Source of the DNA: an uncultured Fimbriimonadales bacterium
GTDB lineage: Bacteria; Armatimonadota; Fimbriimonadia; Fimbriimonadales; GBS-DC
Reading direction: 5' to 3'
NCBI GenBank assembly: GCA_937992175.1
Contig: CALKLF010000008.1
Location: 1 to 64,000, forward strand
Length of the DNA: 64,000 nt
This document shows, piece after piece, positions 1 through 64,000 of this stretch (position 1 is the stretch's first letter; every line of letters starts with the position of its first letter). The notes under the pieces were generated by a model, which did not search any database, was not told the DNA's origin, and saw nothing but the letters and a program-made list of their open reading frames with translations. The position numbers were made by a program, and so were the translations under genes.

Positions 1-27
1 TTCGAAAAATCGGGGGCGTCAGTGTTT

Positions 28-109
28 GAGATGCCTCGCTCCGCTCGGCATGACAAGGGGCACTCGGAGCGCACCCCCTGTCATTCCGAGCCGAAGGCGA
101 GGAATCTCC
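28..109. repeat. Family B dispersed palindrome (GAGATKCCTCGCTCCGCTCGGMATGAC ... GTCATTCCGAGC..GCGAGGAATCTC)
   Basis: Inverted arms; same motif recurs at 29888, 36761, 53218, 55644, 62166. Confidence 0.85.
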
Positions 110-155
110 ACCAACTCGAAGCGTTTTTCGAACACCCTCAGGTACACTTGTATTG

Positions 156-959
156 ATGACTCGATATGAGCTCCCTGCTATGGTAGTGGAACACCAGCGT
201 CGCGGGGCGAATCTCTATGAGCTTATTTTGCACGCGCCGCCGATTGCCCAGAGCGCGACGCCGGGGCAGTTTGTGATGTTGCGTCCGATGCGCACCCACG
301 CGCCCTTGTGGCGACGCCCCTACAGTATTCTGCGTGCGAACCCCGATAAGGGCGTGTTCAGCGTGCTGTATTCCGTGCAGAGCGCGTTCACGGAGTTACT
401 GTCGCTGAAGCCGATTGGCTCGATGATACAGACGCTGGGTCCGCTGGGGAGCTATTTTCAGCCTGTGCGGTCGGCGCGGCGGCATATCCTGGTGGCGGGG
501 GGCGTGGGCGCGCCGCCACTGTGCTTTTTCGCCGCGCGCCTCGTGCCGACCCTGCAGGCAGGCGAGCAGATGGTGATTCTCGAGGGGGCGCGACGCGACG
601 ATCTGCTCGTGGGGCTCGACGAGTTCCGTGCGCTCGGGGCAGAGATTCGCATCGCCACCGACGACGGCTCGCGCGGGTACAAAGGGTTTGTCACGGATCT
701 ACTCGCCGAAGCCCTGAACGAACCCATCGAGTCGGCAGTATATGCCTGCGGTCCGAACCGAATGCTTCAGGTTGTGGCGCGGCTGTGTGCAGCGGGCGGC
801 GTCCCGTGTCAGGTGTCGCTGGACGCGCCGATGCCATGCGGTATCGGAGTCTGTCTGGGATGCGCCGTGAAGGTGAAGACGCCAGACGGCGGCATATGGT
901 ACCGACGGGCATGTGTGGAGGGACCCGTTTTCTGGGCGGAGGAGGTCGTCTGGGAATGA
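156..959 (+). CDS. pyrK: Dihydroorotate dehydrogenase electron transfer subunit
   Basis: FAD/NAD-binding reductase layout, C-terminal CGIGVCLGCAVK cluster motif; overlaps pyrD by ATGA. Confidence 0.9.
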   Translation: MTRYELPAMVVEHQRRGANLYELILHAPPIAQSATPGQFVMLRPMRTHAPLWRRPYSILRANPDKGVFSVLYSVQSAFTELLSLKPIGSMIQTLGPLGSYFQPVRSARRHILVAGGVGAPPLCFFAARLVPTLQAGEQMVILEGARRDDLLVGLDEFRALGAEIRIATDDGSRGYKGFVTDLLAEALNEPIESAVYACGPNRMLQVVARLCAAGGVPCQVSLDAPMPCGIGVCLGCAVKVKTPDGGIWYRRACVEGPVFWAEEVVWE

Positions 960-1870
960 CGCCCGATTTGCGCGTGAATCTGGGGCGACTGCAGCTGCGC
1001 AATCCCGTGATGGTGGCGGCGGGAACCTTCGGCTACGGGCTGGAATATCGCGACCTGATTGACCTCGCGCAGCTGGGTGCGATTGTGACCAAGAGCCTGA
1101 CGCTCACCCCGCGCATGGGCAACCCACCGCCGCGCGTTGTTGAGACCCCCGCTGGAATGCTCAACGCCATCGGGCTACAAAACGACGGCGTGGAAGCGTT
1201 CCTCAGGGAGACGCTCTCCCGCCTGCGGGAGCTTGGAACGCCTGTGATTGCGAGCGTCGCCGGCGAGACCCTCGAGGAGTATGTGGGGGTCGCAGTGCAA
1301 CTCAGTCGTGCTGAGGGCGTCGCCGCAATCGAGCTGAACCTCTCATGCCCGAATCAGGCGCGGGGCGGACTGGAGTTCGGTACAGACCCCGACCTGACGA
1401 TGCAGGCCGTCGCTGCTGTGCGCCGCGCTACTCATCTGCCCCTAATCGCCAAACTCTCGCCGCAGGTGAGCGACATCGTCCCGATTGCCTGCGCGGCGGT
1501 TCAGGCAGGTGCAGACATCCTGTGCCTAACCAATACGATTCTGGGCGTGGCGGTAGACGCCCACACGCGCCAGTTCCGACTTGCCAGTAAATCAGGGGGC
1601 TTATCGGGACCAGCCATCAAACCGATTGCGCAGTACCACCTCTGGCGCGTGCGTCAGGCGTTGCCTGAAACACCGCTGATCGGTGTCGGCGGGATTAGTA
1701 GCGCGGACGACGCAATTGAGTTCATTCTGCTCGGCGCACACGCCGTACAGATTGGCACGGCAAACTATGTGCAACCGACCCTTGCGCTGGAAGTTGGGCA
1801 AGGCATTGAAGCGTATCTGCGGGCGAACGGCTTCGACAGCGTGGACGCGATTCGGGGCGTCGTCTACTGA
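956..1870 (+). CDS. pyrD: Dihydroorotate dehydrogenase catalytic subunit
   Basis: MTPDLRVNLGRLQLRNPVMVAAGTFGYG..., GGISSADDAIEFILLGAHAVQIGTA; internal start of the 521..1870 ORF. Confidence 0.93.
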   Translation: MTPDLRVNLGRLQLRNPVMVAAGTFGYGLEYRDLIDLAQLGAIVTKSLTLTPRMGNPPPRVVETPAGMLNAIGLQNDGVEAFLRETLSRLRELGTPVIASVAGETLEEYVGVAVQLSRAEGVAAIELNLSCPNQARGGLEFGTDPDLTMQAVAAVRRATHLPLIAKLSPQVSDIVPIACAAVQAGADILCLTNTILGVAVDAHTRQFRLASKSGGLSGPAIKPIAQYHLWRVRQALPETPLIGVGGISSADDAIEFILLGAHAVQIGTANYVQPTLALEVGQGIEAYLRANGFDSVDAIRGVVY

Positions 1871-2619
1871 CGAAGCCACTCCTCTCGAAACCGCGCCAGC
1901 CCCTGCAGGAACGGCGCATCGATGGCATAGACCATCACCTCGCGCAGATAGCGGCGGCACTGTTCGAGCGGGAACCCGGTGCGCGTCGACTCCGCCTCGA
2001 TGAGTGCATCTAATCGCGCCGCGCCCCACTGGTAGGCGGTGTGGAGCAGGTCGGTCAGCAGCTCGGCGGGCGCGTCGGGGTTCATCAGCCAGAGCGCCCA
2101 CACAAACGGCAGTCCGGTCCAGTCGTGCCACGCCGCCCCAAGGTCCACCATCTCCATCACTGCGGGATGCTGCGCCCGCATACCTGCGTCGCCAATCAAC
2201 AACGCGGCGTCGGCAACCTGCAGCATCGCGTTCAGGTCGGGCGCAGCGGGGAGATAGTCAGGATGGACTCCGTAAGCCCGCTCCAGCAGAATGCGCGTCA
2301 GCGCGGCGGAGGTGAGCGAACTCGTGTCGAGCGCGACGGCGCGCACCTGCGCGATTGGACGCCTGCTGAACAGGCGCACACTCAACACCTCTCGGCGCGA
2401 GGCGATTGCCAGCCCCTGCACGAAGCGCGTCTCCGGACGACGAAAATGCTCCACCGACGAGACCAGCGCGACATCGAGCGTGCCCTGCTCCAGCATCCGC
2501 GCCAACTCCGACGGCGGCGCGTACACCACCTGCGCATAGCGCGCGCCCGCTTCGGTCTCCAGCCAGCGCGTGAGTGGCGCAGCGTTGATATAGGGCACAC
2601 TCCCAACTCGAAAACGCAT
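1864..2619 (-). CDS. mqnA: Menaquinone biosynthesis chorismate dehydratase
   Basis: VGSVPYINAAPLTRWLE... MqnA-like. Confidence 0.85.
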   Translation of the reverse strand: MRFRVGSVPYINAAPLTRWLETEAGARYAQVVYAPPSELARMLEQGTLDVALVSSVEHFRRPETRFVQGLAIASRREVLSVRLFSRRPIAQVRAVALDTSSLTSAALTRILLERAYGVHPDYLPAAPDLNAMLQVADAALLIGDAGMRAQHPAVMEMVDLGAAWHDWTGLPFVWALWLMNPDAPAELLTDLLHTAYQWGAARLDALIEAESTRTGFPLEQCRRYLREVMVYAIDAPFLQGLARFREEWLRQ

Positions 2620-2620
2620 T

Positions 2621-3490
2621 TTAGAACACCCTGTCTAACAGCGCGAAGAGAAACAACCCGATGCTTACATAGCCGTTCATTGTGAAGAACGCGCGATTCA
2701 GACGGCTCAGGTCGTTCGGCTTCACCAGCGACTGCTCATAAGCGAGCATCAGCGCGGCAAACACCACCCCGGCATAATACCATGCGCCCGCGCCCAGCGC
2801 AGTGCCCCCTATCGCCAGCGCGACAACACACAGCGCGTGCGAGAGGCGCGACACCCGGATCGCCTGCGCCGCGCCCAGCGTCTGAGGCAGGCTCCGCAAG
2901 CCGTGCGCCCGATCGAACGCCTCATCTTGCAGGCTGTAGAGGATGTCGAACCCCGCCACCCACAGCGCAACGCCCAGCGTGAGCCACAGCGGCGCAGGCT
3001 CCAGCGTCCCTCGCACTGCGATCCAGACTGCGCTCGGCGCAATCCCCAGCGACAGCCCCAGCCAGTAGTGCGAGAGCGGCGTGAACCGCTTGGAGTACGA
3101 ATAGCCCAGAATCACACCCAGTGCGAGGGGTGCAAGCACGAAGCAGACCCTGTTCAACTGCCACGCCGCGTACAGAAACAGCAACACCGAAACTGCAACA
3201 GCAACGCCCATTTGCTGCGGTGTGAGCAGTCCCGTGGGCAGGGCGCGGGCCCGCGTACGCGGATTGAGCGCGTCGATGTCCCGATCGACGATGCGGTTGA
3301 ACGCCATCGCCGCCGTACGCGCCGAAACCATCGCGACCAGAATCCAGCCCACCGTCCGCGCCGACGGAACCCCCGCCGCCGCGTAGAGCAGACTCAGCAA
3401 GGCAAACGGCAGAGCGAAAATCGTATGCTCGAACTTAATCGCTTCCAGAAAGACCCAAATCGCGCGTCCAACACGGTGCAGGTTCGCCAT
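2621..3490 (-). CDS. UbiA-family prenyltransferase (MqnP/UbiA type)
   Basis: AFNRIVDRDIDALNPRTRARALPTG and DxxxD motifs; adjacent to mqnA. Confidence 0.88.
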   Translation of the reverse strand: MANLHRVGRAIWVFLEAIKFEHTIFALPFALLSLLYAAAGVPSARTVGWILVAMVSARTAAMAFNRIVDRDIDALNPRTRARALPTGLLTPQQMGVAVAVSVLLFLYAAWQLNRVCFVLAPLALGVILGYSYSKRFTPLSHYWLGLSLGIAPSAVWIAVRGTLEPAPLWLTLGVALWVAGFDILYSLQDEAFDRAHGLRSLPQTLGAAQAIRVSRLSHALCVVALAIGGTALGAGAWYYAGVVFAALMLAYEQSLVKPNDLSRLNRAFFTMNGYVSIGLFLFALLDRVF

Positions 3491-3620
3491 GCACGATTCA
3501 TTGTACCTGTTAGGGTTTCAGGGGGCGCAAATGTGTACGAACGCTTCCCGAATCACTTGCGCCATTAGCCGCTGTCGTTCCGCCAGAAAGTCTTCGTAGT
3601 GCAGGAGGTACACTTGGCGT

Positions 3621-4778
3621 ATGGCGTATGATGTCGCGATTCTGGGCGCGGGGGTTATCGGGTGCAGCGTCGCCTATCACCTCGCGGCGCTGGGGAGGCT
3701 GCGCGTGTGCGTGCTGGAGCGCGCGCCGCAGCTGGGCATGGGCAGCACTGGCAAGGCGACGGGCGGATTCCGCTGTCAGTATAGCACGCCGATTAATGTG
3801 CGCCTGTCGCTGAGGGCGCGCGAGAAGCTGCTCCACTTTCAGGAGGAGACAGGCGTTGACCCCGAATACCGACCCTGTGGCTACCTGTTCGTCGTCAGCA
3901 CGGAGGCGCAGATGCAGACCCTACGGGAGGCAATCGCGGCGCAACGCGCGGCAGGGCTGACTGAATCGCGCGAGGTCAGCGTGGAAGAGATACGGGAGCT
4001 GAACCCCGCGCTCTACACGGACGATCTAATCGGGGGAACTTTTTGCCTGCTGGACGGGTTTACGCGCCCGATGAAGATTTTGCAGGGCTACTTCGAGGCG
4101 TCGCAGCGGCTGGGTGTCGAGTTTCGGTTCGGCGTCGGCGCGGCGCAGGTCTGGCGCGAGGGCGATCGGGCGCGCGGCGCGTTGCTCCCGAACGGCGAAC
4201 GGATTGAGGCGGGCGCGGTCGTGAACGCCGCGGGCGCGTGGGCAGGCGTCGTCGCGCAGCAGGCGGGTGTGAAGCTGCCCGTGCAACCCCTCAAGCGTCA
4301 GGTCGCCGTCACTTTTCCGTTCCCTGACCTGCCCGAAACGATGCCCATGAGCGTCGATGTGAACGACGGCTTCCACCTGCGCGTGCGCGACGGGCACGTG
4401 CTGTTGCTCTATCCCCACGCCCTGCGGAACGAACACACCTTCGAAACCGATTTCGAGCGCGAGTGGCTGGATGCTCTGCTCCCGGGGGCGTATCAGCGTG
4501 TTCCATGCCTGCGCAACGCCCGCATCGATGTTGCAAACTGCTGGGCAGGGCTGTACGAAATGTCGCCTGACAAGCATGCGATTCTGGGCGAAGCGCCCGA
4601 ACTGTGTGGGTTCTATCTGGTGAATGGCTCGTCGGGGCACGGGGTGATGCACGCCCCCGCGCTGGGTGAGCTGCTGGCGCGAATGTTTCTGGGTATCGAG
4701 CTGCCGTTCGACATCACGCCCCTGCGCCCCACCCGCTTTGCGGTGGGGGCGCTCAACAGGGACACGGGGGTGTTGTGA
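3621..4778 (+). CDS. FAD-dependent oxidoreductase (DAO / sarcosine oxidase beta-like)
   Basis: DVAILGAGVIGCSVAYHLA Rossmann motif; C-terminal GFYLVNGSSGHGVMHAPALG. Confidence 0.88.
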   Translation: MAYDVAILGAGVIGCSVAYHLAALGRLRVCVLERAPQLGMGSTGKATGGFRCQYSTPINVRLSLRAREKLLHFQEETGVDPEYRPCGYLFVVSTEAQMQTLREAIAAQRAAGLTESREVSVEEIRELNPALYTDDLIGGTFCLLDGFTRPMKILQGYFEASQRLGVEFRFGVGAAQVWREGDRARGALLPNGERIEAGAVVNAAGAWAGVVAQQAGVKLPVQPLKRQVAVTFPFPDLPETMPMSVDVNDGFHLRVRDGHVLLLYPHALRNEHTFETDFEREWLDALLPGAYQRVPCLRNARIDVANCWAGLYEMSPDKHAILGEAPELCGFYLVNGSSGHGVMHAPALGELLARMFLGIELPFDITPLRPTRFAVGALNRDTGVL

Positions 4779-4781
4779 GGC

Positions 4782-5966
4782 TTAACTCGTCCGCTCAAAC
4801 AATCCTGCCGCCCCCATGCCCAGCGCGGCGCACATGGTGACCAGCCCGTAGCGTCCGCCTGTGCGTTGTAGCCCGTAAGCGAGCGTGGCGACCTGCCGCG
4901 CGCCCGTACAGCCCAGCGGATGCCCCAGCGCAATCGCCCCGCCCAGCGGGTTCACACGCTCCATCGGCATCTCAAAGATTTTGTTCGACGCCAGCACCTG
5001 CGCCGCGAACGCCTCGTTGAATTCGATGTGGTCGATATTGCCGATGTTCACACCCACACGGTTCAGCAGCTTCGGAATCGCGTAGGCGGGCGCGACGCCG
5101 AAATCTTCGGGCGCGAGCGCAGCCGTCGTGTAGCCCACGAAACGCAGCAGCGGTTTCAGCCCCAGCGCGTTCGCCTTGCGCTCGCTCATCACAATCACGG
5201 CGGCGGCACCGTCGCTGCGCTGCGAGGCGTTGCCGGCGGTAATCAGCCCGTCGGGACGAAACGCGGGCTTGAGTTTCGCCAGCGACTCCAGATTCGTGTC
5301 GCGGCGAGGTCCTTCGTCTTTTGTGAGCGTGATTTTCTCGCGTTGCGGGCGTCCACACTCGTCGATGCTCTGAATCTCGGTCTGCACAGGGGCGATTTCG
5401 GTGTCGAACAGCCCTTCGTCCTGTGCGCGGACGGCTTTCTGGTGGCTTTGCAGGGCGAAAGCGTCCGCCTGCTCGCGCGTGATGCCGTACCTGCGCGAGA
5501 GTTGCTCCACCGACAGCCCCATGTTCAGGAAGGTGTTGGGCGCGTTCTGCAACAGCGTCGGGTTCGGATGGCTATGGATGTCCAGGAACGGGGCGCGGCT
5601 CATGCTCTCCACCCCACCTGCGAGGACGACTTCTGCATCGCCCGATCGGATGCGCTCGGCGGCAATGGCGACGGCTTCCAGCCCTGACGCGCAGAATCGG
5701 TTCATGGTCGCGCCCGGCGTGCTGAGGGGCAGTCCCGCACGCAGGGCGGCGACGCGGGCGATGTTCAGCCCCTGCTCGCCTTCGGGCGTCGCGCAGCCCA
5801 GAATCACATCCTCAACCTCGGCGGGGTCTAACGCAGGGCAGCGGGCAAGAACCGCCCGAATCGCGAGCGCGGCGAGGTCGTCAGGGCGCGTGTGGCGCAG
5901 GCTCCCACGCGGCGCTTTGCCAATTGGGGTTCGAACAGCAGCGACAATCAACGCTTCGTTGCTCAT
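4782..5966 (-). CDS. Thiolase / acetyl-CoA acyltransferase
   Basis: [49 protein letters not shown]. Confidence 0.94.
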
Positions 5967-6064
5967 GCACGCCTCCACTGCATAGGATACCTGATAGCCT
6001 ACGCCACCACACTCGAGCTGGTCGCCGTTTTCAGCAAGAAACGCTGCGGGGTATAATCTGCCGA

Positions 6065-6086
6065 CTACCTTATGGTTATAAGGTAG
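6065..6086. promoter_or_regulatory. Perfect inverted repeat CTACCTTAT-GGTT-ATAAGGTAG upstream of a regulator gene; candidate autoregulatory operator
   Basis: 9 bp arms, 4 nt spacer, 11 nt before the ATG at 6098. Confidence 0.6.
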
Positions 6087-6097
6087 CTGGTGGAACT

Positions 6098-7219
6098 ATG
6101 GCGATACGATTCAATGCGGAAACCCCGCGCTATGTGCAGGTGCGCCAGTGGGTCGAACGGCAGATTATCACGGGCTACTGGAAGTCGGGCGATGTGTTGC
6201 CGCCGGAACGCGCGTTAGCCGAGCAGCTGGGCGTCAGCCCCTTGACCGTTGGACGCGCCTTACAGGGGCTGGCAAAAGATGGAATCCTGAGGCGCAAACG
6301 GCGCGTGGGCACGGTGGTCGCCGAGAACCTGCCTCCGACGCTCTTCCAGCGGTCGTTTACCGTGATGGCGCTGGGATTGGGCGGCGGCACGCGCCAGCCC
6401 GTCGACTTCTACTTTAGCAGCATCCAGCGCAGCGTCCTCAATACACTCGCCCCACTGGGACTGCGCATCCTGTGGCTGGACTACCAGATTGACCAGATTG
6501 AGCGCGAGTTGCTCTCATCGGAGTTTGTGGGCGTGTTGGCAATCGCGCCTGCTGCAGAGCATATCACGCTGCTGGAAGACCTGTATCGTCGGGGCGTGCC
6601 CGTCGTGATTGTAGGCGCAAGCGCCGAGGAGTGGGAGACGCCCACGGTCGACGCTGATAACTACGGGGCGGCGCGTCAGGGCGCGGAGTATCTGCTGAGT
6701 TTAGGGCATCGACGGTTCATCGGATTATTCGGCGCGCTGGAGACCTTCAACTCACGCGACCGCTGGCGTGGCTTCCGCGACGCGCTGCAGGAGGCAGGCA
6801 TCCCCGAGTCACATGTCTGGACCTTCACCACGCCCTACGCCGATGAGGTGGATGAGGCAAACCGCGAAGCGATTCGCACGGTGCTGCGCCTGCCCGATGG
6901 TCCGACGGCAATCTTTGCGGGGGGCTACTACCTTGCGCTCTCCGCGTTGCAGACCGTGCATCAGGCGGGGATGCGCGTGCCTGAGGAGGTGTCGCTGATG
7001 GGCTTCGACGACCCGCCCTCCGCCGCGCTCGCCAGCCCGCCGCTAACCACTTTCCGCCAGCCGCTGGAGCAACTGGGCGCACGCGCCGTGCAGAAACTGC
7101 TAGACCTAGCCAAAGGTAAGCGCCCCGAGCCGCTGCACGAATACCTGCCGATCGATCTCATCGTCAGACAATCGACGGCGTCGCCTTGCACCGAGCAGCG
7201 CGCCGCAACGCTTGTGTGA
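6098..7219 (+). CDS. GntR wHTH + LacI-type periplasmic-binding domain transcriptional regulator (AraR-like architecture)
   Basis: YVQVRQWVERQIITGYWKSGDVLPPERALAEQLGVSPLTVGRAL then LacI-like sensor domain. Confidence 0.9.
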   Translation: MAIRFNAETPRYVQVRQWVERQIITGYWKSGDVLPPERALAEQLGVSPLTVGRALQGLAKDGILRRKRRVGTVVAENLPPTLFQRSFTVMALGLGGGTRQPVDFYFSSIQRSVLNTLAPLGLRILWLDYQIDQIERELLSSEFVGVLAIAPAAEHITLLEDLYRRGVPVVIVGASAEEWETPTVDADNYGAARQGAEYLLSLGHRRFIGLFGALETFNSRDRWRGFRDALQEAGIPESHVWTFTTPYADEVDEANREAIRTVLRLPDGPTAIFAGGYYLALSALQTVHQAGMRVPEEVSLMGFDDPPSAALASPPLTTFRQPLEQLGARAVQKLLDLAKGKRPEPLHEYLPIDLIVRQSTASPCTEQRAATLV

Positions 7220-7249
7220 GCGCCGACGTATCAGTGGGACTGCAAGCGT

Positions 7250-7627
7250 ATGCCAGCCATCTCAGAGTTTATCGTTTTTCTGCCCGCGCCGAACTGGGAG
7301 GCGACACGCGAGTTCTACGAGCGCATCCTTGGCTTGCGCCTCGCGCTAGAGCAGGTCGACTGCGTCATCTATCAGGTCGCAGGCGCGGGCTACCTGGGAT
7401 TCTGCCAACGTGCGGAGACGCCCCAGCCCGCTGAACGCGTGATTTTGACGCTGGTTTCCCGCGAAGTCGACGAATGGCATGCGCGCCTGCAGGCGCACGG
7501 CGTGGAGATCGCAAAATCGCCGACCTTGAACGAGCGATATCAGATCTATCACCTCTTCGCCCGCGACCCGAACGGCTACCTGATTGAAATTCAGCGATTT
7601 GAGGATCCGCGCTGGAGCGGTTGCTGA
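7250..7627 (+). CDS. VOC/glyoxalase family protein
   Basis: Short VOC-fold ORF ending FARDPNGYLIEIQRF. Confidence 0.85.
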   Translation: MPAISEFIVFLPAPNWEATREFYERILGLRLALEQVDCVIYQVAGAGYLGFCQRAETPQPAERVILTLVSREVDEWHARLQAHGVEIAKSPTLNERYQIYHLFARDPNGYLIEIQRFEDPRWSGC

Positions 7628-7736
7628 CCGACCGTCGCGGAGCCTGATTAGCCCATCGCCCGCGCCCGTTAAGAGTCTCTTAACTCGCCAGTCGGTATAC
7701 TTTCTATACTCGCGCTTATGCGAGGGAGGGAAAGCG

Positions 7737-10295
7737 ATGAGGCGAGCGTTGGTTCTACTGGGCGTTCTCGGCTGGCTGCTGAGCGTGCAGCTGGCGTATA
7801 GCAACAAGCGACTGCCCGTACCTCCACAGGGCGTCGCCGAGGTTATTATCGCAACTCAGAACGATTTGCCCGACGGTCCCAAAGCCTATGGGCGACCAGG
7901 CGACTATGTGTTGCGCAATCATCTGGCGACCTTCGTCATCGCGGGCATCCGCCCGACGCACGGCTACGGACGGTTTGGCGGCAGGCTGCTGGACGCTGTG
8001 CTGCACGAGAACGGGCGCCAGAGCGACTTTCTGGGCGAACTCTTTTTCGGTATCGCTGACTCGCGTGGGCTATTCACTGCGCGCGCCTTACGCCCCGAAC
8101 GAATTGAAATCGCCTCGCATGGCGGCGCGGGCAAACCCGCTGTGGTGCGTGTGCAGATGGTCGATGAGCGGTTCCCCCTGATTGACCAGACGACGCGCAT
8201 CCCAAGTCAGCCGATGGGCGTGGGCGTCATCGTCACCTACACTCTCGAACCCGACAGTCCCACTCTGCTGATGGAGGCGACTCTTCAGAACCCAACTGAC
8301 CGTCCGCAAACCTACACGCTTGTTCTGGGGTGGATTCAGGAAGACGGGATGCAGATGTATATGCCTCCTTTTGGCAACGCGAAGGTGGCGCAGGGCGCAG
8401 CAGCGGGCGCAGGCGCGTTGGCGATGGTGCAGACCCTGCGCGGCGAGATCCCTTACGCCGCCGCTGTGAACCATCGCCTCAGCTACGGGATGTACCCCCT
8501 CGGCGAACGGTTCCCGATGGTGCAGAAGGTGCAGGATATCTACCTGCTCTACCTGCTGAGCAACGCGCCCGCCGAGCCGAACGGCAGCGTGAGCGTGCGC
8601 TGGGCGCTCACCGTCGGGCAGGGCGAGACGGAGATCATCCGCGCCGAGCGCAATCGCCTGCTCGGTCTCAAACCGGATACCACGGTTGCATCGGGCGTCG
8701 TGCGCAATAGCGACGGCGCGCCGATTGAAAATGCCCGCGTCTATATCTTTCAGCCGAACGGCGAGCGCGAACAGTTCATCACCGTCGTGCGTACCGATTC
8801 GGCAGGGCGATTTCAGGAGCAGCTGCCTCGGGGCGACTATCGCGCGATGGCGTTCGCCGACCATCACACCCCGCAGGAGTTCCGCTTCAGCGCGCCCGTG
8901 AGCGCGATGCCCACGGTAAGCCTGCCCGCGCCCGCGCAACTGCGCCTGCGCGCCACAGGCAGTGATAACCGCCCTGCGCCCACGACGGTCGTCTTCGAAC
9001 GCCTCGACGCTCCCCGCGCGAAAGCCGAACGCCTGCTCTACGGCGAGGAAGGCAACTTCGGACGCTGGAACCGCGTCCACTTCAGCCTCACAGGCGACGA
9101 GACGCTGCCCGTCGAACCCGGACGCTACCGCATCACGCTGCTGCGCGGCTTTGAGTACGAGATTGCCCAGCGCGAGTTCGACCTGAAACCGGGCGAAACC
9201 GCCGAGTTCACCGCCCAGCTCGCCCACACTGCGCCCCTCAACGGCTACCTGTCGGGCGACTACCACCTGCACACGCTCGCCTCCCCCGACTCGTATGACT
9301 TCTTCGAGGACAAAATCGCCTCCTATGTGGCGATGGATGTGCATATCATGGTCAACACCGACCACGACTATCACGCCGACCTTGCGCCGACGGTGCAGGC
9401 GATGGGGTTGCGCAACCGAATCGCGACCCTCGTGGGCAACGAGATTACGCCCCTGAACACGATGGGGCACTTCAACGCCTTCCCGCAACGCTACGACCCG
9501 AACGCATGGAACAACGGCGCGATCGAGTGGCACGACAAAAAAGCGGGCGAGATTTTCGCCGCCGCACGCAAGAACTATCACCGCGACTCGATTGTGATGA
9601 TCAACCACCCGCGTGCGCCCACGATGGGCTACTTCCTGCACATCGGCTTGGATCCCAAAACGGGCGAAATTAAGCGTCCCGAGGAGTTCAGCGACGACTT
9701 CGACGCCATCGAGGTAATGAACGGCATGAGCGTCGCCGCCGCGGAAGCCGTGATGCAGGACTGGTTCTACTTCCTGAATCGGGGCAAGCGCGTGCTGGGC
9801 ATCGGCACGACTGACAGCCACCACAGCTTCCGCCTGCAGCCCGGTCTGCCGCGCACCTATGTCTATTTCGGGCATCGCAACCCCGCCCGCGTGACGCCCG
9901 ACAATCTGGTCGCCCAGCTGCGCAAGGGCGATGTGGTGGTCTGCAGCGGTCCCGTGCTGACGCTGACCGCCGCCGACGCCCGCAACCCGCGCCGCTCGGT
10001 ACGCATCGGCGACACGCTGAAGCTGCAGGGCGACGCGATTCAGCTCAACATCGAGGCGCGCGCGGCGTCATGGGTGCGCGTGAAGTCGCTGCAGGTGATT
10101 GTGAACGGACAGGTCGCGTTGGAGCAGCCGCTGAACCAGCCCGACGGTAAGCCGCTGGACTATAAGGCGACGCTGACTGTGCCCGTGCAGGGCGAGAAAG
10201 GCTGGCTGATTGTACGCATCGTGGGCGACAAGTTCACCGCGCTGCTGCCCGACGCGCCGATGGCGTTCACGAACCCGGTCTACTATGAGCGATAG
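7737..10295 (+). CDS. Secreted CehA/McbA-family PHP-domain metallohydrolase
   Basis: Signal peptide; GYLSGDYHLHTLASPDSYDFFEDKI, NTDHDYH, INHPRAP. Confidence 0.82.
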   Translation: MRRALVLLGVLGWLLSVQLAYSNKRLPVPPQGVAEVIIATQNDLPDGPKAYGRPGDYVLRNHLATFVIAGIRPTHGYGRFGGRLLDAVLHENGRQSDFLGELFFGIADSRGLFTARALRPERIEIASHGGAGKPAVVRVQMVDERFPLIDQTTRIPSQPMGVGVIVTYTLEPDSPTLLMEATLQNPTDRPQTYTLVLGWIQEDGMQMYMPPFGNAKVAQGAAAGAGALAMVQTLRGEIPYAAAVNHRLSYGMYPLGERFPMVQKVQDIYLLYLLSNAPAEPNGSVSVRWALTVGQGETEIIRAERNRLLGLKPDTTVASGVVRNSDGAPIENARVYIFQPNGEREQFITVVRTDSAGRFQEQLPRGDYRAMAFADHHTPQEFRFSAPVSAMPTVSLPAPAQLRLRATGSDNRPAPTTVVFERLDAPRAKAERLLYGEEGNFGRWNRVHFSLTGDETLPVEPGRYRITLLRGFEYEIAQREFDLKPGETAEFTAQLAHTAPLNGYLSGDYHLHTLASPDSYDFFEDKIASYVAMDVHIMVNTDHDYHADLAPTVQAMGLRNRIATLVGNEITPLNTMGHFNAFPQRYDPNAWNNGAIEWHDKKAGEIFAAARKNYHRDSIVMINHPRAPTMGYFLHIGLDPKTGEIKRPEEFSDDFDAIEVMNGMSVAAAEAVMQDWFYFLNRGKRVLGIGTTDSHHSFRLQPGLPRTYVYFGHRNPARVTPDNLVAQLRKGDVVVCSGPVLTLTAADARNPRRSVRIGDTLKLQGDAIQLNIEARAASWVRVKSLQVIVNGQVALEQPLNQPDGKPLDYKATLTVPVQGEKGWLIVRIVGDKFTALLPDAPMAFTNPVYYER

Positions 10296-10319
10296 GGCAG
10301 GGGGTACAATCTACCCCCA

Positions 10320-12320
10320 GTGAACCCCATCGTTCTCGGTGTCGACACGGGCGGCACTTTCACGGATTTTGTGCTGTGGCGTGAAGGGCGACTGCGCTTG
10401 CTGAAGTTGCCCTCCACGCCTCACGCCCCTGAACAGGCGATTCTAGAGGGCGTTCGGCGGCTGCTGCCCGAACCGCCCCCACAGGGTTTCACCTTGCTGC
10501 AAGGCACGACCGTCGGCACGAACCGCATTCTGGAGCGCAAAGGCGCACGCACGGCGTTTTTAACCTCCGAGGGCTTTCGCGATTTGCTCTTTCTGGCGCG
10601 GCAGGATCGGCAACAGCTCTATTCACTGAAGCCGACGCCGCGCCCATGTTTGGCGGAGCGCGCCCTCTGCGCTGAAGTTCCCGAACGCCTCGCCTACGAC
10701 GGCACGGTGCTGCGCCCGCTGGATGTGAGCGGGCTGAATCGGCTGATTCGTCGCTGGAAACGCGAGGGCGTGGAAGCGGTTGCGGTCTGCCTGTTGTTTG
10801 CCTACGCGAACCCTGCCCACGAGCGCGCGTTGAAACGCCTGCTGGCGCCGCATTTTGCTGTGTCGCTCTCCAGCGAGGTTGCGCCGGAGTTCCGCGAGTA
10901 CGAACGCGCCAGCACCACCTTTTTGAACGCCTATCTGACCCCGCCGATGACGCGCTATCTGGAGTCGCTGCAGCGCGAGGCGCGTGGGGCGGGCGCGCTC
11001 CGTGTGCTGCTGAGCCACTCCGCTGGGGGGCTGATGGACCTCGGACGCGCCTGCGCGCATCCCGTCAGCACGATTCTGTCGGGCCCTGCGGCAGGTGTGA
11101 TGGGTGCGTGGGCGGTCGGGCGCGGCGTCGGTGCGCACCGACTGCTCACCCTCGACATCGGCGGCACTTCGACCGATATGGCGCTCATCGACCGTGAGCC
11201 GTTGCGCACGCCGCTCGGCGAGATCGAGGGTATGCCGTTGCGCTTGCCCCGCCTCGATGTGCATACGATTGGCGCGGGCGGCGGCTCCATCGCGCGATTG
11301 GACGCAGTAGGTGGCTTGCGCGTCGGACCCGAAAGCGCTGGCGCAGACCCCGGTCCCGCCGCCTATGGCAGGGGCGAGCAACCTACGCTCACCGACGCGC
11401 ACCTGACGCTGGGGCATCTGCTCCCGCAGACTTTCGGCTTCGGAAATGTCACGATAGACCCCGACCTGTCGGCAAAGGCGATTGAGCCGCTGGCGCGCGC
11501 GCTCGGTCTGTCGCTGCAGGAGGCGGCGGAGGCAATTCTGGAGCAGGCGCGGGCGAAGATGGCGCGCGGCTTGCGCCGTATCTCGGCAGGGCGCGGCGTC
11601 AGCCCCGAAAGCTGTACCCTGATTGCCTTCGGGGGCGCGGGGGGCTTACATCTGTGCGCGCTGGCGCGCATGCTCGGCATTCGCCAGTGGATTGCGCCTC
11701 CCTATCCTGGTGTGCTGTCAGCGTATGGACTGCTGTGGATGGATTGTGTGCATGAGGCGCGGCGCACTCTCCTGACACCCCTGCCCGAAACGTCCACCCG
11801 CCATCTGGAAGGGGCGTTGCTCGAACTGCGCGCTGAGTGCGAGGCGGCGATGCGGCAGATGGGCGCTCCCGTCGGCGGTTATGAGTTGCATACCTTCGCC
11901 GACCTGCGCTACGAAGGGCAGTCCTATGAACTCACCGTCCCCTTCGAGCCAGAGCGTCCCATGCAGGCGCGTCGGGCGTTCGAGCAGCTCCATCAGACGC
12001 GCTACGGATTCGCCATGCCCGACCGCCCCGTCGAGCTGGCGACCCTGCGCGTGCGCGCGGTTGCGCTGAACCCCAAGCCTGCGGGCGCATGCTGGGAGCC
12101 GCCCACGAACTATCTGTCCGACCTGCCCGCCACCACCTCGCTCTGGCTCGGCGATAAAGCGACAACTGTCCCCGTCCTCTCGCGCGAAGTGCTGCAACCC
12201 GACATGCCCATCCCTGCCCCCGCGCTGATTGTGCAGCCCGACTCGACCCTGCTCATTGAACCGGGCTGGCAGGCCTATCTGGATTCACGCACAGGCGCGT
12301 TAATCGGGCGAAGTTTATAA
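10320..12320 (+). CDS. Hydantoinase/oxoprolinase subunit A family
   Basis: VLGVDTGGTFTDFVLW; DIGGTSTDMALI; SAGADPGPAAYG. Confidence 0.92.
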   Translation: MNPIVLGVDTGGTFTDFVLWREGRLRLLKLPSTPHAPEQAILEGVRRLLPEPPPQGFTLLQGTTVGTNRILERKGARTAFLTSEGFRDLLFLARQDRQQLYSLKPTPRPCLAERALCAEVPERLAYDGTVLRPLDVSGLNRLIRRWKREGVEAVAVCLLFAYANPAHERALKRLLAPHFAVSLSSEVAPEFREYERASTTFLNAYLTPPMTRYLESLQREARGAGALRVLLSHSAGGLMDLGRACAHPVSTILSGPAAGVMGAWAVGRGVGAHRLLTLDIGGTSTDMALIDREPLRTPLGEIEGMPLRLPRLDVHTIGAGGGSIARLDAVGGLRVGPESAGADPGPAAYGRGEQPTLTDAHLTLGHLLPQTFGFGNVTIDPDLSAKAIEPLARALGLSLQEAAEAILEQARAKMARGLRRISAGRGVSPESCTLIAFGGAGGLHLCALARMLGIRQWIAPPYPGVLSAYGLLWMDCVHEARRTLLTPLPETSTRHLEGALLELRAECEAAMRQMGAPVGGYELHTFADLRYEGQSYELTVPFEPERPMQARRAFEQLHQTRYGFAMPDRPVELATLRVRAVALNPKPAGACWEPPTNYLSDLPATTSLWLGDKATTVPVLSREVLQPDMPIPAPALIVQPDSTLLIEPGWQAYLDSRTGALIGRSL

Positions 12321-12358
12321 CAGGAACAGTTTTTACCTGCGCGAATACTTGACATGCC

Positions 12359-13375
12359 GTGCAGGAGCCTAAAGAGGTTCGAGTAGATTACGACAGCCCG
12401 TGGAAGGAGTTCATTACGGTCTTCTTCCGCTGGCTGATTAAGCTGGTGCTGCCAGAGCTACACGAGCTTATCAACTGGTCGCGTAAGCCGCAGTTTCTGG
12501 ACAACGAGCTGCGTAAGCTTTCGCCGCAGAGTGAGACGGGTCGTCTCTACACCGATCGTCTGGTCAAGGTCTGGCTCAAAAACGGCGAGACGCGCGCGAT
12601 TCTGGTGCATGTCGAGGCGCAGAATCAACCGATAGCTAACCTGCCTGAGCGCATTTACACTTACCACGCCCGAATCTGGCTGGAACTGCGCCTGGACATC
12701 GTGAGCATCGTGATTCTCGGAGACAAAAACCCGAACTGGCGTCCCAACCGCTACCTTCGCGAACTGCCCGGCACGCGACTCGACTTCCAGTTTCACACGG
12801 TGAAGCTGCTCGCGATGGATGAGAACTTCTTGCTGCGCGAGGCTCAAAAGCGGAACCCTGCAGCGCTGATGCTTTTGGCGTTTCGCCGCACGATGGAGAC
12901 GGAAAACGATATGGAAATGCGCTTTGAGGCGCGCAAACAACTCATCGCGCTGATAGTGGAGTATAGGTATAATAAAGAACATCGGGCGCATATTCTGCGT
13001 CTGCTGGAGTGGGTGATGACATTGCCAGAGACACTGGAGCAGCAGGTTGAGGAATTTGTGGAGCAATACAAGCGCGAGCGGAAGACAACCTTTGTCTCTC
13101 GTTTCGAGCGGCGCATGATAGAGCAGGGGCTTCAACAGGGGCTTCAACAGGGGCTTCAACAAGGGTTAGAACAGGGAATCGAGAGTTCTATCATGCGCGT
13201 CCTGCTCCATCGTTTCGGAGAGGAAGCAAAAACACTGAAGCAGGCCGTCGCCGCAATTGAGTCGATAGTGATTCTGGAGCAGTTGCTTGATGCCGCGCTC
13301 GACGCGCCTACTCTGAAGGCATTTGCTGAAACGCTTGAGCGCTATCGTGCGGCAGATGGCGAGTCGCGCGAATGA
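12359..13375 (+). CDS. Rpn-family recombination-promoting nuclease / putative transposase-like protein
   Basis: DYDSPWKEFITVFF..., QxQG-rich C-terminal repeat; paralog at 44921..45943. Confidence 0.75.
   Translation: MQEPKEVRVDYDSPWKEFITVFFRWLIKLVLPELHELINWSRKPQFLDNELRKLSPQSETGRLYTDRLVKVWLKNGETRAILVHVEAQNQPIANLPERIYTYHARIWLELRLDIVSIVILGDKNPNWRPNRYLRELPGTRLDFQFHTVKLLAMDENFLLREAQKRNPAALMLLAFRRTMETENDMEMRFEARKQLIALIVEYRYNKEHRAHILRLLEWVMTLPETLEQQVEEFVEQYKRERKTTFVSRFERRMIEQGLQQGLQQGLQQGLEQGIESSIMRVLLHRFGEEAKTLKQAVAAIESIVILEQLLDAALDAPTLKAFAETLERYRAADGESRE
13124..13171 (+). repeat. 12-bp in-frame tandem repeat (CAGGGGCTTCAA, 3 exact + 1 degenerate copies)
   Basis: Direct reading; encodes (QGLQ)n. 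Confidence 0.95.
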
Positions 13376-15789
13376 CCCTTGCAGAGGTTTTACTGTTGAC
13401 CGGGGGCGTGCTGGCGTACCAGGCGCTTTCTTACGCTGTTCCTGAGTCGCTTCGTACCGCTCTCTCGGCAGGCGCAGGCGTACTGGTTCCCCTGCAGAAT
13501 CGCCTCGCGCTGGGGCTGGTGTTGCGAATCCGTGAGGAAGATAATCCCGAAGCGCTGGGCTATTCCCTCAGACCGATTGAGGCCGTGCTGAGCCAGCCCC
13601 TGCTGGACGAGTTACTCCTGAACCTGATGCGCCTGATGGAGCGCGCGCTGCTTTGCTCGTCAGCGGAGGCGGCGCAAACAGTGTTGCCTGCGGGCGTCCG
13701 CTATCGTCTGCGCGCCGTGATTGAGTTGGTGGAGCCGTTGCCGTCGCTGCGTTCGCCCGCGCAGCGGATGACGGCGGAGGCAATTCAACGGCACGGGGGG
13801 CGCGTCAGCCTCGCCGTTCTCAAGCGGGAACTTGCCGCCGCCATCTGGCAGCCAGGGCTGCGCGGGCTGCGCGAGAAGAGGCGTGTGCGCACGAGTTATG
13901 AGCTGGAGCCGCCCCCCTCTCCTGCTCGCCCTGCGGCGTTCATCGAGCTGACGGCGACGCCCGACGCGCTGGACGCCTTCTTTGCGAGCGAAGCAGCGCG
14001 CGCGCCCGCTCAAGCTGCGCTGCTGATGCACCTGTTGGAGCATCCTGAAGGCAGATTGCCGCGCGCTGCGCTGCTGCAAGGGACAGGCATTAGCCAGCAG
14101 TCGCTGCGCGCGCTGGAATCGCGCGGACTGGTGCGCACAGCGCGTGCGGATGAAGAGCCTGTCGTTGTGCCCAGCCCGCCCCCCACGCTCACGCCTGCCC
14201 AGCAGCGCGCCGTCGACGCCCTCAACGATGTTCTGAGAGCGGGCAGGCATGCAGTGTTCCTGCTCTACGGCGTTACGGGTAGTGGGAAGACGGAGGTCTA
14301 CTTGCGCGCCGCCGCCGAATGTCTGCGTGTAGGACGCGGCGTGCTGATTCTCGTGCCCGAAATCGCGCTCACTGCGCAGGTCAGTCAGGCGTTTCGCGAG
14401 CGGTTCGGCGCGAGCGTTGCCGTGTGGCATAGCCTGCTCAGCCCCGCAGAACGCTACACGCAGTGGCTGCGCATCCAGCGCGGGGACACCCCCATCGTGG
14501 TCGGCGCGCGGTCGGCTCTCTTCGCCCCGATGCCGACTCTCGGACTGATTATCGTGGACGAAGAACATGAGACCTCCTACAAGCAAGCGCATGCGCCCGC
14601 CTACCATGCCCGCACGCTCGCAGAGGCGCGCGCTCACGACGCCAACGCCGTGTTGCTGCTCGGCTCCGCCACGCCCGCGCTGGAGACCTTCCATCGCGCC
14701 GAGCAGGGACTGCTCCAGCGGCTGGATTTGCCAGAGCGCGTCGGCGGAGCGCGACTGCCCGAAACCCAGCTCATCGACCTGCGCGGCAAGCGGTTCCAGC
14801 CCATCAGTTCTGAACTGCTCGACGCGCTCAAAGGGACCCTCGCGCGCGGGGAGCAGGCGATTCTGTTCCTGAACCGCCGTGGGTTCGCGCCGATGTTGCT
14901 CTGTCGGGAGTGCGGGTATACGCCAATGTGCCCAAACTGCTCGGTGGCGCTGGTGTATCACCGCGGCGCGACACCGTTTATGCTCTGCCATCACTGTGGG
15001 CATCGGCAGACGCCGCCGAGAGTCTGCCCGCAGTGTGGTGGACTGGAAATCCATCCCTTCGGCGTGGGAGCGCAGCGCGTGGAAGCAACGCTGCAGCAAC
15101 TCTTGCCCGATGTACGCACCGCGCGCCTCGATCGAGATGCCTTCCAGCGGCGGGGGCAATATTTGCAGATTCTGGCCGATTTCCGCGCGGGGAATTTGCA
15201 GGTGCTGGTCGGTACGCAGATGGCGGCGCGGGGGCTGGATTTTCCGCATGTGACCCTCGTCGGGGTGATTAGCGCGGACATGGGGCTTTATCTGCCCGAT
15301 TTTCGCGCCAGCGAGCGAGTGTTTCAACTGCTCATGCAGGTCATCGGGCGGGCGGGCAGGCGCGAGAAGCCTGGACGCGCCCTGATTCAGACCTACAACC
15401 CCGACCATCCCGCTGTGCAGCATGCCATGAACCAGGATTATGACGCCTTTTATCGGCAGGAGCTGGAGCTACGCCGCGAGGTGGGATATCCGCCGTTTGT
15501 GCGGTTGGTGAACCTGCTGAGTGTGGACGCCAGCGCGCCTGCCGCCGAACGCCCCTTGAAGCTGCTTGCCGAGACGCTCGAGCCACAGATTGGCGATGCG
15601 CTTCTGCAGATGCTTGGTCCCGCCCCGGCACCGCTGGAACGGTTGGAGAATCGCTATCGATATCATCTGCTGTTGAAATTCGCGCCTGACGCCGAACCTG
15701 CCGAGATTCTCGCGCCTGCGCTGGAGCGGCTCGCGCCTGCCGACCGCGCCCGCGTGAAGGTGGATATCGACCCGATGCAGCTGTTGTAA
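13372..15789 (+). CDS. priA: Primosomal protein N' (replication restart helicase)
   Basis: LLYGVTGSGKTEVYLRAA, DEEHETSYKQ, Zn CxxC set (CRECGYTPMCPNCSVAL...CHHCGH...CPQCGG). Confidence 0.96.
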   Translation: MTLAEVLLLTGGVLAYQALSYAVPESLRTALSAGAGVLVPLQNRLALGLVLRIREEDNPEALGYSLRPIEAVLSQPLLDELLLNLMRLMERALLCSSAEAAQTVLPAGVRYRLRAVIELVEPLPSLRSPAQRMTAEAIQRHGGRVSLAVLKRELAAAIWQPGLRGLREKRRVRTSYELEPPPSPARPAAFIELTATPDALDAFFASEAARAPAQAALLMHLLEHPEGRLPRAALLQGTGISQQSLRALESRGLVRTARADEEPVVVPSPPPTLTPAQQRAVDALNDVLRAGRHAVFLLYGVTGSGKTEVYLRAAAECLRVGRGVLILVPEIALTAQVSQAFRERFGASVAVWHSLLSPAERYTQWLRIQRGDTPIVVGARSALFAPMPTLGLIIVDEEHETSYKQAHAPAYHARTLAEARAHDANAVLLLGSATPALETFHRAEQGLLQRLDLPERVGGARLPETQLIDLRGKRFQPISSELLDALKGTLARGEQAILFLNRRGFAPMLLCRECGYTPMCPNCSVALVYHRGATPFMLCHHCGHRQTPPRVCPQCGGLEIHPFGVGAQRVEATLQQLLPDVRTARLDRDAFQRRGQYLQILADFRAGNLQVLVGTQMAARGLDFPHVTLVGVISADMGLYLPDFRASERVFQLLMQVIGRAGRREKPGRALIQTYNPDHPAVQHAMNQDYDAFYRQELELRREVGYPPFVRLVNLLSVDASAPAAERPLKLLAETLEPQIGDALLQMLGPAPAPLERLENRYRYHLLLKFAPDAEPAEILAPALERLAPADRARVKVDIDPMQLL

Positions 15790-15804
15790 TTGGGCTACGC
15801 GCTG

Positions 15805-16989
15805 CTACTTACCCCAGTGCAGGATGGTCTGCAATACGCCCTCGCCGCAGAGGTAGAAGTTGCGCAGGATCAGTCGCTCCTGCGGGGTGTGGATACGGTC
15901 GGCGCCTGTGGGGAACACGAGGCACCGAATCCCCTTCAACGCGAAGGCGTTCGCGTCGGAGCCGCCTCCTGTGCGCTCCAGCCGAGGCTCGATTCCGACC
16001 GTTTTCAGCCCCGCTATCGCCGCCCGCACGATGGGCGCGTCGGGCGCGAGGCGAATCGCCTCAAAAGTCTGGCTGAAGTTGACCTCTACTTTGCCTTCGC
16101 TCTCCTGCGCTACCTGCTCACAGACGGCTTTCCACCGCTGGGTGAGGGCTTTCACGCGTTCAGAATCGAAACTGCGGAACTCACCCACCAGCTTCACGCG
16201 GTCGGGCACGACATTCATCGCCTGTCCACCCTCGATGATGCCGATGTTTGCGGTGGTCTCCTCGTCGAGCCTGCCCCACTGCATTTGGGCGATGGCTTTC
16301 GCCGCCATCGCGATGGCGTTCCTGCCCTTCTCAGGCTCCGCGCCCGCATGCGCCGCCTTGCCATGAAACACCACCTCGAACTTCCAATGCGTGGGCGACT
16401 GCACAAACAGTGCGCTGGGGTCTTCCCGCCCGTCCACCACCAGTCCTGTTCGGGCTTTGAGCAGGCTCGTGTCGAACGCCTTCGCGCCCAGCAGACCCTT
16501 CTCCTCGCGAATGGTGAACACCACCTCCAGCGGCGGATGGGGCAGGTTGCGCTCCTTGAGCGTGCGAATCACCTCCAGAATAATCGCCACGCCCGCTTTG
16601 TTGTCCGCGCCCAGAATTGTGCTGCCGTCCGTGCGGATTTCGTTCTCGTCGCGGACAATCTGGATGTTCTGAGTGGAGTAGACGGTATCCACATGGGCGT
16701 TGAGCAGCAGTGGCGGCGCGTTTACCGTGCCTTTGAATCGCGCGAATACATTCCCGCCTGAGCCGCCGATTTGCTTGCTCGCCTCGTCGATGATGACGGT
16801 CTCCGCACCGAGTTCGCGCAGCTGCTTCGCCACGAACTCACATATCACCGCCTCGTTCTCGGAGCCGCTCTCGATACGCGCCATTTCGATAAACAGCGCG
16901 GTCATCCGCCCGTAGTTGAGTAAGGGCTGATAATCGTTCGCCCACGCAAGGCACCAGAGCAACCCGACCAGCAGACTCAGGCGTTTCAT
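15805..16989 (-). CDS. M20-family metallopeptidase (peptidase T-like), secreted
   Basis: LLLNAHVDTVYS, GADNKAGVAIILEVI, TIREEKGLLGAKAFD; signal peptide start MKRLSLL. Confidence 0.88.
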   Translation of the reverse strand: MKRLSLLVGLLWCLAWANDYQPLLNYGRMTALFIEMARIESGSENEAVICEFVAKQLRELGAETVIIDEASKQIGGSGGNVFARFKGTVNAPPLLLNAHVDTVYSTQNIQIVRDENEIRTDGSTILGADNKAGVAIILEVIRTLKERNLPHPPLEVVFTIREEKGLLGAKAFDTSLLKARTGLVVDGREDPSALFVQSPTHWKFEVVFHGKAAHAGAEPEKGRNAIAMAAKAIAQMQWGRLDEETTANIGIIEGGQAMNVVPDRVKLVGEFRSFDSERVKALTQRWKAVCEQVAQESEGKVEVNFSQTFEAIRLAPDAPIVRAAIAGLKTVGIEPRLERTGGGSDANAFALKGIRCLVFPTGADRIHTPQERLILRNFYLCGEGVLQTILHWGK

Positions 16990-17056
16990 AGCGCGCCAAT
17001 TATACCGAGCGGAGAGAACGGCAGGAATCGGGCATGTCCTATCGAATCGCGCTGTT

Positions 17057-18049
17057 ATGCACCTGATTATTCGGTGTTCGGCGCCAGGGCGCGCGGGGCT
17101 GATTGGCAACCCCAGCGACATGTATGGGGGCACGGTGATTTCCTGCGCTGTACCGCTGCGGGCGCGTTGCACGCTGGAGCCAGCGGCGCGCCTCACTTTC
17201 CAGTCGCGTGAGCGGCTGCTTGCGCCCGAGACGCTGGAGTTGCAGTCCGATGAGTTCGATGTCTGTTGTGTCGCGCTGCAGGGGCTGGGCTTCACGGTGG
17301 AGAGCGCGCCGTTCATGGTGCGCATTGAGACCGACATCCCCGCGCAGTCGGGGCTGGCAGGGTCGTCTGCGCTGTTGACAGCGATTACGGCGTGCTTGCT
17401 AAGCTATCGGAAAGAGGAATGGGGGACGCGCCACCAGATCGCGGAGCGCGTGCGCCGAATCGAGGCGCAACTGCTGCAGGTCGCCTGTGGGTATCAGGAT
17501 TTCTATATGGCGGCGTTTGGGGGGCTGAACCTGATGGACTTTCGCGACAAGGAGCTGCTGGGCAAAGATCCCACCGAGCCGCTGGCGTGCGTCGAGCCGT
17601 TGCAGGGCTATCTGCAGGGCGTCGCGCTCCCGCTCTGGCTGGCGACGACAGGGGGCAAGCGGTTTTCAGGGGCAGTGCATGCGAATCTGCGCGCCCGCTG
17701 GGAATCGGGCGAGGCAGCGGTCGTAGAAGGCATGGCGCGCCTCGGCAGGCTCGCCCGCGAGGCGAAAACCGCGCTGCTCACGCGCGATTGGAAACAGCTC
17801 GCCTACCTGATGAACGAAAACTACGCAATTATTCGGGAGCTGGGATGCAGCGGCGAGACACTCGACCAGCTCGTACAGGTCGCGCTGGAGAACGGCGCGC
17901 TGGGCGCGAAGCTCGCAGGCGCGGGCGGCGCGGGGGGAACGATTATCTTCCTCACGCTCCACCCCGAACGCACGCTGCCCGCGCTGCGCGAGGTCGCCGA
18001 GAGAATCATCCCCCTCGCGCCCAACGCGCCGGGGGTGAGTATGGGATAG
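17057..18049 (+). CDS. GHMP kinase (glucuronokinase-like)
   Basis: APGRAGLIGNPSDMYGGTVISCAV; QSGLAGSSALLTA; KLAGAGGAGG. Confidence 0.8.
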   Translation: MHLIIRCSAPGRAGLIGNPSDMYGGTVISCAVPLRARCTLEPAARLTFQSRERLLAPETLELQSDEFDVCCVALQGLGFTVESAPFMVRIETDIPAQSGLAGSSALLTAITACLLSYRKEEWGTRHQIAERVRRIEAQLLQVACGYQDFYMAAFGGLNLMDFRDKELLGKDPTEPLACVEPLQGYLQGVALPLWLATTGGKRFSGAVHANLRARWESGEAAVVEGMARLGRLAREAKTALLTRDWKQLAYLMNENYAIIRELGCSGETLDQLVQVALENGALGAKLAGAGGAGGTIIFLTLHPERTLPALREVAERIIPLAPNAPGVSMG

Positions 18050-18110
18050 ACGGAACGCTTTCTCCTGTGTTCGTCGTCTCCCGCCGCCTCCCGCCTGCCT
18101 TTCCAGCGGC

Positions 18111-18300
18111 ATGGAGCTAGCGGGTCCTGAGCAGTGTAGCGCGGCACCGCGCCGACGGCTTCAACGCCCTGCCCACCTTCCGATTTGGGATAGGCGGACT
18201 CAGGCACGCCGCTCTGGTTCACGCCCCCGCCGCTGTCGCCGAAGGTGAACCAGATCGCTACCGCCACGGCAATCACCAGTCCAATCGCCACCGGTTTCGA
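18111..18300 (-). pseudogene. Degenerate paralog of the small TM protein at 31131..31337
   Basis: IEVSKPVAIGLVIAVAVAIWFTFGDS aligns with AEVPSWLAVALIVLAIALVGGWLFYS; expected ATG is one base out of frame. Confidence 0.5.
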
Positions 18301-18324
18301 GACTTCTATTGCGCATCACCGCCC

Positions 18325-18720
18325 TTAGTCGTCGAGATCCCACAGGTACTGTTCGGGATCCAGCACAAAGCCGCTGCACTGCGGGCGCGCGTCGCAGCCC
18401 TGCGTGAGCTGGGAGGGGCGATAGGATTTTACATGTCCATCCACGAAGGCAACAGTCGTCCGCTCATGCCGATGGAAGTGCCACGCGCCGCCGAACTCTA
18501 TCCATGTGTACCAGCCCGTAGCGGTCTGCAGACGCCAGCAAGCGGAGCGCGCGCCCGCGCCGCACGAGTTGCCTTGATAGTCGTACCAGCCGTTTGCGCG
18601 ACCGCTATCGCATTCGCTGCGCACAATGGTAAAAGTGTCCACGGTGGCGCGTTTGTTGTACCACCGGTTCGTATGCGCGTTGCGCATAATCGGGGAGAGG
18701 TAGACATAGTGCTTCGCCAC
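18325..18720 (-). pseudogene. 5'-truncated DUF1559-type pseudopilin (H-X9-DG C-terminus only)
   Basis: HRHERTTVAFVDGHVKSYR present; [19 protein letters not shown] absent; in-frame stop just upstream. Confidence 0.7.
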
Positions 18721-18827
18721 TCGTGATTATTTTGATGTTCCGCCCCCCTCCTGCAGGTCTGATAAGAGGACACGGTTCTGCCTCCACTGCGAACTTAGGA
18801 GGCGCATTTTCCCCCGCACTTTCTGAA

Positions 18828-18933
18828 CCTCACTCCCCACCCCCCTCCCCGTAAACGGAGAGGGGGAGCAGGCAGCGCGTAGCGCGCATTCCCCCATCTC
18901 CGCACGCGGAGAGGGGGGGCAAGGGGGGTGAGG
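18828..18933. repeat. Family A palindromic repeat (double hairpin)
   Basis: CCTCACTCCCC...CCCCTCCCCGTAAACGGAGAGGGGG ... CTCCGCACGCGGAGAGGGGGGGC..GGGGGGTGAGG. Confidence 0.85.
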
Positions 18934-19049
18934 TCGGAAAAAGCGGAGGCATGGGCGGTAGATTGTCCTCAGGTGGTGTACCCTTATCAGCTCGTGTAGG
19001 TTCTCCCTGCTTTGCGAGGGGAACCGATGTGCGCTTTCCCCTAAACCTC

Positions 19050-19079
19050 TTGACAATCCGCGGGTCGGTATGGTATAAT
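19050..19079 (+). promoter_or_regulatory. Sigma70-like promoter of tRNA-Val (TTGACA-18 bp-TATAAT)
   Basis: Consensus -35/-10, 20 nt before the tRNA. Confidence 0.8.
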
Positions 19080-19098
19080 ATGCCCTGCCTGAGCCATC

Positions 19099-19171
19099 GG
19101 GCGAATAGCTCAGCTGGGAGAGCGCTTCCCTTACAAGGAAGAGGTCGCAGGTTCGAGTCCTGCTTCGCCCA
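19099..19171 (+). tRNA. tRNA-Val (anticodon TAC)
   Basis: GGGCGAA/TTCGCCC acceptor stem, loop CTTACAA, GGTTCGAGTCC T-arm. Confidence 0.95.
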
Positions 19172-20101
19172 CTGAACTCAAAATCGCCCCATCCTCTAAG
19201 ACCACTTCCCTGCGCTTCTTGGGAACGCCTTGTAGAGAACTACCTGCTCTACCGTCAAGCCACAAAAAGCCCTAAAACCGCCGAAAAATCGCGCCATCTG
19301 CTCCGCGCCTTCCTTGAGTGGAACCCCCCTGCGCCACAACAATTTCGGCGAGAGGATTGGCTCAAATTCGTGGCGAGCCTGCGTGAATCCAACTACGCTG
19401 AATGGACAGTCCACTCGGTTGCTCGCGAGGTTCGGCTACTCCCCAAGTGGCTGGAGCAAGAGGGCTTGCTCGGCTCCATCGTTCGGCAAGGCGACTTGCC
19501 CAAACCCCCCGCCCCAAACCCCAAACCGCTCGCGCCTGCCGAACTGCAAACTCTCCTGCTCGCCGCAGGCTCCAGCGAGGGATGGCTCGCACGGCGTGAT
19601 GTGGCGATTGTAGCCACTCTCGCGGATTCAGGGCTACGGCGCGGCGAACTGCTCCAGATGACGACAGAGCAGGGGTTGGTGGGTTCAGGCGTCGTGAAGC
19701 AAAAAGGAGGCTCCTTGCATCGGTTCACACTCGCGCCTGAAACCTGCTTGCTCGTTCGCGAGTACCTGCGAGCCATCGAGAAGGCAGGGTTCCCGCTGGA
19801 GCCGAACGCCCCGCTATGGCGAGCGCAGGATGGTAGACCCTTGACGCCGAATGGGCTAAGGCAAATCTTTCGCAGGTTCAGCAAGAGGCTCGGACAGCGC
19901 GTCTACCCCCATCAACTTCGAGCAACCGCTGCAACCCTGCGGTTAGCGCAAGGTGTGCCAACAGAGATTGTACGGCAAGGTTTGGGGCATAGGGACGCGA
20001 GAAGCATAGCCTACTACGCTCGCGTCGCCGAAACTGACGCCGACAGGCTCCTGAGGGAATCAAACCCGCTTCGGCTCATCAGCAGGAAACCGCGCGAGTA
20101 A
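19172..20101 (+). CDS. Tyrosine recombinase/integrase (phage-type)
   Basis: SAM-like core-binding region from ~19230; LRRGELLQM, HQLRATAATLRLAQG, LGHRDARSIAYYARV. ORF track begins at GTG 19370, but the frame is open back into the tRNA; start uncertain. Confidence 0.85.
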   Translation: MNSKSPHPLRPLPCASWERLVENYLLYRQATKSPKTAEKSRHLLRAFLEWNPPAPQQFRREDWLKFVASLRESNYAEWTVHSVAREVRLLPKWLEQEGLLGSIVRQGDLPKPPAPNPKPLAPAELQTLLLAAGSSEGWLARRDVAIVATLADSGLRRGELLQMTTEQGLVGSGVVKQKGGSLHRFTLAPETCLLVREYLRAIEKAGFPLEPNAPLWRAQDGRPLTPNGLRQIFRRFSKRLGQRVYPHQLRATAATLRLAQGVPTEIVRQGLGHRDARSIAYYARVAETDADRLLRESNPLRLISRKPRE

Positions 20102-20145
20102 GCCGAATAGAACCGTAGCCTGCTCTCTCGCGTTCGTGCCCCTCT

Positions 20146-21054
20146 GTGAACGCGAGGGGCAGGCTTACAGTGGAGTGTGTGGAGCCGATGTGGAAAGTCA
20201 GGCGCGAAATCGTAGAACTCTATACGACGCTGATGGAGATTCTGCAACTTGCGCAGGAACCGCCTGAAGTAGTGCAGATTCGCGCCGAATGGGAAGCCCT
20301 CTCCAACGCCTACCCGAACCCCGACGCCTCTTGCCATAAAGCCATAGAAGCCTGCTGCCGAAAGTGGAAACTCTGTGACGCGAACGGCGTGATTCCTACA
20401 GGGCTATTCGCCTTGCGATGTGAAGGGAAAACCGACCTGCGAGAAGCCGACTTCCGAATCTGGAGATTCGAGCCGTTAGACCGCCCCGAACTACCGTTCC
20501 ACCTTTGGGTAGACCCGCGAATCGAGAGCAAGCAGGAGTTTCTCGCCCGCGCGAAGGCAACTCTGCAGGTAGAGCGCGAACCCCAGCTGCTGGAGAAAAT
20601 ACACGAACTACCTGCCTCGCCTGTGGTGCGGATGGAATGGAACGCCTCGCGAGGCGAGTTTGAGCCGAAACCTGCAGGATGGCTTCAGAGGGCGCGAGAG
20701 GCGTGGAATCTCCCCCCTGAGTTCATGCCCGATGGCGTGCTAACCGAGATGATTCTACGGGTAGCCGAGTGCTACTACAATCACCTTGCGAAGCAGGTGG
20801 GGAGTTATGTGCCTAAGACAACGCGAACGCGAGATGAGATTCCTAATATGAAGCGAGGGACGCGCCAATACTACCTTGAAATGGCGTGGGTTCACCTGCT
20901 TCGCGCTGTCGGCTGGAGATGGGAACCCATAGCCGATTGGCTGTTTCGGCATGGCATAGTGGAGCGCGAGAGGAAACTCACAGAGGGTTATGCTCTTCTA
21001 CTTGCGAGGCTTCGCAAGATTCCTGAGCGATTGCGGAGAGAATTTTGGCTGTAA
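20146..21054 (+). CDS. Hypothetical protein of the integrated element
   Basis: Open frame between integrase and prim-pol; internal ATG at 20188 possible. Confidence 0.55.
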   Translation: MNARGRLTVECVEPMWKVRREIVELYTTLMEILQLAQEPPEVVQIRAEWEALSNAYPNPDASCHKAIEACCRKWKLCDANGVIPTGLFALRCEGKTDLREADFRIWRFEPLDRPELPFHLWVDPRIESKQEFLARAKATLQVEREPQLLEKIHELPASPVVRMEWNASRGEFEPKPAGWLQRAREAWNLPPEFMPDGVLTEMILRVAECYYNHLAKQVGSYVPKTTRTRDEIPNMKRGTRQYYLEMAWVHLLRAVGWRWEPIADWLFRHGIVERERKLTEGYALLLARLRKIPERLRREFWL

Positions 21055-21344
21055 AACCCCGAATTTTTGTGAATAAGACCACCCCCCCTGCGTTATTCAC
21101 AAAATCACCTGCCACACTCATAAGCGCTATGAGTGGACAGGTACTGCGCTGGCTATTCGATGGCGACAGGTGTGCACTGCTCGCCCTACGGCGAAGGGCT
21201 GAACGGCACTTCCGAAGCCCGCTGGGCGAGCTGAGGAGCATCGTCTATGAGGCGTTAGAGCCTGAGATTGAGGCTGTCAAAGCCGAACTCGCTGCCGAAC
21301 TGCCTGACGAGCCTGCTGAGCGCAAGGAGGTGAGCCTGCCGTGA
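21045..21344 (+). CDS. Small hypothetical protein of the integrated element
   Basis: Overlaps both neighbours by a few nt. Confidence 0.5.
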   Translation: MAVKPRIFVNKTTPPALFTKSPATLISAMSGQVLRWLFDGDRCALLALRRRAERHFRSPLGELRSIVYEALEPEIEAVKAELAAELPDEPAERKEVSLP

Positions 21345-23047
21345 GAGGAAACGCGAACCCCCGCCACGCCCGTTCAGGTTCAGGCGAAGCAGGGGCACAC
21401 ACCGCCGAGATTATACCCACACCGAGCTCGAATGACGCCCGTGATTGGGCAGGGTACTACCTCTCGCGCGGTTGGGCTGTCGTGCCGATTCCTACCCGCG
21501 AGAAAGCCCCCCGACTACAGGGTTGGCAGAATCTGCGAATCGCGAGTGATGAAGTAGGCGAGTACTTCGGAGCCAATTCTAACATCGGGCTAATACTCGG
21601 TGAGGCGTCGCACGGTTTATGTGATGTAGACCTTGATGACGCCTACGCCCGCCGATTAGCCGATGCCTTCCTGCCACACACTGAGCTGAGGAGCGGACGC
21701 CAATCGACAGGCGTGGCTCACTATTGGTACTATTCAGACTTTCGGCAGACGCGCCGATGGGTAGACCCCGAAGCGCAGGGCGAGCGAGCTTGCTTGCTTG
21801 AGCTTCGGGGGAAGGGGCAAACCATCGTGTGCCCGTCAGTACATCCATCGGGCGAGAAAATCGATTGGGTGAATGTGAGCAGCGAGCCTGCGCAGGTGGA
21901 CAGCGACACGCTGTTGCGTGCCTGCGAGCGACTGGCTGCTGCCAGCCTGCTGGCGCGTCGCTGGGCAGTAGGACAGCGCCACGAACTCGTGTTGGCACTT
22001 TCAGGCACACTCGCACGGGCAGGTTGGCGCGAGCAGGAGAGTGCCGAGTTTATTCGCGCGATTGCCCGCGCGGCAGGAGATGAGGAACTTGCCGACAGAG
22101 CGCGTGCTGTCGCCGACACCTACGAATCGATTCGGCGTGGTGAGCCTGCAACGGGATTGCCCACGCTGAGCGACTTGCTCGGCGAGCGCACGGTACGGAC
22201 GCTATGCGACTGGCTCCAGTTGGGACACCAAGAGAGTAGGCGTGTCCCAACTGTCCCAACTGTCCCAACTGAGGAGAGGGGTTGGCGGTTCCATCCCATC
22301 CGCTACTCGGAGCGAGAGCGAGAAGATGTGGAGTGCTTCGTGCCCAACCTACTCTACTCCTCAAAGTTGACGGTTTTAGCGGGGCCGCCTGGTGTTGGAA
22401 AATCCGTATGGGCACTCGAAGTTTCGTGTGTCCTGTCGGATGGAGGTGAACTGTGGGGACGCTACCCCCTTCCCATCGTGAGTACACTTTGGCTCGACTT
22501 TGACGAGGCGTTCGCCCGACTGCAGGAGATTGCTGATGCCCATTATGGCGCGAAGGAGCGACACATCTGGACGCTACCCCAAGAGGAACTCCTACCGCTG
22601 GGCTACGAAACCTACGCCGCCTACAGCCAACTCATTCGCGACCTGAACATCGGGTTGGTGGTGGTGGACGGGCTAATTGATTTTCTTGCCCTAAACGACG
22701 CGAATGACGCGAGCCAAGTTCGTGAGCGAATGGCTTGGCTTCGGGCGCTGGCGCGAGAAACTGACGCTGTAGCCCCGTTGGAACCTGATGAAGTAGCGCA
22801 GGTTCTCGAACTCTGGACGCTTGCGGAATCGAAGCGATTCCCGCGCCTTGTCATTCCTGACTACGCTGTCGTGGAGTGTGGCGCGTCAGCTTGGCGTCTA
22901 TTCCTTGAACGCGCTGCAGGTTCAGGCGCGATTGCCCTCGCGCGAAACCTGCTCCAGCAACGCCCGAAACCGAATGGGCAACCGAGCCTGTTCAGTACCG
23001 AAGGTAAAACCATCGACAGAGCCGATTGCGACCTTTTCGAGTCCTAA
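21341..23047 (+). CDS. Bifunctional primase-polymerase (prim-pol) with RepA-like AAA/RecA-fold ATPase domain
   Basis: GWAVVPIPTREKAPRLQGWQ, DVDLDD, GRQSTGVAHYWY; Walker A AGPPGVGKSVW; LVVVDGLIDFL. Confidence 0.82.
   Translation: MRGNANPRHARSGSGEAGAHTAEIIPTPSSNDARDWAGYYLSRGWAVVPIPTREKAPRLQGWQNLRIASDEVGEYFGANSNIGLILGEASHGLCDVDLDDAYARRLADAFLPHTELRSGRQSTGVAHYWYYSDFRQTRRWVDPEAQGERACLLELRGKGQTIVCPSVHPSGEKIDWVNVSSEPAQVDSDTLLRACERLAAASLLARRWAVGQRHELVLALSGTLARAGWREQESAEFIRAIARAAGDEELADRARAVADTYESIRRGEPATGLPTLSDLLGERTVRTLCDWLQLGHQESRRVPTVPTVPTEERGWRFHPIRYSEREREDVECFVPNLLYSSKLTVLAGPPGVGKSVWALEVSCVLSDGGELWGRYPLPIVSTLWLDFDEAFARLQEIADAHYGAKERHIWTLPQEELLPLGYETYAAYSQLIRDLNIGLVVVDGLIDFLALNDANDASQVRERMAWLRALARETDAVAPLEPDEVAQVLELWTLAESKRFPRLVIPDYAVVECGASAWRLFLERAAGSGAIALARNLLQQRPKPNGQPSLFSTEGKTIDRADCDLFES
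22217..22270. repeat. Iteron-like repeats: CAGTTGGGACAC inverted relative to GTGTCCCAACTG, then two more direct GTCCCAACT copies
   Basis: Perfect 12 bp inverted arms plus 3 direct 9-mers. Confidence 0.85.
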
Positions 23048-23188
23048 CCGCGAGGCAGGCAGGGTAGCACTCATCACCTCCCCCACGCTACCCGCCTGCC
23101 CCCTTCACGAAGTTAGACAAAAATCGGGCATTTTTGAGTTCAGGCGAGTCTAACTTCGCCTCATGCGCCGTATATGAACCGATGGGCA

Positions 23189-23583
23189 TGAACCGAGGCA
23201 ATAAACGCAAGCAAGCGCAGGAGATTCTCCTTCGCTGCCTTCGCGAAGGTGTGAGCCTGCCCGTCGCCCTTCGCGTGGCAGGCGTGCCTAAGGCAACATA
23301 CTACGATTGGCTGAAACGCTACCCTGCCTTTGCACAAGCAGTAGAGTGTGCTGAAGCCGAAGCCCTCAGTGCTATAGAGCGCGTCCTTTACATAACTGCC
23401 CTACAAGGCGACACGAAGTCGGCGATGTGGCTACTTTCACGCCGTTGCCCTGAAACCTATAGCTTGAAACACCAGCCTGCTGATGAGGATTATACAGTGG
23501 AGCTTTATGTCCCGCCCGACGACGGTTCCGTGCCCTACAAGATTCAGCTCGCTTCACAGCCCACGAACGGCACGAAATCCTGA
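23189..23583 (+). CDS. HTH protein resembling phage terminase small subunit (phBC6A51/homeodomain-like)
   Basis: KQAQEILLRCLREGVSLPVALRVAGVPKATYYDWLKRYPAFAQAVECAEAEALSAIERVLYITALQGDTKSAMWLLSRRCPETY. Confidence 0.65.
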
Positions 23584-23637
23584 AAAATTCGCCCCTGAAT
23601 CGGCAGGAATCTTTCGCCCTCTCGCGAAACAAAGAAA

Positions 23638-23664
23638 CGCCTACCTGTTCAGAACAGGTAGGCG
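23638..23664 (-). terminator. 13-bp perfect hairpin; minus-strand reading followed by TTTCTTTGTTT
   Basis: CGCCTACCTGTTC-A-GAACAGGTAGGCG. Confidence 0.6.
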
Positions 23665-23877
23665 AGGTGCTGTAGCAGGGTGCGCTGCCACAGCGCGAGA
23701 GAGTATACACCCTCTTTCGCGAAACTCCTGCAAGCCCCCTGCGAGAAGCCCCTCTGACACCATTCGGGTTTCCCTGTTTTCCTGAAAAACAGGGGCACGA
23801 GAGACCCCCAGACTCGTGTTGGGTTCGGGGTGGCGAAAGGGAGCGTGTGAGGCGCGATTCAGGTTCACGGAAATAAC

Positions 23878-23954
23878 TGGCGCGCCCGGAGGGATTCGAA
23901 CCCCCGACCCCCAGATCCGAAGTCTGGTGCTCTCGTCCGCTGAGCTACGGGCGC
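23878..23954 (-). tRNA. tRNA-Arg (anticodon TCG), CCA encoded
   Basis: GCGCCCG/CGGGCGC acceptor, CTTCGGA loop, GGTTCGAATCC. Confidence 0.95.
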
Positions 23955-23960
23955 AGGACA

Positions 23961-24038
23961 TGGTCGGGGCGCCCGGACTCGAACCGGGGACCTCTACCAC
24001 CCCATGGTAGCGCGCTAACCATACTGCGCCACGCCCCG
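23961..24038 (-). tRNA. tRNA-Pro (anticodon GGG), CCA encoded
   Basis: CGGGGCG/CGCCCCG acceptor, CTACC-ATGGGGT-GGTAG anticodon arm, GGTTCGAGTCC. Confidence 0.93.
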
Positions 24039-24097
24039 ACAGGCTGTATTATACCCCAAACGCAAGAGAATGCAAGCAGGGTGTGCGGCGAGGCGGC

Positions 24098-25864
24098 TCA
24101 GGGTGCCTCGGGCGTCACCTGTACCTTGATCTCTTTGCCCTCGCGGATAACGGTGAACTCCACAGGCTTGCCTGCCTCCATCTTCTCATAGAGGCTGGTA
24201 AGCTCCTCGATGCTCTTCACACGCTGCCCCATCGCTGCGACGATCCGATCACCTGGACGGAGTCCCGCTTTTTCGGCAGGCGAGCCGGGCGCGACGCCAT
24301 CCAGCAGCACGCCCTCTTGCTCCGAGTAGGCAGGGATTAACCCGATGCGCACGCGGAACCCGCGCCGCGCGCCCTGCTCCGCCGCCGGCGCCTGCGGGCG
24401 CGTGAACTGCAGCCGCTCAGGACGATTCGTGATGTCGTACACCACACGCTCCGCCAGCGCGACAATCTGCGCCTGCCCCTCGTAGTTGATTTTGTCCCAA
24501 GTGTCTGACGGACGATGGTAGTCGGGGTGCATGCCCGTGAAGAAGAACAGGATGGGGATGCCCGCCCGCATAAACGGCATATGGTCGCTGCCGCCTGACG
24601 CGGACTGGCTCAGTTGCAAGTTCAGGTTCTCCGTGTTCGCCGCCTTGAGGATGCTCTCCCACTCGGCGGTCGTGCCTACGCCGCTGATGGAGACACGATT
24701 GTTCGTCATGCGCCCCACCATATCGAAGTTCAGCATGGCGACGATGTTCTCGCGGGGGACGGTCGGGTTCTGCACGAAGTGCGCCGCGCCCAGCAAGCCT
24801 TCCTCCTCGGCGGAGAAGGCAATCACCAGCACGCTGCGCTTGAGCCGCTCGCGATTCTGAGCCAGCAGGCGCGCCAGCTCCATGATCGCCGCCGTGCCCG
24901 AGGCGTTGTCGTCCGCGCCGTAGTGGATGTCGCCAGGTTCGGGCGCAAGCGAGCCGACCTCGCCAAAGCCCAGGTGGTCGTAGTGGGCGCCAATCACGAT
25001 GACCTCGCTGCGCAGTTTCGGGTCACTGCCGGGAATGAAGCCGATCACATTCCGCGCCACACCACGATTCGGCTCCAGCGACGCCGCCATCTCCACGCTG
25101 GCGTTGAGGTTTGCGCTCACCGGCAAGCCCTTCTCGTTGATGCGCTTGATCGCCTGCGCGACGGTCATCCCCAGCGGCTGCAACAGCCGGTCGCCCACCG
25201 ACGCCTGCACATTCAAAATCGCGACATTCGTCGCGGGCGCACGTCCGCGCATTCCCACCGGCATCAGGCGATCGTTCTCGGGTTGGTTCACCAAAATCAC
25301 GCCCACCGCGCCTTTCTGGATGGCGGTTTGCACTTTCTGTGGAATGCGCGACGCTCGCTGGATGTCCGAACTGACGCCCTCGAAGCTGGGCGCGCCGCGC
25401 AGGATTACGGCAATCTTACCGGAGACATCCACATTCTCGTAATCATCGTAGCCTGCGTTCGGTTGCGAAATGCCGAACCCCACAAACACCAGCTCGCCCT
25501 CCACCTTCGTGTTGCTGGTCATATTCAAAGGGCGAATCGACTCTGCAGGAGCCTCCCACACGCTGCCGCGCTTGAGCTTGAGGTAGTTCTCGTTGCCCGG
25601 CTTGAAACCGAGCGTCAGTTCCCAATCCTGAAAATAGCCGTTCGTACCCTTCGGCTCCAGCCCTGATTGCTCGAACACGCGAGCGATATAGTCCGCCGCT
25701 TTGTACGCGCCTGGCGCAATCGCAAAGCGCCCCTCCAGTTCTGGCGAGGCAAGATACTTCACATGCGCCTGCAGATTGCTCACCGAGACGCTGGAACGAT
25801 TCGCGAACGCCAATAGAAATAGCAGCCCAACGCCTGCGAGTAGACTCAGCCTTCTCATTATCAT
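24098..25864 (-). CDS. M28-family aminopeptidase with PDZ domain, secreted
   Basis: GAHYDHLGFG, GADDNASGTAAIMELAR, FSAEEEGLLGA; C-terminal PGSPAEKAGLRPGDRIVA. Confidence 0.92.
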   Translation of the reverse strand: MIMRRLSLLAGVGLLFLLAFANRSSVSVSNLQAHVKYLASPELEGRFAIAPGAYKAADYIARVFEQSGLEPKGTNGYFQDWELTLGFKPGNENYLKLKRGSVWEAPAESIRPLNMTSNTKVEGELVFVGFGISQPNAGYDDYENVDVSGKIAVILRGAPSFEGVSSDIQRASRIPQKVQTAIQKGAVGVILVNQPENDRLMPVGMRGRAPATNVAILNVQASVGDRLLQPLGMTVAQAIKRINEKGLPVSANLNASVEMAASLEPNRGVARNVIGFIPGSDPKLRSEVIVIGAHYDHLGFGEVGSLAPEPGDIHYGADDNASGTAAIMELARLLAQNRERLKRSVLVIAFSAEEEGLLGAAHFVQNPTVPRENIVAMLNFDMVGRMTNNRVSISGVGTTAEWESILKAANTENLNLQLSQSASGGSDHMPFMRAGIPILFFFTGMHPDYHRPSDTWDKINYEGQAQIVALAERVVYDITNRPERLQFTRPQAPAAEQGARRGFRVRIGLIPAYSEQEGVLLDGVAPGSPAEKAGLRPGDRIVAAMGQRVKSIEELTSLYEKMEAGKPVEFTVIREGKEIKVQVTPEAP

Positions 25865-25982
25865 AGCCCTCGCTATGGGAATTGTACCCCACTTTCTCAT
25901 AGACTCAAAACAGCGTGTCATGTTCTGCTATCAGCCGCGCCACAAGCGGGGTGAACACACCGTCAGTGAGCAGACAAAGGGG

Positions 25983-28874
25983 CTAACCCGCATCTACAAT
26001 CGATTTCAGCTCAGCCAGTACGGTCATCAGCGTCTCCAGCGGGTGGTCGCCCAACGGCGTGGTAATCTCGTCAGGTTGGGTGCGCGTGCCGGGAATCGCT
26101 TTTTGCAGCGCGAGTTGCCAACGCGCCTTGAGTTTGCGGTCGGGCTTGAACTTCAGCACGAGGTGTTTGCCGTCGACGCCGATGCTCTGCACGCCCAGCG
26201 CGTGGGCGAGGATGCGCTGCTCCATCAGCCGAATGAGGTGCCTCACGGGCGCGGGCAGCTCGCCGTAGCGGTCGCGCAGCTCGCGCACCAGCGATTTGAG
26301 TTCCTCGCGCGTGCGGCTGCCCGCGATGCGCTTGTAGTAGCCCAGCCGCTGCGCCACATCCGCGATGTAATCGTGCGGAATGAAGGCGTCTACGGGCAGC
26401 TTGCTCGCGTCGGGCAGATCCTCTTGCACGGGGGCTTCCAGATCCCAGCTGGTTTCGCCCTTGCGCAGGCGGCGGATGGCGTCGCGCAGCATCGCCTGAT
26501 ACAGCTCCAGCCCCACCGAACGCATCGCGCCGTGCTGCTCCTCGCCCAGCAGGTTGCCCGCGCCGCGTATCTCCAAATCACGCAACGCCAGCGCAAAGCC
26601 CGAACCTAAGTGCGAGAACTCCTTGAGCGCCTGCAGCCGCTCCTCCGCCTTCTCCCCCAGTCGTCCCGCCTTAAACAGAAAGTAAGCATACGCCTGCCTA
26701 TCCGAACGCCCCACACGCCCACGCAACTGATACAACTGCCCCATGCCAAACCGCTCCGCCCCCTCCACAATCAGCGTGTTCACATTCGGCATATCTAACC
26801 CATTCTCAATAATCGTGGTGCTGACCAGCACATCGTATTCGTGATTGTAAAACGCCAGAATGATATCTTCCATCTCGCGGGCGGGCATTTGCCCATGTGC
26901 GACGGCGATGCGGGCATGCGGAACCAGTTTTTGCAGCCGCTCGGCGACATGCGTGATGCCCTGAATGCGCGGCACGACATAGAACACCTGCCCGCTGCGC
27001 TGCAGCTCGCGGAGAATCGCCTCGCGCGCCATCCAGTCAGTGTAGGGCGCAACCACTGTGCGGATGGGCAGCCTGCCTGGCGGCGGGTCGGTAATCATGC
27101 TCATGTCGCGGATTTCGGTCAGCGCCATATACAGCGTGCGCGGAATCGGCGTCGCGCTCATCGACAGTACATCGACTGTACCGCGCAGTTTCTTGAACCG
27201 CTCTTTTTGCATCACGCCGAACCGCTGCTCCTCGTCGATAATCACCAAGCCGAGATTTTTGAACTGCACATCGTCCGAAAGCAGGCGGTGCGTGCCGATG
27301 ACCATATCGATCGCGCCCGTTTTCAGTCCGTGCAGGATGCGTTTCTGCTCGGCGGGGCTAATCAGGCGGCTCAGCAGCGCGACCTGCGCTCCGAACGGCT
27401 CGAAACGCTCCCTGAAAGTTTGATAGTGCTGATAGGCTAAAATCGTGGTGGGGCACAGCAGGGCGACCTGCCGTTCCGCCAAGATTGCCTTGAACGCCGC
27501 GCGAATCGCCACCTCCGTCTTGCCGAACCCCACATCACCTATTAACAGCCTGTCCATCGGGTGCGGCGACTCCAAGTCGGCTTTCACTTCCTGGATGGCG
27601 CGGAGTTGCCCCTCGGTCTCGATGTACGGAAACATCGCCTCCATCTCGGCTTGCCACGGGGTGTCCTCGCCGTAGGGGGGGCGGGTGGCTTTCTCGCGCA
27701 GGGCGTAGATACGCACCAGTTCCTCCGCCACCTCTTTGGCTTTCTGGCGGGCTTTGGCGACCGTGCGCGCCCACGCCGTGCTGCTTAGGCGTTTGATTTC
27801 GGGCGGTTTATCGTCGGGCGCGATGTATTTCTGGATGCGGTCTAACTGGTCAACGGGCACGAAGATGCGGTCGGGGTGGGCGTACTCGATGAGGAGGTAC
27901 TCGCGTTTGACGCCCTCGCGCTCTAAGGTGGTCAGCCCCCTGAACACGCCCACGCCGTGATAGATATGCACTACATAGTCGCCTGGCTGCAAGTCCATAA
28001 TGGAGGTGATGGGCACGCCTTCGTTGAAGCGTCGGGGGGGCAGGCGCAGGCGTCGGTTTTCGAACAGCTCGGCGTCGGTGATGAGAACGAACTTCTGGGC
28101 GTCCCACACGAAGCCGCCGCCGAGGTTGCCATGGTGGATAATGACGCCTTCACCCCCTGACTGACCGTGCGAATGGGGCGCGGGGAGACCCTCACCCCCT
28201 GACTGACCGTGCGAATGGGGCGCGGGGAGACCCTCACGACCGTGCGAATGGGGCGCGGGGAGACCCTCACGACCGTGCGAATGGGGCGCGGGGAGACCCT
28301 CACCCCCTGACCCCCTCTCCCACAGCGTGGGAGAGGGGGAACTCGCTGCGGCGCATGTGGAACTCTCGGCGGCGTGCATGGAACTCTCGGCAGAGTGCGT
28401 GGAACTCTCCGCAGAGTGCGTGGAACTCTCCGCAAGGCGCGTGGACATCCCTGCGCCGCGCGGCGACTCCCCCTCTCCCACGCCGTGGGAGAGGGGGCTG
28501 GGGGGTGAGGGCAACGAGGCGCGCGGCTCGCCCTGCGGAGGCAGTACGCCCCCCACGCCGTGGGAGAGGGGGCTGGGGGGTGAGGGCAACTCCAACATTT
28601 CCAACGCCTTTTTCACCTGCGTCGGTCTATCAGTGGCGATGACAATCGTGTAGCCCGCCTTATGCCAGTTGGCGATGCGTTGCCAGATGTCCGCGCCGCT
28701 GGAGACCGTGCGCAGGGAGCGTGTCCCAGGCGTGAACTCCTGCAGCGCGCATGGTGCGACGGCATTCCTGCCGTCGCCCTGCGGGGGGTTGGCATTCCTG
28801 CCGTCGCTCGGCGTAGCGTCGGCGTCCCGCCGAAGGGTCTCTGGCGTTGTCGCAGACTGGGCTGGGTTGTGCAT
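25983..28874 (-). CDS. mfd: Transcription-repair coupling factor, N-terminally short and repeat-expanded
   Basis: GDYVVHIYHGVGVFRG, LLIGDVGFGKTEVAIRAAFKA, DEEQRFGVMQKERFK, TTIIENGLDMPNVNTLIVEGAERFGMGQLYQLRGRVGRS. Confidence 0.92.
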   Translation of the reverse strand: MHNPAQSATTPETLRRDADATPSDGRNANPPQGDGRNAVAPCALQEFTPGTRSLRTVSSGADIWQRIANWHKAGYTIVIATDRPTQVKKALEMLELPSPPSPLSHGVGGVLPPQGEPRASLPSPPSPLSHGVGEGESPRGAGMSTRLAESSTHSAESSTHSAESSMHAAESSTCAAASSPSPTLWERGSGGEGLPAPHSHGREGLPAPHSHGREGLPAPHSHGQSGGEGLPAPHSHGQSGGEGVIIHHGNLGGGFVWDAQKFVLITDAELFENRRLRLPPRRFNEGVPITSIMDLQPGDYVVHIYHGVGVFRGLTTLEREGVKREYLLIEYAHPDRIFVPVDQLDRIQKYIAPDDKPPEIKRLSSTAWARTVAKARQKAKEVAEELVRIYALREKATRPPYGEDTPWQAEMEAMFPYIETEGQLRAIQEVKADLESPHPMDRLLIGDVGFGKTEVAIRAAFKAILAERQVALLCPTTILAYQHYQTFRERFEPFGAQVALLSRLISPAEQKRILHGLKTGAIDMVIGTHRLLSDDVQFKNLGLVIIDEEQRFGVMQKERFKKLRGTVDVLSMSATPIPRTLYMALTEIRDMSMITDPPPGRLPIRTVVAPYTDWMAREAILRELQRSGQVFYVVPRIQGITHVAERLQKLVPHARIAVAHGQMPAREMEDIILAFYNHEYDVLVSTTIIENGLDMPNVNTLIVEGAERFGMGQLYQLRGRVGRSDRQAYAYFLFKAGRLGEKAEERLQALKEFSHLGSGFALALRDLEIRGAGNLLGEEQHGAMRSVGLELYQAMLRDAIRRLRKGETSWDLEAPVQEDLPDASKLPVDAFIPHDYIADVAQRLGYYKRIAGSRTREELKSLVRELRDRYGELPAPVRHLIRLMEQRILAHALGVQSIGVDGKHLVLKFKPDRKLKARWQLALQKAIPGTRTQPDEITTPLGDHPLETLMTVLAELKSIVDAG
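28150..28299 (-). repeat. Coding tandem repeat, 2x42 bp + 2x33 bp
   Basis: Encodes GLPAPHSHG(RE/QSGGE) x4 inside mfd. Confidence 0.95.
28300..28586. repeat. Family A palindromic repeats (3 partial/complete copies) inside mfd
   Basis: CCCCCTCTCCCACNNCGTGGGAGAGGGGG cores and CTGGGGGGTGAGGG ends. Confidence 0.9.
28357..28440 (-). repeat. Coding 21-bp tandem repeat (4 copies) inside mfd
   Basis: (G/A)TGGAACTCTC(C/G)GC(A/G)...; encodes (S)AESSTH-like heptads. Confidence 0.93.
28756..28838. repeat. Family C repeat / GCGACGGCATTCCTGCCGTCGC palindromes in the 5' end of the mfd ORF
   Basis: 22-bp palindromic unit plus second half-copy and GTAGCGTCGGCGTCCCGCCG. Confidence 0.8.
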
Positions 28875-28974
28875 GGTGCAAAAGCAATATGAGTATACCT
28901 ATGTTTCAGGCAGCAGAACACAGAGCTTGCGTTCTCACGCAATCACAAGCCTGCTCTTCCACTGTATCACCAGT

Positions 28975-29118
28975 TCATGATGGAAGATTTCTACCACTAT
29001 CTGTACAATCTGTCGCGGTCAGGCGTCGCAAGGCGCAGCAGCATAGTCTCCGCGTGGGTTCCGAGCGGATATTTGCGCAGAGTGATTGCGGCAGGTTCTC
29101 GTCAAGCTTGATTCTCAT
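28975..29118 (-). pseudogene. Remnant of a DUF5615 PIN-like toxin
   Basis: MRIKLDENLPQSL start motif, then frame loss; +1 frame reads LGTHAETMLLRLA. Confidence 0.45.
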
Positions 29119-29361
29119 CATTTGTTGACAGGTAAAGGCGGCAACCGACGCATTCAGCAACGCGCACAGATAGTATGACTCATCCTTATCGTCAGTCTGG
29201 TAGTAAAAGCTGGCGTTGTTCAAAATGATTCCCTTGAAGAGTTCAGGTTTCTCCCGCAAGTGAGCGGATCGGTGCAATCGCGCCGATTCGGTTTGCAGCC
29301 TTTCTATGTCGATTAAGAAGCGCATGGTGGCATCGGTGGGCATCACTGTGAATCCAGCCAC
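29119..29361 (-). pseudogene. Uncertain fragment fused upstream of the DUF5615 remnant; weak resemblance to DNA methylase specificity C-terminus
   Basis: ESYYLCALLNASVAAF. Confidence 0.25.
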
Positions 29362-29795
29362 GCACGCAACAAGTGCGGATTGATGCGTTGCCCCTGAGTC
29401 GCGAAGTAGCGATTCGTTGTGAGTACCCCTACGATGTGTCCCTCGTTGCCTACCTTCACCACGACTTTTGGTGGGTCGGTGGCATACTTGTTGAAGGCGG
29501 AAGTGGAACTGTATTTACTCCCATACTTGCTGTGGGGATTGAAAAGTCCGTCGGACTTATAGGGGCTGCCCGCGTCATACCTGTTGCCGAGCGCGTTGGA
29601 ACCGCTCCGAGCGATTCTACCGAGATTTTCGCCATCTGCGCCAATCACATAGGCGTCGAGGCGCTCCAGCTCTTCAAAGTCGCGGAACAGGGCGCGTTGA
29701 CGAGCCTCGATATCGGGCACAAGGATTTGATGAGCAGCCGAGCCGAGACCGAAAGTCATGGCTATCGTCGCCAATGCGAGCCATTGATTTCGCAT
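29343..29795 (-). CDS. Secreted hypothetical protein (YGSKYSSxSxFNKYAxxPPKVV motif)
   Basis: Signal peptide; motif typical of a conserved hypothetical family. Confidence 0.6.
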   Translation of the reverse strand: MRNQWLALATIAMTFGLGSAAHQILVPDIEARQRALFRDFEELERLDAYVIGADGENLGRIARSGSNALGNRYDAGSPYKSDGLFNPHSKYGSKYSSTSAFNKYATDPPKVVVKVGNEGHIVGVLTTNRYFATQGQRINPHLLRAWLDSQ

Positions 29796-29887
29796 CGCAG
29801 TTCCTCCTGGATGGAAAGCACTCTCTGTTCTTGGAGAGGCTTCCCTAAAAATATACCATCACCCAAGCTGTGACTTACCGATTCAGA

Positions 29888-29980
29888 GCAGGCGAGATTC
29901 CTCTCGCTTCGCTCGGAATGACAAGTTCGTTTTCGCAAAACCGTTCTGTCATTCCGAGCGAAGCGAGGAGTCTCGCCTGC
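29888..29980. repeat. Family B palindrome
   Basis: GCAGGCGAGATTCCTCTCGCTTCGCTCGGAATGACA...TGTCATTCCGAGCGAAGCGAGGAGTCTCGCCTGC. Confidence 0.9.
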
Positions 29981-30145
29981 TTCATGCCGTGTTCCAGTGG
30001 CGTTGTCGCAGGAAGCGCTTATTGCAGCGACAGTTGCACATACAAGGGATCAAGCGGAGTGTGGCTTTCTACCCGCTCTTCGAGAGCAGAACTTCGCAGG
30101 AATCGGGGGAACACGGATGTATTAAGAAAGGCAAGGAGGTATTTT

Positions 30146-31117
<972 letters not shown>

Positions 31118-31130
31118 GCAGAAGGAGGCG

Positions 31131-31337
31131 ATGATGAAGGCGGAAGTACCATCCTGGTTGGCTGTGGCACTGATTGTGCTGGCAATCGCGCTCGTTGGGG
31201 GCTGGCTTTTCTATTCAACCAGTCAGCCTGCTAACAACACCGTAATCCAGAAAGACTACGGCGACGAGTCGAACCCGTTCGGCAATCAGCCGCCGCCGCA
31301 AGGTGCACGCCCTGGCGCAGGCGCAAGCGGGCCGTGA
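31131..31337 (+). CDS. Small single-TM, Gly/Pro-rich protein paired with the pseudopilin
   Basis: MMKAEVPSWLAVALIVLAIALVGGWLF; GAAGGAGGCG SD. Confidence 0.65.
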   Translation: MMKAEVPSWLAVALIVLAIALVGGWLFYSTSQPANNTVIQKDYGDESNPFGNQPPPQGARPGAGASGP

Positions 31338-31406
31338 ACGAAACGGCTCCTCGCTGTGCTTGGAAAGGCAACGGTTGCTATACCAATAGGGGTTTCAAGG
31401 ACACAG

Positions 31407-31471
31407 TTCGTCGGCGGGGGCACCGACACTACGCACGCGCTCGTAGCGTCGGCGTCTCCGCCGACGATTCG
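31407..31471. repeat. Family C palindrome
   Basis: TTCGTCGGCGGGGGCACCGACACTACG..CGTAGCGTCGGCGTCTCCGCCGACGATT. Confidence 0.8.
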
Positions 31472-31482
31472 ACTGCCCGAAC

Positions 31483-33075
31483 CTAATGTGCGATATGGTG
31501 CGCCCGCACCTCGCGCACAACGGTGACCTTTACCTGACCTGGATACTCCAGCTCGGACTGGATTTTGTGCGCAATTTCACGGGCAAGCTGATGGGCGCGC
31601 AAATCGTCCACCTCGTTCGGCTTGACCAGCACGCGCACCTCGCGCCCCGCCTGAATCGCGTACACTTTCTCTACCCCTTCGAAGCTCATGGCGATGCGCT
31701 CCAGTTCCTGCATACGGCGCAGGTACTGCTGGAGCGACTCGCGCCGCGCCCCCGGACGCGCCGCCGAAATCGAGTCGGCGATAATCACCACATGCGCTTC
31801 GAGGCTGGCGGGCGGGATATCGTGATGGTGCGCGCCGACGGCGTTGCACACAATCTCGCTCTCACCGTAGCGACGCAGGAGCTCCATGCCAATCAGCGCG
31901 TGCGGTCCCTCGGTGGTGTTTTCCAGCGCCTTGCCGATATCATGAAAGAGGGCGGCGCGTTTGACCACGCGCGTATCCAGCTTCAGCTCCGCCGCGAGCA
32001 AGCCCGCCAGAGTTGCCACCTCGATGGAGTGATCCAACACATTTTGCGCGTAGCTGGTGCGGTAGCGCAGCTTGCCGAGCGTGCGCACAATCTCAGGGTG
32101 GACGCCCGTCAATCCGACCTGCAGCACGGCTTCCTCGCCCGTCTGCCAGATGCGTCGCTCCACCTCGCTCTTGGCGCGTTCGTACTCCTCTTCGATGCGG
32201 GCGGGGTGGATGCGCCCGTCGTTAATCAGGTTCAGCATCGTGATTCGGGCGATTTCGCGGCGGATTGGCTCGAACGAGGACAGTACGACCGCTTCAGGCG
32301 TGTCGTCGATGACCACATCGACGCCCGTGATATGCTCAAAGTGGCGGATGTTGCGTCCTTCGCGTCCGATAATGCGCCCTTTGATGTCCTCGCTGGGCAA
32401 ATGGATGACCGTAATCGTGTTCTGCGCGACATGCTCGACCACGCAGCGCTGCACGGTGTCCAGAATCACCTCGCGGGCGCGGCGCTCGGCGTCGCGTCGG
32501 GCGTCTTCTTCGATTTGCCGTGCGAGAATCGCGGCTTCGTGTTCGATTTCGTCGCGAATCTCTTTCAGGAGCAGTTCGCGCGCCTGCTCCGCGCTCATGC
32601 CACTGATGCGCTCCAGCTCGAAGCGCCGCTGGTGCATCAGCTCGCGCAGCTCGCCCTGTTTCTTGGTGAGCAGCGCCTCGCGCTCCATCAGCGTATGCTC
32701 TTTCTGTTCGAGCAGTTCGAATCGATGTTCGAGCAGTTCCTCACGCTGGAGCAGGCGTTGCTCGAGGCGCAGGATTTCCGAGCGTTTCTCGCGGGCTTCC
32801 TGTTCCGCTTGTTCGATGATTTTGTGCGCCTCTTCACGGGCTTGCAGGCTCGCCTCGCGTTTGAGCGTTTCGCACTCGCGTTCCAGTTGCGTGCGCTGTT
32901 GCGCGAGTCGCTCGGTCTCGCGGCGCGCTTCTTCGAGGGCGCGCTGCGCCTCTAAGTTTTCCTGCTGGGTCTGGCTACTCAGGTGCGCCTGCGCGCGTCG
33001 ACTTGCGAGCCAGTACCCCGCACCCGCGGCAACCAGCGCGACAACAACGGTTATAACGCCGAATATGAGTTCCAT
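31483..33075 (-). CDS. rny: Ribonuclease Y
   Basis: N-terminal TM + coiled coil, KH domain GRIIGREGRNIRHFEHITGVDVVIDDTPE, HD domain LFHDIGKA. Confidence 0.96.
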   Translation of the reverse strand: MELIFGVITVVVALVAAGAGYWLASRRAQAHLSSQTQQENLEAQRALEEARRETERLAQQRTQLERECETLKREASLQAREEAHKIIEQAEQEAREKRSEILRLEQRLLQREELLEHRFELLEQKEHTLMEREALLTKKQGELRELMHQRRFELERISGMSAEQARELLLKEIRDEIEHEAAILARQIEEDARRDAERRAREVILDTVQRCVVEHVAQNTITVIHLPSEDIKGRIIGREGRNIRHFEHITGVDVVIDDTPEAVVLSSFEPIRREIARITMLNLINDGRIHPARIEEEYERAKSEVERRIWQTGEEAVLQVGLTGVHPEIVRTLGKLRYRTSYAQNVLDHSIEVATLAGLLAAELKLDTRVVKRAALFHDIGKALENTTEGPHALIGMELLRRYGESEIVCNAVGAHHHDIPPASLEAHVVIIADSISAARPGARRESLQQYLRRMQELERIAMSFEGVEKVYAIQAGREVRVLVKPNEVDDLRAHQLAREIAHKIQSELEYPGQVKVTVVREVRAHHIAH

Positions 33076-33100
33076 AGAAACCTCCTTGAGCGTATTGGGA

Positions 33101-33565
33101 CTACGGCTCGTCGTTCAGGCGCGGGTTCCAACGGCGCAGGGCGTTCTGGGCGAGTTCGGGTTCGAAACCACGCTGCAGCAGGAACCGAAACCAGCGCGCG
33201 ACTTCGCGCGGCTCGGCTTCTGCGGGCGGCTCGCCAAAACGCCTGAAAAGAGCGTGCACGGCGCGGCTCTCCTCGTCGCCCTCCAGTTCGGGCGGACTCA
33301 AGCCGCGGCGGGCGAACTCTTGCTCGATGCGCGAGCGACCCGACGGCTGCTCATCGGTATAGCGCTCGGTCAGGCGTTCACTCAGACGCTCGTCCGAGAG
33401 ATACCCTTCGGCACGGAGCCACTCGATAGCTTCGCGTGTTTCCGATTCGTCGTAGCCTTTCGCGGCTAATCGCTGCGCCAGTTCATAAGTGGATAGGTCG
33501 CGCACCCTGAGCCAGCGCAGCGACTGCGCAATCGCCTGCGCCAGGCGTCCCGATTGCCCCTGCAT
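33101..33565 (-). CDS. recX: Regulatory protein RecX
   Basis: RDLSTYELAQRLAAKGYDESETREAIEWLRAEGYLSDERLSERLTERY. Confidence 0.82.
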   Translation of the reverse strand: MQGQSGRLAQAIAQSLRWLRVRDLSTYELAQRLAAKGYDESETREAIEWLRAEGYLSDERLSERLTERYTDEQPSGRSRIEQEFARRGLSPPELEGDEESRAVHALFRRFGEPPAEAEPREVARWFRFLLQRGFEPELAQNALRRWNPRLNDEP

Positions 33566-33650
33566 CGCTCGCCTGCCTCCAGAACGACGAACGCTTCACG
33601 GCGGCAGACTCATCCTGCCGAGGATGATTCAATTAATGATACCCAACCGC

Positions 33651-34118
33651 TCAGCGTTTAGTTCCGTCGGGCGGGCGAATGAAAATCTGGGTCAGGTAAT
33701 AGCGTCGATCGCGCGGGCAATAGACCACGCCGACCCCTGCATGGGTGAACTCTTTTTGCAGGATGTTCGCGCGATGTCCCGGGCTTTCCATCCATCCCTG
33801 CACGGCGACCTGCGCGGGGTTCTCATAGCCGTGCAGCATAAAGATATTCTCGCCGCAGGCGCGCCACGGGACGCGGAAACGGTTCAGGCGTTTATCCACA
33901 TTGCCCAGTCGGGGGTCTTCGTGGTCGAAAAAGTTCCGTTCCGCCATGTTTTTGCTGTGGTCGCGGGCGGCGCGGGCGACATCCTCGCGCCATACAAGCG
34001 GCGGCAGTTTCGCGCGACAGCGCTGCTCGTTAACTAGGTGATGCACGCGCTGCTCCAGATCGCGCAGCTCGCGCTCGGTCGGCTCCTTTCGCGATGGTTC
34101 CCGGCGTCGTTGCGGCAT
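33651..34118 (-). CDS. CAP/SCP-domain protein
   Basis: HSKNMAERNFFDHEDP; CGENIF; WMESPGHRANIL. Confidence 0.88.
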   Translation of the reverse strand: MPQRRREPSRKEPTERELRDLEQRVHHLVNEQRCRAKLPPLVWREDVARAARDHSKNMAERNFFDHEDPRLGNVDKRLNRFRVPWRACGENIFMLHGYENPAQVAVQGWMESPGHRANILQKEFTHAGVGVVYCPRDRRYYLTQIFIRPPDGTKR

Positions 34119-34304
34119 GACGCTTCTTCCTATTCCAGTTCGATTCTGCGTTCACGCAGGGCGTTGCGCAATCGCTCAGCCCACGGTTTCGCTCGCCGAG
34201 CGCGGTTCGGTTTTGTGGGCGCAGACGCCTGAGTCGCCATAACATGCCAATTATACCGATTATTAGCAGGAGGCGCGCCAGCGACGGCGAACCTTAGGAG
34301 CGTC

Positions 34305-35105
34305 ATGGCAAAACGCGGTGTGATGGAAGTCTCGCTGGTGTTCCCCGAAGCCGAAATAATTCGGCGCTATTATCGCGGGCTGATTTATCTGGCGGCGCGC
34401 ACCTGCTACAGCGAGAAGACGCCCCAGCAAATCTGGGGCGAGTTCCTCGCCGACAAGACGCCCCCAGAGCGAGTGATGAAGCTAATTGAACATGTGGTGG
34501 AATCGGGGCACCACAGCACGATTGAGCATATCAGCTTCACCTTCGCGATATCGGGGGTGAGCCGTGCGCTGAGCCATCAGCTCGTGCGCCATCGCATCGG
34601 CGTCGCGTTCGATCAGCAGAGCCAGCGCTATGTGAAATACAAGGAGCCGCAGTATGTCACCCCGCCCAGCATCGAGGCGAACCCCGACGCGCTGCAGGAG
34701 TTCGAACGCTTCCGCGATGTGAGCGAGGAGATTTACCACCGCTTTCTGGAGCAGGGCATCCCCGCGGAGGACGCGCGGTTCATCTTCCCCAACGCCGTGA
34801 CGACCAATCTGATTATGACGGTGAACCTGCGGCAGCTAATGCACATGGCGGGGCTGCGCCTGTGCACGCTCGCCCAGTGGGAAATTCGACAGATGTTCAA
34901 ACTGATTCGCAAAGAGGTGATGGCGGCGGATCCGTACTTTGGCAAGTTGCTGGTTCCCAAGTGCGTGCCGCTGGGCTATTGCGACGAGAAGCGCAACGAG
35001 GACGAACACTGCAAGATACGCCCCCACAAGAACTCAGTGTTCCGCGTGTGGGAGCTGTATAAGCGGGGGAACTTGGTCGAGCGAACGAACCCGGATGGCC
35101 AATAG
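34305..35105 (+). CDS. thyX: Flavin-dependent thymidylate synthase
   Basis: LVRHRIGVAFDQQSQRYV ThyX-type motif. Confidence 0.9.
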   Translation: MAKRGVMEVSLVFPEAEIIRRYYRGLIYLAARTCYSEKTPQQIWGEFLADKTPPERVMKLIEHVVESGHHSTIEHISFTFAISGVSRALSHQLVRHRIGVAFDQQSQRYVKYKEPQYVTPPSIEANPDALQEFERFRDVSEEIYHRFLEQGIPAEDARFIFPNAVTTNLIMTVNLRQLMHMAGLRLCTLAQWEIRQMFKLIRKEVMAADPYFGKLLVPKCVPLGYCDEKRNEDEHCKIRPHKNSVFRVWELYKRGNLVERTNPDGQ

Positions 35106-35141
35106 CACGCTACAGCGACTCGGTCGGTATAATTCCCTTCG

Positions 35142-36005
35142 ATGAAGCCGTCGGAGTGGCTTGCGATTCGCGTGGTGGCGCCGCCGCCTGCATGGGATGC
35201 CGTCGCCGCCGTGCTGATCGATTCAGGCTGCGCGGGCGTGGAGCTGCGCGACCAGCCCTATAGCGTGGTCGCGTACCTTCCCCAATCGGAGCAGGAGCGC
35301 ATTCCGACCATCGAGGCGCAGCTGCAGCGTCTCCCCGAATACGATCTGCCCCCTGTCCACAAGTTCGAGGTGCAATCCGTGAATGAGCAGAACTGGCACA
35401 CGGCGTGGCGTCGCTATTTTCGCAGTCGTCGGTTCGGGGAGCGGATTCGCGTACAGCCCAGCTGGAGCCGTCATCAGCCCACCCATGACGAGATTCTGAT
35501 TCAGCTGGATCCTGGGCTAGCATTCGGCACAGGGGGGCACGCCACCACCGCGTTGTGTCTGGAACTGCTGGAGCAGTACCTGCAGCCTGGGGTGCGTGTC
35601 GCGGATGTGGGGACGGGCACGGGGATTTTAGCGATTGCGGCGGCGAAGCTCGGCGCGCGCGAGGTCATTGCCGTCGACAACGACGAACTCGCCGTCAAGA
35701 TTGCGCAGGGCAATATCGAGCGCAACGGCGTCGCGGAGCGCGTGCGGGCGCAGGTTGGCGACGGCTTCCACGCGCTGGAGGGAACTTTTGACCTGATTGT
35801 GTGCAACATCATCAGCGAGTTTCTAATCGCGAGTGCGCCGCAGGTTCCGCCGTGGCTGGATACGGGGGGCGTCTATCTGATTTCAGGAACCAGCGGGCGC
35901 AACTGGCGCAGAGGCGTGCGCCGCGCGATTGAATCTGCAGGTTTGACGCTGGAGGAGGTGCGCAAACGCCGTACATGGGTCGCCGCCGCGTTTCGCAAGT
36001 TGTGA
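35142..36005 (+). CDS. prmA: Ribosomal protein L11 methyltransferase
   Basis: DPGLAFGTGGHATTALCLELLE; VADVGTGTGILAIAAAKLGA; CNIISEFLI. Confidence 0.93.
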   Translation: MKPSEWLAIRVVAPPPAWDAVAAVLIDSGCAGVELRDQPYSVVAYLPQSEQERIPTIEAQLQRLPEYDLPPVHKFEVQSVNEQNWHTAWRRYFRSRRFGERIRVQPSWSRHQPTHDEILIQLDPGLAFGTGGHATTALCLELLEQYLQPGVRVADVGTGTGILAIAAAKLGAREVIAVDNDELAVKIAQGNIERNGVAERVRAQVGDGFHALEGTFDLIVCNIISEFLIASAPQVPPWLDTGGVYLISGTSGRNWRRGVRRAIESAGLTLEEVRKRRTWVAAAFRKL

Positions 36006-36727
36006 CTCCGCGCGCCCTGCCGCGCTTTTTCGTGTCGCCTGACGCCCTCGAGGCGCGCGCCCTGCCCGTCGAGGTGGCGCATCAGGTTCGGCATGTGCTG
36101 CGCCTGAAAGGGGGCGACAGGATTTGCCTGCTGAACGGAGTTGGGGGCGTTTATCTGGCGCAACTCGGCGAGGGTGCACAGATTACCAGCCTGCAGCCCG
36201 CCGCGCTGGAGACCGAACTCCCCGTCGTGGTCGCCGTGTTGCAGTCGCTCGTTCGCTCGGAGAAAGCGGAGACGGTCGTTCGGCTCTGCGTACAGGGTGG
36301 GGCGCAGGCGGTTCACTTCGCCCGTAGCGAACGCTCGCTCGTTAAGTGGGAGCCGAGTAAGCAACAGAAACATGCTGAACGCTGGCAGAAAATCGCGCGG
36401 GAGGAGGCGGAGCTTACCTGTCGCGCTCGGCTGCCTGAGGTGCGTCTCATGGAAGACTGGCGCGCGGCGTTCCAGAACCTGCCGCGCCCCGTGTTCGTGC
36501 TGGACGAGTGGGAAGGCGCGATGCCACTCAAACAATGCTGCCGTCGCATACCGCTGCCCGACGCGCTGAGCCTCGTGATCGGTCCCGAAGGCGGTTTCAG
36601 CCCCGCCGAGCGTGAGTGGATGGCTATGCAACCCGATGTTCATGCCGTGTCGCTCGGCGCGCGCGTGCTGCGCACAGAAACGGCGGCGTTCTACGCGCTT
36701 GCGCAGATTGCAGCGTTGTGGGAATAG
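35975..36727 (+). CDS. rsmE: 16S rRNA m3U1498 methyltransferase
   Basis: LVIGPEGGFSPAEREWM; SLGARVLRTETAAFYALAQI. Confidence 0.93.
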   Translation: MGRRRVSQVVTPRALPRFFVSPDALEARALPVEVAHQVRHVLRLKGGDRICLLNGVGGVYLAQLGEGAQITSLQPAALETELPVVVAVLQSLVRSEKAETVVRLCVQGGAQAVHFARSERSLVKWEPSKQQKHAERWQKIAREEAELTCRARLPEVRLMEDWRAAFQNLPRPVFVLDEWEGAMPLKQCCRRIPLPDALSLVIGPEGGFSPAEREWMAMQPDVHAVSLGARVLRTETAAFYALAQIAALWE

Positions 36728-36760
36728 CGTTCTCAAGCCTGTTTGCTAACAACTATGAAT

Positions 36761-36855
36761 AGATTCCTCGCTCCGCTCGGAATGACAGTTGTTGTCATGG
36801 CTCTTCCCAGAATGACAACAACTGTCATTCCGAGCGGAGCGAGGAATCTCGCCTG
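36761..36855. repeat. Family B palindrome
   Basis: AGATTCCTCGCTCCGCTCGGAATGACA...TGTCATTCCGAGCGGAGCGAGGAATCT. Confidence 0.92.
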
Positions 36856-36938
36856 CTCAAAATGATGGGTAGTAGCTTGGGTTTCTTAACACCTGCTTAA
36901 CATGCCCCCCTGTATAATTTTTCGCGTGGAGGTAAGCC

Positions 36939-37847
36939 ATGCGCAATCGAGGTTTTACGCTGATTGAACTGCTGGTAGTCATCGCGATTATCGCGATTCT
37001 GGCGGCGATCCTGTTCCCTGTGTTCGCTCAGGCGCGGGAGAAGGCGCGCCAGACAGGCTGTCTGTCGAATGTGAAGCAAATCGGACTGGGTGTGCAGATG
37101 TATATCCAGGACTACGACGAGTATGTGCCGCGGAATGCCTTTGCCGATCCGCCCCGCGTGCTGGAGGGCGACCACTTCGTGAACTGCTCCTCGCCCCGCT
37201 GGATGGATGTGCTGCAGCCCTACACGAAGAACACCGACATTCACAACTGTCCGAGCGACCCGTTCGCGCCAATTCGCGGTACGCTGCCCAACGGTACAGC
37301 GCATACCCTCGCTGAGAACAAGCGGTATGTGTATCAGCCTTATTCGCCCGATGGGCGCGATGTGCGCCGCGAGGCGGACTGCGGCGACCCGAACGGTCAG
37401 ACGAATGTTGGACGCCGTTTTGGCAGCTACGCGATTAACAATATGTACTACGGGGGCTGCGGCAACGGCGTGACCTTCCGCAACAACAACTTCTCCACCT
37501 GCACGCCGCCCAACAACAAGCCGCTGGCGATGGCGGCAGAACCTGCCGACACCGTGCTGATTGCCGAAGTGCAGAACATGGGGCAGAGCGCGGACTTCTA
37601 TCGCGCCGACCTCGTGCGCGACGATCAGCCCACTCGCGCGGTGGAGACCTTCCCGTTCCCCGCGCTGCTGAACCGTCGCAACAACGGCGCGATTCTCGGA
37701 CGCCACATGAAGCTCTCCAATGTCGTGTGGATGGACGGGCATGCGAAAGCCGTCACGCTGAACTATCTGGCGGAGACGAACCCGAACATCTGCGGCACGA
37801 CCTGCGTGATGTTCCGCTTCACGGTGGACGACGACAAGCCACGCTAA
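36939..37847 (+). CDS. DUF1559-type pseudopilin
   Basis: [65 protein letters not shown] at 36913. Confidence 0.93.
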
Positions 37848-37861
37848 GTTAAACTGTCATC

Positions 37862-37926
37862 GCCGTTCGCGGGGACGCCGACGCTACACGAAACGGGTGC
37901 GTAGCGTCGGCGTCCCCGCAGACGAT
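37862..37926. repeat. Family C palindrome
   Basis: GCGGGGACGCCGACGCTAC..GTAGCGTCGGCGTCCCCGC. Confidence 0.85.
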
Positions 37927-37985
37927 TCTATCGCCTCTCTCGACAGGTCTGTGTCAGGTAAACTTTTCTTTCGGAGGCAAGCAGG

Positions 37986-38546
37986 ATGGCGAAGGTTCTG
38001 GAGAAACCCGCACGGCGCAAACGCAAAATGACCGAGGCAGAATTCATGCGCCTGCCTGACGATGGACGCAAGTACGAACTGGTTGACGGGGAGGCAAAGG
38101 AAGTGCCTGCGAGTGTGAAGCACGATGTAATCGCGATTGAACTGGCAGTGCGCCTCAAGCCGCTAGTGGCGGAGGCGGCATACCTTGCAGGGACGCAGGC
38201 AGGTTTTCGCATGACAACAGGGAACATTCGCGCCCCTGACCTGTCGGTGATTTTCAAAAACAGCCTGCCTCAAGGCAAGCTCCCTGACGGTTTCGGCGAC
38301 CGTGCGCCCGACCTCGCCATCGAAATCGTTTCCCCGAATGAAGATATGCCTGACCTGATGCGTAAAATCGGCGAATACTTTGAATCGGGCGCGAAGCAGG
38401 TCTGGCTGCTGTTTCCTGAACGCAAGCGGGTCATCGTCTATGACTCGCCGTTTGAGCAGACCGTCCTCAACGAGAACGACACGCTCACCACGCCACTCAT
38501 TCCTGAGTTCCGCGCGCGCGTAGGCGATCTATTTGAAGCGGAGTAG
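37986..38546 (+). CDS. Uma2-family endonuclease-like protein
   Basis: YELVDGEAKEVPAS, PDLSVIF, PDLAIEIVSPNE, GAKQVWLLFPERKRVIVY. Confidence 0.88.
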   Translation: MAKVLEKPARRKRKMTEAEFMRLPDDGRKYELVDGEAKEVPASVKHDVIAIELAVRLKPLVAEAAYLAGTQAGFRMTTGNIRAPDLSVIFKNSLPQGKLPDGFGDRAPDLAIEIVSPNEDMPDLMRKIGEYFESGAKQVWLLFPERKRVIVYDSPFEQTVLNENDTLTTPLIPEFRARVGDLFEAE

Positions 38547-38555
38547 CCCCCGCCG

Positions 38556-39359
38556 ATGCAGGAGACCCTGATTCGTTTCTGGGAGCGTCAAAGCGACGCG
38601 ATTCTCAAAAGCGCGTTGCAGGTCGCGCTGATTATCGTGCTGGTGATTGTGGCGCGGTGGCTGGGTGGGCGCGTCATTCTGTTCATCACCCGCGCGCTCA
38701 CCAGTAAAATCGAAATCTCCGAACGCCGACAGGCGCAAATCAAGACTATCGGCGCACTGCTCAACAGCATTCTGGGCTATGCGCTGCTGTTCGTCGGGCT
38801 GCTCAGCATTCTGGGCGCGCTGGGGGTGAATTTGGGTCCCGTGCTAGCGACGGTGGGCGTCACGGGACTGGCGGTCAGCTTCGGCGCGCAGCAGCTGGTG
38901 CGCGATGTGATTAACGGCTTCTTTATCCTGGTGGAGGATCAGTTCACCGTCGGCGAGGAAGTGACCATCGACGGCGTTCACGGCACTGTGGAGACGATGG
39001 GCATGCGCATCACCCGCATCCGGGACGATCAGGGTCGGCTGGTGACCTTCGCGAACAGCAGCATTAACCGTGTGATAAACCACAGTCGGGGCAAGGCGGC
39101 GATTAGCGTGGAGGTGGGCGTCGCGGCGGAGTACGGGCTGACCGCGGCGCGGGAGTGGCTCAAGGAGACCGTCTGCGTGTTTCGCCATCCTGCGCTGCAG
39201 GGCGAGCTGGAGGTGGTGGGACCGCGCACGCTGGACACGACGCGCTATACTTTCCAGATTCGGGGACACGCGTTCCCGTCGCAGGCGGATACGGTAGCCG
39301 ACGCCCTGCGCGAGCATCTGCTCCTGCAGGCGAAAGCGGACGGGACGCCGCTCAGTTGA
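38556..39359 (+). CDS. MscS-family mechanosensitive channel
   Basis: ATVGVTGLAVSFGAQQLVRDVINGFFILVEDQFTVGEEVTI. Confidence 0.93.
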   Translation: MQETLIRFWERQSDAILKSALQVALIIVLVIVARWLGGRVILFITRALTSKIEISERRQAQIKTIGALLNSILGYALLFVGLLSILGALGVNLGPVLATVGVTGLAVSFGAQQLVRDVINGFFILVEDQFTVGEEVTIDGVHGTVETMGMRITRIRDDQGRLVTFANSSINRVINHSRGKAAISVEVGVAAEYGLTAAREWLKETVCVFRHPALQGELEVVGPRTLDTTRYTFQIRGHAFPSQADTVADALREHLLLQAKADGTPLS

Positions 39360-39425
39360 CGCAGTGCGGGTTTTAGCAGGAATCTGGCTCAGGCTCTCGA
39401 ACCTGCCCCTCTCAGGAGGGAGAAA

Positions 39426-39758
39426 ATGCTGATTACTACACTGCCCGAAGTGCCCGGCTACCGCATCGTGAAGGTGCTGGGCGTTGTGAAAGGGAACACG
39501 GTGCGAGCGACCCATCTGGGCAAAGATTTTCTGGCTGGATTGCGCCAGCTGGTGGGCGGCGAGCTAAAGGAATATACGGAGATGCTCTCCAACGCGCGGG
39601 CGGAGTCGGAACGACGCATGATGGAAGAGGCGGCGCGACTGGGCGCGAACGCCGTCGTGAATGTGCGCTTTGTGTCGGGCAATATCACACAAAATTCCGC
39701 CGAGATTCTGGTATACGGCACGGCGGTCGTCGTGGAGCCGATACAGGGAGAGGGATAG
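39426..39758 (+). CDS. YbjQ/DUF74 family protein
   Basis: VLGVVKGNTVRATHLGKDF..., EAARLGANAVVNVRF. Confidence 0.88.
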   Translation: MLITTLPEVPGYRIVKVLGVVKGNTVRATHLGKDFLAGLRQLVGGELKEYTEMLSNARAESERRMMEEAARLGANAVVNVRFVSGNITQNSAEILVYGTAVVVEPIQGEG

Positions 39759-40544
39759 ATGCGTTTACAGGGGCGTGTGGCGTGGATTACGGGCGCGGCG
39801 CAGGGGCTGGGCGAGGCGTTGGCGCATCGGCTCGCCCAGGAAGGCTGCATCGGGCTGGCGCTGAGCGATATTCAGACTGAGAAACTAAACGCCGTCGCCC
39901 ACGCAATTCACGCCCAACATCCCCACTGTGAGACACTGGCTCTGCCCTGCGATATTCGCCACGAGCAGGAGGTTGTGGACGCCGCCCTGCATATTGACCG
40001 ACGATTCGGAAAACTGGATCTCCTCGTGGCGAACGCGGGCGTGATCCACTCCGCCGAGCTGACCGAGATGACGCTGGAGCAGTGGCAGTGGCAGATTGAT
40101 GTGAACCTGACGGGCTACTTCCTGTGCGCACGCGAGGCGGCGAAGCTGATGAAGCGCGGGGGCGGCGGCGCGATAATCCAGATTAACTCTAAATCGGGGC
40201 TGAAGGGGAGCTACAAGAACTGCGCCTACGCCGCGAGCAAGTTCGGCGGGATTGGGCTGACCCAGAGCATCGCGATGGACCTAGCCCCCTACGGGATTCG
40301 GGTGAACGCGGTGTGTCCGGGCAACCTGCTCGATTCGCCGATGTGGCAGGGGACGCTGTTTGAGCAGTACGCGCGGAAGTGGGGACTGCCTGAAGAGGCG
40401 ATTCGTCGCTATTATGAGGCGCAGGTTCCGCTGGGGCGCGGCTGCACTTATGACGATGTGGCGAACCTCGTGGTGTTTCTGGCGTCGAGCGAGGCGAGTT
40501 ATATTACGGGCGAGGCGTATCGGGTGGCAGGAGGGCAGCTATAA
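39759..40544 (+). CDS. Short-chain dehydrogenase/reductase (sorbitol-6-phosphate dehydrogenase-like)
   Basis: TGAAQGLGEALAH; NAGVIH; YAASKFGGIGLTQSIAMDLAPYGIRVNAVCPG. Confidence 0.92.
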   Translation: MRLQGRVAWITGAAQGLGEALAHRLAQEGCIGLALSDIQTEKLNAVAHAIHAQHPHCETLALPCDIRHEQEVVDAALHIDRRFGKLDLLVANAGVIHSAELTEMTLEQWQWQIDVNLTGYFLCAREAAKLMKRGGGGAIIQINSKSGLKGSYKNCAYAASKFGGIGLTQSIAMDLAPYGIRVNAVCPGNLLDSPMWQGTLFEQYARKWGLPEEAIRRYYEAQVPLGRGCTYDDVANLVVFLASSEASYITGEAYRVAGGQL

Positions 40545-41006
40545 CGAACCAGGTTCATCGTGAGCGCACTCCAGATGCACCCAGCCGTAGCCGCGCTGAG
40601 GGGTTATCAGTTGACCAAGGCGAATCGGACGAGCGCAGGCGCGGCAGAAGCCCTGATAGCGCGCCTCAATCACGCGCCGCGCGGCGCGCTGCTGACGGTC
40701 GCGACAGCCGACATGCACCCAGTAGCCCCAGCGGGGGTGGCGCGTGATGGGGTCGCCTGGGTTAATCGGCGCGCCGCACCCAGTGCATGTCTCCCGATAG
40801 CGCGCGGGGATGATGCGCGGCGGCGGTTCGCGTCGCGGAACGAGACGCTCAGTCGCCTGCATCAGTTGTCGCAGAGCTTCCTGATAGCCGCGGCGGGGCG
40901 CTTGCGCCACAGGCTCAGGCTGCGCGGGAGCGGGGTTCGCGCCGTTGTTCTCGCGCAAACGCTGATTCTCTTGCCAGCGACGGTTAATCGGTATTGGCTT
41001 TGCCAT
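40539..41006 (-). CDS. Double zinc-finger protein (two CxxC...HxxC modules), last gene of the ubiquitin-like operon
   Basis: CTGCGAPINPGDPITRHPRWGYWVHVGC and CRACARPIRLGQLITPQRGYGWVHLEC; 3 nt after the JAB-E1 stop. Confidence 0.7.
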   Translation of the reverse strand: MAKPIPINRRWQENQRLRENNGANPAPAQPEPVAQAPRRGYQEALRQLMQATERLVPRREPPPRIIPARYRETCTGCGAPINPGDPITRHPRWGYWVHVGCRDRQQRAARRVIEARYQGFCRACARPIRLGQLITPQRGYGWVHLECAHDEPGSL

Positions 41007-41009
41007 CGT

Positions 41010-42455
41010 TCAGCTCCCTCGCGGGGCAGGAATCGGTTTCCCGCGTCGCGTGCGTCGGCTCTGGCGCGGGAGGTATCCCTGCAGCCCATACAATCCCTGC
41101 CCCAACAGGCTGTCGGGATGCTCCGAGCAGAGCAGGCAGTTCGGGTTGCGCTCGGCGCGGGCAGGAAACGCCTGTTGCTGGAGCAGGTCGTAATAGACAT
41201 ACGGCTGCACAGGCGCGCACCCCGTAGCTAATTTTACCAGCTCCCACGCCAGCAGGTTCCCTACAACGCCGTTGAGGAACACTACCTGCGGGTTCGGGAT
41301 GTGTTCGCCCTGAATATAGCCGCCGCGGATGGAGAGTTCGCGCTGGTGGGGGGTGAGCTGCTCCTCCACGCTCTGGCGGACGCCTCGCTCCACGCAGGCG
41401 ATGCAGGCGGTCTCGCCCGGCAGGATGAGCTGCACCTGCCCGCCGCCCTGCGCAATCCCCCCGTTCTCGCTGCGCACGCCCACACCCGCGTCCAGATAGG
41501 GAATCAGGGCGCACATCGCGACGGTGTTCAGATACTGGCGCACGACCGCGCTGTCCACCGCACCGACAATCACATCGCAGCCGAGCAGGTGGGCGAGGAC
41601 CTGGGGCGTGCGGGCGTCGCGAGGGATGGGGACAATCGTGCGCAGTTCAGGCGGGCGGGCGCGGTTGAGTCGCAGCGCTAACGCACGCACTTTGCGCCAT
41701 CCCCGCCGCGCCTGCGCATAACTCGCGCCCACCACCCGATTCAGATTGCTCAACTCCAGTCGGTCGGGGTCGATCAGCAGAATCTGCCCGACGCCCAACA
41801 GCGCGAGCGCGTTCGCAATCTGCGAGCCTAAGCCCCCTGCGCCCACCAGCGCGACGCGAAGGCTGCTCAGAATCGCCTGACCCTCCGCCCCAAACGCGCG
41901 AATCTGACGGTCGTACACTGTCCGCTCCGCCCAGTCGAGCCAGAGTAGTTTTTGTCCTGTGCTGTAGCGCGTTTCGAGGGGCGCGCGGAGGACGCGCAGC
42001 CGCACAATCGGCGCGAAGCGCTCCCGCTGATAGTCCCAGAACCGCCCTTCGAAGCTCATGTCGTTGCCGAACACGAGGCTGCCGTGCCGAAACGGGGGCG
42101 ACATACTTTGCGTGGTCTGGAACTTCAGCAGGTCGCTGCGGTCGTCAATGGACGAGAAGCGCGGATTCGTACCCCACGGATGGGTATGCGCCTCCAGCAG
42201 GCTGTAGCCCTCGCGAGCGCAGCGCACCAGCAGCCCATGCACGAACTCTGGGCGCGTTTCTACCAGGCTGTGGGTGCGATGGGCGTAGGCGTTTTCGGGT
42301 ACGGGTACGACCTCACGCGCGAGGAATATCACGCGCGATTCGCTCTCCAGCGTCCGGCAGAGCAGGAAACACTTGGTCTCCACGCTACAGTCGGCGAGCA
42401 GAACCGCGCGCAGGCGCGCCCAGAGCGCGTGAGGGAGCCGAACCTCGCCTATCAT
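41010..42455 (-). CDS. JAB/JAMM isopeptidase-E1 (ThiF) fusion protein
   Basis: JAMM-like HTHPWGTNPRFSSID; E1 VALVGAGGLGSQIANALALLGVGQILLIDPDRLELSNLNR; CIAC/CLLC Cys pairs. Confidence 0.88.
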   Translation of the reverse strand: MIGEVRLPHALWARLRAVLLADCSVETKCFLLCRTLESESRVIFLAREVVPVPENAYAHRTHSLVETRPEFVHGLLVRCAREGYSLLEAHTHPWGTNPRFSSIDDRSDLLKFQTTQSMSPPFRHGSLVFGNDMSFEGRFWDYQRERFAPIVRLRVLRAPLETRYSTGQKLLWLDWAERTVYDRQIRAFGAEGQAILSSLRVALVGAGGLGSQIANALALLGVGQILLIDPDRLELSNLNRVVGASYAQARRGWRKVRALALRLNRARPPELRTIVPIPRDARTPQVLAHLLGCDVIVGAVDSAVVRQYLNTVAMCALIPYLDAGVGVRSENGGIAQGGGQVQLILPGETACIACVERGVRQSVEEQLTPHQRELSIRGGYIQGEHIPNPQVVFLNGVVGNLLAWELVKLATGCAPVQPYVYYDLLQQQAFPARAERNPNCLLCSEHPDSLLGQGLYGLQGYLPRQSRRTRRGKPIPAPRGS

Positions 42456-42967
42456 TGGAATGGATCGTCGTCAATATCGTCCAGATCGTCCAGAGCCACG
42501 ATGATGAACTCCGTCGGGTTGCGTTTCCATCGTTTGAGCGCGTCGCGAATCAGTTCACACACGCTGAGCAGGGAGTGTCCCTCCAGCGGATTGGCGGCTG
42601 GCTTCCAGCTATGGATATGCAGGCAGCACGCTGTCCAGCCTTTCATCTGGGGCGGGGCGTCCGCCAGTTGGCTGGCGCGATTGGGGTCGAAGCGGGTCTC
42701 GTTATAGAAGACATGGCTCGGCTTCCTGCCGTCGGCGAGGCGCAGGTTGTCGTCGACATAGAACCAGTCGGGCGGCGTCTGCGGGTAGTTCGGCGGCAGC
42801 AGGATCAGCACATCGGTTCGCTCGTAGTTATAGCCGGGCGGCAGCGGGAAGTCCTTGACGACCACCCAGCTGCCGTCTTCATCGTCGTAGTCCGCGCTCT
42901 TGGTCTGCGAGTAGCGCGCTGCCGCGAGCGCGACCTCATACGCAATCCGCTGGAGCCGCGCGTTCAT
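42452..42967 (-). CDS. Prokaryotic E2-family protein (Prok-E2_E-like)
   Basis: LPPGYNYERTDVLILLPPNYPQTPPDWFYVDDNLRL; GWTACCLHIHSWKPAANPLEGHSLLSVCELIRDALKRW; ATGA overlap with JAB-E1. Confidence 0.78.
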   Translation of the reverse strand: MNARLQRIAYEVALAAARYSQTKSADYDDEDGSWVVVKDFPLPPGYNYERTDVLILLPPNYPQTPPDWFYVDDNLRLADGRKPSHVFYNETRFDPNRASQLADAPPQMKGWTACCLHIHSWKPAANPLEGHSLLSVCELIRDALKRWKRNPTEFIIVALDDLDDIDDDPFQ

Positions 42968-42970
42968 GGC

Positions 42971-43165
42971 TTAGAACGCCCCATCCTCCCAGCGCGGCAG
43001 TCGCTCGATGGACGGAACCCGCTCCAGAATCTCGTCGGGCGTGGGCAGCGGCGTATCCAGCACCATCGGGTCGTTCTCCGTGTTGGGCAGCACGGGCTTC
43101 AGCGCAATCTCGAACTCCGTATCGTTAATGCGCACCTTCTCCTTGACTGTGGTTGCGTTTGCCAT
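42971..43165 (-). CDS. Small (64 aa) candidate ubiquitin-like modifier, first gene of the operon
   Basis: Position upstream of E2/E1; KEKVRINDTEFEIALKPV beta-hairpin-like N-terminus. No C-terminal GG. Confidence 0.45.
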   Translation of the reverse strand: MANATTVKEKVRINDTEFEIALKPVLPNTENDPMVLDTPLPTPDEILERVPSIERLPRWEDGAF

Positions 43166-43272
43166 CGTGATAGACCCCCAATGTCGTCGGATAATGCAAT
43201 TATACCCCAAACGCCCTGGAAAAGTTTCCAGTCTCTCTGCAGGGTATAATCCTTATTCGGAGGCGAAACCTT

Positions 43273-44088
43273 ATGCAAAATGGCAACGGCACTATCCGCA
43301 TCATCCGTTTGAAGGTGCGTCGGCAGGATGGACCGAACCAGAAGCCGTACTGGCAAGAGTTCAGCCTGCCCTATCGCCCGAATATGAATGTCGTCTCCTG
43401 CTTGATGGAGATTCAGCGCAACCCCGTCGACAGCAGTGGGCGCGCCGTTTCGCCCCCCGCATGGGAAGCCGCCTGCCTGGAGCAGGTGTGCGGCACATGC
43501 ACGATGGTGGTGAACGGCATGGTTCAGCAATCCTGCGCCGCGCTCATCGATCAGGTGGGCGTGCACAAGGGGGATACTATCGAGGTCGCCTTAGAGCCGA
43601 TGAGCAAGTTCCCCGTTGTGCGCGACCTGATTGTCGATCGCAGTCGGATGTTCGAAGCCCTCAAGAAGCTGCAGGCGTGGGTGCCGATGGACGGCTATCA
43701 CGACTTGGGTCCCGGTCCGCGGGTGGACGACGCGACGCGCGAGTTGCGCTATGCGTTCGCGCGGTGTATGACCTGCGGCTGCTGCATGGAGGCGTGCCCG
43801 CAGTATAACGAGCATTCAGCGTTTATCGGACCCGCCCCGATTGCGCAGGCGAAGTTATTTAACCTGCACTACGCGGGCGCAACGCTGGCAAACGAGCGTC
43901 TAGAGGTGCTGACGGGGCCCGAGGGCATCACGGGCTGCGGCAACGCGCAGAACTGCGTGAAGGTGTGTCCCAAGGGCATCCCGCTCACCCGCGCGATTGC
44001 TGAGCTGCATCGCGACACGACCCTCTATCGCCTGAAGAAGTGGCTGGGGATTATTCCCGATAAACTTGTGGGCGAGGGCGCGGAATAA
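43273..44088 (+). CDS. sdhB: Succinate dehydrogenase/fumarate reductase iron-sulfur subunit
   Basis: CLEQVCGTCTMVVNG; CMTCGCCMEACPQYN; GCGNAQNCVKVCPKGIPL. Confidence 0.92.
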   Translation: MQNGNGTIRIIRLKVRRQDGPNQKPYWQEFSLPYRPNMNVVSCLMEIQRNPVDSSGRAVSPPAWEAACLEQVCGTCTMVVNGMVQQSCAALIDQVGVHKGDTIEVALEPMSKFPVVRDLIVDRSRMFEALKKLQAWVPMDGYHDLGPGPRVDDATRELRYAFARCMTCGCCMEACPQYNEHSAFIGPAPIAQAKLFNLHYAGATLANERLEVLTGPEGITGCGNAQNCVKVCPKGIPLTRAIAELHRDTTLYRLKKWLGIIPDKLVGEGAE

Positions 44089-44924
44089 TGCGCATCTTAG
44101 TCACGAACGACGATGGCGTGTACGCCGAGGGGATTCGGGTGCTGGCGCAGCGGCTGAAGCCCCTCGGCGAGGTCTTTATTGTTGCGCCCGATCGCCCGCG
44201 CAGCGCGACGGGGCACTCCATCACGCTGCACAAACCCCTGCGCCTGCATCGGATTCACCTTCCTGACGGCTCGATTGCCTACGCCACAAACGGCACGCCG
44301 ACGGACTGCGTAACGCTCGGCGCGCACGCCGTGCTGAACCATCAGGTCGACCTCGTGGTGTCGGGCATCAACGCCGGTCCGAACCTCGGCTGGGATTTGA
44401 CCTATTCGGGCACGATAGCGGCGGCGATCGAGGGCGCGATACACGGGATTAACGCGTTTGCGGTCTCGCTGGCGGCGGAGGAGGTGTTGCCGTTAGCCCG
44501 CGCGGAGGCGACGAACGAGCCGTTCCAGAGCGAGCTGCCCCCGATGCACTACGAGACCGCCGCACTCGCCGCGCTGAACATCGCCCGCCTGCTGCGCGAG
44601 CATCCCCTGCCTGAGCATACCTTTCTGAATGTGAATGTGCCGAACCTGCCGATTCATGAGATCAAGGGCTACCAGATTACCGCGCTTGGCAGGCGACAGT
44701 ATGCGGATCGAATCGAGTCGCGCGTCGACCCCGCGGGACGCCCTTACTACTGGCTCAGCGGCAGCCTTGTGGAGGAACGCGACCAGCCGAGCACGGATGT
44801 CTACGCCGTCGCGCACGGCTATGTGTCGATTACCCCCGTGCATCTGGACTTCACGGCGTACAACCTGCTGGAGCCGATGCAGGAGTGGCTGAGTAAGTTG
44901 CGTTTGATTACGGATGGGTGTTAG
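44088..44924 (+). CDS. surE: 5'/3'-nucleotidase SurE
   Basis: MRILVTNDDGVYAEGIRVLA; VVSGINAGPNLGWDLTYSGTIAAAIEG. Confidence 0.96.
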   Translation: MRILVTNDDGVYAEGIRVLAQRLKPLGEVFIVAPDRPRSATGHSITLHKPLRLHRIHLPDGSIAYATNGTPTDCVTLGAHAVLNHQVDLVVSGINAGPNLGWDLTYSGTIAAAIEGAIHGINAFAVSLAAEEVLPLARAEATNEPFQSELPPMHYETAALAALNIARLLREHPLPEHTFLNVNVPNLPIHEIKGYQITALGRRQYADRIESRVDPAGRPYYWLSGSLVEERDQPSTDVYAVAHGYVSITPVHLDFTAYNLLEPMQEWLSKLRLITDGC

Positions 44925-45943
44925 GCATTTTCGGGCGCGCTGGAAACGATTCGCGCCTGCTCGAGGAACGCTTCCAACGTGGGCACATCCAGCGCGGCGT
45001 CGAAGAGCGTTTCCAAGGCAGGCGCGTCCGAAATCGCCTCAACCAGTGGCTGCGCCGTCTTCGCGGCGTCCCCGAAACGACGGCTCAAGGCGCGTATAAT
45101 CGTTTTTCTGAGGGTTTCCACTTGTCCTTCGGCGCGCCCTTCGGCAAGCCCTTTCTCGCGCCCTTCGGCAAGCCCCTTTTCAATCGCGCGCTTTTCCAGC
45201 CGCGACACGAACGGCGTCTTCCGACGACGCTTATACTCCTCCACCAGCTCGTCTACCTGACGCTCCAAAGTCTCTGGCAGCATAAGTACCCACTCCAGCA
45301 GGCGCAAAATCTGCGCCTGCTGATTATGAGTATACCCGTACTCCATCATCAGCGCAATCAGCCGCTTGCGCGCCTCGAATCGGGCGTCTATGTTCCCCTC
45401 TGTTTCCATCGCCTTTCGAAACGCCAGCAACATCAGCGCAGCAGGGTTTCTACGCTTCGCCTGCTCAGTCAGGTATCGCTCGCCCATCTCCAGCAGCTTC
45501 ACCGTGTGGAACTGGAAGTCGAGGCGCGTGCCTGGCAGTTCGCGCACATAGCGGTCAGGACGCCAGTTCGGGTTCTTGTCGGCGTAAATCACGATACAGA
45601 CGATGTCGGTGCGGAGTTCCAGCCACGCGCGGGCGTAATAGGCGAATACGCGCTCTTCCATCCTGGCTGCAAACTGCGACTGAGCCTCCAGGTGAATGTA
45701 GACGCCGCGCGGTTCGCCGTTTTTGAGCCACACGCGAGCAAGGCGGTCGGGGTAAAGCTTGCCCGTTTCGCTTTGCGGAGAGAGGCGTCGCAGCTCGGCG
45801 TCCACAAACTGGGGTCTGCGCTTCCAGTCAATCATCGCATAGAGTTCATGCAGGATCAACTTGATGAGTTGGCGGAAGAAGACCGTGATAAACTCCTTCC
45901 ATGGGCTGTCGTAGTCTGCGCGCGATTGCTCCCGCGACTCCAT
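44921..45943 (-). CDS. Rpn-family recombination-promoting nuclease-like protein (paralog of 12359..13375)
   Basis: DYDSPWKEFITVFFRQLIKL; GLAEGREKGLAEGRAEGQ tail. Confidence 0.75.
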   Translation of the reverse strand: MESREQSRADYDSPWKEFITVFFRQLIKLILHELYAMIDWKRRPQFVDAELRRLSPQSETGKLYPDRLARVWLKNGEPRGVYIHLEAQSQFAARMEERVFAYYARAWLELRTDIVCIVIYADKNPNWRPDRYVRELPGTRLDFQFHTVKLLEMGERYLTEQAKRRNPAALMLLAFRKAMETEGNIDARFEARKRLIALMMEYGYTHNQQAQILRLLEWVLMLPETLERQVDELVEEYKRRRKTPFVSRLEKRAIEKGLAEGREKGLAEGRAEGQVETLRKTIIRALSRRFGDAAKTAQPLVEAISDAPALETLFDAALDVPTLEAFLEQARIVSSAPENA

Positions 45944-45997
45944 AGCAGGCTAATTCGCACAAGAACAAACTTTCCCTGCCAGAGGATTAGCCACATT

Positions 45998-47437
45998 ATG
46001 GAACAATCCTTCTGTATGCGGCAGGTGGATGTGCTGGTGATTGGCAGTGGGCCCGCGGGGCAGCGCGCGGCGATTCAGGCGGCGAAACTCGGACGCAGCG
46101 TCGCGATTGTCGAGCGACAGACCAGCCTCGGCGGGGTGTGCATCAATACGGGCACAATCCCCAGCAAGGCGCTGCGCGAGGCAATCCTGCAACTCACAGG
46201 CAAACGGGGCGGGCTTTATCACGAAACCAGCACAGGGATCCCCAGCGACCTGACCATTCAAGACTTGGTCGCGCAGTGCCAGCACATCATCCGCACAGAG
46301 CAGGCAGTGATACGCGAGCATCTGCAGAAAAACGGCGTGCAGATGCTCTGGGGCAACGCCTATTTTGAGGACGAATACACCGTGCGCGTGATTCAGCCGA
46401 CGGGGCACGAGGTGGTGCGCGCCGAGGCGATTATTCTGGCGGTCGGCACGGTTCCCGCGCGCCCACCGCATATCCCCTTCGATGACCAGCGGGTGGTGGA
46501 CAGCGACTCGTTCCTGCGTCTGCCGCGCCTCCCAAAGAGCCTGATTATCGTGGGCGGCGGGGTGATTGGCGTGGAGTACGCCTGCATGATGAACCTGCTG
46601 GGCGTGCGCGTGATTCTGGTGGAGGCGCGCCAGCGACTGCTCGATCTTGTGGACACGGAGATCAGCGAGGCGTTGCAGTATCATATGCGCTCGGCGGACA
46701 TCACGCTGCGTCTGGGCGAGCAGGTGAGCCAGGTGCAGATTCTCCCCTGCGGTCTGGTGGAGGCGACTTTGGCAAGCGGCAAGCACCTGCGCGCGGAGGC
46801 GTTGCTCTACTGTATCGGGCGGCAGGGCGCGACTGCCACGCTGGGGCTGGAGAAAATCGGGCTGGAGCCTGACTCGCGCGGACGACTGCAGGTCAACGAG
46901 CGGTTCCAGACGGCAATTCCCCACATTTACGCGGTAGGAGATGTGATTGGCTTCCCCGCGCTGGCAAGCACCTCGATGGAGCAGGGGCGCGTCGCGGCGC
47001 TCCACGCCTGCGGCGAACCCGTTGAACAGAGCTGCCCACTGTTCCCCTACGGAATTTATACTATCCCTGAAATCGCGATGGTGGGCAAGACGGAGGCGCA
47101 GCTCACGGCGGAGGGTGTGCCCTATGAGGCGGGCGTGGCGCACTATCGCGAAACCGCGCGCGGGCAACTGCTCGGCGATACGCACGGCATGCTCAAAATG
47201 CTCATCCACGAGGAGACGCGCGAGATACTCGGGGTTCACGCTATTGGCGCGGGCGCGACGGAGCTAATTCACATCGGGCAGGTGGCGATTGCCTTTCACG
47301 CCACCGTGGACTACTTTCTGAAGGCGATTTTCAACTATCCGACGCTTGCCGAGTGCTACAAAATCGCCGCGCTGAACGGCAGCAATAAGCTCCGCATGCT
47401 GCAGCAGGAGACGAAACTGGAGCGACGAGCAGCGTAG
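45998..47437 (+). CDS. sthA: Si-specific NAD(P)+ transhydrogenase / pyridine nucleotide-disulfide oxidoreductase
   Basis: VLVIGSGPAGQRAAIQAAKLGRSVAIVE; GGVCINTGTIPSKALREA. Confidence 0.88.
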   Translation: MEQSFCMRQVDVLVIGSGPAGQRAAIQAAKLGRSVAIVERQTSLGGVCINTGTIPSKALREAILQLTGKRGGLYHETSTGIPSDLTIQDLVAQCQHIIRTEQAVIREHLQKNGVQMLWGNAYFEDEYTVRVIQPTGHEVVRAEAIILAVGTVPARPPHIPFDDQRVVDSDSFLRLPRLPKSLIIVGGGVIGVEYACMMNLLGVRVILVEARQRLLDLVDTEISEALQYHMRSADITLRLGEQVSQVQILPCGLVEATLASGKHLRAEALLYCIGRQGATATLGLEKIGLEPDSRGRLQVNERFQTAIPHIYAVGDVIGFPALASTSMEQGRVAALHACGEPVEQSCPLFPYGIYTIPEIAMVGKTEAQLTAEGVPYEAGVAHYRETARGQLLGDTHGMLKMLIHEETREILGVHAIGAGATELIHIGQVAIAFHATVDYFLKAIFNYPTLAECYKIAALNGSNKLRMLQQETKLERRAA

Positions 47438-47496
47438 ACAGGAGTTTCCCCGATGGGGTAGAATCTCTCCCCTCACAGAGGAGAGGAGGACATCCG

Positions 47497-48588
47497 ATGA
47501 AGATTCAGCTCAACCGCAAACAGTTTGATGATGCGTTAGGCGTTGTAGCGGGCGCGGCGGCTGCGCGCGCCTCACTCCCCATTTTGAGCCACCTGTATCT
47601 GGAAGCGCGGGGCGACACTTTGCGCCTGCTGGGTAGCGATCTGGAGCAGTGGGTGGAGTGCCGTATCCCCGCGATTGTCGGCGAGGATGGCGCAACCACG
47701 CTCCCCGCGCGCTTGCTTACCGAGCTCGTCGGCTCGCTGGGCGGCGAGGAAATCAACATCGAATCGGGCGAGCGGCATCAGGCAATTCTGACCAGCGGCG
47801 ACTCGCGCTACCAGTTGCTCGGGTTACCCGCAGAAGAGTACCCCCCTATCCCTGAAATCGAATCGCCCAGCGAACTCGCGCTGCCTGCCAAGCACTTTCT
47901 GGAGATGGTCGGCTCGGTCGAGTTCGCCGTGTCCAAAGAGGAAGCCCGCCAGACGCTTACTGGCATCCGCATGGAGTTCGAGGGTGACACCCTGCGCCTC
48001 GTAGCGACCGACACGCACCGCCTCGCCGTGCGTACCGCGCGCATCGATTCAGGCGCGGGCGAACCCACCAGCGCGATTGTGCCATTGAAGGCAATCCAGC
48101 TCGTGCATAAAATCCCGACCGCCGACACGATTACCCTGCAGCTTGGTATGCATCGCGCCGCGTTCCTCGGCGAGAACGCGGCGGTCTATACCCAGCTTAT
48201 TGAGGGGCAATATCCGAACTACCAGCGCGTGATCCCGCAGGAGTATACGCGTAAGTGGACGCTGATGGCGCAGGACTTTCGGAACGCGCTGCGCCGCGCC
48301 TATCTGGTGGCGCGCAGCAACTCGAATAAGGTGTATCTGCGCACGGACAGCGAGAAACTGGTGATTACCGCGCAGGGCGATGTCGGTGAGGCAACCGAGC
48401 GCGTCGATCTGATTCGCGAGGGCGATGACCTGGAAATCGCCTTCAACGCCCGCTATATCCTCGATGTGCTGGATGTGGTGAAAAGTGAGGGTGTGGTAAT
48501 TGAACTTACCGAAGCGTTGCGACCCGCTGTGTTCAAACCCGCCGAAACGGATGATTATCTGTGTGTGATTATGCCGATGGCGTTGTAG
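47497..48588 (+). CDS. dnaN: DNA polymerase III beta sliding clamp
   Basis: MKIQLNRKQFDDALGVV..LPILSHLYLEA; C-terminal DYLCVIMPMAL. Confidence 0.95.
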   Translation: MKIQLNRKQFDDALGVVAGAAAARASLPILSHLYLEARGDTLRLLGSDLEQWVECRIPAIVGEDGATTLPARLLTELVGSLGGEEINIESGERHQAILTSGDSRYQLLGLPAEEYPPIPEIESPSELALPAKHFLEMVGSVEFAVSKEEARQTLTGIRMEFEGDTLRLVATDTHRLAVRTARIDSGAGEPTSAIVPLKAIQLVHKIPTADTITLQLGMHRAAFLGENAAVYTQLIEGQYPNYQRVIPQEYTRKWTLMAQDFRNALRRAYLVARSNSNKVYLRTDSEKLVITAQGDVGEATERVDLIREGDDLEIAFNARYILDVLDVVKSEGVVIELTEALRPAVFKPAETDDYLCVIMPMAL

Positions 48589-48598
48589 CTCAAGTCAT

Positions 48599-48625
48599 CC
48601 CCTCTCCCCCAGCGCGGGAGAGGGG
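48599..48625. repeat. Half-copy of family A hairpin downstream of dnaN (possible terminator)
   Basis: CCCCTCTCCCCCAGCGCGGGAGAGGGG. Confidence 0.7.
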
Positions 48626-48639
48626 AGAGTTTGATCACA

Positions 48640-50409
48640 TCACTTTAACTGATACACCTTCACCTGCGGACAGATGTAGAGCAAATCGTGGGGCATCGAC
48701 TCTTTGCGCCCAAGCAGCGGCGGCTCGTTGCGGAAAGTATGCTCCAGCGTGTATCGTTCGTTCACGATTCGCATAAACGCCTGATAGTCGGCGCGTCCGA
48801 TGCGCTGCACATCCCGCTCTTCTAACTCGCTGATTATCAGGTATTCGGGGAGGGTCGCCTGCAGCGCCTCAGTGTTCCATTCGGGCGGCGCAAGCGGGAT
48901 GAGCCGATAGGGCTGAGCGTTTTGCGCGTAGCGGAGCCGATCCTGCCAGCGCAGCTCGCCCGTTTCGGGGAACAGCGGGGGCGTGTAGAACCACGGCACG
49001 GTGGGGAAGCCGATTCGCGTTCCGCTAGGCAGGTTCGTCCTTACCCACTGCGCTGCCTGGTCGCGGGCGTCGGGACGGCGCATACATAGCGCGAGGCTCG
49101 TCGAGCTGAGCAGCTGCCAGAGCAAAGCAGCGAGGGCAAGGATTCTCAAAACGCCCTCACCCCCAACCCCTCTCCCACGGCGTGGAAGAAGGGAGCCAGA
49201 CTCCCCCTCTCCCACGCCGTGGGAGAGGGGGCTGGGGGTTGAGGGCATCTTCGAACCCCTGCCGTAGGCGAGGGGGCTTGGGGGTGAGGGCGTCCACAAT
49301 AACCCCACCCCCATCGCCAGCATCGGGAACAGCGGGAATGTGTAGCGCAGGAAGCGCACCTCTGCCGCGCCAATCAGCAGATAATACGCCAGCGACGCTG
49401 CCAGAATCCCCCAGAGCGCAGGATAACGCCGTGCGTAGAACGCCCATCCCATCAGGCTCGCGACCAGCCCAATCGCTCCGAACCCTGTGCTGAGGTTGGG
49501 GTTAATATGATAGAGCCAACCCAGCCCCGTGTCCGTGAAAATCTCGCCGTGCCCCTGCCCCGCATGGCGCACTTCGTACCAGAAATGGCTCCAGAACCGT
49601 TCCGAATCCGCCCAGATTCCGGGGCAGACGAGCGCGAAGGTCAGCCCCGTGACGCCCGTCGCCGCGAGGCTCCCCAGAGCGCGCCTGCCGAGAGGCTGTG
49701 GGCTCGTCAGCCACAGGCTTACGAGGGGGGCAATCAGCGCCAAGCCTGCGTTGTATTTGGAGCCAGCGGCGCACCCTGCCCAAACCGCGCCCCAGAGCAG
49801 CGTGCGGAGCGGGCGCGGGGAAATCATGAGCGCGACCGCCTGATGAAACGCCAGCGCCACGAAAAAAGTGGTGGGTACATCCACCGTCATGAAATCGCTA
49901 TGCACGACCAACGCGGGCGCAAGCGCGAATACCAACCCTGCGACCATACCTGCCTGTACGCCCGCAACGATTGCCAGCGTGCGCCCAACCACGACCGCCG
50001 CGCCTGCGCCCATCAGCGCGACCTGTAGACGCCCCCACAAGTAAAGCTGCGCCCGCAACTCGGCAACTTGCGCAGGCGACGGGTTTTCGGGTAGCCCGCC
50101 GATGATTCCCGCAGCGCTCAGCCAGTGCAGCCACACGCTCCAGAGGTACATCGGCAGCGTGCCGTAGTTATAGAAGCCCGGCAGGAACTCGCCCGCGTAG
50201 GGGTTAATCGTGAAATAGCTCGCCAGCAGAATCAGCCACTCGTCGGGGTGATAGGAGTAATAACGCTCGGCGTTGGGCAAGCCCCAGCCGATTCCAATCA
50301 GCCGTATGCCCAGCGCAATCCCAAAAACCGCCGTCCATAGCCCGATTGACCGATAGCGTTGCAACGCCCGTTCCCTGCTATTTCGCCGCTTCCACGATTT
50401 TCTGGGCAA
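48640..50409 (-). CDS. Glycosyltransferase family 39-like integral membrane protein with family A insert
   Basis: YYSYHPDEWLILLASYFTINPY, multiple TM helices; insert at TPSPPSPLAYGRGSK..RRGRGVGGEG. Confidence 0.8.
   Translation of the reverse strand: MPRKSWKRRNSRERALQRYRSIGLWTAVFGIALGIRLIGIGWGLPNAERYYSYHPDEWLILLASYFTINPYAGEFLPGFYNYGTLPMYLWSVWLHWLSAAGIIGGLPENPSPAQVAELRAQLYLWGRLQVALMGAGAAVVVGRTLAIVAGVQAGMVAGLVFALAPALVVHSDFMTVDVPTTFFVALAFHQAVALMISPRPLRTLLWGAVWAGCAAGSKYNAGLALIAPLVSLWLTSPQPLGRRALGSLAATGVTGLTFALVCPGIWADSERFWSHFWYEVRHAGQGHGEIFTDTGLGWLYHINPNLSTGFGAIGLVASLMGWAFYARRYPALWGILAASLAYYLLIGAAEVRFLRYTFPLFPMLAMGVGLLWTPSPPSPLAYGRGSKMPSTPSPLSHGVGEGESGSLLPRRGRGVGGEGVLRILALAALLWQLLSSTSLALCMRRPDARDQAAQWVRTNLPSGTRIGFPTVPWFYTPPLFPETGELRWQDRLRYAQNAQPYRLIPLAPPEWNTEALQATLPEYLIISELEERDVQRIGRADYQAFMRIVNERYTLEHTFRNEPPLLGRKESMPHDLLYICPQVKVYQLK
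49154..49290. repeat. Family A palindromic repeat inside the glycosyltransferase gene
   Basis: CCCTCACCCCCAACCCC...CTCCCACGCCGTGGGAGAGGGGG...GGGGGTGAGGG. Confidence 0.9.
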
Positions 50410-51340
50410 TCAGCGCGATTTCGGGGCTGAGGACGCCTTCTGGGCGCGTGCCCGTGCGCAGGCAGCGCAGGAAGTATTCGGGGGCGTTGCGCGCGCCTTC
50501 GGGCAGCGGCTCAGGCTCCTCATAGACAACCTCCGCCCCGCGCCGATGGATGCGCAACTTGCCGTCCACCACGCCTGCCGTCGCCTCCGTGCCGTAGACA
50601 ATCGGGTTCGGCCCGCCGTCCGAGCCGATTTGCGACCAAGTGGCTTCAATCACGGCAATCGCCTTCGGATAGCGGGCGATGACCACCGCGTTGTCGTCGC
50701 TGATAGGGTAATCTTTGGTCAGGCTGCCGCGCGCGCCCACTGTCTGTTCGGGTTCGCCCAGCAGGTACGCGCTCATGACCGCGCCGTAGCAGGCGAAGTC
50801 GGCTAACGCGCCCGCGCCGTTCAGATGTTCGTCATAGAGCCAGCTCACGAAGTAGGGGTCGCAGCCGATTTCGCGCGGTCCCGCGTGCCCCGCACGGAAC
50901 CGAAACTCGAAAATCGCGCCGAAGTCGCCCCGTTTCGCGCGTTCAAGAAGCGTCTGTATCGCAGGGTTCCAGCGCGTGGGCCAGTTAATCATCAGCAGGC
51001 GGTCAGTTGCCCGCGCTGTCGCCAGCATCTGTTCGGCGTCGGTGAGGTCGGCCGCCATCGGCTTCTCGACCATCACATGCGCTCCACACTGCATCGCCTC
51101 GATGGCAATCGCGGCGCTTGTGCGATTATCGGCGCACGCCAGCACAATATCGGGCTGCTCCGATTCCAGCATTGCGCGCCAGTCGGCGTAGGCGCGTTGA
51201 AAGTGGTTTCGTGCGCGCTCCAGCAAGGGGGTGGCGTCGGCGACGGCGGTCAGCTCCACCTCAGGCTGCGCCGCCCACTGTTCCAGCAAGCCCCACACAT
51301 GCCCATGCGTCAATCCTGCAACGGCGAGTTTGAACGCCAT
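50378..51340 (-). CDS. Gfo/Idh/MocA-family oxidoreductase
   Basis: VAGLTHGHVWGLL; HVMVEKPMAADLTDAEQM. Confidence 0.92.
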   Translation of the reverse strand: MAFKLAVAGLTHGHVWGLLEQWAAQPEVELTAVADATPLLERARNHFQRAYADWRAMLESEQPDIVLACADNRTSAAIAIEAMQCGAHVMVEKPMAADLTDAEQMLATARATDRLLMINWPTRWNPAIQTLLERAKRGDFGAIFEFRFRAGHAGPREIGCDPYFVSWLYDEHLNGAGALADFACYGAVMSAYLLGEPEQTVGARGSLTKDYPISDDNAVVIARYPKAIAVIEATWSQIGSDGGPNPIVYGTEATAGVVDGKLRIHRRGAEVVYEEPEPLPEGARNAPEYFLRCLRTGTRPEGVLSPEIALIAQKIVEAAK

Positions 51341-51342
51341 CG

Positions 51343-51888
51343 TTATCGCTCCTTGCTCTCCAGCGTGGGGATGGGCGTTTTCTGGATCGTCTGGGGCGAC
51401 AGTCCGAACGCCTCACAGAGCCGCTCGACCACCAGCGGGGCGCGCTCGGCTTCGATCAGGCAGGTGATGCGGTTGTGTGCGTCGCTCATCTGTTCGATGG
51501 CGACCCCCGCCTCGTACAGAACCTCCGCGATTCGAGCGAACACGCCATGCAGCTCGCGCATATTCTGCGCAAAGATGGAGACCATCACCCGACGCGGTTT
51601 GACGGCGACGCGAAAGCCGTCCGCCTCCAGAATCTCGCAGGCGCGCGCCGCATGCTCCGAATCGACGCCGAAGCTCAGCCCGTTGCGCTGCAGCTTGATG
51701 AGAAACAGGGGAATCTCCGCCCCGCGCATCAGGTTCAGAATCTGCTGGCGTTGCGCCGTGAGGTTATCGGGATAAGGAACGCGCACGAACAGGTAGGTCG
51801 CCTCTGCTGAAACCGTGATGGCGCTCACGCCCCGATCGCGCTCAAAGCTCACACGCTCGCCCTGAACAATCGCCCAGCCCTCGTGCAT
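51343..51888 (-). CDS. ACT-domain protein (aspartate kinase regulatory-like)
   Basis: [19 protein letters not shown]... two ACT-like repeats without a kinase domain. Confidence 0.7.
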
Positions 51889-51910
51889 TGCGTGGGGAAG
51901 TATACCTGAG

Positions 51911-52041
51911 GGGTACAATTCCCTCAATGCCTACGCAACGGCTGAGAATCAAGGGTATGACCTGCGCCGCGTGTGTGCGCCGCGTGGAGAAAGTGCTGCA
52001 GCGCGCACCGGGCGTGCAGGGGGCGACGGTGAACCTCGCGA
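51911..52041 (+). repeat. Direct repeat copy 1 of the P-type ATPase 5' end (131 bp; 109 bp identical to 52996-53104)
   Basis: Base-by-base comparison; constant offset 1063. Confidence 0.97.
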
Positions 52042-52112
52042 AACTTTTCACGGCGGAGAGAATTTTGTGCCTGGGGTTCGGTTCTATCTTGACGAGAGCG
52101 TCGACCCCGTAA
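51927..52112 (+). pseudogene. Truncated HMA-domain fragment (duplicated 5' end of the copper ATPase gene)
   Basis: [38 protein letters not shown] then diverges. Confidence 0.85.
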
Positions 52113-52414
52113 TTGCTGAGCAGCTTCGGCTGCGTAGCGTGGAGGCATACACCACGCGCGATCTCGGCAAACTGGGCGCAAGCGACGCCGAACAACTGCA
52201 AACGGCGCTTACGCTGAACGCTGTGCTGGTGACACACGATGTGGATTTTCTGCAGATGCAGGCGACACAGACGCTTTTCATCAAGGAGCAACAGTTTGGA
52301 ATCGGATTCATCGTGCGTGTACTGGAGCAAATCGCCCGCAACTGCAACCTGAGCGACTTTAGTTATGTGCGCTTTCTACAGGAGTTCACACATCTGCTGC
52401 CCGAAGATGTTTGA
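52067..52414 (+). CDS. DUF5615-family PIN-like toxin
   Basis: [64 protein letters not shown] start. Confidence 0.82.
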
Positions 52415-52432
52415 AGGTATAATGAGGTTAGC

Positions 52433-52969
52433 ATGGTCATCGAGCGACGCGAGGGCGTAGTTGGGGGCAAGCCAGCGATTGCGGGCACGCGCATCAAGGT
52501 CTCGCAAATCGTGCTACGCTACTTGGGGGCGGGTGAGCGCGTGAGCGAAATCGTGCGATGCTATCCTCACCTCACGCCTGCGCAGGTACATACTGCTATC
52601 GCTTATTTCTATGAGCATCCGGAAGAGATTCTGAGCGAGCTGTATGAGGAGCTGCGCCTGATTGACTCGATGCTCAGCGAAGATGACCGTCGACGCCTGC
52701 GTATTCAACTCACGGCGCTAATGCTGGAAGGCTATCAGTTCCGCGACCTTATCGAGACGCCTGAACAAGCTCAGGAAACTTCAGGCGTATACCTGCTTCT
52801 ACGCGAAGTCGCCAAGTCAGAGTATCTGATTCAGGGCGTTGGGGCGGCGGAGTCGGTACGCGCCGCGCTGCAGAACGCAACTGACGCTGCCGATTGCTAC
52901 GCCGTGCGCTACGCCCCGTTGGAGCAGGCGCAGGCAATTGGGGAGCAGATTCGCCAGTGGCTGGGCTAA
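52433..52969 (+). CDS. DUF433-domain protein (putative antitoxin)
   Basis: ERREGVVGGKPAIAGTRIKVSQIVLRYLGAGERVSEIVRCYPHLTPAQVHTAIAYFYEH. Confidence 0.85.
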   Translation: MVIERREGVVGGKPAIAGTRIKVSQIVLRYLGAGERVSEIVRCYPHLTPAQVHTAIAYFYEHPEEILSELYEELRLIDSMLSEDDRRRLRIQLTALMLEGYQFRDLIETPEQAQETSGVYLLLREVAKSEYLIQGVGAAESVRAALQNATDAADCYAVRYAPLEQAQAIGEQIRQWLG

Positions 52970-52989
52970 GCACGGGTACAATTCCTCTG

Positions 52990-55467
<2,478 letters not shown>

Positions 55468-55511
55468 GGGCGGAATCGGACGGGCTGAATAATACCAGCT
55501 GGGGCTTCAGA

Positions 55512-55577
55512 TGTCGTGTGTCGCCGACGCTACGCACGGCGTGCGTAGCGTCGGCGTCCTGCCGATGACACACGACA
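55512..55577. repeat. Family C palindrome
   Basis: TGTCGTGTGTCGCCGACGCTACGCACGGCGTGCGTAGCGTCGGCG...GACACACGACA. Confidence 0.88.
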
Positions 55578-55643
55578 CTTGAAAGCTCGATTGGTAAGTG
55601 CTTCCCGTGAAAAATGCTGGAGAAATGCAGAAGGGAAACGGCT

Positions 55644-55701
55644 GAGATTCCTCGCTTCGCTGGAATGACAACCGTTGTCATTCCGAGCGAAGCGAGGAAT
55701 C
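55644..55701. repeat. Family B palindrome
   Basis: GAGATTCCTCGCTTCGCTGGAATGACAACCGTTGTCATTCCGAGCGAAGCGAGGAATC. Confidence 0.9.
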
Positions 55702-55803
55702 GCTTTCGGGATCATTCTTTGCGGGAAAGGCTTATAACTTGATCCTGCAGGGCGACGCTACAATATCGAGGAATAGGCTATAATTACGCAGGAGGCAAGA
55801 ACG

Positions 55804-56040
55804 ATGGCATTAGCCGATGTGGAGACCCGCCGCATGGTGCTGCGCGAGGTTAGCAAGCGTCACCTGGATACATCGCGGCTCGATGTACAGGTGTTTCATG
55901 GCGTGGTATACCTGCGGGGTACGGTGAGCGGTATGCGTGGGCACGATATTGATCCCAAGGCGGAGATGGAGATTATCCGCCGCATTCTGCGCCAGCGCCC
56001 TGGTATTCGCGATGTGGTGGTCGATGTGATTTTCCGCTGA
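55804..56040 (+). CDS. Small BON-like domain protein
   Basis: LDVQVFHGVVYLRGTVSGMRG... PGIRDVVVDVIF; SD AGGAGG. Confidence 0.6.
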   Translation: MALADVETRRMVLREVSKRHLDTSRLDVQVFHGVVYLRGTVSGMRGHDIDPKAEMEIIRRILRQRPGIRDVVVDVIFR

Positions 56041-56043
56041 GCG

Positions 56044-56760
56044 ATGCAACGCGGGCTGTGGGACGCGCTTTATCCGCCGCGCTGTGTGGCGTGCGGACGG
56101 TTTAATAACGAGCCGTTGTGTCCTGCCTGCGTGGAGCGCATCGCGCCGATTCTGCCGCCTGCATGCCGTCGATGTGGTATGCCCCTGCGTCATCTGGGCG
56201 ATTGCCGACATTGTCTGGGGCGAACCTTTGCATACGACGGGGCGGTGTGCGCGGGATTTTACACGGGGAGCCTGCGCTGTGCGATTTTGAACTTGAAGTT
56301 CCGTCGCTGGCGACGCGCCGCCGAACCGCTGGCGGCGCAGCTCTGGCAGGCGTGGAGCCGCCCGGAGTGCGCCGTGCTGCGCCAAGTTGACGCGATTATC
56401 CCCGTGCCGATTCACCCAGCACGACGCGCCTTTCGGGGCTTCAACCAGGCGGAGTTAATCGCCGAGCAGCTCAGTCGGCTCTCAGGCGTCCCCGTGTCGA
56501 CGGGCGCGCTCCGCCGCCGACTCTACCGACGCCCGCAGGTGGGGCTGCGTCAAGCCGAGCGCATGCAGAATGTGCAGGACGCTTTCGAAGTCGCGCACCC
56601 TGAACTGGTTCGGGGACGCGCCGTCGCTTTGCTCGATGATGTGTTCACGACGGGCAGCACCCTCGATGCCTGCGCTCGTGCGCTCAAAAGCGCGGGCGCG
56701 GCGTTCGTCGTCGCCCTCGCGCTCGCCCGCGACCTCAGCGAAGACGAACCGACTCTTTAA
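56044..56760 (+). CDS. ComF-family phosphoribosyltransferase
   Basis: CVACGRF..CPACVERI; RGFNQAELIAEQLS; VALLDDVFTTGSTLDAC. Confidence 0.93.
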   Translation: MQRGLWDALYPPRCVACGRFNNEPLCPACVERIAPILPPACRRCGMPLRHLGDCRHCLGRTFAYDGAVCAGFYTGSLRCAILNLKFRRWRRAAEPLAAQLWQAWSRPECAVLRQVDAIIPVPIHPARRAFRGFNQAELIAEQLSRLSGVPVSTGALRRRLYRRPQVGLRQAERMQNVQDAFEVAHPELVRGRAVALLDDVFTTGSTLDACARALKSAGAAFVVALALARDLSEDEPTL

Positions 56761-57486
56761 GTAAATCTCGTCGGACGCCTCGTATACTCGCTTGTCAATC
56801 TGGAGTTGCACCGAGACTGAGTGGAAGCCTTCTCCGTCGGGCAACTGGCAGCGGAGCCATTCGCGAGGCGTTTGCCACTCGCTCCATGCGCCGTCGCCAA
56901 CGCGATAGCGCATCGCCTGTGCCCCCTGCGCTCCATGCACATAGACAACGACAGCGGGCGAATCCGTAGAGAAGGCATCCAGGTTAATCACAATCGGATA
57001 GACATTACGCCGTGCGCCGAGCAACTGTGTCCATGCGGTACGATAGCGAGTCGCGTCGTTGGCGGTGAAGCCCACGCCCAGCTCGCGATAGTGAGGGTCG
57101 AGCAAATTGGCGCGGTGCGGAGGGCTTTGGAGCCACATCTCCAGCGCGCGCTCGTAGCAGAGCTGTCCCGCCGCGAGGTTCTCGCCCAGCCGATGATAGA
57201 AATAGCCCGCCTGCGTCACCCGATAGTCCGCGCGTCGCCCCTGCGCGTCGGCGTGCTGAATCCGTCCCGTCACTAACAGCGTCTCCGCGTAGCTCTGGGC
57301 GGCTGCGCAAAGCTGTTCGTTTAGCTTCAGCGGGGGCAACCCCTGTTCCAGACGCGCCTCGTTCACAGCCACCGCGTAGTCGTGAAGCAACTTCAGCCGC
57401 GTCTCGATGGTGTTGTGAGCGGTTGCACACGCAACACTGATTCCCAGCAGCATCGTCCCTAACCAGCGCTGGATCGCACGATCCAT
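56482..57486 (-). CDS. Secreted CAP/SCP-domain protein; 3' end overlaps comF antisense
   Basis: LHDYAVAVNEARLEQGLPPLKLNEQLC; YHRLGENLAAG; MWLQSPPHRANLL. Confidence 0.75.
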   Translation of the reverse strand: MDRAIQRWLGTMLLGISVACATAHNTIETRLKLLHDYAVAVNEARLEQGLPPLKLNEQLCAAAQSYAETLLVTGRIQHADAQGRRADYRVTQAGYFYHRLGENLAAGQLCYERALEMWLQSPPHRANLLDPHYRELGVGFTANDATRYRTAWTQLLGARRNVYPIVINLDAFSTDSPAVVVYVHGAQGAQAMRYRVGDGAWSEWQTPREWLRCQLPDGEGFHSVSVQLQIDKRVYEASDEIYLKSRFVFAEVAGEREGDDERRARAFERTSAGIEGAARREHIIEQSDGASPNQFRVRDFESVLHILHALGLTQPHLRASVESAAERARRHGDA

Positions 57487-57677
57487 AAGCTTCCCTCCTT
57501 TGGGATTATTGGCGTCCATATCATCAAACTCCACGCAAGAATTACCTGTCTGACGAGAACTCGGTAGCGCTCCTTTGTAGACAAAGCACTACGCCTTGAA
57601 AACAGGCGTACATATTATAACCCATGTTGCAGTCTATCGGTGACACGCCCCGCGATAGCAGGTATAATCTGCCCGCT

Positions 57678-58823
57678 ATGCTACGGACGGCGAGCCATCC
57701 CTGGATGACGCGCGTGCGTCCCGCGGTTAGTTACACGATTCAGGGCGCGCGCGTGGAACTCTATGTAGTGCCCCACACGAGTTTACATCGCGTCGCGGCG
57801 GATGGGCTGATACTCGCTTGCGACACTACGATGCGGATGACGAAAGGGTTCCGCAAGCAGCTGCGCGACTACGCGGGATTCGACTTAGTGGAGCAGGAGG
57901 GGGTCTCCTGTGCGCCGCTGCCCCCACAGGGCGTGGCGATTACAGGCGCAGGACGCACGAAATTCAGGCAGATTTTGCACGCGCATATTTTCGATGCGCA
58001 GTATACGACCGACGCCCGTCTCCAGCTACAGGGCTTGCAGAACGCGCTCGCCGTCGCCGCGGAGCGGGGGATGCAGACCGTCGCCTTTGCGGATTACACG
58101 CTTGATCTGCGCCGCGCCGTCGCGGAAGAGACCGCATGGACGATTGCGCAGGCGATTGCGCAACGCCCTCAGAGCCTGAATCAGTTCAAAATCCTCTGCA
58201 CGGACGCCGTGAACGGTTGGGCATTCCAGCAGATTTTGGACTGGGTCAGTCAGCATGGGTTCGAGCCGTATCGTGCGATGTACCGAATCCGCCACACGAT
58301 GCTCCATGCGGCGCTGGGCGACTGGCGGACGACGCCCGCTCATGGCTACTGGCGGTTTACCGAGCCGAGCCTGCGCATGGACGACGCCTTCATCAGGCGC
58401 GGCGGGCAGGTGTTGCAAACGAAAACACAGGCGCTCGCGCCGATCTCGCTGGGCGACGCGACTATTACCCCAGGTGGCGCGCTGCACTACCCGTTTGTCG
58501 TGCATCTCGCCGCGTTGGAGGGGAGGCGCATTCCTTCACGCGAGACGCTCGTCGCTGCTGTGCGCGCCGCGCTCTCGCTTTCCCACAATCAGTCCCTCCG
58601 CACGCTTTTGATTCCTATGCCCAGCCCGCTCAGCGGCGTGACGCCCAGCGAATTCGCTCAGGTCGTCGCCGAAACCATCAGCGACTACCTGCACGAGGCG
58701 ATTTCGCGGATTGAGCGCTGTATCCTGCTGGGGGCAAACGAAGCGGAGTTCCGCGCTTGGCAAGAGGCGGTGAACGCCCTGCGCGACGCGCTGAGCCTGC
58801 CGCCGCTGGAGACGGCGCCATAA
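57678..58823 (+). CDS. Protein with two macro-domain-like segments
   Basis: ADGLILACDTTMRMTKGFRKQLRDYAG..GVAITGAGR..LQNALAVAAERGMQTVAF and a second GDATITPGGALHYPFVVHLA..AVRAALSLSHNQSLRTLLIPMPSPLSGVTPSEFA. Confidence 0.6.
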   Translation: MLRTASHPWMTRVRPAVSYTIQGARVELYVVPHTSLHRVAADGLILACDTTMRMTKGFRKQLRDYAGFDLVEQEGVSCAPLPPQGVAITGAGRTKFRQILHAHIFDAQYTTDARLQLQGLQNALAVAAERGMQTVAFADYTLDLRRAVAEETAWTIAQAIAQRPQSLNQFKILCTDAVNGWAFQQILDWVSQHGFEPYRAMYRIRHTMLHAALGDWRTTPAHGYWRFTEPSLRMDDAFIRRGGQVLQTKTQALAPISLGDATITPGGALHYPFVVHLAALEGRRIPSRETLVAAVRAALSLSHNQSLRTLLIPMPSPLSGVTPSEFAQVVAETISDYLHEAISRIERCILLGANEAEFRAWQEAVNALRDALSLPPLETAP

Positions 58824-59211
58824 AACCAATCCACACATATCAAGCCGGGTATGCGCGAAAACTCCGCGAGGTTGTGCGTGACCAGAACCGCACCGTAGGC
58901 AAGGGCAACTCCTGCGATCAGGTCGTCCATCGCCCCAACAGGTGTACCTTGCTTCTCTAACAGAGCGCGCCCTCGTTCCGCTTGACGAGCCGCCGCCTCC
59001 CAAAGGGTAGTGTCAGTACGCTTTCTATAAGCGCGTTCAACTTCAGTAATCGGTGCTCGGGCTGAGCTGATTTGGCGACCCCGACTTCCAGTTCGCAAAG
59101 CGTGATAGTGGACACGGCAATTTCGGCAGGGTTAGATGCAAGAGAACACGACGCCACATTGCCCTGACCGCGTACATAGTAAATGACAGTATCCGTGCCT
59201 AACAGATACAC
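58823..59211 (-). pseudogene. VapC-like PIN toxin split by a frameshift
   Basis: Frame 1 MYLLGTDTVIYYVRG..VLTLPFG; frame 2 EAAARQAERGRALLEKQGTPVGAMDDLIAGVALAYGAVLVTHNLAEFSRIPGLICVDW. Confidence 0.8.
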
Positions 59212-59217
59212 AGCTGT

Positions 59218-59442
59218 TCATAACTCTTCGCGTGGCTGGGACGGTTGCAGGCGAGGGCGCAACTCCTCCGAATCAGGAAAATCAGGCCACGCGCCTGCCA
59301 ACGCCTTGGCTTCCTCAGACCACGCGACCTGACGACGCAAACGCTGGGCAAGATAGCGACTCAAAGGCATACCTGCTCGATGCGCCGCCTCACGGAGTTT
59401 CGCTGCAGTTTCCTCATCCAGATACACTGTAACCGACGGCAT
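59218..59442 (-). CDS. VapB-like ribbon-helix-helix antitoxin
   Basis: MPSVTVYLDEETAAKLREAAHRAGMPLSRYLAQRLRR, immediately upstream of the PIN gene. Confidence 0.8.
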   Translation of the reverse strand: MPSVTVYLDEETAAKLREAAHRAGMPLSRYLAQRLRRQVAWSEEAKALAGAWPDFPDSEELRPRLQPSQPREEL

Positions 59443-59512
59443 TTCTTCCACCACATGAAAGTGTACCCAAGATGAACCACACCTGCAATTTCCCCCTGCG
59501 CCTGCCGAAAAT

Positions 59513-59965
59513 GTGCATGGAATGCGAATTCTGGTGGTGGACGACGAGCCGATGGTGCATCTGCTGCTCAGTCAGGCGCTGGAGGATGAAGGGCACACGG
59601 TTGTTCTCGCCCCGAACGGCGCGGACGCGCTGGAGCAGCTCAAAGCGGGCGACTACGATCTGCTATTTACCGACATCCACATGCCCCGCCTGAGTGGCAT
59701 CGACCTCGTGCGCGCCGTGCGCCAGAATAACAAGCGTATCCCCATCATCGTCATGGACAGCTACCCTGATCTGTTTATGGAGAGCGAGGTCGGCGTGGAG
59801 GCGTTCGCCCTGCTCCCGAAGCCGTTCGACCTCAGCGAGGTACGCCGCGTTCTCCGTGAAGTGGAAATCGCCCGCACCCCTAACCCCGCGCCCGCGTTGC
59901 GGGAGAGGGGAGCCGCGCTCCCCCTCTCCCATGGCGTGGGAGAGGGGGCTGGGGGTGAGGGCTAA
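59513..59965 (+). CDS. CheY-like response regulator whose C-terminus is a family A repeat
   Basis: MRILVVDDEPMVHLLLSQALEDEGH; LFTDIHMPRLSGIDLVR; tail RERGAALPLSHGVGEGAGGEG*. Confidence 0.88.
   Translation: MHGMRILVVDDEPMVHLLLSQALEDEGHTVVLAPNGADALEQLKAGDYDLLFTDIHMPRLSGIDLVRAVRQNNKRIPIIVMDSYPDLFMESEVGVEAFALLPKPFDLSEVRRVLREVEIARTPNPAPALRERGAALPLSHGVGEGAGGEG
59874..59962. repeat. Family A repeat forming the 3' end of the response regulator gene
   Basis: CTCTCCCATGGCGTGGGAGAGGGGGCTGGGGGTGAGGG. Confidence 0.88.
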
Positions 59966-59980
59966 AGCGAGGTGATTCCC

Positions 59981-61885
59981 ATGCTCTTCCGTTGGAGTCT
60001 ATTAGTGGCAGGCGCTATAAGTATCTTAGCGATTACGCAAGCCCAACGCACTTCCGCAACCGCCGAGTGGCTCTTTGCCGATCCGCAAGAGACCATCCAA
60101 GCCGCCACGCGCACCGAACGTTCCGTCGCCGAGTCGTTCACCACCGTGCGCGTACTGACCCGACGCGAGATCGAACTCAGTGGCGCACAAACCATCCAAG
60201 AACTGCTGGAGCGCATGGTGGTGGACTTCGAAGGGCAAGAGTCCTCCCAACACCGATTCCTGAGCATGCGCGGGGCGTACAGCGCGTCGGAGTTCAACGA
60301 GCGAATGCTCTTCCTGCTGGACGGGCAGCCGCTCAACGATGTGCTGCTGGGCAACTTCCCCGCGATGAGCCTCAGCACGCACGATGTGGAGCGCATTGAG
60401 ATCGCCTTTGGTCCTGGCTCGGCGATGTACGGTCCGAACGCCTTCGCGGGCGTGGTGAACATCATTACGCAGCAGGGCGAAACGGGACGCCCTTCGTTCT
60501 GGAGCGGCTACGCGGGGCGCGGGGGCTACAACGCCTCCCTGCGCTGGATGACTGAGCAGGGCGCGCCGTATCGTCTCAGCGTGCAAAGCTCCCTCTGGCG
60601 CGACCCCGGCAGCGACCGCGTGCAGAACAACGACTCGATGGTGCGCACTGCTCGCATTGCGTTCTCGCAAGGAACCCCCGAACGCGGGCAGTGGCGCGTG
60701 AACTACCTCTACGCCGACTTAGACCGCGGATTGGTCGGCATGCGCTACTTCAGCTACCCCACGCCCGACGATCGCATGTTCTGGCGCACCCACTACTGGC
60801 AGGCGGAGTACCACCGCGCTTTCGGCGCGAATAGCCAGACCACGCGCCTGTACGGCGTCGCAGGCGACACCATCTTTCTCAAGGTACAAACTCAGCCCCC
60901 CATCGCCCCCAACGCGCCGCGCACGCGCATGCCCTTCAGTCAGAGCATGCTCGCCGCCGAGACCTACTACCAGTGGCAACTGCCCAACGCGCAAATGCTC
61001 GCAGGCGCCGATTACCGCTTCATGCGCGGCAGCAGCCAGAACCACCTCGGCGGCAGCCACAGCGCGACCAACTTCGCCCTCTACGCGCAGGGCGAGTGGC
61101 AACTCGGACGCTGGAGCCCGATTTTAGGCGCGCGCTACGACAGCCACTCCCTCTACGGCAACCAGTTTAGCCCGCGCGCAGGGTTCACTTACATCGCCAG
61201 CGAGCAACACCGCTTCCGCGCCTCGCTCGGTCGCGCCTTCCGCGCTCCCAGCTTCGTCGAGATGTATCTCCAGCAGTTCTATGTCTGGATTCCAATTAGC
61301 GGCAATCCCGTCCCGCTCAGCATCGAGGGCAAAGCCGACCTGCGCCCTGAAATCACTTTCAGCACAGAGCTGGGTTATCGCTTCCTTCACCCGCGCTGGC
61401 AACTTGACCTCTCCTACTTTACCAGCGACCTTGATGATGTAATTACCGTGTTTCTCAAGGATGTCAACCGTCCAGACCTTCGTCAGTATCAGAACCTTTA
61501 CCGCTTCCGCATCTGGGGCTGGACAGCCGATACAGTAGTCAAACTCTCGCCTGAGTGGACGCTGGGCGCAGGCTATATGTATGTGCGCTACTCAGGCGGC
61601 GTGGAAGAAGACTACAAACCCGCCCGCGACCGCACCGTTATCCGCCTCGCCTACTTCAAAGAGCGCGGGCTGAGCGGACAACTGGTGTTCAACTACCCCG
61701 CTGTCGGGCAGGGCTTTACGGACGCCTATGCGTGGAATACTTACCTCAACCTTGTCTACCGACCCGACGAGCGTAACCGATTCAACCTGCGCGTCGACAA
61801 CCTGTTTAATGTGCGTACGGAGATGGCGCGCTGGGTGCCGGGCGGCAGGCGCAGCGTGTGGATTAGCTATCAACGAGACTGGTAG
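59981..61885 (+). CDS. TonB-dependent outer membrane receptor
   Basis: Plug VRVLTRREIELSGAQTIQELLERM; ERIEIAFGPGSAMYGPNAFAGVVNIIT; C-terminal beta-barrel. Confidence 0.92.
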   Translation: MLFRWSLLVAGAISILAITQAQRTSATAEWLFADPQETIQAATRTERSVAESFTTVRVLTRREIELSGAQTIQELLERMVVDFEGQESSQHRFLSMRGAYSASEFNERMLFLLDGQPLNDVLLGNFPAMSLSTHDVERIEIAFGPGSAMYGPNAFAGVVNIITQQGETGRPSFWSGYAGRGGYNASLRWMTEQGAPYRLSVQSSLWRDPGSDRVQNNDSMVRTARIAFSQGTPERGQWRVNYLYADLDRGLVGMRYFSYPTPDDRMFWRTHYWQAEYHRAFGANSQTTRLYGVAGDTIFLKVQTQPPIAPNAPRTRMPFSQSMLAAETYYQWQLPNAQMLAGADYRFMRGSSQNHLGGSHSATNFALYAQGEWQLGRWSPILGARYDSHSLYGNQFSPRAGFTYIASEQHRFRASLGRAFRAPSFVEMYLQQFYVWIPISGNPVPLSIEGKADLRPEITFSTELGYRFLHPRWQLDLSYFTSDLDDVITVFLKDVNRPDLRQYQNLYRFRIWGWTADTVVKLSPEWTLGAGYMYVRYSGGVEEDYKPARDRTVIRLAYFKERGLSGQLVFNYPAVGQGFTDAYAWNTYLNLVYRPDERNRFNLRVDNLFNVRTEMARWVPGGRRSVWISYQRDW

Positions 61886-62055
61886 GGACGCCTTTGAGAG
61901 AAAACAAAGCGGAAAAGCAGGGAGGTTCAATGATTTTGGAAGCAGAGGTTTCGGAGGTTGGAGTGACGCCCTCCCGCCCAGCCCCTCTGCTGACAAGGGT
62001 ACATCGCGTTGCTTCAACTTGGGGAGACGCAGCAGTGATTCCCCACGCTGTTTCA

Positions 62056-62161
62056 CCCTCACCCCCCAGCCCCCTCTCGGTAAACGGAGAGGGGGAGTCG
62101 CCTGCGTGCGAGGCGGCGCTTCCCCCTTCTCCGTTTACCGAGAGGGGGCTGGGGGGTGAGG
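62056..62161. repeat. Family A palindromic repeat (intergenic, complete unit)
   Basis: CCCTCACCCCCCAGCCCCCTCTCGGTAAACGGAGAGGGGG...CTCCGTTTACCGAGAGGGGGCTGGGGGGTGAGG. Confidence 0.93.
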
Positions 62162-62165
62162 TTAG

Positions 62166-62206
62166 GAATGACAGCTTTGTCATTCCGCGCGAAGCGAGGA
62201 ATCTCC
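62166..62206. repeat. Half family B repeat abutting the family A unit
   Basis: GAATGACAGCTTTGTCATTCCGCGCGAAGCGAGGAATCTCC. Confidence 0.8.
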
Positions 62207-62253
62207 ACCGCTCTGATGGAGTATGCGACAACGCGAGCCTCTCAAACTCCTTT

Positions 62254-63255
62254 ATGAATGACGAAAACGGGAAGACGCGGCTTTACCAGATGCTCCTTAC
62301 GCCGCTCTTTACCCTGTTCATGTTCTTTCTTCTCAGTTTTGCCCTCGCCCAGCCCCCGCTGATTGCCATTCTGCAAAGCGACGAGGGCGCAATCTATACC
62401 GACGCCATTAATCGGTTCCATCAGGAAATGGAGAAACAGGGGGTGGATGTGCAGACGCTCATTTTTGTGCTCAAAGACGACGAAAGCGACTCCGAGCTGC
62501 CCGAGCGTATCCTAAGCCGTAAACCGAAGATGATTCTGGCGGTAGGCATGAACGCTGCACTGCGCCTCAAGAAGTATTACGAGAGTCTACCTTTGGACCA
62601 GCAACCCCCTGTGGTGTTCACCATGGTGATGGATCCTGTTCAGCATGGGTTGGTTCAGAGCGCAGAGCGGAGCGGGACGCGCTTCGCAGGCGTGACGCTG
62701 GCAATCAATCCCCAAAAACAGCTCCGCGCGCTGAAAGACTCGCTTCCGGAGGTCAAGCGTGTAGGGGTTGTTTACACCCCTGAGGAATTTGTGTCGCGGG
62801 GCCTGATTGAGCAGGCGCGCAAAGATGCCGAACGATTGGGGCTATCCCTGGTGGAGGCGCATGTCTCCACTCCCAAACAGCTCAACGAAGCGCTGGGACG
62901 CTTGCGCGGCACAGTCGACGCCTTCTGGATTATTCCCGATGCAATTTACGCGGAGGATCCCAAGGCGTTGCAGACCGTAATGGAGTTCTCTCGACGCCAG
63001 CGTATCCCGACCTTGGGATACTTAGAACGGTTCGCCCAGCAGGGTGCGCTGGTCAGTGTCGGGATAGACATGGCGGAGCAGGGTGCGCTCGCCGCAGAGC
63101 AGTCCATCCGTATTCTCAATGGAGAGAAGCCCGAGGACCTGCCCCTTTTGACCCCGCGCCGCGCCCTGACCTATTACAACCTCAAGGCGGCGCGTGCGCT
63201 GGGAATCACCATTCCCGATATGCTGCTCAATCTGGCGGCGAAGGTGTACGAATGA
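62254..63255 (+). CDS. ABC transporter substrate-binding protein (ABC_sub_bind/PF04392-like)
   Basis: Signal peptide; QSDEGAIYTDAINRFHQEMEKQGVDVQ..PPVVFTMVMDPVQHGLV. Confidence 0.82.
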   Translation: MNDENGKTRLYQMLLTPLFTLFMFFLLSFALAQPPLIAILQSDEGAIYTDAINRFHQEMEKQGVDVQTLIFVLKDDESDSELPERILSRKPKMILAVGMNAALRLKKYYESLPLDQQPPVVFTMVMDPVQHGLVQSAERSGTRFAGVTLAINPQKQLRALKDSLPEVKRVGVVYTPEEFVSRGLIEQARKDAERLGLSLVEAHVSTPKQLNEALGRLRGTVDAFWIIPDAIYAEDPKALQTVMEFSRRQRIPTLGYLERFAQQGALVSVGIDMAEQGALAAEQSIRILNGEKPEDLPLLTPRRALTYYNLKAARALGITIPDMLLNLAAKVYE

Positions 63256-64000
63256 GTCGGCTTGGTCTGCGTGAACGGCTCCTGCTATTCTATGCGTTGA
63301 TGGCGCTCGCGCCGGTGCTGGCAGCGGGTGCGCTGCTCTACATCTACCTGAACAATCAAGTCTTCAGCTCCGCAACGCAGTTCCAGAGCGGGGTGCGGCA
63401 GGAGCTAAGCAACTATCAGCGCAGCGTGCGCGAAGGGGTTACGACCGTGCTGGAAGAATCTCAGCAGCAGGTGCGGCGGCGTCTCAATCAACAGCTCAAA
63501 ACCCACCGCGACGAGACGCTCCAGCGTCAAAACGTCCTCCTGCGCGATACAATCAGCGACCTGCAAACCGCCACACGCGATGCGCTGCAACAAACCGAGC
63601 ACGATACGCTCCAGAACCTGAACCAGACCATGAACCGCGTAGAGCGAAAGGTGCAGGCAGTGCAGTCCGACTCGCTGGCGATGCTGCAGACCACGACGGA
63701 GCAGGCGACGCGCCGCGCCCTGCAGGAGCTGATTGTGCAACACCTGATGCAACTGTCGACTCAGTTCTCGCGTCAGGTGGAAGGACTGCTGCGCAATTAC
63801 ACGGCGCAGCTGACCTTGATTGCCCAACAGCCTGCGATTCAGAACGCCAGCGTGCAGGAGAGCCGCTGGATCCTGCAGGCGTTGCAGGATCGGGAGCCTG
63901 CATATCAGGCGCTCACCCTGCTGGACGCGCAGGGCAACCCACTGGTGGAGATTGGCGATGCGCTGGACGACCCCGCGCTAACCTGGTCGGATCGGCGATT
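63252..64000 (+). CDS. Membrane sensor protein, N-terminal part (TM + coiled-coil/sensor domain), truncated by the window edge
   Basis: MSRLGLRERLLLFYALMALAPVLAAGALLYIYL...; ATGA overlap with the upstream gene; frame open to 64000. Confidence 0.75.
   Translation, partial: MSRLGLRERLLLFYALMALAPVLAAGALLYIYLNNQVFSSATQFQSGVRQELSNYQRSVREGVTTVLEESQQQVRRRLNQQLKTHRDETLQRQNVLLRDTISDLQTATRDALQQTEHDTLQNLNQTMNRVERKVQAVQSDSLAMLQTTTEQATRRALQELIVQHLMQLSTQFSRQVEGLLRNYTAQLTLIAQQPAIQNASVQESRWILQALQDREPAYQALTLLDAQGNPLVEIGDALDDPALTWSDRR

Follow-up and report, generated by a model that had tools for sequence, protein, structure and literature searches.

Gene content and setting of the locus

The locus occupies positions 19099-23877 of the window (the whole 64,000-nt stretch of DNA analysed), and the analysis was carried out entirely in silico on metagenome-assembled genomes, that of the source organism being an assembly of 133 contigs. 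On the plus strand, the locus opens with tRNA-Val(tac) (19099..19172), which has a host promoter upstream and serves as both target gene and attL; its encoded CCA is lost, with GCCCAC|TGAACTC replacing GCCCACCA, and the empty site in relatives reads GCCCACCAGCGAGCG, followed by tRNA-Asp. The body of a tyrosine integrase gene (19109..20101) has an open frame that begins within the tRNA. It is followed on the same strand by orf2 (20146..21054; 302 aa), which matches no recognised family and of which no second copy was found in the source genome; orf3 (21045..21344; 99 aa), whose homologues (44%) precede the primase in elements C3 and C56; a Prim-Pol plus AAA_25 replicase gene (21341..23047; 568 aa); and a terS-like gene (23134..23583; 149 aa from a TTG) of the Sf6 gp1/phrog_4102 type, for which alternative ATG starts further in are possible. 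To its right lies a conserved structured block (23600..23755, no strand assigned), in which an outer stem encloses two hairpins.

The element's right boundary is at 23877, giving a length of 4705 bp, and is marked by a complete tRNA-Arg(tcg) (23878..23954) beside its ancestral neighbour, tRNA-Pro(ggg) (23961..24038), both on the minus strand. Here lies the attR core of a tRNA-Arg element (23873..23931, minus strand), which over its 59 bp exactly matches the attL fragment beside intB on contig C84; no direct attR for tRNA-Val was found inside the window, and it is located on C84 instead. A 21-nt inverted repeat with arms at the left junction (19172..19192, plus strand) and upstream of terS (23123-23143) is a possible integrase or regulator site. 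An Rfam scan matched tRNAs alone, and no capsid, portal, or large terminase gene and no relaxase or conjugation gene were seen in the element. A preliminary description had named each of these parts, from tRNA-Val through the integrase, two unknown genes, prim-pol, and TerS-like HTH to the hairpins, along with the lack of capsid, portal, and large terminase genes; profile and feature searches recovered every part and agreed on the absences. The ~4.4 kb that it assigned to the element falls short at the right end. The split integrase, exchanged ends, and covarying right-end structure treated below had escaped it.

Among relatives with an assembled site, the array beginning tRNA-Val-Asp is unbroken in every one (mostly Val-Asp-Phe-Leu-Gly-tig); the locus is therefore not vertical, and the idea of a syntenic, vertically inherited region falls away. 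Complete elements of the family, 6.1-12.1 kb in length, occur in Fimbriimonadales (Armatimonadota) and are flanked by repeated tRNAs (Arg, Thr, Leu, Lys, Gln, Gln, and Ala). XRE-type HTH genes are present in sister elements, and one TerS contig (C38) is part of a tRNA-Thr element. Since sister elements elsewhere in the source genome and in related species carry the same gene set, the set at this locus is well beyond chance. The tRNA repeats and the empty sites in relatives demonstrate a specific attachment site to go with the element's own integrase, and the evidence supports a mobile element that has integrated at a tRNA gene and bears integrase, replicase, and TerS-family genes but no structural ones.

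An integrase gene and its apparently detached start

The integrase matched Phage_integrase (PF00589; 1.2e-14) and XerC/XerA-like profiles (1e-23 to 1e-26), gave no match to PF16795 (Phage_integr_3-type), and retains catalytic motifs (LRRGE, HQLR, LGH, and YYARV); on viral contigs, its relatives were just weak matches (24-26%). Its reading frame extends unbroken upstream into the tRNA, with no ATG, GTG, or TTG ahead of the N-terminal domain. A CTG at 19172 is a possible weak alternative start. Within the subfamily, two integrase genes lack an ATG, GTG, or TTG start after the tRNA, and in a third the sole candidate is a GTG inside the tRNA D-loop. When the ends of the tRNA-Val element (element A) were joined in silico, an ATG with AGGAGG at 6 nt was obtained, and the frame ran through the tRNA into the integrase. 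An element of another species with both ends on one contig (G003:C33) gave, upon joining, an ATG with AGGAGG at 8 nt. Shuffled ends restored such a start at frequencies of 0.0004 (element A) and 0.0012 (G003:C33), and an ATG with a 6/6 Shine-Dalgarno match was present in 0/8 other element ends. The test covered these two elements, the start-less integrase G011:C20 being left out with its right end unassembled, and a crossover in the anticodon loop was assumed in reading the joined frame. The tRNA-Val copy on C84 has a C-to-T change that produces TAG in the joined frame if the crossover lies 3' of the T-stem.

Since the start is absent from the integrated gene and restored when the ends are joined, the circle is probably the sole source of full integrase; with the start at the right end and the body at the left, integration would remove the one from the other. 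Archaeal 'suicidal' integrases (SSV1, pTN3, and pT26-2; PMC8371274, PMC5495485) likewise have attP within the int frame, overlapping a tRNA gene, integration parts the gene start from the catalytic portion, and related integrated elements exchange ends. On sequence grounds, the present genes seem to share this mode, attP lying inside the int frame and the start being split from the catalytic body, in one case on a single contig. However, the enzyme here is of the bacterial XerC/Phage_integrase type rather than the SSV-type family, and what the split takes off is just the ribosome-binding site plus the ~45 opening codons. 'Suicidal' integrases were called exclusively archaeal by a 2021 review (PMC8371274); the loss of an integrase's start upon its own integration, so far reported only in archaea, appears to have a bacterial case here.

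Hybrid ends, the TerS-like gene, and the shortened replicase

The left end of the window copy is the attL of the tRNA-Val element (A) and its right end is the attR of a tRNA-Arg element (B); the reciprocal partner ends sit swapped on C84, both hybrids being present. The probable exchange point is a run of 75 bp within terS (23358..23432, plus strand) identical to the C84 element, to which mean identity is otherwise ~83%. Either recombination or misassembly swapped the ends. We give somewhat less than an even chance to an assembly chimera, in which contigs of intact A and B were cross-joined in terS, as the exact match amid 83% identical DNA, the presence of both reciprocal hybrids, and the 133-contig assembly would suggest. 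However, in Thermococcales, related integrated elements are described as making such exchanges naturally (PMC8371274 Fig. 13; PMC5495485), an assembler would be likelier to break the contigs than to cross-join the two copies, and we infer an inversion rather than a misassembly. Synteny of the neighbouring GHMP-kinase and M28-peptidase genes was uninformative on the join between C84 and the window's contig (C8), gene order being too scrambled between species. A chimera would touch the hybrid ends only and is compatible with the rest of the explanation given below; if C8 and C84 are misassembled, then both elements are whole, and for A the joining test becomes a direct one.

The TerS-like HTH protein of the window copy matched phrog_4102 'terminase small subunit' (2.6e-12), the best match for all members of its family (E 3e-12 to 7e-16), and Sf6 gp1 chains were its top five PDB folds, though at E 0.02-0.15. 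It shares with Sf6 gp1 (PDB 3hef, 4dzp) a predicted fold of HTH plus long helix, but identity is ~22%, the C-terminus is different, and the gene lies outside a phage head module. Relatives precede terL in phages vir249, HJTV-4, and PhiF3, and one lies alongside portal and capsid genes in a G017 prophage. Both the TerS profile and fold match and the TerL adjacency of family members are thus observed, and profile, fold, and phage gene context support a genuine TerS-family member. It is unlikely that the protein is instead an element regulator and the element an integrative plasmid or IME rather than a satellite: its Pfam matches are to HTH domains only, Sf6_terminase (5e-5) falling below its cut-off, and several complete family elements gave no terS match, but in PHROG, fold, and gene context it matches TerS adjacent to TerL best, and the genes for conjugative transfer noted above are lacking. 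The TerS-like assignment of the preliminary description therefore stands, the HTH grouping with TerS and not with transposases or regulators. Since a phage DNA-packaging gene is carried, the element probably travels inside phage shells.

The replicase has Prim-Pol (6.7e-16) and AAA_25 (2.4e-17) domains, and no relatives of the primase were found on viral contigs. Compared with relatives of 812-861 aa, the window protein has an in-frame internal deletion of ~270 aa after aa ~476 (fusion point near nt 22770), and the window copy is also without a neighbouring gene of ~400 aa. A satellite of PICI type that is both minimal (4.4-4.7 kb) and fully active, with its integrase starting at the CTG and the shortened replicase working, would accord with the int-primase-terS set without structural genes, the catalytic residues present, and the precedent of PICMI, a very small satellite with integrase, regulator, and primase (PMC10803314), yet it is less probable still, given the tRNA-Arg attR where a matching tRNA-Val attR should be, the truncated replicase, and the start-less subfamily integrases. 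Rather than 'minimal', the window copy is a family member with a deletion and hybrid ends, complete elements of the family being larger.

The hairpins noted earlier proved to be a real conserved structured block, found in 9 elements, one of them without terS, with compensatory changes in its stems. In this block, 97% of cells are paired, with 13 double-sided changes and a fold z of -5.0; paired cells and covariation score were each matched by 0/500 shuffles, and the measure of pairs with a double change was on its own unexceptional (99/500). The block is a candidate origin or packaging signal.

A satellite-like family and its possible helpers

We consider it likely that Fimbriimonadales harbour a family of phage-satellite-like integrative elements that target tRNA genes, and that the locus represents a degraded, hybrid copy. 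In intact elements, the tyrosine integrase would recombine the circle into a tRNA gene, regenerating the tRNA, and the excised element would be replicated by a fusion of a RecA-type ATPase with a primase, either PrimPol or CHC2/Toprim, with the multi-hairpin block as putative origin or packaging signal; through the TerS homologue, a helper's TerL would package it. In the integrase subfamily of this element, int would begin at the right end, with its ribosome-binding site, start codon, and ~45 first codons there and its body at the left, and the tRNA core would form part of the reading frame; integration would strip the start, and the circle alone would express full integrase. The window copy, with its tRNA-Val left end, its tRNA-Arg right end, an exchange inside terS, and an internally deleted replicase, would no longer be self-contained. 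The DNA itself shows the gene families, the empty sites and tRNA repeats, a start that is missing and returns on joining, the swapped ends, and the covarying block.

Like PICIs and SaPIs (PMC6092414), the family has site-specific integration, int at one end, a primase/replicase, terS in some members, and no structural genes; it differs in its Armatimonadota host, self-splitting integrase subfamily, and lack of recognised interference genes. PICMI (PMC10803314) has alpA and no terS, whereas the window element has terS and no alpA. PICIs are typically ~15 kb, against 4.7 kb here and 6.1-12.1 kb in complete sisters. The primase/replication initiator and origin of a PICI have counterparts in Prim-Pol/AAA_25, deleted in the window copy, and in the right-end block as candidate origin; profile searches found no Stl/Rpr, AlpA, or Xis family among the window copy's five genes. 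The earlier label of PICI type suits the gene set and is only partly supported, with Stl/AlpA/Xis unrecognised, a different size, and no conventional prophage found in the source genome. Tycheposons are tRNA-bordered elements with a tyrosine recombinase, some satellite-like, found in Prochlorococcus and Methylophilaceae and often bearing large nutrient cargo. The window family shares the tRNA border and tyrosine recombinase, but has a compact replication/packaging set in place of such cargo. Tycheposons are cited in PMC10872708 and PMC10803314.

If this explanation is true, TerS-type phage satellites would extend to Armatimonadota, and bacteria would apparently have an integrase gene that loses its head as the element inserts. 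Such a loss would act as an inbuilt latch that impedes a return from the integrated state, and would leave an open frame extending across a tRNA gene. The escape route of such elements (rescue in trans by sister elements) would become testable, as would the part that exchange among elements sharing a host plays in remodelling chromosomes and giving rise to hybrid mobile elements.

A search of the source genome for a helper prophage with TerL, as proposed in the preliminary description, found no conventional prophage and no match to TerL_ATPase (PF03354); phrog_2 gave one orphan TerL and one weak match. All 18 family genomes have the orphan TerL. A Mu-gpT-type capsid gene, accompanied by genes for cement and protease proteins, occurs in 15/18 family genomes and 63/101 order genomes and is 92-95% identical from one species of the genus to another; both it and the orphan TerL were noted as order-wide helper candidates. 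It is a long shot that the TerS-bearing elements with self-splitting integrases are satellites not of any ordinary phage but of a domesticated Fimbriimonadales particle of the gene-transfer-agent kind.

Mobility and gene content of the element

Every relative examined with an assembled site has an uninterrupted tRNA-Val array, most commonly in the form Val-Asp-Phe-Leu-Gly-tig. Since in the window genome tRNA-Val(tac) is followed by an element (19099-23877, tRNA included), this element is mobile rather than vertically inherited, as the preliminary description of a ~4.4 kb possible minimal phage satellite had supposed. ORF and tRNA calls confirmed the gene order given there, and domain scans identified a tyrosine integrase, a Prim-Pol/AAA_25 replicase, and a terminase-small-subunit (TerS)-like protein; the two small ORFs matched no family. 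Capsid, portal, large terminase, and relaxase genes were sought within the element and none was found, so the reported lack of the first three also stands. The right boundary, at 23877, lies against tRNA-Arg(tcg)/tRNA-Pro, which are encoded on the other strand, and GC content is ~57-60% within the element vs. 61-65% immediately to its left. An intergenic repeat at ~18707-19043, MITE-like or another dispersed GC-rich repeat, recurs at 75-90% identity on numerous contigs, both in this genome and in its relatives.

The predicted TerS identity of the HTH protein is well supported, because phrog_4102 was the best match for every TerS-like protein scanned from this family of tRNA-targeting elements (E 3e-12 to 7e-16), the five best PDB matches of its AlphaFold model (mean pLDDT 72, with residues 21-100 modelled confidently) were all Sf6 gp1 chains (E 0.02-0.15, probability 0.54-0.96), its viral structure matches include annotated TerS (E < 1e-3), and in phages carrying protein-level relatives the gene sits 1-2 genes before terL. 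The element would work like TerS-type satellites. The integrase/replicase/TerS set and the absence of structural genes agree with the earlier PICI-type reading; however, the element departs from PICIs in regulator and size.

The window copy is also a deleted one. Replicase relatives are 794-861 aa long, whereas here the ATPase domain, at aa ~476, is fused straight to the C-terminal 80-90 aa, with ~270 aa gone in frame; a ~400-aa gene found ahead of terS in most terS-bearing sisters is likewise missing.

Integrase frame and hybrid ends

The window integrase frame opens inside tRNA-Val and has no ATG, GTG, or TTG ahead of its conserved N-terminal sequence, as is also true of an integrase at tRNA-Arg(ccg) in a related genome (G003:C33). 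When the ends of the tRNA-Val element (left end in the window, right end on contig C84) were joined in the anticodon loop, an ATG with AGGAGG at 6 nt was restored; its frame passed through the tRNA core into the integrase. Joining the G003:C33 ends, both on a single contig, gave an ATG with AGGAGG at 8 nt. Among dinucleotide-shuffled ends, a comparable start arose at frequencies of 0.04% and 0.12%, and eight other element ends, some from elements whose integrase has its own start, had none. Since the start is absent when integrated, restored on joining, and rare or lacking in these controls, it is probably the circle alone from which the integrase is translated. Alternatively, it could possibly start at CTG 19172. 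For translation from the circle the crossover position matters, as a T-stem variant on C84 would put a stop in the joined frame if the crossover lay further 3'. A third integrase (G011, 45% identical) has a frame open through its tRNA, the sole start codon being a GTG in the D-loop. The window integrase would work like archaeal suicidal integrases, although by profile it is not a member of that family. Such integrases have been called exclusively archaeal (PMC8371274); we found no earlier bacterial example in the open-licence literature, but one may exist.

The left end of the window element is an attL in tRNA-Val, and the matching attR lies on C84, where the tRNA-Val 3' part is followed by Asp-Phe-Leu-Gly-tig and adjoins a terS 79% identical (protein) to that of the window. 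Conversely, 59 bp of the window tRNA-Arg adjoin the C84 integrase, and G009 has a related integrase (84%) beside the same tRNA-Arg fragment, which ties the C84-type integrase to tRNA-Arg. The ends of the window element thus belong to two different elements. The two terS genes share a 75-bp exact run against 83% identity overall, a length reached in 0/20,000 permutations. Either recombination (inversion) between the elements produced the hybrid ends, as has been drawn for Thermococcales (PMC8371274, Fig. 13), or the assembler cross-joined them. At the right end of the tRNA-Val element on C84 (L036, ~6840-6960), TTGACA-18-TATACT immediately precedes the broken tRNA-Val copy and may now serve as the promoter of the Asp-Phe-Leu-Gly-tig genes, which have none of their own.

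The right-end block

Nine elements with different target tRNAs, one of them without terS, share ~155 bp at the position 3' of terS. The consensus forms two hairpins inside an outer stem, with 97% of cells pairing and double-sided changes in 13 cells, and the window copy folds with z = -5.0. Paired cells and covariation score of the block stood out against sliding and shuffling controls, whereas its number of covarying pairs did not; an Rfam search gave no match. We infer a putative origin or packaging signal, and presence of the block in an element without terS favours an origin or dual role.

Helper candidates and sister elements

The search for a helper prophage, suggested in the preliminary description, found no conventional prophage TerL in the window genome. 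An orphan TerL occurs in every family genome (18/18), a protease-cement-gpT capsid cassette, whole or partial, in most, and the Mu-gpT capsid gene in 15/18 family genomes and 63/101 genomes of the order; the gpT protein is 92-95% identical across species of the genus. This set looks like a retained, possibly gene-transfer-agent-like, system for making particles and is at most a candidate for the helper. In the window genome, the orphan TerL (Terminase_6N/6C) and, ~1.4 kb from it, the head-maturation protease, cement, and Mu-gpT capsid cassette lie among ordinary genes on contig C80 at 51.2-56.1 kb (L140, 7264-8559 and 9996-12108). In G017 (C49, ~13.7-39.5 kb; L141, L190), what appears to be a prophage is bracketed by two copies of tRNA-Gln(ctg); it carries a terS-terL-portal-capsid module and an integrase 35% identical to that of the window, and is a possible helper or relative.

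Replicase and terS searches recovered sister elements on contigs C3, C45, C56, C73, C84, and C93 of the same genome and in other species. Complete sisters are flanked by repeated tRNAs: tRNA-Arg(tct) (6.1 kb), tRNA-Thr (6.3 kb), tRNA-Arg(ccg) (6.7 kb), tRNA-Lys and tRNA-Leu (6.9 kb each), tRNA-Ala (7.7 kb), and, in two cases, tRNA-Gln (11.0 and 12.1 kb). The replication module is swappable: the primase is PrimPol in some elements and CHC2/Toprim in others, AAA_25 was present in 3/3 full-length replicases scanned, and some members carry DUF669, VRR-NUC, and XRE genes. Two tRNA-Ala(cgc) elements (L038, 1282-2790; L039, 6436-8202) have terS fragments together with a long ORF that extends at its end into the tRNA gene; the ORF in L038 is serine recombinase-like. 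The tRNA-Arg occupied in G003:C33 is bordered on its opposite flank by another element's right end (L041, 1-1330), which has a hairpin block too, a double occupancy that we read as tandem accretion.
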